Positions 1 through 21,564 of a DNA stretch of 21,564 nucleotides are shown here, piece by piece. Every line of letters begins with the position of its first letter. Position 1 is the first letter of the stretch. The stretch is from positions 1-21,564 of the IMG/VR virus record IMGVR_UViG_3300044641_000709; one strand, given 5' to 3'. The notes below the pieces were generated by a model. That model did not search any database. It had not been told where the DNA came from and saw only the letters and a program-made list of their open reading frames with translations. Made by a program: the position numbers and the translations under genes. This DNA is from a virus.

Positions 1-1
1 G

Positions 2-334
2 GATGGCCAAGAGTTGGAAGTGACGAGCTGGACATGGCGCAAGCACATCAGCAAGGCCTCTGGCATCGAGATGCTGGCTGTGACCTATTACGGTGGTCTG
101 AGCGATACGCCAATCACCGAGTATTTGCCAATCATGCATGAAGGCTATGCAGGCCAGCGTGCAATGAGCCAGCTGCTGAGTATTGCCAACAGCGCCAGCA
201 TTGTGCCTGGTGGTCTGAATGTGAAGACGCTGGAGGACATGGTGCAGAACATGAACATGGCAACGCCACCAGAGATGATCGAGTATCGCAAGGACGGAAA
301 GTTTTTTAGGGTAATGAAAAGGAGCTGGGAATGA
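2..334 (+). CDS. Probable SF2 (DEAD/DEAH) helicase, C-terminal fragment
   Basis: The frame is open to the left edge, so only the last ~110 residues are visible and the ATPase motifs lie outside the window. What is seen is the tail found after the helicase core in many phage SF2 helicases: a Trp/Lys-rich strand, then ITEYLPIMHEGYAGQRA (an E/W-x-x-x-x-H-x-G-[YF]-A-x-x-[KR]-A pattern), a helix, and a final PPEMIEYRKDGKFFRV segment resembling the usual P-x-x-I-x-Y-x-K-x-G-K-[FY] ending. The role would be DNA unwinding in replication or recombination. A VRR-NUC gene close downstream fits, since helicase and VRR-NUC are often neighbours in phages. The stop overlaps the next start by 4 nt. The family call is from memory of the C-terminal pattern only. 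Confidence 0.55.
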   Translation, partial: DGQELEVTSWTWRKHISKASGIEMLAVTYYGGLSDTPITEYLPIMHEGYAGQRAMSQLLSIANSASIVPGGLNVKTLEDMVQNMNMATPPEMIEYRKDGKFFRVMKRSWE

Positions 335-483
335 CAGTTGAAGAACAAATGAATCGAATGCACAAGCTCAAGGTTTGTGATGTGTGCAGTCGTGAGGCTG
401 ATCCGCTTGGCGGTGTCACGGTGCGTGCCAAGTGGCATTGTGCTCGGTGCTGGGTGAAGCTGATGCAAAGGGGTCTGAAATGA
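331..483 (+). CDS. Small four-cysteine zinc-ribbon-like protein (50 aa)
   Basis: The ATG lies in an ATGA overlap with the helicase stop and is preceded by AAAAGGAG. The 50-residue product has C16-x2-C19 and C37-x2-C40, separated by 17 residues: a classic pair of knuckles for one structural zinc. The motif reads CDVCSRE, then WHCARCW. There is no membrane segment and the tail is basic. The gene ends in another ATGA overlap with the next gene, so it sits inside a translationally coupled operon between a helicase and a nuclease. It may be a small nucleic-acid-binding or adaptor protein, but function is not known. Coding status rests on the overlap geometry, the RBS and the regular Cys spacing. 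Confidence 0.72.
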   Translation: MTVEEQMNRMHKLKVCDVCSREADPLGGVTVRAKWHCARCWVKLMQRGLK

Positions 484-674
484 GCCGACCACCAGAGCCA
501 CAATTTTTGGTTGACTACCGCGAGTGGATCAAGGCCGGTCCACCGAAGTGCTGCCACACCTGCGAGATGTACGGCACAGATGGCCTGTGCACCGAGTTCT
601 TCATGACACCGCCAGCTGCGTTTGCTGCCGAGGTGGATGCCTGCCCTAAGTGGGAGCCAGAATGCCCATTTTGA
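480..674 (+). CDS. Small Cys-rich protein, putative zinc-binding (64 aa)
   Basis: The chosen ATG at 480 overlaps the preceding stop (ATGA). The frame extends upstream to 432, but that would bury the previous gene's end. The protein has C24, C25, C28, C37, C55 and C62, with the pattern C-x2-C-E-M-Y, then G-L-C-T-E-F, then C-P-K-W. The same ordered pattern occurs in the 133-aa virion-block protein at 13831-14232, suggesting a shared metal-binding fold. No catalytic motif is visible. The gene overlaps the start of the VRR-NUC gene by 13 nt, supporting co-translation with it. Function is unknown; structural zinc binding is inferred from the cysteines. Confidence 0.72.
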   Translation: MSRPPEPQFLVDYREWIKAGPPKCCHTCEMYGTDGLCTEFFMTPPAAFAAEVDACPKWEPECPF

Positions 675-1027
675 CCGACCGCATACCAACCGAGCATGAG
701 GAGCAGCGCGAGCTGGTGCGCTGGTTTCGCCAGACTTGGCCAGGCGTGCGCATCTTTGCCATTCCCAATGGTGGCGCTCGCAGTCTGGCCACCGCTGGCC
801 GTCTCAAGGCCGAGGGTGTGTCCTCTGGCGTGCCTGATCTGTTCATCCCTGCTTGGGGACTTTGGGTGGAGATGAAACGCACTAAGGGTGGCAGCCTGAG
901 TGCCGAGCAGAAAGACTGGATTGCCTATCTTGAAAGTGTGAGATTCTGTTGTATAGTGGGAAAAGGTGCTGATGATGCCAAGGGCAAACTTCAGGCCTTT
1001 TTTAATGAACAGAAGGACAAACTATGA
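662..1027 (+). CDS. VRR-NUC domain nuclease (121 aa)
   Basis: This is a single-domain VRR-NUC protein of the PD-(D/E)xK nuclease superfamily. Visible motifs are an N-terminal helix with EHEEQRELVRWF (E11/E14), the AIPNGGAR loop (residues 33-40), GVPDLF with D59, WVEMKR with E70 and K72, and a trailing Q83 in LSAEQKDW. D59, E70 and K72 form the expected metal-binding and catalytic set, and about 120 aa is the usual size for stand-alone phage members. These enzymes act on branched or flapped DNA (Holliday-junction resolvase-like in the family). The preferred start is the ATG at 662; an in-frame GTG at 650 lies deeper in the preceding gene. The gene ends in an ATGA overlap with the RHH gene. The nuclease likely works with the adjacent helicase in recombination or replication-fork processing. 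Confidence 0.9.
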   Translation: MPILTDRIPTEHEEQRELVRWFRQTWPGVRIFAIPNGGARSLATAGRLKAEGVSSGVPDLFIPAWGLWVEMKRTKGGSLSAEQKDWIAYLESVRFCCIVGKGADDAKGKLQAFFNEQKDKL

Positions 1028-1191
1028 CCTCAAAAATCAAAGATCGCTACATGACGATTAGGCTGCCTGCCGACATCGAGCGTGAGCTGCGCAAGATGGC
1101 CGAGCGCAACACGCGCACTCTGGCCGCGCAGATTTTGCACTGCGTCAAGATGGAGATGGAGCGCCAGCAAGCACAGGAGACCAAGGCATGA
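1024..1191 (+). CDS. Arc-like ribbon-helix-helix DNA-binding protein (55 aa)
   Basis: The ATG overlaps the VRR-NUC stop (ATGA). The product has the Arc/MetJ layout: a short beta strand (YMTIRLP, residues 9-15) that would insert in the major groove as a dimer, then helix A (DIERELRKMAERN) and helix B (RTLAAQILHCVKMEMERQQ). The RLP-x-[DE]-[ILV]-x-x-x-[LI] start and the N-x-R-[ST]-x-x-x-[EQ]-I turn are typical of phage Arc-family repressors. It probably regulates phage transcription as a dimer or tetramer. Direct repeats just upstream of the next promoter-like site (1829-1846) are a candidate operator, but that link is only a guess from proximity. The gene ends by ATGA overlap with a 43-aa ORF. 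Confidence 0.85.
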   Translation: MTSKIKDRYMTIRLPADIERELRKMAERNTRTLAAQILHCVKMEMERQQAQETKA

Positions 1192-1319
1192 AGAAGCAGA
1201 TTCACATCAGCATCGACACGCTGATGCACAAGTGGCCAGTGTTTGGCATTGGCTTTTCTGGTGGTGAGTTTTTCATCTCGCTTTGGCTGGTGGATGTTCG
1301 CGTCTGGCGAGGTTATTAA
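1188..1319 (+). CDS. Small hypothetical protein (43 aa)
   Basis: This 43-residue frame begins at an ATG inside the RHH gene's ATGA overlap and ends with TAA, whose last base is the first base of the next ATG. It starts MKKQIHISID, continues through a Gly/Phe-rich middle (VFGIGFSGGEFFISLWL) and ends in VDVRVWRGY, giving alternating hydrophobic residues that look more like beta strands than a clean transmembrane helix. I do not recognise it. Support is positional: it fills the only space between two genes with perfect start/stop coupling on both sides, and no other plus-strand frame explains this interval. Confidence 0.55.
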   Translation: MKKQIHISIDTLMHKWPVFGIGFSGGEFFISLWLVDVRVWRGY

Positions 1320-1807
1320 TGCGAAAACGCAAGCCACAGCCAAGGCCAAGGCACTACACCATTCTCGACGAGATGATGGCCAGTCCGACAGAGCCATTGC
1401 CTGAGAAGTTTCGCACGCACCAGCTCACCATGATGTACCAAGGCCTGCATGCAATGGAGACCGCGCCAGCGCCCACCACGGACGACTGGCGTGTTGTCAG
1501 CGATGCAGTCAACCTCATGGAGACGCTGGTTGTCGAGATGAAAGTCTGCGAGGATTCCAGTGGCTTGCTGATGGATGCCATCACCGCTTTGGCGCTCGCT
1601 GGCAAGCGAAACAGGGCTGGTAGCACCATTCGTATGGATGGCGCAGGAATTCAGGCTGTACGCTCGATTCTGAGCGACTATGCCGAGTTTCTGAACATAT
1701 TGCCTGCTCGCACCATGTATCGATGCCACCGCCTGACAGAAAAACGACTGCATGACCTGCTCGATGGCAAGCGCAGGCCGCATGATGTGGAAATAACCTC
1801 AATATAA
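1319..1807 (+). CDS. Hypothetical alpha-helical protein (162 aa)
   Basis: The ATG at 1319 overlaps the preceding stop by one base and has GAGG about 8 nt upstream; the in-frame upstream extension (to 1283) has no RBS advantage. The N-terminus is very basic (MRKRKPQPRPRHYTILDEMM). The rest is predicted helical with several Met/Leu-rich segments, and there is no signal peptide or TM span. No motif that I know is present. The basic leader hints at nucleic-acid contact, but function is unknown. It closes the first plus-strand gene cluster, followed by the promoter-like gap at 1808-1896. Confidence 0.75.
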   Translation: MRKRKPQPRPRHYTILDEMMASPTEPLPEKFRTHQLTMMYQGLHAMETAPAPTTDDWRVVSDAVNLMETLVVEMKVCEDSSGLLMDAITALALAGKRNRAGSTIRMDGAGIQAVRSILSDYAEFLNILPARTMYRCHRLTEKRLHDLLDGKRRPHDVEITSI

Positions 1808-1828
1808 GGGTTTATCCCTATAAATAAA

Positions 1829-1859
1829 TTGTGGGACTTTGTGGGAAATGACTTATACT
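1829..1859 (+). promoter_or_regulatory. Putative promoter with TTGTGGGA direct repeat
   Basis: The 89-nt gap 1808-1896 holds TATACT at 1854-1859, a good -10 match. A weak -35 candidate, TTGTGG at 1829-1834, sits 19 nt upstream; spacing is long, so an activator or an extended element might be needed. TTGTGGGA occurs twice, at 1829-1836 and 1839-1846, exactly 10 bp apart, so both copies face the same side of the helix. A small GGG/CCC inverted repeat (1807-1819) precedes it. The gap ends with AAGGAG (1885-1890) before the GTG start of the next gene. The call is by eye. Confidence 0.4.
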
Positions 1860-1896
1860 AGAGGCCTACCAACCAACAACCAGCAAGGAGCTGACC

Positions 1897-2277
1897 GTGA
1901 ACAAAACTTACACCGCTTATGTCGCATCTGATCTTTTCAACGCAGGATACTCATGCGATGGTCATCCATTCATCGCAGAGCAGTATTACGTCATCATCGA
2001 AAACGCAGCTGGTCGTCGCTTTCGTCACACAGCAATTTTTAACGGCACTCAGGAAGTTGTTTGCCCTGAGTCTAGCGATTCTTATTTTCCCGATCTTCGT
2101 CAAGAAGCATCTGCCAAAGCCGAGCGCTTGGCCGCACGTGTTAATGCTGCCCTTCAGTCTGATCAATTCTTGTCTCCAACATTTTGGGAAGAAATCGATC
2201 CTGCTTACGGTTCTGACGAATATGTTTATCAAGGTACAGAAGCCAAGCGCTTGTTTGCCGAGAAAGCCGCAGCCTAA
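1897..2277 (+). CDS. Hypothetical protein (126 aa)
   Basis: It starts at GTG 1897, six bases after a strong AAGGAG; the first downstream ATG codons would remove conserved-looking sequence. The product opens MNKTYTAYVASDLFNAG, has beta-rich sequence (YYVIIENAAGRRFRHTAIFNG), then an acidic/aromatic stretch and a helix (RQEASAKAERLAARVNAAL), and ends TEAKRLFAEKAAA. No signal peptide or TM span is present. I do not recognise a family; the look is of a small globular alpha/beta phage early protein. It is the first gene after the promoter-like gap and is followed by a UUCG hairpin at 2287, so it may be expressed strongly as a near-monocistronic message. Confidence 0.8.
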   Translation: MNKTYTAYVASDLFNAGYSCDGHPFIAEQYYVIIENAAGRRFRHTAIFNGTQEVVCPESSDSYFPDLRQEASAKAERLAARVNAALQSDQFLSPTFWEEIDPAYGSDEYVYQGTEAKRLFAEKAAA

Positions 2278-2286
2278 TCAACCAAA

Positions 2287-2300
2287 GGGGCTTCGGCCCC
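2287..2300 (+). terminator. GGGGC-UUCG-GCCCC hairpin
   Basis: A perfect 5-bp G/C stem (2287-2291 with 2296-2300) closed by a UUCG tetraloop with the stabilising C(UUCG)G closing pair lies 9 nt after the stop of the 126-aa gene. No U-run follows (ATCACTAAAAGG), so it may be an attenuator, an mRNA 3'-end stabiliser or a leaky terminator. The same 14 nt occur in the same RNA sense on the minus strand after the coat gene (20019-20032). Confidence 0.6.
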
Positions 2301-2320
2301 ATCACTAAAAGGAAGAAACC

Positions 2321-2485
2321 ATGAAAAACTCAAACTTTCAAACACCACGTAATTTTGCAGACTGCACATGGGTGCAGGGCTATGGCCGCACAGAGCCTCT
2401 CTGGGAGCGTGTGGCTGGCTACGTGTTGGCTTTCGCCATTGGCGTTGGCATGGCCTGTCTTTTGGTGGCATGGTGGTCAGCATGA
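2321..2485 (+). CDS. Small single-TM membrane protein (54 aa)
   Basis: The ATG is preceded by AAAAGGAAG at good spacing. The product has a polar N-terminal ~30 residues (QTPRNFADCTWVQGYG) followed by one transmembrane helix (about residues 32-51, AGYVLAFAIGVGMACLLVAW) and a very short tail, WWSA. It ends in an ATGA overlap with a secreted-protein gene, so the two are probably made together and may act in the envelope. Function is unknown; superinfection exclusion or envelope modification is possible but nothing in the sequence demonstrates it. Confidence 0.68.
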   Translation: MKNSNFQTPRNFADCTWVQGYGRTEPLWERVAGYVLAFAIGVGMACLLVAWWSA

Positions 2486-2778
2486 AAAATCTAATCATCA
2501 CCATCACAGCCACGCTTGCTATGACAAGCGTATACGCCAATCCATTTGCTGAGACTGAAAACCAAGCAGGTGGCAAGATTGTGATTTTGACTGAATCCTG
2601 TGAAGGAAAGCCAACATTGTCTCGGGCATACTTTTACACCAAGGATAATGTGACCGAAGATGGATGCTGGCGCTATGATAACGACACCATTGTGATCGAA
2701 TGGGAAAAAGAAGGTCGTCGTCGTTATCCAATTGGCGTATTCAAACTCTTGAATCAATATTCAAAATTTAAAACATGA
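2482..2778 (+). CDS. Secreted/periplasmic small protein with signal peptide (98 aa)
   Basis: The chosen ATG overlaps the previous stop (ATGA), and translation from it gives a textbook Sec signal peptide: MKNL, a hydrophobic core IITITATLAM, and TSVYA|NP as a type I signal-peptidase site near residue 19. The longer in-frame start at 2368 would bury this and overlap the upstream gene. The mature ~79 residues are beta-rich with only two cysteines, C40 (LTESCEG) and C62 (DGCWRY), suited to one disulphide in the periplasm. Similar small exported proteins occur in phage accessory regions without a known role. It is bracketed by two membrane-protein genes, suggesting an envelope-directed trio. Confidence 0.8.
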   Translation: MKNLIITITATLAMTSVYANPFAETENQAGGKIVILTESCEGKPTLSRAYFYTKDNVTEDGCWRYDNDTIVIEWEKEGRRRYPIGVFKLLNQYSKFKT

Positions 2779-2960
2779 ACTGTTGCGACGAATACGGAAA
2801 TTGCAGACAGGGCCGTGACTGCCCTGTGCGCATTGCTCATGCTTCTAAGCCTTCAAAATCTAAGCGCCTTCTCAGGCGCTTTTTTTATTGGTTGTTCATC
2901 GCAGTCTTTGGCCTGCTATGGATGGCTTTTGTGGCCATCGTGGTGGCCACTTATGCGTAA
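2775..2960 (+). CDS. Cys-rich N-terminus plus C-terminal TM helix (61 aa)
   Basis: The ATG overlaps the secreted-protein stop (ATGA). The N-terminus MNCCDEYGNCRQGRDCPVR has four cysteines (C3, C4, C10, C16), a pattern I have seen in short phage proteins of unknown function. A basic stretch (KPSKSKRLLRR) and a C-terminal transmembrane helix (about residues 37-58) follow. Topology is probably Cys domain inside, by the positive-inside rule. An intrinsic terminator-like hairpin and its U-run lie inside the codons for residues ~30-38, and a second hairpin covers residues 53-58. The 3' end overlaps the convergent endolysin gene by 10 nt. Confidence 0.72.
   Translation: MNCCDEYGNCRQGRDCPVRIAHASKPSKSKRLLRRFFYWLFIAVFGLLWMAFVAIVVATYA
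2862..2886 (+). terminator. Intrinsic terminator-like hairpin inside a CDS
   Basis: AAGCGCC (2862-2868) pairs perfectly with GGCGCTT (2875-2881) around a TTCTCA loop, followed by a T-run 2880-2886. In the plus direction it has both parts of a rho-independent terminator, although it sits within the coding sequence of the 61-aa protein. In the minus direction the same stem is followed by AGATTTTG, a weaker U-tract, so it could also stop transcription leaving the lysis block. Confidence 0.65.
2931..2950. terminator. Hairpin at the convergent gene junction
   Basis: GTGGCCA (2931-2937) and TGGCCAC (2944-2950) form a perfect 7-bp inverted repeat with a 6-nt loop. It directly abuts the endolysin stop codon (2951-2953). 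No strong U-tract follows on either strand, so it may protect the mRNA 3' end or assist the stronger hairpin at 2862 rather than terminate alone. Confidence 0.4.
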
Positions 2961-3388
2961 GATCTGGTGCCAGCCTTGTCGATGATAAGCGCCTGCTTGC
3001 GTGGGCTGGTGTCGTCGCTGTTTGGCACGCTGATGTGGGTCCAACGATCAAACTCACGAATGATCTGATCGTAGCCAATTCCGCTGTCCACGATCTTGCG
3101 CACCACTTCGTCTGGTGTCATGCCTGGCACCTTGAAGTCGGCAGCGCAACCAGTCCGATGTTGGCTGGTGTCTTTGCTTCCCACTGCATCATTGACCTTC
3201 TTTGTTCGCAGGCCTGAGCTGATCATGATCGGCTTGCCACCCAGCACCACCTTCACCTGCTCCAGAAAGTCTGCCAGGCGCGTCAGATTGGCCAGCTCGG
3301 TGTCATTGGGGCTGTTATCCCAGCCGTTGCGTTCTGCGGTCTCTGAAGCTGTCAATTCTTCGAGTGTGAAGTGTGGTGTCAAGTTCAT
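2951..3388 (-). CDS. Endolysin, peptidase M15 family (145 aa)
   Basis: This is a zinc DD-/L,D-type peptidase of the M15 fold that would cleave peptidoglycan cross-links at lysis. The short N-terminal part MNLTPHFTLEELTAS is typical of phage M15_3 members. The core shows ISSGLRT (residues 56-62), then SQHRTGCAADF with H77 and D84 as zinc ligands, and WTHIS with H118 as the third ligand. There is no signal peptide, so it needs a holin, which lies immediately upstream with an ATGA overlap. The ATG at 3388 is chosen because it is the coupled start; the open frame extends 29 codons further but without family sequence. Length is normal for a single-domain enzyme. Confidence 0.93.
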   Translation of the reverse strand: MNLTPHFTLEELTASETAERNGWDNSPNDTELANLTRLADFLEQVKVVLGGKPIMISSGLRTKKVNDAVGSKDTSQHRTGCAADFKVPGMTPDEVVRKIVDSGIGYDQIIREFDRWTHISVPNSDDTSPRKQALIIDKAGTRSYA

Positions 3389-3882
3389 TTCACTGGCCCT
3401 GTTTTTGAGAGTAAGTCGGTCTTGGCTTGCGATCCTGCGCTGGAGCCAAAATAATAAGCAATGATGCCAGTCCAAGCCGTTCCAAGACTGCCAAGCATCA
3501 TCAAGATGGCTGGGTTGTTACTATCGATCTTGTTGAAGAACATCATCACCATGATGCCAAAGAAGCCGATGGTCACAGCTCCTGCCAAGATTGGAGGCAT
3601 CATTGACCTGGTAGTGGCCTGCATCTCGCGTGCTGACTTCCTGTCCTCAACCTCCAGCTTGGCAAAGTTTAGACCCAGTTCTTGGGCTTGCTTTTGGAGT
3701 TCGATCTCGGCCAGCTTTACCTGTGCAATCTGATCGGCAGACAGTTTGTTGTTGGCGATCATGTCCTGAACTTGGTCAGGTTCAACACCAACGGCTTTTG
3801 AGATAGCCGAGACTGCCATGCCTGCTAATGGTCCACCGAGTGCAGTGGCAATTGTGGGTGCAATTTGTTTAAGCCAATCCAT
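3385..3882 (-). CDS. Holin, GTA-holin/3TM-like (165 aa)
   Basis: This is a probable pore-forming holin that releases the endolysin. The N-terminus carries the family-like stretch APTIATALGGPLAGMAVSAI (residues 8-27, amphipathic or membrane-inserting). An acidic/helical linker with many Gln and Ala residues follows, then VEDRKSAREM, and two hydrophobic helices (about 97-116 and 124-145) ending YYFGSSAGSQAK. This order matches the phage holin family described as 3TM holins for GTA release. It overlaps the endolysin by 4 nt and the upstream membrane-protein gene by one base (TAATG), placing it in a coupled lysis cassette. Confidence 0.82.
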   Translation of the reverse strand: MDWLKQIAPTIATALGGPLAGMAVSAISKAVGVEPDQVQDMIANNKLSADQIAQVKLAEIELQKQAQELGLNFAKLEVEDRKSAREMQATTRSMMPPILAGAVTIGFFGIMVMMFFNKIDSNNPAILMMLGSLGTAWTGIIAYYFGSSAGSQAKTDLLSKTGPVK

Positions 3883-4493
3883 TATTGTTTGCTCCTTGAA
3901 AGCATGGTTGCTGCAATTTCCATCATGGTTCTTGCCACTTGAATGTCAGTTGGCTCATTATCCCAGCCAACAGTAATTTGGCCAACAAACCGGTTTGGGT
4001 CAGGTGGGATGCTGATTCGGCAAGTGTATGTGACACCTTTGGCGATGTACCACAGGCCCATCTCAGATTGCGCTGATCTGTATTCACCGCAAGGAATCTC
4101 GCTGGCCATCAGCCTGACAACATCAGCGTTGTTGGCTGCGTTCTGAGTAAACAGGCCAACATCAAGCCCATCATTGGTTTTGTCTCGACCTTCTTTGGTG
4201 TAGGCGCGGTGCAGCACTCGAGTTCCAAACATGGGATTGACTTTGAACACGGCCACAACGGTGGCGTTGGTAGTTTTGAACAAGTGGGCCGCAGCGTCTT
4301 CCACCCTGTCCTCAACAATGCTTGGCATCTTCTTGGACTCTTTGTATGCACCCATCAGCAGCTCTTGGTTCTGCCAAACAAAGTACCCAGCAAAGGCAAA
4401 CACCGCCATAAGTATCAGTGCAAACAGCTTGAATGGGCTGTCCACATAAGACAGCACTTTGCTCAATATATCTGCTGGCTTTTCGTCGCTCAT
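3882..4493 (-). CDS. Single-TM protein with C-terminal soluble domain (203 aa)
   Basis: The first ~20 residues are polar, followed by one strong TM helix (about 21-41, FKLFALILMAVFAFAGYFVW). A helical acidic connector (KKMPSIVEDRVEDAAAHLF) leads to a ~130-residue alpha/beta domain. It includes NATVVAVFKVNPMFGTRVL, VGLFTQNAANNADVVRLM, and two cysteines in IPCGEY and YTCRIS that could form a disulphide. By charge the C-terminal domain should be periplasmic. The domain resembles a small sensor/GAF-like sheet by eye, which is weak evidence. Its place between holin and other TM genes suggests a lysis-control or envelope role. It does not look like a classical spanin (no lipobox partner seen). Confidence 0.75.
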   Translation of the reverse strand: MSDEKPADILSKVLSYVDSPFKLFALILMAVFAFAGYFVWQNQELLMGAYKESKKMPSIVEDRVEDAAAHLFKTTNATVVAVFKVNPMFGTRVLHRAYTKEGRDKTNDGLDVGLFTQNAANNADVVRLMASEIPCGEYRSAQSEMGLWYIAKGVTYTCRISIPPDPNRFVGQITVGWDNEPTDIQVARTMMEIAATMLSRSKQ

Positions 4494-4639
4494 AGTCCAA
4501 TCATCCCAAGTAGTTTGTTGACAATCTTATCGGCCAGCTCGTCTGGCAAAAATTTGAGCAGGCCCAAGACGTACCAGGCAATGCACATGCGCACAAAGAT
4601 TTTGAGAAAGAGGTCGAATTGCTTTTGGTATTCATTCAT
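4490..4639 (-). CDS. Very small membrane-associated protein (49 aa)
   Basis: The ATG at 4639 and the TGA at 4490-4492 both form ATGA overlaps with their neighbours, which is the main evidence that this 49-codon frame is translated. The product starts MNEYQKQFDLFLKIF, has a hydrophobic stretch (VRMCIAWYVLGLLKFL, about residues 16-31) and a C-terminal amphipathic helix ending NKLLGMIGL. It could be a minimal holin, antiholin or pinholin-like peptide given its position in the lysis region, but there is no family motif, so this stays an inference. Confidence 0.65.
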   Translation of the reverse strand: MNEYQKQFDLFLKIFVRMCIAWYVLGLLKFLPDELADKIVNKLLGMIGL

Positions 4640-5130
4640 CGACCACAGCGCGTTTTAGCGCATAAATCTTGAATTTCGGCAATTCCCCAACCAACTGCGC
4701 CTAAGAGCATCACGATCACCACAATGCCAATGGCCCACGCCATCTGCTCGGCTTCATCTTCTTTGCGCTTCTTTTCTTCGGCTTTGGCTTGACGCGCTAG
4801 ATGCGCGTCCTCGATGTCCATTTGCTGCTGGCGCTCTTTGATCTTTTGCCATACATCAGCACGGCCAGTGGCCTGAAATAGCATCATCAACTCGGCCTCG
4901 AAGCGCTTGGCCTCATCAAGCGCCATTTCGATTTGTAAGGCTGTGCCAAGGTTTGACTTGTTGCCAGAGCGTTTGGCTTCCACCATAGCTTTGGTGGCCA
5001 CGCTTTTGGCATCAAACATCTTGGCAATAGATGGAGCCAAACCAGCCAGATCATTTGCGACCTTGCTGGCTTTTTTGACTACGCTGATTGCACTCTGTAG
5101 TCCTGCTAGGGCTGTAATGGGATCGATCAT
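4636..5130 (-). CDS. Coiled-coil protein with C-terminal TM helix (164 aa)
   Basis: The ATG at 5130 is chosen because it overlaps the preceding small gene's stop (ATGA); a GTG seven codons earlier is possible. The N-terminus MIDPITALAGLQSAISVVKKA is amphipathic and resembles starts of phage membrane-active or virion proteins. A helical middle (residues 60-125) is rich in Lys, Glu and Gln, with a likely coiled coil around 95-130. One TM helix follows (about 129-150, MAWAIGIVVIVMLLGAVGWG), then a short tail with two Cys (DLCAKTRC). It lies in the lysis cassette. A possible analogue is an inner-membrane spanin or holin regulator, although spanins usually anchor at the N-terminus. Confidence 0.75.
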   Translation of the reverse strand: MIDPITALAGLQSAISVVKKASKVANDLAGLAPSIAKMFDAKSVATKAMVEAKRSGNKSNLGTALQIEMALDEAKRFEAELMMLFQATGRADVWQKIKERQQQMDIEDAHLARQAKAEEKKRKEDEAEQMAWAIGIVVIVMLLGAVGWGIAEIQDLCAKTRCGR

Positions 5131-5249
5131 TTTCGCTCTACCTTTTTCCACTCAAGGCATACTACTTTGCGATTAAAAACATCACCGGTCCATGCCCATC
5201 GGACGCATCTATATTCAGTTGATGAAACTTGCGATAGTGTTAAAACCAT
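5127..5249 (-). CDS. Tiny conserved-looking protein (40 aa)
   Basis: The frame ends in an ATGA overlap with the next gene and encodes MVLTLSQVSSTEYRC followed by a stretch with VRWAWTGDVFNRKVVCLEW. The W-x-[WY]-x-GDV-[FY]-[ND]-R-K-V-x-C-x-x-W pattern recalls very short phage proteins I have seen elsewhere, though I cannot verify it here. Two cysteines (C15, C31) may pair. The start is uncertain: the ATG at 5249 has no clear RBS, and an in-frame non-ATG start nearer GGAAG (about 5270) is possible. Function is unknown. Confidence 0.55.
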   Translation of the reverse strand: MVLTLSQVSSTEYRCVRWAWTGDVFNRKVVCLEWKKVERK

Positions 5250-5263
5250 CGCAAGTGCATATT

Positions 5264-5479
5264 TCAATGCTTCCAATAGTTCAGTAAGTAACCGACCACG
5301 GCAGACACGCCAGAGACAATGGTCATGCCAAACCAAAGGCCTCCACGACCTTTGTTGGCCAGCGCCACCAGTTCTTCGAGCTGGCGTTCGACCTTGTCCA
5401 TTTTTTTGTCCATGTCCTGAACTTTTTGCCAGAGCACGCCATATTTGACAAGGTCGATCTCGTTTCCTTCTACTGCCAT
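5264..5479 (-). CDS. XhlA-like coiled-coil/TM protein (71 aa)
   Basis: The ATG at 5479 has GGAG about 10 nt upstream; a GTG at 5494 coincides with that RBS and is less likely. The order is that of hemolysin XhlA-type phage proteins: an N-terminal polar part (EGNEIDLVKYGVLWQKVQ), a heptad-rich coiled coil (about residues 18-42, MDKKMDKVERQLEEL), a GRGG hinge, and one TM helix (about 48-66) with a short charged tail. XhlA proteins act with a holin in cell lysis. It is the first gene of the lysis cassette, directly after the receptor-binding module. Confidence 0.75.
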   Translation of the reverse strand: MAVEGNEIDLVKYGVLWQKVQDMDKKMDKVERQLEELVALANKGRGGLWFGMTIVSGVSAVVGYLLNYWKH

Positions 5480-5496
5480 AATGTCAGTCTCCACGA

Positions 5497-5850
5497 TTAG
5501 AGGCCTTGGCCTGGCGTGACGTAGACAGTGGCTGACGAACTGGACAGACCACTGAAGAATGTGTCAATGTTGAAACGCAAGATTTCAACTGCACCAGGCA
5601 CCAGAACGATAGCGTCTGAAGGCGTGCCAGCGACTGGAGCAACGGCAGCGGCCTGAGCCAGTGCAGCTGTGGGGCCAGTGCCCAAGAACACGGTGGTCGT
5701 GCCGTTGTTGATAAAACGGTACTGGCCTGCGTTCTGAGGGTTGAACTTCTCGTATACAGGAGCCTGCACGCCAGCAGGTGCAGTACCAGCTGCGGCCACT
5801 GCAATGGTCTTGCCTAGAGGTGTAAAAGCAATTTGTGAATTGGTGGACAT
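5497..5850 (-). CDS. Small beta-rich virion-type protein (117 aa)
   Basis: It is preceded by AAAGGAGACAAATC, a strong RBS. The product is Ala/Gly/Thr/Val-rich with little charge (GKTIAVAAAGTAPAGVQA, FINNGTTTVFLGTGPTAA) and ends in a beta region (SSATVYVTPGQGL). This composition is typical of phage structural or decoration proteins and unlike the lysis genes next to it. It lies at the end of the spike/fibre group, so it may be a decoration or spike-accessory protein. No specific family is recognised. Confidence 0.72.
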   Translation of the reverse strand: MSTNSQIAFTPLGKTIAVAAAGTAPAGVQAPVYEKFNPQNAGQYRFINNGTTTVFLGTGPTAALAQAAAVAPVAGTPSDAIVLVPGAVEILRFNIDTFFSGLSSSSATVYVTPGQGL

Positions 5851-5868
5851 GATTTGTCTCCTTTAAAT

Positions 5869-6219
5869 TTAAATTGTCGCCCAAGGCAAAGCAGGCTCGG
5901 AATTTTTCTGAGCCAACTGGCGTGCGATCTGGCCAGCAACTTGTGCTTCACTTTCATCTTTGATGAGACGAGTGCTTGATTGTTGGTTGCCATCAGTGTC
6001 TGTCCAAGTATTAACTTCAGGCGCAAAACACCAGTCAAGCACTTGTTGTTCAGTCAACTGCTCGTAAGGAATAAAAGTTTCGCTACGGAACAGTTTGCGA
6101 ACGCCAGCACAAGATGCTGTTAATTCGTCTTGTTTACCATCGCAACGCCAGTAAACATGAGTTACTGCGTTGTCTGTAGTTACTGTTACTTTTTCGATTG
6201 TCCATTTGTAAGAGATCAT
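5869..6219 (-). CDS. Probable spike-assembly or structural accessory protein (116 aa)
   Basis: The ATG lies 3 nt after the spike gene's stop, with only a weak RBS, so translation is likely coupled to the spike. The product begins MISYKWTIEKVTVTTDN, has a beta region, then PYEQLTEQQVLDWCFAPE, and ends with a helix that includes QIARQLAQKNSEPALPWA. This layout, with a C-terminal amphipathic helix and LPW ending, recurs in short proteins found just after tail-fibre/structural genes in cyanophages and related podoviruses. From position, an assembly-chaperone or minor structural role is inferred; no enzyme motif is visible. Confidence 0.72.
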   Translation of the reverse strand: MISYKWTIEKVTVTTDNAVTHVYWRCDGKQDELTASCAGVRKLFRSETFIPYEQLTEQQVLDWCFAPEVNTWTDTDGNQQSSTRLIKDESEAQVAGQIARQLAQKNSEPALPWATI

Positions 6220-6222
6220 GAT

Positions 6223-7512
6223 TTACACCAAGTAGTAAGGGATTTTGTAAGAAACACCGCCAACAGTACAGTTGAGATAACCTGCTAAAACACCTGCTGA
6301 ACCTGACGTTGTTGTGTTGAACGCGAGAGCGCCCGCAGCATTAACGCCAAATTTGTCAACACCATTTTGTTGCAAAGTGACTTTAGTAGTCCCACGAGCG
6401 TCAATAATTGAATTCCCTGCTGCATCTTGTCCAACGTAAGTTTGACCATTTGAATTTGAAAATTCAATCTCAACAGCACTTGCGCCACCGCTAGTGTTTT
6501 GAATGTTTTTTCTAGTCAGACCAACTTCGTCAACAGATTCATTGACAGTTCCATTTAACTTCAGCGCCACACATTCACCAGTTGCAACAGCCGCAGATGT
6601 TACTGCCATGTTTTGAATGGTAAATGGGTTGCCTGTAGATGTAAGAGGGTATATCTGATCTAACAGAAAACTACTGTTAGGTGTTCCTGTTGAGTAAGTT
6701 CCAGAGAATCCTACCAGTGCATTGTTTATGCTTGAGAGCTGATTGACGTTTGTTCCAAAGGCATATAGCGTGCCAGTACCTTCAAAGTCACCACCACCAA
6801 TGTAGATTCCGTATTGTTCAGACAATACAAATTTAGGCGTAAGTGGCCCTTGCACAATGCAGGAAAGTAAGGAAATTGCAGAGCAGTTGTCGGCAATAAA
6901 TTGCGCCCAAGATGAACCCAAAAACGTCTGCGTTGTAACGGACTGCGTACCAACACCTTGCAATTTGACTCGGCCATCTTCACCGCCAAAATCGCAATTG
7001 CTCCAGACTGTAGTGTAGCAACCTTGATCAATGTAAAGTGAAAAAGCTAAAGGCTGGTGACCGTACACATCAACGTTATCAACAGCACCGCCAAATGCAA
7101 AAATTCCATAAATGCCAATTGACGTAGCAGCATTTGCCATGTTGGTCATGTCAATTGAAAAGTCTTGCAATTTAAAACGAGTGTAAAAATACAAGCCAGG
7201 CACACCTAGCAAAGACAAAAATTTTGGTGATGACCCAGATGCTTTGAAAACCGTTCTGCCTGATCCATCACCGTAAATCATTTGACCGTACTTGTTGCCG
7301 TTGCCAACAGGTTGACCGTTTGTCAAAGTAATGCTGTTAAGCAAGTACGTACCAGAGGGCGCGTAGATTGGCTGACCAGTTGCTACGGATTGAGTAAGTG
7401 CAAGATCAAATGCGGCTTGACTACTAGCCATGCCAGTAGGATCAGCGCCAAAATCTAAAAGATTTAGCGGTGCCCCTTTGATCATCGAGTATGTTGCTTT
7501 TGTCAGTGCCAT
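6223..7512 (-). CDS. Tailspike, pectin-lyase-like beta-helix protein (429 aa)
   Basis: An AAGGAA RBS precedes the ATG. The N-terminus carries the hallmark of phage beta-helix spikes: MIKGAPLNLLDFGADPTG, then AAFDLALTQSVATG and IYAPSGTYLL (residues ~10-60), i.e. the D-F-G-A-x-x-x-G and Y-x-x-S-G-T-Y motifs that open the pectate-lyase 3-type helix. The middle ~250 residues are Gly/Asn/Ser-rich with short beta repeats. The C-terminus (DAAGNSIIDARGTTKV onward) looks like a trimerisation domain ending YKIPYYLV. It probably binds and perhaps cleaves a host surface polysaccharide. No catalytic pair can be assigned by eye, and it lacks a head-binding domain, which is encoded separately at 8091-8573. 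Confidence 0.85.
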   Translation of the reverse strand: MALTKATYSMIKGAPLNLLDFGADPTGMASSQAAFDLALTQSVATGQPIYAPSGTYLLNSITLTNGQPVGNGNKYGQMIYGDGSGRTVFKASGSSPKFLSLLGVPGLYFYTRFKLQDFSIDMTNMANAATSIGIYGIFAFGGAVDNVDVYGHQPLAFSLYIDQGCYTTVWSNCDFGGEDGRVKLQGVGTQSVTTQTFLGSSWAQFIADNCSAISLLSCIVQGPLTPKFVLSEQYGIYIGGGDFEGTGTLYAFGTNVNQLSSINNALVGFSGTYSTGTPNSSFLLDQIYPLTSTGNPFTIQNMAVTSAAVATGECVALKLNGTVNESVDEVGLTRKNIQNTSGGASAVEIEFSNSNGQTYVGQDAAGNSIIDARGTTKVTLQQNGVDKFGVNAAGALAFNTTTSGSAGVLAGYLNCTVGGVSYKIPYYLV

Positions 7513-7525
7513 TTCTATTCCTTAA

Positions 7526-8080
7526 TTAGACAAAGTATTGTCCGGCAATGAATAAAAAATTGCTTCCTGCAGCAAGGTTTGCAACAGTGGATGGAGTATT
7601 ACTAAAGTTATTTACATACAAATTTATTGATGTTGTATTGCTGCTTGGAAATGCTGTTGTAGCAGGAACTGACATTCCTAATACAAAGTTTACAGTCGCA
7701 CAACCGCACACAGTTCTATCTATTGTCTTAAAAGGCAAACCACTTACTGTCAAAGTTCCAGAACCACCTGTGACAGAACTTGTAAGAACTTCTAAAGTAA
7801 AAGTAACCAAGCGTCCTGTTCTTGTGTAAGCTCCAGACACGACTCCAACTACTGTGGGATCACTTACCGACCCTCGCAACACAGGTGTCCAAGTACCTTC
7901 TTCATACCAATTGAGCAACTCGCTGGTCATTCCTGGCGCGTTGGTATTAGCGGTGAAATTGACACCTTTGGCTGCTGTTCCAAGGACTAGGTTGCCTGTG
8001 GAAAGAGTTACATCACCAGGCAATGTAATAGGTGTTTGAATCTGACTAGCGTTGATGGAATTTGTAACTGTTTTTAGCAT
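7526..8080 (-). CDS. Tail-fibre-like protein (184 aa)
   Basis: A strong AAGGAG RBS precedes it. The N-terminal 40 residues are a beta-rich connector (LSTGNLVLGTAAKGVNFTAN), followed by the phage-fibre signature NWYEEGTWTPVLRG (residues ~57-70) and then G-A-Y-T-R-T-G-R-L-V-T-F, a common globular beta-sandwich in fibre tips. It ends FLFIAGQYFV. In other phages this domain usually sits at the C-terminus of long fibres; here it stands alone. It likely forms a trimer on the tail next to the beta-helix spike and may be a second receptor-binding protein. Confidence 0.78.
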   Translation of the reverse strand: MLKTVTNSINASQIQTPITLPGDVTLSTGNLVLGTAAKGVNFTANTNAPGMTSELLNWYEEGTWTPVLRGSVSDPTVVGVVSGAYTRTGRLVTFTLEVLTSSVTGGSGTLTVSGLPFKTIDRTVCGCATVNFVLGMSVPATTAFPSSNTTSINLYVNNFSNTPSTVANLAAGSNFLFIAGQYFV

Positions 8081-8090
8081 TGCTTTCTCC

Positions 8091-8573
8091 TTAAACCAAA
8101 AATTCGATCACTGAAGTGAATGGTGGTGCTTGGCTAAATGTCACATTACCGCCAGTCACTGTGTAAGTGTTTTGGTTCTGGTACACGCCATTGATGTAAA
8201 TTGCAAATGGTGTAGATGTCACAGCAAAAACTGTCTGCACACCATTTCCAGTTGCGTTTGTTGCGACTGATCCAGAAGACACGTTTCCATTCAGTGATGT
8301 GTAGACCACGCTTCCTTTGCTATCCAGAACTTGAATGCTGTAGTCGCTTGCTGCATAAAAACGCGCTGGCGTTCCTTGGTAGCTTGGGTAGCCGTTCAAT
8401 GTGCGGATTGGTTGGGCTGCTGGAATCGTTAGAGCTGAGTCCCAATAGACGCTGATCGGATTGACCTGTGGATTGAGATTGACAGTGCCAATCCAGATGT
8501 AACCATTCTCCAACGGCTGGCCGTCAGCGCCAGCAAATGCTGGATACGGTGGGTTGATCGATAGTGCTGACAT
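8091..8573 (-). CDS. P22 gp9-type head-binding protein, stand-alone (160 aa)
   Basis: Residues ~1-105 match the P22 tailspike head-binding domain by eye: PLENGYIWIGTVNLNP, then NPISVYWDSALTIPAAQPI, LNGYPSYQGTPARFYAA, and DYSIQVLDSKGSVVY, in the same order as in P22 gp9. Residues ~110-160 form an extra beta module (IYINGVYQNQNTYTVTGGNV, then FSQAPP) often found on fibre proteins. In P22 the head-binding domain is fused to the endorhamnosidase; here the gene stops after 160 residues and the beta-helix is a separate gene. It is therefore probably the adaptor that fixes spike/fibre proteins to the tail hub. AGGAG precedes the ATG, which directly follows the upstream stop. Confidence 0.88.
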   Translation of the reverse strand: MSALSINPPYPAFAGADGQPLENGYIWIGTVNLNPQVNPISVYWDSALTIPAAQPIRTLNGYPSYQGTPARFYAASDYSIQVLDSKGSVVYTSLNGNVSSGSVATNATGNGVQTVFAVTSTPFAIYINGVYQNQNTYTVTGGNVTFSQAPPFTSVIEFLV

Positions 8574-10964
8574 TTATTGGTTCTCCTGGTCGAATTGGCG
8601 CTCGGCTTGGGTTGCTGTTTGCAGCCATTGAATCCTTGCGTCCAGTGCTTTTGGCAGTTTGGCTGCGTCAGCAAATTTCTGGAAGGATTGTGACATGGCT
8701 GTGCGACGAATGCTAGCCTCACTTGGCGTTCCTCTGGTCGCTGCTTCAATAGCAAGTTTCTGGAAGTTCTCATCAGCAAACAGTTTTCCTGCTGCTTTGA
8801 GTGAATCTTTATTACCTTGAGTCATGGCTCCAGTGATTATTGATGTGGCTGCGGCTGCAATAGGACCACCCATTGCCGCTGCACCAGTCAATGCGCCTTT
8901 GGACAGCGTGCTCTCCATGACCTTACCGATCAGACTTTCGGCCTGCATGCCTTGCAGCAATGCTTGGTTTGCCTTTCCGGTGGTCAAGACATTGGCTCTG
9001 GCCTCAGTGACGCGCTTGGAGACCTCAAACAGATCACGCAGTACGTCTGCTGAGTCTTTTCCTAATGTGTCCACGATGGTTTTGTAGACTGGTGGATTAG
9101 CTCTGAGCTTTGGATAGATGTCGGCAAACTCGGAGAATCCAAAACCACCTTTTTCAGCGCCTCTGGTTGATCGCGTGACAGATGCCAGCGCAGTGGCAAT
9201 TGTCTCTTTGCGCAAGTCTTCTGGGACGGTTTTAAGCAGGCGATTGAACTCACCAGCATCACCCTTGGCCGCGCCAGTGATAGCAGTGCGCATCTTGTTG
9301 GCCACGCTTCCCTCGATGTCTTGGCCAAATGCATTCACAATGCGATTGCCCAAGGCACGCTCTTTTGCGTACAACAGGTTGGCTGCACGCAGTTGCTGGC
9401 GCAGTTCTTCGCCACCAATGTTGCCAACGTTTGTCAGTTGGTCGTCAGCGAGTGCCGCATATAGGCGTTTGAGGTCTGCCTCAGCCATGCTGCCATATGG
9501 AGACTCCATTTTGTTGATGGCGTTTCCAATCAGGGTTTTCTCGCGCTTGAGTCGGCCATACGTAATGTTGCCTTCATCGATCATCTTGGCCAGATTGCGC
9601 TCGGCTGCCGACATGCCTTTCTCGCCCACCTCAGTCTTGACTGTGTCAAGGGTTGCTTTGAGCTTTGGCAGTTCCACCACCGATGTTTTTGGCACCACTT
9701 CATCGACTGCGTTGTAGACCTTGCTTGCCTGTGCATTGAGGTCTGAACGAGTCGCTGTCAGCGAGTCTTTGATCTTTTGCGACACCACGCCAGGTGCGAC
9801 TGCGCCTTCGACAAATGTGGCATCAAATTGCTTGATCACATCGTCGGCCTTGTCTACAGCTTGCGTGACAGTGTTGCGCCATGCGGCCTCTGCCTCAGTG
9901 CCTGCGGCTGATCTGGTCAGGCCTGCGGCTGCGCGAACTTGTGGGTTGTCGCTGAACACATCGGCAGGCAATTGGATGCCAAGACGATCTGCGGCTTCTT
10001 TGGCTGCCACGTTGACCTGTGCAAGATCGGCCAGCCGATCGCGTGCGCCAGTCGAGCCAAAGCCTGTGCCGGATGCCTTCTTGACCAGATTGCCAACTTC
10101 TTCCTCAGTGACTTCTGTGACCAATGGAGCCACTGCTGGTGCAGCTGGCGCGACTGGAATCTCTGGTGCTACTGGTGCCACTTCTGGCATTGCTGCGGCC
10201 ATTGGTGCTGCTGGAGGTGCTTCTGGGGCCATTGCTGTGCCCATAGGAGCGCCTGGTGCACCTGCCGCTGGTGCAGGTGCTGGAGCTTTTCCTGTGACGC
10301 GCTGTACGCCCTTTTTGACCGCTTGGACGACTGGAGGTGCCACGCGCTGAATGATCTGTCCTGCTGGGCCTGTAGCGCCAGCCATGAGAACTTCACCAGT
10401 GTCAAACTTGCCACCAGTGCCAGCTTGGGTTGCTTCGATGGCCGCTTGAGTTGCACCACCGGCCACAATTGCGCCAGGAATAGTTGCGGCTCGGCCTGCT
10501 GGTGTGAAGGCTGCAATGCCACCGACTGCTCTGGGAATGTCACCCATTGTGAAGCCTGGTGGAATTGCATACTCTTTTTGATCAACCGATGAGCGCATCA
10601 AGTAGTTGCCCTTGGCATCTTGGCGAACCTGAACACCAGGGAAATTGGCTTGCAGAATCTGCACCGTTTCCTTGGGGTTGCTCATGAGCGTGCCAAGCGC
10701 TGTCTTGAACGATGCCACGCTCATTTGATTGAGTTCTGGCATGCTTGTCCACTCAGGAAGCGCTTGGGTCTCTGGCGTTGCGCGAGCGCGGCCAGTGACT
10801 GACTCAACCAATCCTTCAATGAATCCCATTGGCTTTGGCTGTGATGCCGCCCATTGCTCAGGAGACATTGGTGCCGCAGCTGGTGCTGTGGCCGTAGGTG
10901 CTGGAGCAGGAGCTGCTGGTGCAGCCTGCTTAGTTTGTGATGCCAACCATTCTTCTGGACTCAT
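8574..10964 (-). CDS. Large internal virion / DNA-ejection protein (796 aa)
   Basis: This is the third of three successive ejection-type genes, in the position of P22 gene 16. The N-terminus repeats a short motif, MSPEEWLASQ at residues 1-10 and MSPEQWAASQ at 33-42, separated by an Ala/Pro/Thr linker. A second long Ala/Pro/Met-rich linker spans roughly residues 225-285. The rest is helical and charged, ending TQAERQFDQENQ. A Gly/Ala-rich hydrophobic stretch near 715-740 (GALTGAAAMGGPIAAAATSI) could insert in a membrane. No lysozyme or protease motif was seen. Such proteins leave the virion and help DNA cross the host envelope. The start overlaps the previous stop (ATGA). Confidence 0.78.
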   Translation of the reverse strand: MSPEEWLASQTKQAAPAAPAPAPTATAPAAAPMSPEQWAASQPKPMGFIEGLVESVTGRARATPETQALPEWTSMPELNQMSVASFKTALGTLMSNPKETVQILQANFPGVQVRQDAKGNYLMRSSVDQKEYAIPPGFTMGDIPRAVGGIAAFTPAGRAATIPGAIVAGGATQAAIEATQAGTGGKFDTGEVLMAGATGPAGQIIQRVAPPVVQAVKKGVQRVTGKAPAPAPAAGAPGAPMGTAMAPEAPPAAPMAAAMPEVAPVAPEIPVAPAAPAVAPLVTEVTEEEVGNLVKKASGTGFGSTGARDRLADLAQVNVAAKEAADRLGIQLPADVFSDNPQVRAAAGLTRSAAGTEAEAAWRNTVTQAVDKADDVIKQFDATFVEGAVAPGVVSQKIKDSLTATRSDLNAQASKVYNAVDEVVPKTSVVELPKLKATLDTVKTEVGEKGMSAAERNLAKMIDEGNITYGRLKREKTLIGNAINKMESPYGSMAEADLKRLYAALADDQLTNVGNIGGEELRQQLRAANLLYAKERALGNRIVNAFGQDIEGSVANKMRTAITGAAKGDAGEFNRLLKTVPEDLRKETIATALASVTRSTRGAEKGGFGFSEFADIYPKLRANPPVYKTIVDTLGKDSADVLRDLFEVSKRVTEARANVLTTGKANQALLQGMQAESLIGKVMESTLSKGALTGAAAMGGPIAAAATSIITGAMTQGNKDSLKAAGKLFADENFQKLAIEAATRGTPSEASIRRTAMSQSFQKFADAAKLPKALDARIQWLQTATQAERQFDQENQ

Positions 10965-12385
10965 TGTGCCCCCACAGATTGCTTATATGCGCTCCACTGA
11001 GCATCAGTGAAGTTTGCAGGACGAGTGTAGGTCTGGCCACCAACTGTGACACTATTTGGTGATGGTGTAGGCGCTGCCGCTGTCTCTGGGCCAAAGACAT
11101 TTTCAGCATTTAGGCGATAGTTTTTGACTACCACACCAAGAGCTTTCTTGTCTTCTTCTGCTTTTTTCTGTGCTGACTTGTAATACTCTCTGGCCAGATT
11201 TACGAATTCTTCACGCTGTTTAGGCTGTAAGAATTGACCGCTTTCTGCTTTTTTCAGGCTATTTTCAAGTTTTGTGTATAAGCCAGCTGTGTCGCGTGCT
11301 GTGGCAAATTCTGTCTCGCGCACCACTGAGCCTGGATCAAGCATTTTCATGAATCCAGTGATCAATGCAATGTCGCCTGGGCCAGTTTTTGCACCTGCTG
11401 AAGATTGGATGTTGTTGAATGTAGTTCCAAGTTCGCCATATACCTTGGTGCGGCCTTGGTATTCTTTGCGCAGTTTGTCTTCTTGCTCAAATGTTTTGGC
11501 TGGGTCCATTCCACCAGTGGCTTTAAGTGCTTCAAGTTCCAATGCAATCTTTTGTGTTTCTTGACCCAGTTTCTTAGTCTGTGCCAATGCCGAGCCAGTC
11601 TGGGCTTGTGTCAAGCCAAGATCAGCGGCTTTCTTTTTAAGGTCTGCCAGTGTGATCTGTTCTGCAAACTTAGCATCGACTTGCGCTTTTTGTGCGTCTG
11701 CCGTTGCTTTAGCCGCATCTGCCGCTGCTTTTTCTGCTGCATTGGTGGCGGTAGCCTGAGCTGTGGTGGCATCTGCCACGGCTTTGTCAGCCTTTGCTCT
11801 GGCTTCAAGCAATGCAGCTGGCGCTTTTGCTTCTTCTCTGCCTGTCGAAAGTGTTTTGTCTACATTCTCAAGCAGTTCTTTTCCACCAGGCAATGCGGCC
11901 ATCATCAATCCAATGGTTGCTTGCGAGCCAGTTGGATTCATGTCGATCAGTTGCAGATATGTTTCTGTGGCTTTTGCTTCTTGCTCACGACCTGAATTGC
12001 GAAATGCGTCTGCCTGTTCTTTGAGCAGATTTTTTGCGATGTCTGGTTGGCCAGATTTTAAGGCTGCATAAACTTGGCCAGACTGTTGCAGGCGGTTTTG
12101 CTGTTGAGAAGTTGACATCAATTCAAATGACTTGCGCACGCCTTCTGCTTGATCTTTTGGGAGCATGGCAGAGACGCGAGCAAAGTCTATTGCTGTTGCT
12201 TTTGGATTAGAAAACAATGTTGCCAATTCTGCTTGTGCTGTTTTTGCCTGCTCAAGTGCCTGTGCTTTTGCCTGCGCTTCTGCACCGGCAGCACCAATTT
12301 TGAAGCCGCTGAGTACTGCCTCGAATGGGCTTTGCACATCAACTGCGTAGTTGATGGGCGCTTGGAATGGGTTAATGCCTGCCAT
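10961..12385 (-). CDS. Ejection/internal virion protein, helical (474 aa)
   Basis: GAGGA precedes the ATG. The N-terminus MAGINPFQAPINYAVDVQSP (residues 1-20) is the usual kind of start for the gp20-like second ejection protein in podoviruses. After it the protein is almost entirely helical, Ala/Gln/Lys/Glu-rich, with a long coiled coil around residues 180-290 (repeated A-x-A-A-x-A-K). The C-terminus has NSVTVGGQTYTRPANFTDAQ and ends in a short W-containing tail. It lies second in the ejection trio and overlaps the 796-aa gene by 4 nt. Role inferred: passage of DNA through the periplasm during infection. It has no enzyme motif. Confidence 0.78.
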   Translation of the reverse strand: MAGINPFQAPINYAVDVQSPFEAVLSGFKIGAAGAEAQAKAQALEQAKTAQAELATLFSNPKATAIDFARVSAMLPKDQAEGVRKSFELMSTSQQQNRLQQSGQVYAALKSGQPDIAKNLLKEQADAFRNSGREQEAKATETYLQLIDMNPTGSQATIGLMMAALPGGKELLENVDKTLSTGREEAKAPAALLEARAKADKAVADATTAQATATNAAEKAAADAAKATADAQKAQVDAKFAEQITLADLKKKAADLGLTQAQTGSALAQTKKLGQETQKIALELEALKATGGMDPAKTFEQEDKLRKEYQGRTKVYGELGTTFNNIQSSAGAKTGPGDIALITGFMKMLDPGSVVRETEFATARDTAGLYTKLENSLKKAESGQFLQPKQREEFVNLAREYYKSAQKKAEEDKKALGVVVKNYRLNAENVFGPETAAAPTPSPNSVTVGGQTYTRPANFTDAQWSAYKQSVGAQ

Positions 12386-12395
12386 ATTATTTTCC

Positions 12396-13310
12396 TCAGA
12401 CCTTGCTGTAGTTGACCATCAAATAGCCACCAGATTCAGACACAGCGTCTGGATACACGCCTTGCACTTCTTGTGCCATGAGGCCGACTTGACGACCACC
12501 ACCCCAGATGTAATCAAACTCGTAGACGTTCAATCCATCAGGTCGTGTGCTGATTTTCTTGATGTTCTTTTTGAGACGAATATCACTGAATAAGTTGCCA
12601 AAACCTCCAGCTTTTCCTCCACCCATTTGCATACCGAGGAACTGAGCTGGCAGATTAAACAGTTGGCCATAAGCCTTGGCTTCACCAAGTTCACCACCGG
12701 CCAAAGCTGCACCTTGTTGTCCCAAGAGATTTGCAATATTTGTACCAGTTTGCAATCCTGCTGAACCTGTGCCAGCTGCTGATGACTGACCGATCTGGGC
12801 TAAGTTTTGCTGTGTGACACGACCAATATCGGCCATTCCACCCAATCGACCATATTGCCTTTCAATTTCTTGTTGAAGCATTTGTGGTCTAAATTGAGCC
12901 AGTGCGCCTTGGATGTTTCCACCACGCAAGCCACCAGTGGCAGATGCACGCTGAAGCAGTGCTTCTTCACCAGCTTGAACTTGTGCTTGGTAGCCAGCAC
13001 CACCTTCAATGCCTGCAATGGCTGCACGTTGAGCCTCTGGTCCACGCAGTCCAAGCAATGCCTGCTGTTGCTCAAGTGCTGGTGCTCCTACTTGCGCATA
13101 GGGTTGCAATCCTGCAAGGGCAGGAACTCCTGCCTCTGTGTAAGGTTTGAGCAATTCACGCATGGCTTCAAATTGCCTGCGTTGTTCTGCAATGCCTTGT
13201 TCAGCCGCAGCGCCTTGAATACCTGCGGCTTCGCCAGCAGCGCTGGCCTGCATTGAACTTCCGACAAGTTGGGTTCCACCAACGACTAGGGCGGTTATTG
13301 GATCAGGCAT
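12396..13310 (-). CDS. Ejection protein with C-terminal S74 chaperone-like domain (304 aa)
   Basis: Residues 1-240 are a Gly/Ala/Gln-rich helical protein of the gp7-like ejection type: MPDPITALVVGGTQLVGSS, then GIAEQRRQFEAMRELLKPY and repeated G-x-P-A-L. The last ~62 residues (SDIRLKKNI, YEFDYIW, GLMAQEVQGVYPDAV, GYLMVNYSKV) match the intramolecular chaperone/peptidase S74 domain. S242 and K247 keep the Ser-x5-Lys spacing of the self-cleaving dyad. The domain stops right after VNY, before the usual helical tail, so it may be shortened. In spikes S74 helps trimer folding and is then cut off; here it may help assembly of an internal protein. The start overlaps the previous gene by 8 nt. Confidence 0.83.
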   Translation of the reverse strand: MPDPITALVVGGTQLVGSSMQASAAGEAAGIQGAAAEQGIAEQRRQFEAMRELLKPYTEAGVPALAGLQPYAQVGAPALEQQQALLGLRGPEAQRAAIAGIEGGAGYQAQVQAGEEALLQRASATGGLRGGNIQGALAQFRPQMLQQEIERQYGRLGGMADIGRVTQQNLAQIGQSSAAGTGSAGLQTGTNIANLLGQQGAALAGGELGEAKAYGQLFNLPAQFLGMQMGGGKAGGFGNLFSDIRLKKNIKKISTRPDGLNVYEFDYIWGGGRQVGLMAQEVQGVYPDAVSESGGYLMVNYSKV

Positions 13311-13752
13311 TGCCGAACTCCTTCATGTAGTCTTCAAATTTCTCGCCATATAACTCCATGACCAGATGTGCATTCTTTGTGGCAAAGCCTGGGCCATGCG
13401 TAAGTGATACGGCCATCAAGATCAGGTCGTAGTAGCCTGCACGCCAGACAAATGATCTGGCATCGGCATCGCCTGCACGCTCGGCATGGTCGGAGGCTTG
13501 CCACTTCATGATTGCTGTTGCCAGCAATGGCGTGAGATGATGGCTGTTTGTGATAAAAAATTGGTTCTGGTGCATTCCCACCAGTGTGTTCCAGATGGTC
13601 GCATTCAGGTCTTTGCGCTCAACTGTATCGCCATCAGCAATATCGTCAAACACCTGAATGGCATCGTAGACCATGACGAGCCATTCCACGACTGGCGTAG
13701 GCAACATGAAAACCCTTTGCAGGTTCTCCTTGAGCCATTCGATACCAATCAT
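13303..13752 (-). CDS. Alpha-helical phage protein of unknown function (149 aa)
   Basis: AGGAG with a 6-nt spacer fixes the ATG at 13752. The protein is helical and hydrophobic but without a clear TM span: MIGIEWLKENLQRVFMLP, VVEWLVMVYDAIQVFDDIAD, WNTLVGMHQNQFF, KWQASDHAERAGD, YYDLILMAVSLTHGPG. It occupies the slot before the gp7-like gene, where P22 has the small gene 14; I do not claim homology. Residues 36-40 read DDIAD, a DDxxD motif like the metal site of isoprenoid synthases, but the protein is half their size. It may be a virion-assembly or ejection accessory. Confidence 0.7.
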   Translation of the reverse strand: MIGIEWLKENLQRVFMLPTPVVEWLVMVYDAIQVFDDIADGDTVERKDLNATIWNTLVGMHQNQFFITNSHHLTPLLATAIMKWQASDHAERAGDADARSFVWRAGYYDLILMAVSLTHGPGFATKNAHLVMELYGEKFEDYMKEFGNA

Positions 13753-13830
13753 GTGCAACTCCTGTTAAGGGTGAGCTGCTGGTGGCCCGATAGACTCAGC
13801 GCCTTTATTTTCCCACATTTTGGCATTTGG
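13753..13830 (-). promoter_or_regulatory. Late-block gap with possible internal promoter
   Basis: This 78-nt gap is much longer than other spacings in the minus block. Read on the minus strand, TTGACC (13834-13829, overlapping the upstream stop) lies 17 nt before AAAATA (13811-13806): a good -35 and a poor -10. The spacer contains TGTGGGAAA, a 9-mer also present at the plus-strand promoter-like gap (1840-1848). AGGAG for the next gene lies near 13759-13763. No hairpin was seen. The promoter call is weak. Confidence 0.3.
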
Positions 13831-14232
13831 TCAATCTTCCATTTCAAATTCACGTTCTTCCCATGCCTGGCAAACGCGCAGATCGTGGCAGATGAACTCG
13901 AATTTGGTGCAATAACCACGGAAACCAGCATCGGTGTCCCAGTCATTTCGGGGGATTCGCTCCATCTTGGCCTGCGTCATGGTGCTGTTGTCGTAATACT
14001 CGCAGTTCGAGCAGCGACGACGACGAGCTTCTTTTTCATCCACTTGCATGGCCTTGCCAACAGCGATCCAGTATGTTTTATTGGCCGTTGGCTCGTTGCT
14101 TGGATTCTCAGGGCCAAGCATCCAGTCATCAATGACGATCTGGGTGTTCTTCTTGTTCTCGGCTGTGGTAATGAATTCTTCTTCGACCGGCAAGCCAATA
14201 AAGCCCTTGGGCATCATCATGAATTTGTCCAT
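13831..14232 (-). CDS. Five-cysteine putative zinc protein in the virion block (133 aa)
   Basis: AAAGGAG precedes the ATG. The first ~70 residues are mixed alpha/beta (MDKFMMMPKGFIGLPVEEE, TYWIAVGKAMQVDEKEA). The C-terminal half has C74-x2-C77-E-Y-Y, GYCTKF with C108, then C115 and C121 followed by QAWEE. The order CxxCExY, GxCT[KE]F, CxxW is shared with the 64-aa protein at 480-674. Metal binding or, less likely, a redox site is inferred. Placement between the 111-aa beta proteins and the ejection genes suggests a virion or assembly role. Function is not known. Confidence 0.74.
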   Translation of the reverse strand: MDKFMMMPKGFIGLPVEEEFITTAENKKNTQIVIDDWMLGPENPSNEPTANKTYWIAVGKAMQVDEKEARRRRCSNCEYYDNSTMTQAKMERIPRNDWDTDAGFRGYCTKFEFICHDLRVCQAWEEREFEMED

Positions 14233-14243
14233 GCTGTTCTCCT

Positions 14244-14579
14244 TTAAGTAATTTCGCGGCCAGATGCGCGGATGGTCAGTGATGTGGCTGCGCTGGCAAT
14301 GGTTGAGATGAAACTACCAGACTCAAGCGCTTGGCCAACCAATTCGGGGAATGTGTATGTCTCATCGGGTGCAATGCTGCGTGTGTCCACGATCAAGTTG
14401 GCTGTGCCAGCACTGCCGCCACTAGTCACCAGATTGACGCTGATCGTCACATTGCTTGACGTTGTATTGGTGGCTGTGAATTTGTCGATCAGAGCCTTGC
14501 AGTTCACAGCTGTGTACTGCGTAGTCTGGGCATTTTCTGCCTGCTTTGGTGGAATCAGAACCTTGATTGATACGGTCAT
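14244..14579 (-). CDS. Beta-rich virion protein, paralogue B (111 aa)
   Basis: The ATG at 14579 follows AAGGAGAATGAA; the nine-codon upstream extension lies in the intergenic RBS area and is not needed. The product is a small, almost Cys-free beta protein: MTVSIKVLIPP, then FTATNTTSSNVTISVNLV, GGSAGTANLIVD, and it ends LTIRASGREIT. It aligns residue for residue with the neighbouring 111-aa protein (14590-14925), including N-T-T, V-x-[VL]-x-x-x-x-G-x-A-G-T and L-T-I-x-A-S-G-x-E. It is a tandem duplicate, probably a structural or decoration subunit. Confidence 0.78.
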   Translation of the reverse strand: MTVSIKVLIPPKQAENAQTTQYTAVNCKALIDKFTATNTTSSNVTISVNLVTSGGSAGTANLIVDTRSIAPDETYTFPELVGQALESGSFISTIASAATSLTIRASGREIT

Positions 14580-14589
14580 TTCATTCTCC

Positions 14590-14925
14590 TTATGTGGCTT
14601 CGCCACCGCTGGCGATGATTGTGAGGCCAGCCGATGCTGCCTGAATTTGAATTGTGTCGCCTGCGTTTAGCACCTCGATGCCGTTGTATTGCAGTGCATT
14701 ATTGGCTGGGACTGACACATCGTACAAGAATGCATTGCCAGTGCCTGCCGAACCTGCGGATGGCACCAAGAACACGCGCACATTGATGGCCGCTGCCGTA
14801 GTATTGGCAATGCTGAACTCTTTGAGCAGTGTGCGTGTGCTGGCTGGTACGGTGTACAGCGTTGTCACGCCTGTGGTGATGGCCGCTTGGCCAAGTTTTG
14901 CTGGTGTGATTACATCGAAAGCCAT
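14590..14925 (-). CDS. Beta-rich virion protein, paralogue A (111 aa)
   Basis: It starts MAFDVITPAKLGQAAITTGV, a typical phage structural start, followed by TTLYTVPASTRTLLKEFSIA, NTTAAAINVRVFLVP, GSAGTGNAFLYD and the ending LTIIASGGEAT. It is the same length as its downstream neighbour and clearly homologous to it. Both look like a jelly-roll or Ig-like beta sandwich by strand pattern. The start lies inside the end of the coiled-coil gene (16-nt overlap), showing tight coupling. A decoration or tail accessory role is inferred from its position between the gp10-like hub and the ejection genes. Confidence 0.78.
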   Translation of the reverse strand: MAFDVITPAKLGQAAITTGVTTLYTVPASTRTLLKEFSIANTTAAAINVRVFLVPSAGSAGTGNAFLYDVSVPANNALQYNGIEVLNAGDTIQIQAASAGLTIIASGGEAT

Positions 14926-15332
14926 GTGAGCACCTGATTAGATCGCACTGAGGCGGGTAAGTTTGCGTAAGGCAAGATGCCATTCACATCGTGTGCCAGT
15001 TCGATATTGTTGCGCACAGGTGCCAATGCAAGCAAGTCAAGTGCTTGGTCCAAGCGTGGTATGGCATCCAAGGCCTGTTGCACTTTGGCACTCAAGACAG
15101 CATCATCGACTGCGGTGTCTTGCGCCAGCGCACTGATCTGTGCCAGAGCATTGTTAGCATTGGCCGCTGCCGTGTCTGCTTGGTACTCAAAGTCAGTGCC
15201 TGTGATGACCTGAATTTGATCGACTGTAGAAAACAGCAATTCAAACTGCCTGATCTGTTGCTGGTCAGTCAGAAAGGTTGCGAGTTGATCTCGCGTCAGA
15301 TTAAGTCTGCGTGATTGTGGTGCGGTTGCCAT
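14910..15332 (-). CDS. Coiled-coil virion protein, tail-associated (140 aa)
   Basis: The gene starts in a one-base overlap with the gp10-like stop. The N-terminus SRRLNLTRDQLATFLTDQQ and IRQFELLFSTVDQI resembles attachment regions on podovirus tail-associated proteins. A central Ala/Asn/Asp-rich helix (ADTAAANANNALAQISALAQ) looks like a trimeric coiled coil, and the C-terminus has HDVNGILPYANLPASVRSN. In P22 the gene after gp10 is the tail needle gp26, also a trimeric coiled coil. Here the analogy is positional only, and the protein is shorter than the 233-aa needle. Cys is absent. Confidence 0.72.
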   Translation of the reverse strand: MATAPQSRRLNLTRDQLATFLTDQQQIRQFELLFSTVDQIQVITGTDFEYQADTAAANANNALAQISALAQDTAVDDAVLSAKVQQALDAIPRLDQALDLLALAPVRNNIELAHDVNGILPYANLPASVRSNQVLTWLSM

Positions 15333-16744
15333 CAGAATGCCAATGCCTCAATCTGGGCTTCAAGACGAATGAATGACACATGCGCATCGCTGTCGCCACG
15401 GAATCTCTGAATACGCCAATTTCGCATGTGGCCTTGCTGAAACCATGCCAGACGTTTGACGGTGTTTCCAGTGGTGCCAACAGTGATGTAGCGGTCTTGG
15501 CTCCATGATTTTCCATCCACGCTGTAGCTGGTGCTGATTTGTGGATTTGTTCCTAGTGCCACGCTTCCGGTCAAACTGACCAGTTCAAGCTCGTTGAAGA
15601 TCGCACCATTGCTTTCGTTGTAAACGATCAGCGTGCCAAATTCCCAGCGCACCTGTTGTCCCCAATGCTCACCAGTGCTTTGCACAAAGTAACCGATGGA
15701 GCTGGACTGTGGATCACCCACCAGCCACTTGTCGTAAATCCAGACCATGTTGCGTGCGCGATACTGTGCAAATCCAACTATTGTGCTTACCAGTGTAAAC
15801 CAGACAGGCTCACCTAATGCCTCTGATGCTGATGCGTCATAGACGATAGTTCGGTCTGGCAAATGCACATAAAGGTGAAGATGGTTTTTGTCGTTGCGTG
15901 CTTCTAGTTGCACGCGCACCAGCTGTGCTTCTGTATATTGCAGAAGCAGGTTGTCAATTTCTTGAGTGCTTAGTTTTTGAGTAGTGGCTGCTGCGCCAAT
16001 GTAAATGGATGGCGCTTCATTTCGACCACCACCCAAAAAGGCAATGCGATCAAGAAAAATGCAGCATGCATGCGTTCCAAGTACGCCTTTTTGAACTTGT
16101 GCGCCATCAATGCGTGCGAATGGAAACAAGTCACCACCCACGTTGTCGAACACCTCAATGGTGTTGCTGTTGAGCGCATAGACCTCGTTGCGCAACTTGA
16201 TGAGTGCCACCACAGGGTCTGGATCAACTTCTGAACTTCCATATTTCAATGGATTGACAGACAATGGATTAGACAATTCAGTGACGACCAAATTGGCACC
16301 ATCAGTCGTCATGAAGTAGCCATCGACCCAGCAGAAGTCGAGCACTACACCAAGGTCTGGATCGGTGTTCTGTGTGAGTGTGGATGCCACTGGGTCCCAG
16401 AAGTACAGTCGACCACCAGATGCAATGCCTAGTAAGTCAAAACTGTAATCAAGCGTCACCAAATCAGTGACTGGCCCACCAACATCGCCCAAAGTGGTCA
16501 CAGTTCCATCTCTGGCCACAGAAACCAACTTGGTGCCCATGACTCGGTAGCAAACACCATTCCAGTTGATTCCTCCACGATCAGTTCCTGGTCCTGTGCC
16601 GTTGGCCACAATACCATCGCCTGGACGCAGGAATCCATTGCTGATGCCTGAATTTTTTGGCACTGGCATCATATTGACCGGATAGCTGGTGCGCAACTCT
16701 GGCGTGTTGTCAGCGTAGATGCCGTTTAGGATTGGAATTTGCAT
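15332..16744 (-). CDS. P22 gp10-like tail hub / packaged-DNA stabilisation protein (470 aa)
   Basis: The start MQIPILNGIYADNTPELRTS, then YPVNMMPVPKNSG and GFLRPGDGIVANG, is the pattern of P22 gp10 (L-P-V-N-M-x-x-x-P-K followed by G-[YF]-L-R-x-x-x-G-I). The rest is a long beta-propeller-like protein, with NGVCYRVMGTKLVSVARDG matching the gp10-type repeated 'YRV-G-KL' strand. Length is close to the 472 aa of P22 gp10. It forms the hub that plugs the portal after packaging and carries the spikes. Its neighbours (gp4-like upstream, coiled-coil protein downstream) agree with this. It follows the 94-aa gene with only 3 nt between them, so translation is probably coupled. Confidence 0.9.
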   Translation of the reverse strand: MQIPILNGIYADNTPELRTSYPVNMMPVPKNSGISNGFLRPGDGIVANGTGPGTDRGGINWNGVCYRVMGTKLVSVARDGTVTTLGDVGGPVTDLVTLDYSFDLLGIASGGRLYFWDPVASTLTQNTDPDLGVVLDFCWVDGYFMTTDGANLVVTELSNPLSVNPLKYGSSEVDPDPVVALIKLRNEVYALNSNTIEVFDNVGGDLFPFARIDGAQVQKGVLGTHACCIFLDRIAFLGGGRNEAPSIYIGAAATTQKLSTQEIDNLLLQYTEAQLVRVQLEARNDKNHLHLYVHLPDRTIVYDASASEALGEPVWFTLVSTIVGFAQYRARNMVWIYDKWLVGDPQSSSIGYFVQSTGEHWGQQVRWEFGTLIVYNESNGAIFNELELVSLTGSVALGTNPQISTSYSVDGKSWSQDRYITVGTTGNTVKRLAWFQQGHMRNWRIQRFRGDSDAHVSFIRLEAQIEALAF

Positions 16745-16747
16745 GAC

Positions 16748-17032
16748 TTACCACTTGACCTTGTTGGCCCAGTATGCTGCGCTCATCTTGCCCTTGGCAA
16801 TGTTCTCAGCATGTCTGGCCTTGAATGATTCTCGACGAGTCTCGGATGCCTTTGACTCGCCTTCCTTCTTTGGAGACCCAGACACGCCCTGCTGACCGAA
16901 GCGAATGGTCTTCACTTGGTCACCTGCCTTGGCCACGACAACGTGGCTTTTGGTCGGATGCGATGGCGTGCGTTTTGGCTTGTTGTAGCCTTCCACGCCA
17001 GCGCGAGCAAGTCTTGAGTCTTTGGTGGCCAT
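16748..17032 (-). CDS. Small basic phage protein (94 aa)
   Basis: The product is very basic and begins MATKDSRLARAGVEGYNKPK, continues RTPSHPTKSHVVVAKAGDQV, KTIRFGQQG, and ends FKARHAENIAKGKMSAAYWA NKVKW. The combination K-P-K-R-T-P-x-H-P-x-K-S-H, I-R-F-G-x-Q-G and K-x-x-A-A-Y-W-A-N-x-x-K-W is a distinctive family signature that I recall from many podoviruses and cyanophages, where its role is not defined. The near-absence of spacing (2 nt upstream, 3 nt downstream) places it firmly in the tail-hub transcript. Its charge suggests DNA contact or packing against the portal. Confidence 0.85.
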   Translation of the reverse strand: MATKDSRLARAGVEGYNKPKRTPSHPTKSHVVVAKAGDQVKTIRFGQQGVSGSPKKEGESKASETRRESFKARHAENIAKGKMSAAYWANKVKW

Positions 17033-17034
17033 GA

Positions 17035-18228
17035 TTAGAAGATCATTTGCAAGCTGTAGTATTCCAATTGAACCAACTCATTTGCAGTTATTGGTTGAGC
17101 GGTGATTGCAAATGTCTGGTCCACATTAGTATTAACACTTAGAGTCAAAACAGTGCCTGTTGATGCTCCGTGGCCAGTTGCGCCAACTGCACTTGAGACA
17201 ATTTGCGAGCCGCCACGATTAACAATCTCTTTTTGAACAGATACGCTTGCAACGTTGGCTGCGGCCAATGTAAAGATTGCACTACCACCAAATGTCATAC
17301 CAAGGTTTTTGGCGTTGGCACTATTTGTCAAACTGAAAAGTGCATTGATTTCTATCTGTCCACCAGTTCCGACTGACCAGCCTGGTACTGTGACAGATGC
17401 CAAAGTGACTGCTGTGTTGGCCACTGCGACGACTGCTGTGCCGTACCAGACCAAGGCTGTCTGAGTACCTGACTGCGTGCCGCTTGTAGTGATGGCTGCA
17501 CCGCCTGCAGAAGCAGACACGGTGAATGTGTTTGGAGACAACACGGTTTTGACATAGTAGGTCGTGTTGATAGCCAAGCCAGTTGGCAATGCGCCAGTGG
17601 TCGTGAAGCGAATCGTGCTGTTTGCAGACAAGCCATGATCTGTCCATGTCACCACGCCAGGTGCAGCGATGGTGATCGTGGCGGTTGCGCTTCTGTAAGC
17701 CAGATCAATAGTGACTGCTGTTCCTGTGGTGTCAGTGTCCAATGCTGTTACTGGGTACAAACCAGTAACACCTGTGCCGCCAGTCCATGTCACATAGACA
17801 TTTTCACCAACTGCCACGGCTGCTGTGAGGCCATGAGCGCCAGCGCTGTTCAAACGAACTTTGCCTGCGTTGTTGTCGTATGTCAGAGTCACGAATGTGC
17901 CAGCAGGTTCGACCAATCCAATTGGTCCTTTGTTCTCAATCACCAATTGAGGGAAGTTGCGCAGCTGGGGCTGTGTGCCAATGCTGTACTCGACAGTGGC
18001 ATTGCGGTTGTCAATGCGGATTGTGCGGTCTTCGGTATAAGGGCCAAAGGTCTGAGCAGTGTTGAACAGCGTTCCAATAGTTGAATAGTTCCAATATTGT
18101 GCGCTTGGTGCAACAGATTGCAACAGAACTGTGGTGGCTTCGTTGCCAGTGTTGCCGATGCTGATGTACTGGCCAATAGGCAGAATCACATCGACTTGGT
18201 TTTGGGTCAGACTTGGTTGAATAAACAT
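17035..18228 (-). CDS. Large beta-rich fibre/decoration-type virion protein (397 aa)
   Basis: TTAGGAG precedes the ATG. Residues ~1-95 (MFIQPSLTQNQVDVILPIGQ, YWNYSTIGTLFNTAQTFGPY) form an attachment domain. Residues ~110-260 hold two copies of a short beta unit with HGLTAAVAVGENVYVTWTG and HGLSANSTIRFTTTGALPTG, similar to the repeated modules of phage fibres. The last ~130 residues (VTVPGWSVGTGGQIEINALF, FGGSAIFTLAAANVASV) look like a TNF/C1q-like jelly-roll head. Charge is low and Cys is absent. It lies between the gp4-like adaptor and gp10-like hub, where P22 has no such gene; a head or neck fibre is the best guess. Confidence 0.75.
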   Translation of the reverse strand: MFIQPSLTQNQVDVILPIGQYISIGNTGNEATTVLLQSVAPSAQYWNYSTIGTLFNTAQTFGPYTEDRTIRIDNRNATVEYSIGTQPQLRNFPQLVIENKGPIGLVEPAGTFVTLTYDNNAGKVRLNSAGAHGLTAAVAVGENVYVTWTGGTGVTGLYPVTALDTDTTGTAVTIDLAYRSATATITIAAPGVVTWTDHGLSANSTIRFTTTGALPTGLAINTTYYVKTVLSPNTFTVSASAGGAAITTSGTQSGTQTALVWYGTAVVAVANTAVTLASVTVPGWSVGTGGQIEINALFSLTNSANAKNLGMTFGGSAIFTLAAANVASVSVQKEIVNRGGSQIVSSAVGATGHGASTGTVLTLSVNTNVDQTFAITAQPITANELVQLEYYSLQMIF

Positions 18229-18246
18229 GATGAAATCTCCTAAAAG

Positions 18247-18702
18247 TTAAGCGATGCGATACCACGAATTTGTGGCTTGATAGAAACGCATGGTGAAGAA
18301 TGCATTGGCTGCCAGTGTGGTTGGCGCACCAAATGCGGCTGTTGCACCATTGAGCGCCAGCGTAAATGCTGTGATGATCTGAGTCGTTGTCACCAGCACT
18401 TGAGTGCCATCAGGCACGCCAGTGTTCAGTGGCAATGTGATCGTGCCAGTGGCCAATGTGCCAGCAGGCTGCAAGATCATCCATTGTTGTTCGCTGACTG
18501 GTGTTGGCACTGTCACATTGAAGCCAGTGCCTGGCACATATAAGTTGGTGGCCACGGTTGGTGCTGCGAATGTAGCTTGGAAGTATTGCAGCAATGCGCT
18601 GACCGACATCTTGCGAGCATCGCCATTGTTCTGGTCGTAGACCGGAATCTGGTTTGCACCAGAGACTTGGCTGATGCTTGAGAGTTGGTTGATTTGTGGC
18701 AT
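18247..18702 (-). CDS. Beta-rich virion protein, possible decoration/neck fibre (151 aa)
   Basis: GAGGAAATACCAAC leads the ATG. It begins MPQINQLSSISQVSGANQIP followed by VYDQNNGDARKMSVSALLQY, a sequence type found at the start of many phage structural proteins (short anchor then a Ser/Ala helix). The remaining ~100 residues are beta-rich and neutral, ending AFFTMRFYQATNSWYRIA. The Y-D-x-N-x-G-D-x-R-x-[ML]-S motif recurs in head-associated fibres by memory. No enzyme motif is present. Together with the following 397-aa protein it may form a fibre attached near the head-tail junction. Confidence 0.74.
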   Translation of the reverse strand: MPQINQLSSISQVSGANQIPVYDQNNGDARKMSVSALLQYFQATFAAPTVATNLYVPGTGFNVTVPTPVSEQQWMILQPAGTLATGTITLPLNTGVPDGTQVLVTTTQIITAFTLALNGATAAFGAPTTLAANAFFTMRFYQATNSWYRIA

Positions 18703-18714
18703 GTTGGTATTTCC

Positions 18715-19197
18715 TCAGTTGTATTCGAGTGGACCGTCTTGACCGGCCAAGACTGGATCGTAGGGGCGCTGCAAGAATGGGTCGTCGTAGACGCGCCAAG
18801 GCTTGTTGCCTGCACCGCTTGGCATCGTGCCAGGCATCTGTTGCTCCATTGGCATGGCCGCACGCGACAGCAGGGTGTTGTAGGACTCTTTGGCTGTGGC
18901 CTTGGTATCGGGCATGACCTGCTTGCCATAACTTGGTGCCAGCTTGATGGCCAAGTTTGTGTAAATGGCCTCATTGGAGCTGTCTGGAACGTTGGTCTGC
19001 TCATCAAGATCGCTGTCTTGAGGGCTTGATGGCAGTGGATAGCCTAAGCGAATGCCAAGGGCATTCCATGCTGCGATCATGGTATCGAGCCTGCGCAGTG
19101 CGGATTGCAACTGCTCAGGTGTCAGATCAAAGACGTAAGAAGCAAGGCCAATTTCCTCGAAGGCCTGTCCGATAAATTGGCGCTTTGTCCATCCCAT
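18715..19197 (-). CDS. P22 gp4-like head-to-tail adaptor (160 aa)
   Basis: It starts MGWTKRQFIGQAFEEIGLAS, then LTPEQLQSALRRLDTMIAAW and NALGIRLGYPLP, which is the helical N-terminal pattern of P22 gp4/tail accessory factors (W-T-K-x-x-[IL]-x-x-A-x-x-x-[IL]-G, followed by L-x-x-L-D-x-[ML]-x-x-x-W). The C-terminus is Pro/Gly-rich (PMEQQMPGTMPSGAGNKPW) and ends YDPVLAGQDGPLEYN. The protein forms a ring below the portal that seals it after packaging. AGGAG lies just before the ATG, in the tail of the upstream gene. Length is near the 166 aa of P22 gp4. Confidence 0.88.
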   Translation of the reverse strand: MGWTKRQFIGQAFEEIGLASYVFDLTPEQLQSALRRLDTMIAAWNALGIRLGYPLPSSPQDSDLDEQTNVPDSSNEAIYTNLAIKLAPSYGKQVMPDTKATAKESYNTLLSRAAMPMEQQMPGTMPSGAGNKPWRVYDDPFLQRPYDPVLAGQDGPLEYN

Positions 19198-19198
19198 G

Positions 19199-19651
19199 TC
19201 ATTCTCCTGTGTTCTCAGACAATCTGTCTTGGATCAATTGTCCCAGTTTTTTGTCTTTTGTGCGACCATCAAAGCGAATTCCTAGTTCTGTAGCTTTTGC
19301 CTCAAGTTCTTCGCGGGTTGGTTCTGCATCCTCATCGATAGGCTCAGGCTCAGGATCAGGCTCGGGAGCTGGCGCTGGTTTGGCCTTGACCTGATCACGC
19401 CAGTCTAATGGCTTGGCTGGCTTTTTCTTCTTGACCGGCTTGATTGCCCACTTTGGTTTTGGTTTCACATTGCCATTGGCCTTCTCGCCTGCGGCTTCAA
19501 TGGCCTCAGCTGACGATGTAAACCATCCTGCTTCCAGCTTTGCATCGAGTTCTTCTTGCGTCTGGACGCTGTCAAAATTGTATGTGCCGCCACCAGGCTT
19601 GCGTTGCTGGCCTGGGCTTTTGTAAATCATTGCTGGGAATGATATGCTCAT
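19199..19651 (-). CDS. HeH/LEM-domain phage protein (150 aa)
   Basis: It starts at an ATGA overlap with the small upstream gene (an alternative ATG, giving MIYKSPG, lies 7 codons later). Residues 9-45 (IYKSPGQQRKPGGGTYNFDS) match a short phage domain also found next to coat genes. A lysine-rich segment (KPKPKWAIKPVKKKKPAK, about 63-80) is followed by a Pro/Glu repeat (93-104). Residues 111-144 form a HeH helix-extended loop-helix: PTREELEAKATELGIRFDGR then KLGQLIQDRL. HeH domains are common in phage morphogenesis proteins and in Rho N-terminal regions and are thought to bind nucleic acid. It is likely a head-assembly accessory. Confidence 0.8.
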   Translation of the reverse strand: MSISFPAMIYKSPGQQRKPGGGTYNFDSVQTQEELDAKLEAGWFTSSAEAIEAAGEKANGNVKPKPKWAIKPVKKKKPAKPLDWRDQVKAKPAPAPEPDPEPEPIDEDAEPTREELEAKATELGIRFDGRTKDKKLGQLIQDRLSENTGE

Positions 19652-19821
19652 TTTTTGGCTTTCATGGGCTTGGCTGTTTTGGCTGCTGCTTTAAAGTCTG
19701 CGGCTGTTGGTGCACCTTTCGAACCGACTTTGCGCATACGCTCAGGTGTCTTGCCTGCTGCCTTCTGTGCCGCGATGCGATCACGTTTGGCTGCGATGTT
19801 GGCATAGAGACCGGCTTTCAT
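19648..19821 (-). CDS. Tiny Lys/Ala-rich basic protein (57 aa)
   Basis: It starts and ends in ATGA overlaps with its neighbours. The sequence MKAGLYANIAAKRDRIAAQK continues with AGKTPERMRKVGSKGAPTAA and DFKAAAKTAKPMKAKK. The G-L-Y-x-N-I-x-x-K-R-x-R-I-A and R-M-R-K-x-G-x-K-G-A-P-T motifs form a family I recall between coat and adaptor genes in podoviruses. It is highly basic, histone-H1-like in its Lys/Ala C-terminus, and probably binds DNA or the inner capsid surface. It has no Cys or Trp. Function is not demonstrated. Confidence 0.82.
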   Translation of the reverse strand: MKAGLYANIAAKRDRIAAQKAAGKTPERMRKVGSKGAPTAADFKAAAKTAKPMKAKK

Positions 19822-19988
19822 TTCATGGCCTTCTTTGGTGCTTTGCTTGGCTTGCCTGCGGCCTTGGCTGCTTTTGTAGCCACGTTCAATGCGATGGCCA
19901 CAGATTGCTTTTGAGGCTTTCCTGACTTCATCTCTTTGGCAATGTTTTTGCCGATGGATTTGCTTGAGTAACCTTTTGTCAATGGCAT
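19818..19988 (-). CDS. Tiny basic phage protein, DUF6496-like (56 aa)
   Basis: AAAGGAG precedes the ATG. The product begins MPLTKGYSSKSIGKNIAKEM followed by KSGKPQKQSVAIALNVATKA, the recognisable signature MPLxKGxSxxxIxxNIxxx[ML]xxGxPQKQAxAIAxxxA of a widespread small phage protein. The remaining tail is AAKAAGKPSKAPKKAMK, H1-like and very basic. It overlaps the next basic gene by ATGA and follows the coat gene across a terminator-like hairpin. It may bind DNA or capsid; the family role is unknown. The DUF number is from memory. Confidence 0.85.
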   Translation of the reverse strand: MPLTKGYSSKSIGKNIAKEMKSGKPQKQSVAIALNVATKAAKAAGKPSKAPKKAMK

Positions 19989-20015
19989 GGTGTGCTCCTT
20001 TGAATGAAGAAAGAA

Positions 20016-20035
20016 GAAGGGGCCGAAGCCCCTTC
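20016..20035 (-). terminator. UUCG hairpin after the coat gene
   Basis: Read on the minus strand, GAAGGGGC pairs with GCCCCTTC across a TTCG tetraloop (8 bp), followed by a pyrimidine run TTCTTTCTTC, and lies 15 nt after the coat stop. The tail is U-rich but mixed, so partial termination is likely: high coat expression with reduced read-through to downstream tail genes. The core 14 nt equal the plus-strand hairpin at 2287-2300. Confidence 0.75.
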
Positions 20036-20049
20036 CCCCCTAGATCAGC

Positions 20050-21324
20050 TTAGGGCTGATTGAACAACAAGATGCCGGACATTTCAGGCTGCTTGTTGAC
20101 CACACCGAACAGTGTGTCCAAGCGATACTTGATTGTCATGCTGTCGATGTCGTAGAACTTCTGCATCACCAGCTCCACGCCCTGATCGGTGGTAGCACGC
20201 ATCACTGCGGTGCCAGCATCGGATGGGACTGCGTAGCGGCCAGGCAAGATTTCCAACGAATCACGCTGCCAGAACACGTTGATGTTCGAGGCTGCGGTGT
20301 TGAGCCAGTTGATGTTTGCGGCTGCAGTAGGAGTAACGATAACGTTTTGATACTGTGCAGATGCATCGCTTGCAACTTGGTTGGAGATAATGCCAGGGCT
20401 GATCACCATTTGTGTGCCGTTGGTCACGCTGATGACACGGAATGTCTTCAGTTGGCCAGTGGATTGCTTGGTGATGTGATGCACTGCAACCACGCCATCG
20501 ATCGTGAAGGCATCGCCAGCAACGATGCCAACTGTGTTGGACACAGTGACAGTCTGATAGCGGTTGTCAACGTTGATCTGGCCACCCACGGATGTGGAAG
20601 TTGCCTGTGGAACGAGGTAGTTGTTAGCAGAGTTTCTGGTGTCGATAGTAGTGACACCACCAGCTGCCGCAGCAATACGGTTTGCGTAGTCGAACTTGTA
20701 AGTGTCGAAGCCTGCGACCATGCCAACGAAGCTGCGCTCATATGCACGATCAGACTTAGCGTTGCCGAATGAACGGCTGGCTTGAGACAAGTTGCCTGCA
20801 ATGCCGTTGTAATCGCGGCTGGACAAGCCCAAGAAGCGATCGTAGTCAGGCACGCCTTGCTCGTTCATGATGCTGTCGCACAAGGCCACATCATCATAAT
20901 CACCGGCAGCTGTAGAGACTGGAACAACCAAAGTGCCTTGAGCAGCTGCGGTGTTCATGATCGCCACATTGATGTCGGATGCGAGCTTTTGCTTGGCTGA
21001 CTCACCCAAACGACCTTCTTGCAATGCGTCACGCAAGTCAAGAGTGGTCATTGTCCAAGGCACAGTCTTGCTGAAGCCAATGGTGGATGGCACAGACAAC
21101 TGAGTCATGTTCTGGTAAGAACCAGCGATGGTGGTACCAGGAGTGCTGGTGATGGATTGCGCCATGTAAGGCATTGGACGCCAGATGACGTTGTTGGTGC
21201 GTGCCATCATTGTCTGGTCTGTGTTGTAGACCGAAACGTGACGAGACAAGACCAGCAAGTCTTGGAAACCTTCGAGGATGTCTTCAAACGCTACGCGTTC
21301 TTCTTTGGAAAAGCTATTGGCCAT
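20050..21324 (-). CDS. Major capsid (coat) protein, P22 gp5-like (424 aa)
   Basis: An AGGAG RBS precedes the ATG. The order follows P22 coat: a helical N-terminus (MANSFSKEERVAFEDILEGF), NVIWRPMPYMAQS where P22 has NTIWMPVEQ, the conserved L-R-D-A-L segment, and KQKLASDINVAIMNTAAAQG resembling the P22 helix RKLANNVELKVANMAAEMG. A large inserted beta domain includes VGGQINVDNRYQTVTVSN, VVAVHHITKQ, FRVISVTNGTQMVISP, matching the P22 I-domain neighbourhood (VNVDNR, VVDGTHVEITP). The C-terminus has NINVFWQRDSLEILPG and YDIDSMTIKYRLDTLFGV. It forms the HK97-fold icosahedral shell, assembled with the scaffold encoded just upstream; the hairpin after it likely boosts its relative abundance. Confidence 0.93.
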   Translation of the reverse strand: MANSFSKEERVAFEDILEGFQDLLVLSRHVSVYNTDQTMMARTNNVIWRPMPYMAQSITSTPGTTIAGSYQNMTQLSVPSTIGFSKTVPWTMTTLDLRDALQEGRLGESAKQKLASDINVAIMNTAAAQGTLVVPVSTAAGDYDDVALCDSIMNEQGVPDYDRFLGLSSRDYNGIAGNLSQASRSFGNAKSDRAYERSFVGMVAGFDTYKFDYANRIAAAAGGVTTIDTRNSANNYLVPQATSTSVGGQINVDNRYQTVTVSNTVGIVAGDAFTIDGVVAVHHITKQSTGQLKTFRVISVTNGTQMVISPGIISNQVASDASAQYQNVIVTPTAAANINWLNTAASNINVFWQRDSLEILPGRYAVPSDAGTAVMRATTDQGVELVMQKFYDIDSMTIKYRLDTLFGVVNKQPEMSGILLFNQP

Positions 21325-21349
21325 GATGGGCTCCTAAATTAAAAAAATA

Positions 21350-21564
21350 TCATTTGGAAGCTGCTCGCTTCTGCGCTTTGTACTGGATGACTTTCGTCAT
21401 GTTGCCAGTTTTTTCCGCTTCTGCTCGCAGCCGTTCAAGGGTTGAGTCCACCGCCCCAGATACTCGGCCAGTTCCTGACACGATTCTCTCGGGTGGCGGG
21501 GCTGCCTTACGGTTTGTAACTTTCAATTCTTTCTCCAGTTTCGCTACCGCGAAGGCAAACTTTA
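21350..21564 (-). CDS. Probable scaffolding protein, C-terminal fragment
   Basis: The frame is open to the right edge and ends with TGA at 21350-21352, 25 nt before the coat start. The visible ~70 residues are charged and helical: KFAFAVAKLEKELKVTNRKA, then APPPERIVSGTGRVSGAVDS, and TLERLRAEAEKTGNMTKVIQ ending YKAQKRAASK. A basic helical C-terminus directly before the coat gene is what P22-type scaffolds use to bind coat, and the P-P-P-E-R-I-x-G-x-G motif then short helix is typical of phage scaffolds. The portal gene is expected further upstream, outside the window. The call is mainly positional. Confidence 0.65.
   Translation of the reverse strand, partial: KFAFAVAKLEKELKVTNRKAAPPPERIVSGTGRVSGAVDSTLERLRAEAEKTGNMTKVIQYKAQKRAASK

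Follow-up and report, generated by a model that had tools for sequence, protein, structure and literature searches.

High potential iron-sulfur proteins (HiPIPs; PDB 1hip, Pfam PF01355) are periplasmic electron carriers that are exported by a Tat leader. Glycyl radical enzymes have HiPIP-like accessory subunits, which are cytoplasmic. These other users of the HiPIP fold in the literature include BSS beta and gamma, MASS beta and gamma, and HPAD gamma, i.e., small [4Fe-4S] proteins described as working by binding a large partner (PMC12590467, PMC12358834), and the ligands given for MASS-beta, Cys32, 35, 51 and 86, have a spacing unlike that of HiPIP (PMC12358834). Another iron-sulfur cluster, held by four cysteines of a structural protein, is described from the siphophage tail tip (lambda gpL, roseophage R4C hub), and the roseophage paper cites this tail-tip domain as essential for tail assembly (PMC10721106, PMC10276861). 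The ligands named for lambda gpL (Cys173, 182, 205, 212) are unlike the CxxC-C-CxxW arrangement considered here, and it is by cysteine arrangement that we set the tail tip apart. A further described system is the tip of bacterial SSB: the E. coli protein ends in MDFDDDIPF, and its Pro-Phe occupies a pocket of RecO (PMC7913777).

The window, i.e., the whole stretch of DNA that was analysed (21,564 nucleotides), corresponds to a 21.6-kb virus record that may be a fragment. Its late block, with genes for the major head protein, head-tail adaptor, head closure and DNA ejection, is encoded on the minus strand, and its DNA-metabolism end on the plus strand. The first-pass annotation had noticed an ordered cysteine pattern shared by a 64-aa and a 133-aa protein (P0001 and P0002; Table 1), and had suggested a metal-binding fold used twice by one phage, perhaps after duplication or domain recruitment. 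Both ORFs are present with the residues as written: C25-H-T-C28-E29-M30-Y31, G35-L36-C37-T38-E39-F40 and C55-P-K-W58 in P0001, and C74-S-N-C77-E78-Y79-Y80, G106-Y107-C108-T109-K110-F111 and C121-Q-A-W124 in P0002. The order C-x2-C, C, C-x2-aromatic is the same in HiPIP and in both proteins. The two settings are also as described, P0001 lying in the DNA-metabolism block beside a nuclease gene and P0002 between the head-closure and ejection genes, separated by three ORFs from one of these and by a single ORF from the other. We propose that both proteins carry HiPIP-type modules, that P0002 has an assembly role, and that P0001 is the partner of a nuclease; taken as a whole, we give this reading about an even chance.

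Table 1. Features of the window discussed in the text.
Feature	Position	Strand	Evidence or remark
50-aa CxxC...CxxC protein directly upstream of P0001	331..483	+	49 related ORFs in fetched loci
64-aa Cys4 protein P0001, family 1	480..674	+	ATG overlaps stop of preceding 50-aa ORF; 61-row alignment
HiPIP-like cysteine stretch of P0001, C25-x2-C28-x8-C37-x17-C55-x2-W58	552..653	+	HiPIP profile comparison aligns four Cys and aromatic
VRR-NUC nuclease, 125 aa from GTG at 650 (ATG at 662)	650..1027	+	Overlaps P0001 end; Pfam PF08774
C-terminal tail E-P-E-C-P-F of P0001, SSB-tip-like	654..671	+	Pro-Phe end in 145/145 relatives with a visible stop
DNA-ejection protein, downstream in late block	12396..13310	-	PHROG 598, E 1.8e-29
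133-aa P0002, family 2, predicted HiPIP-like fold	13831..14232	-	AlphaFold2; PDB comparisons; phage annotations
Cysteine domain of P0002, C74-x-N-C77-x30-C108-x6-C115-x5-C121-x2-W124	13861..14013	-	Five Cys invariant, 57 rows
Head-closure protein, upstream in late block	15332..16744	-	PHROG 578 head closure Hc3, E 4.3e-94

As a background for the signature, we used distinct stop-to-stop ORFs of at least 60 aa from the fetched loci, with the relatives of P0001 (family 1) and of P0002 (family 2) excluded. None of 12,155 such ORFs carried the exact signature, and for neither protein did any of 100,000 shuffles; a looser form was present in 14 of the ORFs. This confirms that the signature common to P0001 and P0002 is real. 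The bare cysteine spacing alone is less remarkable than the exact signature, being found in 229 of the 12,155 ORFs and, for the Cys-rich 64-aa protein, in 2,086 of its 100,000 shuffles. Within the families, the bare pattern C-x2-C, C, C-x2-[WYF] fits 145 of the 146 family 1 ORFs (113 distinct sequences) and 165 of the 168 family 2 ORFs (the window is counted twice among the 168 loci). The exceptions are truncated ORFs (L141 in family 1, L171 in family 2), and two further family 2 members, L150 with its longer spacing and L063, which is outside the 57-row alignment and has Q in place of W124.

The cysteine positions are kept in homologues of both proteins. Residues C24, C25, C28, Y31, C37, P45, C55, W58, P63 and F64 are among those invariant in the 61 aligned family 1 sequences, whereas T38 is variable in this family (V, R, K, I and F are also found). 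Seven distant relatives from Alteromonas and Salicola phages keep C25, C28, C37, C55 and the final P-F, with W or Y at position 58. In the 57 aligned sequences of family 2, the invariant residues are C74, N76, C77, G106, C108, K110, F113, C115, C121 and W124; C115 is a fifth invariant cysteine, absent from the pattern of the first-pass annotation. Family 2 is very common: among the matches listed, at least 596 of 599 matched stretches encode a relative.

For P0001, evidence of a HiPIP-type module comes from the comparison of profiles. Against a HiPIP profile of 30 sequences (1hip and 29 from cellular genomes), the family 1 profile scored 23.6 (E 3.1e-4), with the four cysteines and the aromatic residue aligned; the rubredoxin, DksA and FmdB decoys scored 10.9, 9.6 and 15.4, respectively, with a range of 7.2-15.4 over both directions. 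None of 150 column shuffles of the Cys-region profile, with the Cys columns fixed, reached the HiPIP score. The family 1 HMM reached HiPIPs at E 5.4 or worse, amid noise. In the search with the HiPIP HMM, members of family 1 and family 2 were the top non-HiPIP ORFs, yet at E 0.16 to 0.32, with P0002 at E 9.6 and P0001 itself absent from the matches listed. The hhalign probabilities were at most 39%, and 10% for family 1 in the reverse direction. The structure model of P0001 was of low confidence (pLDDT 61); Foldseek with this model matched no PDB chain, and its BFVD matches were discounted because of the low-confidence model behind them. Sequence searches of the PDB with P0001, P0002 or either profile gave chance matches or none, and PF01355 was not among the families matched by the 61 family 1 members.

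The alternative that survives best holds that P0001 is an ordinary small zinc protein with a HiPIP-like spacing by chance, and that only P0002 is HiPIP-like; the zinc would be structural, and the role as a nuclease partner would be unchanged. We consider this explanation tenable, if somewhat improbable. The failed model and the HMM comparisons that leave the family within noise are in line with it, as are the weak direct match to family 2 and the gap between the third and fourth cysteines, which is 17 residues in P0001 versus 12-13 in most fetched HiPIPs. However, this gap is not fixed in HiPIP-like folds, because MASS-beta uses Cys51 and 86 as its last two ligands (PMC12358834), and the similarity of the family 1 and HiPIP profiles exceeds that to the three zinc/iron decoys. 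Convergence, in which CxxC-C-CxxW is easily reached by small disulfide or metal proteins that have no common fold, seems doubtful to us: the counts of the bare pattern in background ORFs and in shuffles of P0001 speak for it, whereas the non-Cys columns add to the HiPIP match, since no Cys-fixed shuffle out of 150 reached the HiPIP score in either family.

Scans of P0001 and P0002 against Pfam, PHROG and NCBIfam gave nothing useful beyond PHROG 31018 for P0001 (E 0.004). PHROG 31018 and PHROG 23504, both of unknown function, have the same C-terminal Cys4 domain as P0001, and PHROG 31018 differs from it by an extra N-terminal part of ~80 residues. Matches to PHROG 31018 were found in 5 of 369 genomes from the class of one family 1 MAG; in the MAG itself, the match covers the C-terminal half with the Cys part, and the others cover mostly the N-terminal part. 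One of the five genome-contig loci collected for family 1 (L318) was rejected as a 12-residue chance match.

The HiPIP-type reading of P0002 starts from its predicted structure. The AlphaFold2 model has a pLDDT of 88.6; over residues 21 to 130, the block means lie between 90 and 98. The Foldseek comparison with the PDB gave 24 matches, of which the top nine are HiPIPs, led by 1hip at E 0.031, and the other 15 have probabilities of at most 0.04; matches in other libraries, which were not counted, reach 0.09 at most. The VIA-align comparison gave 17 rows, of which the first 14 are HiPIPs with Z of 5.3 to 4.2, values to be read with the program's own warning that Z under 8 may mean merely a common arrangement. 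Glycyl radical enzyme subunits surfaced in rows 15-17, i.e., two B chains of benzylsuccinate synthase followed by one from a further glycyl radical enzyme (Z 3.0 to 2.3), and the last row we take to be HPAD. Of the window proteins that were scanned, none was recognised as a glycyl radical enzyme. Together, the Foldseek E of 0.031 and the Z of 5.3 amount to middling evidence that P0002, as modelled, has a HiPIP-like fold.

Sequence comparisons add to this picture. The family 2 profile scored 26.4 against the HiPIP profile, and none of 150 shuffles of its Cys-region profile, with the Cys columns fixed, reached the HiPIP score. It should be noted that this match spans only 14 columns round the first two cysteines, so that the HiPIP case for P0002 rests on the fold; the family 2 profile also scored 19.0 over 10 columns against DksA. 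Like most fetched HiPIPs, family 2 has Asn between the first two cysteines and Gly two residues before the third, and P0002 resembles them in its predicted fold. Unlike HiPIPs, family 2 has the fifth invariant cysteine and, in some members, a protease fusion; the gap between the second and third cysteines is 30 residues in P0002 versus 16 in 1hip; PF01355 had 0 matches in the window and none among the 57 family 2 members; and no twin-arginine or other evident export leader was seen when the P0002 sequence was read by eye. DUF7140 matched 21 of the 57 members (best E 0.0019), with P0002 itself at 14 bits versus a cut-off of 27. In a tblastn search with P0002, nine phage records were hit and seven were labelled 'high potential iron-sulfur protein'; two of these seven agree in length and identity and may be one genome. 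GenBank thus already has the larger protein under a HiPIP label. The suggestion of one metal-binding fold used twice therefore stands in part: the Cys pattern and, with it, a putative type of metal site extend to both proteins, and the predicted HiPIP-like fold to the 133-aa protein only. One metal-site type used twice, apparently HiPIP-like, is what the pattern and the larger predicted fold point to.

The position of the P0002 gene among late genes recurs in some relatives. For example, MW202867, a near relative of the window, has both genes in similar settings; in Actinomycetia phage DSL-LC01, the family 2 gene immediately precedes two genes annotated as capsid maturation protease, the first of which has no Pfam match; and in Roseobacter phage CRP-13, it is ~2.5 kb from the small terminase. 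In MW202462, MW202710 and MW202879, the gene is found among other or unnamed genes, so its position is not uniform. We scanned 113 neighbouring ORFs of family 2 (114 from 36 loci, with one longer than 700 aa dropped), and the most frequent named PHROGs were head closure and terminase (five each), endolysin, endonucleases and DNA pilot. The 'Ferredoxin' PHROG 5115 was matched by 4 of the 113; an electron-transfer pair is not claimed for family 2, as the Cys-rich neighbours look by eye like HNH endonucleases.

In 4 of the 168 family 2 loci, Peptidase_S78 is in one frame with the family 2 domain (Pfam E 4.5e-40 to 1.4e-4), and the HiPIP part follows the peptidase in L208 and L219 but precedes it in L221 and L224. 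The fusion in L224 was found by Pfam alone, just above the cut-off, and a local profile recovered three of the four fusions and no others. In two of these ORFs, an N-terminal stretch matches the Pfam family BRX (L219, residues 147-185, E 1.6e-5, at the cut-off; L224, residues 53-86, E 0.0022, below it); the name is that of a plant family, which one would not expect in a phage. The BFVD comparison with the P0002 model gave eight matches with E <=0.001, with names including prohead protease, portal and XkdF. Because of the late-block position, the protease fusions and these BFVD names, we place P0002, in a probable role, in particle assembly. Two minus-strand neighbours (14590-14925 and 14244-14585) appear, by eye, to be a single beta-rich fold in two tandem copies. 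In its C-terminal third, the ejection protein matches the C-termini of tail fibres from many families, which would be expected of a self-cleaving chaperone domain, presumably S74.

These observations bear on another explanation, in which P0002 is an auxiliary metabolic gene product, a true HiPIP electron carrier that aids host photosynthesis or respiration during infection. The HiPIP-like predicted fold and the GenBank labels favour an electron carrier, whereas the lack of an evident export leader in P0002, the gene position between head closure and ejection, the prohead protease fusions and the fifth invariant cysteine all argue against it, and we judge it improbable.

The two families were also compared to each other. 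Direct BLASTP of P0001 against P0002 gave E 0.19. The family 1 and family 2 profiles scored 18.7 against each other (17.1 in reverse), compared to 23.6 and 26.4, respectively, for the two families against cellular HiPIPs (19.3 and 24.8 in reverse). The score between the families was reached by 2 of 150 shuffles with the cysteines fixed and by 1 of 150 with all columns shuffled. Thirteen of the 20 records chosen for the small gene also have the large gene, and seven show none. Among the 19 records chosen for the large gene, two have the small gene and 17 show none; the count of two is skewed low, because five large contigs carrying both genes were left out. Some of the records are fragments. 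Family 2 was not found in the four MAG genomes with family 1, which shows little. A 60.7-kb contig, IMGVR_UViG_3300036985_000346 (L004, L026, L090, L109), has both genes twice, and this record may therefore hold two related phage genomes. Derivation of one gene from the other by duplication inside this phage lineage, which the first-pass annotation had raised, is highly improbable, since each profile is closer to cellular HiPIPs than to the other family and each gene occurs alone in other phages, even though both genes are present in 13 of the 20 small-gene records and share E after the second cysteine and F after the third; a recent duplication is unsupported on the same grounds. In one lineage the two genes co-occur, and elsewhere they are found separately, a distribution in keeping with two independent recruitments of one kind of module.

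The gene adjacent to P0001 encodes a VRR-NUC nuclease, which in the window scored 25.5 bits against PF08774 (cut-off 23.8) and also matches PHROG 824 and PHROG 5702, Holliday junction resolvase. Among the 145 family 1 loci, a set that contains the window and counts some contigs twice, VRR-NUC follows downstream on the same strand within 2.5 kb in 139, and the remaining six end within 700 bases. The distance from the ORF end to VRR-NUC is <100 bases in 114 loci, 100 to 599 in 24 and more in 1. The adjacency holds in 25 of 26 representatives, in three of four MAG loci (the fourth ends at the match), and in two Alteromonas phages of low identity, and is thus conserved across divergent phages. The Alteromonas PB15 member of the PHROG 31018 and 23504 group has its gene between a helicase and VRR-NUC, and its protein ends in Pro-Phe, like P0001. 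The MAGs with the 64-aa gene and VRR-NUC are labelled Methylomonas or Methylococcaceae (L314, L315, L316), a hint at the host group of related phages. The 50-aa protein upstream of P0001 is a third small Cys protein in this window, within the P0001 gene cluster.

Every family 1 member with a visible stop, that of the window included, has Pro-Phe as its last two residues (145 of 145; 38 of 38 distinct tails); none of the search patterns for the family spanned the last six residues, and one stopped at W58, while the tail is covered by the profile from which the member list was drawn. Position -4 is Glu in 33 and Glu or Asp in 34 of the 38 distinct tails, and position -3 is V, I, C or L in 36. 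Among 13,855 other ORFs, most of which are not genes, Pro-Phe is the C-terminus of 13, and acidic-x-Pro-Phe of none; among those other ORFs of at least 120 aa, Pro-Phe ends 3 of 2,425 distinct tails. The family 1 tail and the bacterial SSB tip are alike in the mostly acidic residue at -4, followed by one residue and Pro-Phe at the exact, free C-terminus. The family 1 tail is less acidic than that of E. coli SSB, and P0001 has Cys, not Ile, before Pro-Phe; P0001 also differs from SSB in having only ~9 residues after the last cysteine and no recognised OB fold. SSB itself (PF00436) was found in 0 of the 20 chosen records, some of which may be fragments. Judged by its residues, the P0001 tail resembles an SSB docking tail.

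Calculation gave the conserved cysteine pattern, the fold predicted for P0002, the protease fusions, the adjacency to VRR-NUC and the tail. From these, we infer that a metal is bound and of which type, that the proteins are cytoplasmic, how P0001 folds, what the two proteins bind and each functional step, as follows. A HiPIP-type cysteine module would be present in both proteins, with a [4Fe-4S] cluster as the most likely cofactor, and each module would serve as a cytoplasmic accessory part of another protein, rather than as a periplasmic electron carrier; no twin-arginine leader was seen in P0001 when its sequence was read by eye. P0002, a late-block protein with a predicted HiPIP fold, would probably help particle assembly by binding a structural protein, and in some relatives the putative module is covalently part of the prohead protease. 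For P0001, the probable role is that of a small subunit that assists the VRR-NUC nuclease of the adjacent gene. With its Pro-Phe end, P0001 may dock in those pockets of host repair proteins that hold SSB, and the docked P0001 would bring the nuclease to recombination or replication intermediates.

Apart from the existing HiPIP label, the new parts of this account are the protease fusions, the fifth cysteine, and a nuclease-coupled small relative with an SSB-like tail. Titles and abstract beginnings from the literature, with few subscription papers among them, contained no HiPIP-like phage protein, no account of a protease fusion and no SSB-like tail on a phage Cys protein, which is weak evidence of absence. 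If family 2 does have a HiPIP-like fold, this large phage family, in part fused to the prohead protease, would be a second kind of iron-sulfur module in virus assembly. For P0001, the analysis offers a testable guess at the role of a phage protein of unknown function, i.e., a nuclease partner with an SSB-like docking tail. The widest statement, which we put forward as speculative and unlikely to hold in full, is that tailed phages use HiPIP-type modules in two unrelated jobs, one as an integral part of assembly or capsid maturation, either as a separate protein or joined to the prohead protease at one end or the other, and the other as a nuclease subunit that mimics the SSB tail and steers a VRR-NUC resolvase to SSB-coated DNA. 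If this were true, for either job, phage assembly or recombination would be sensitive to iron supply or oxidative state.
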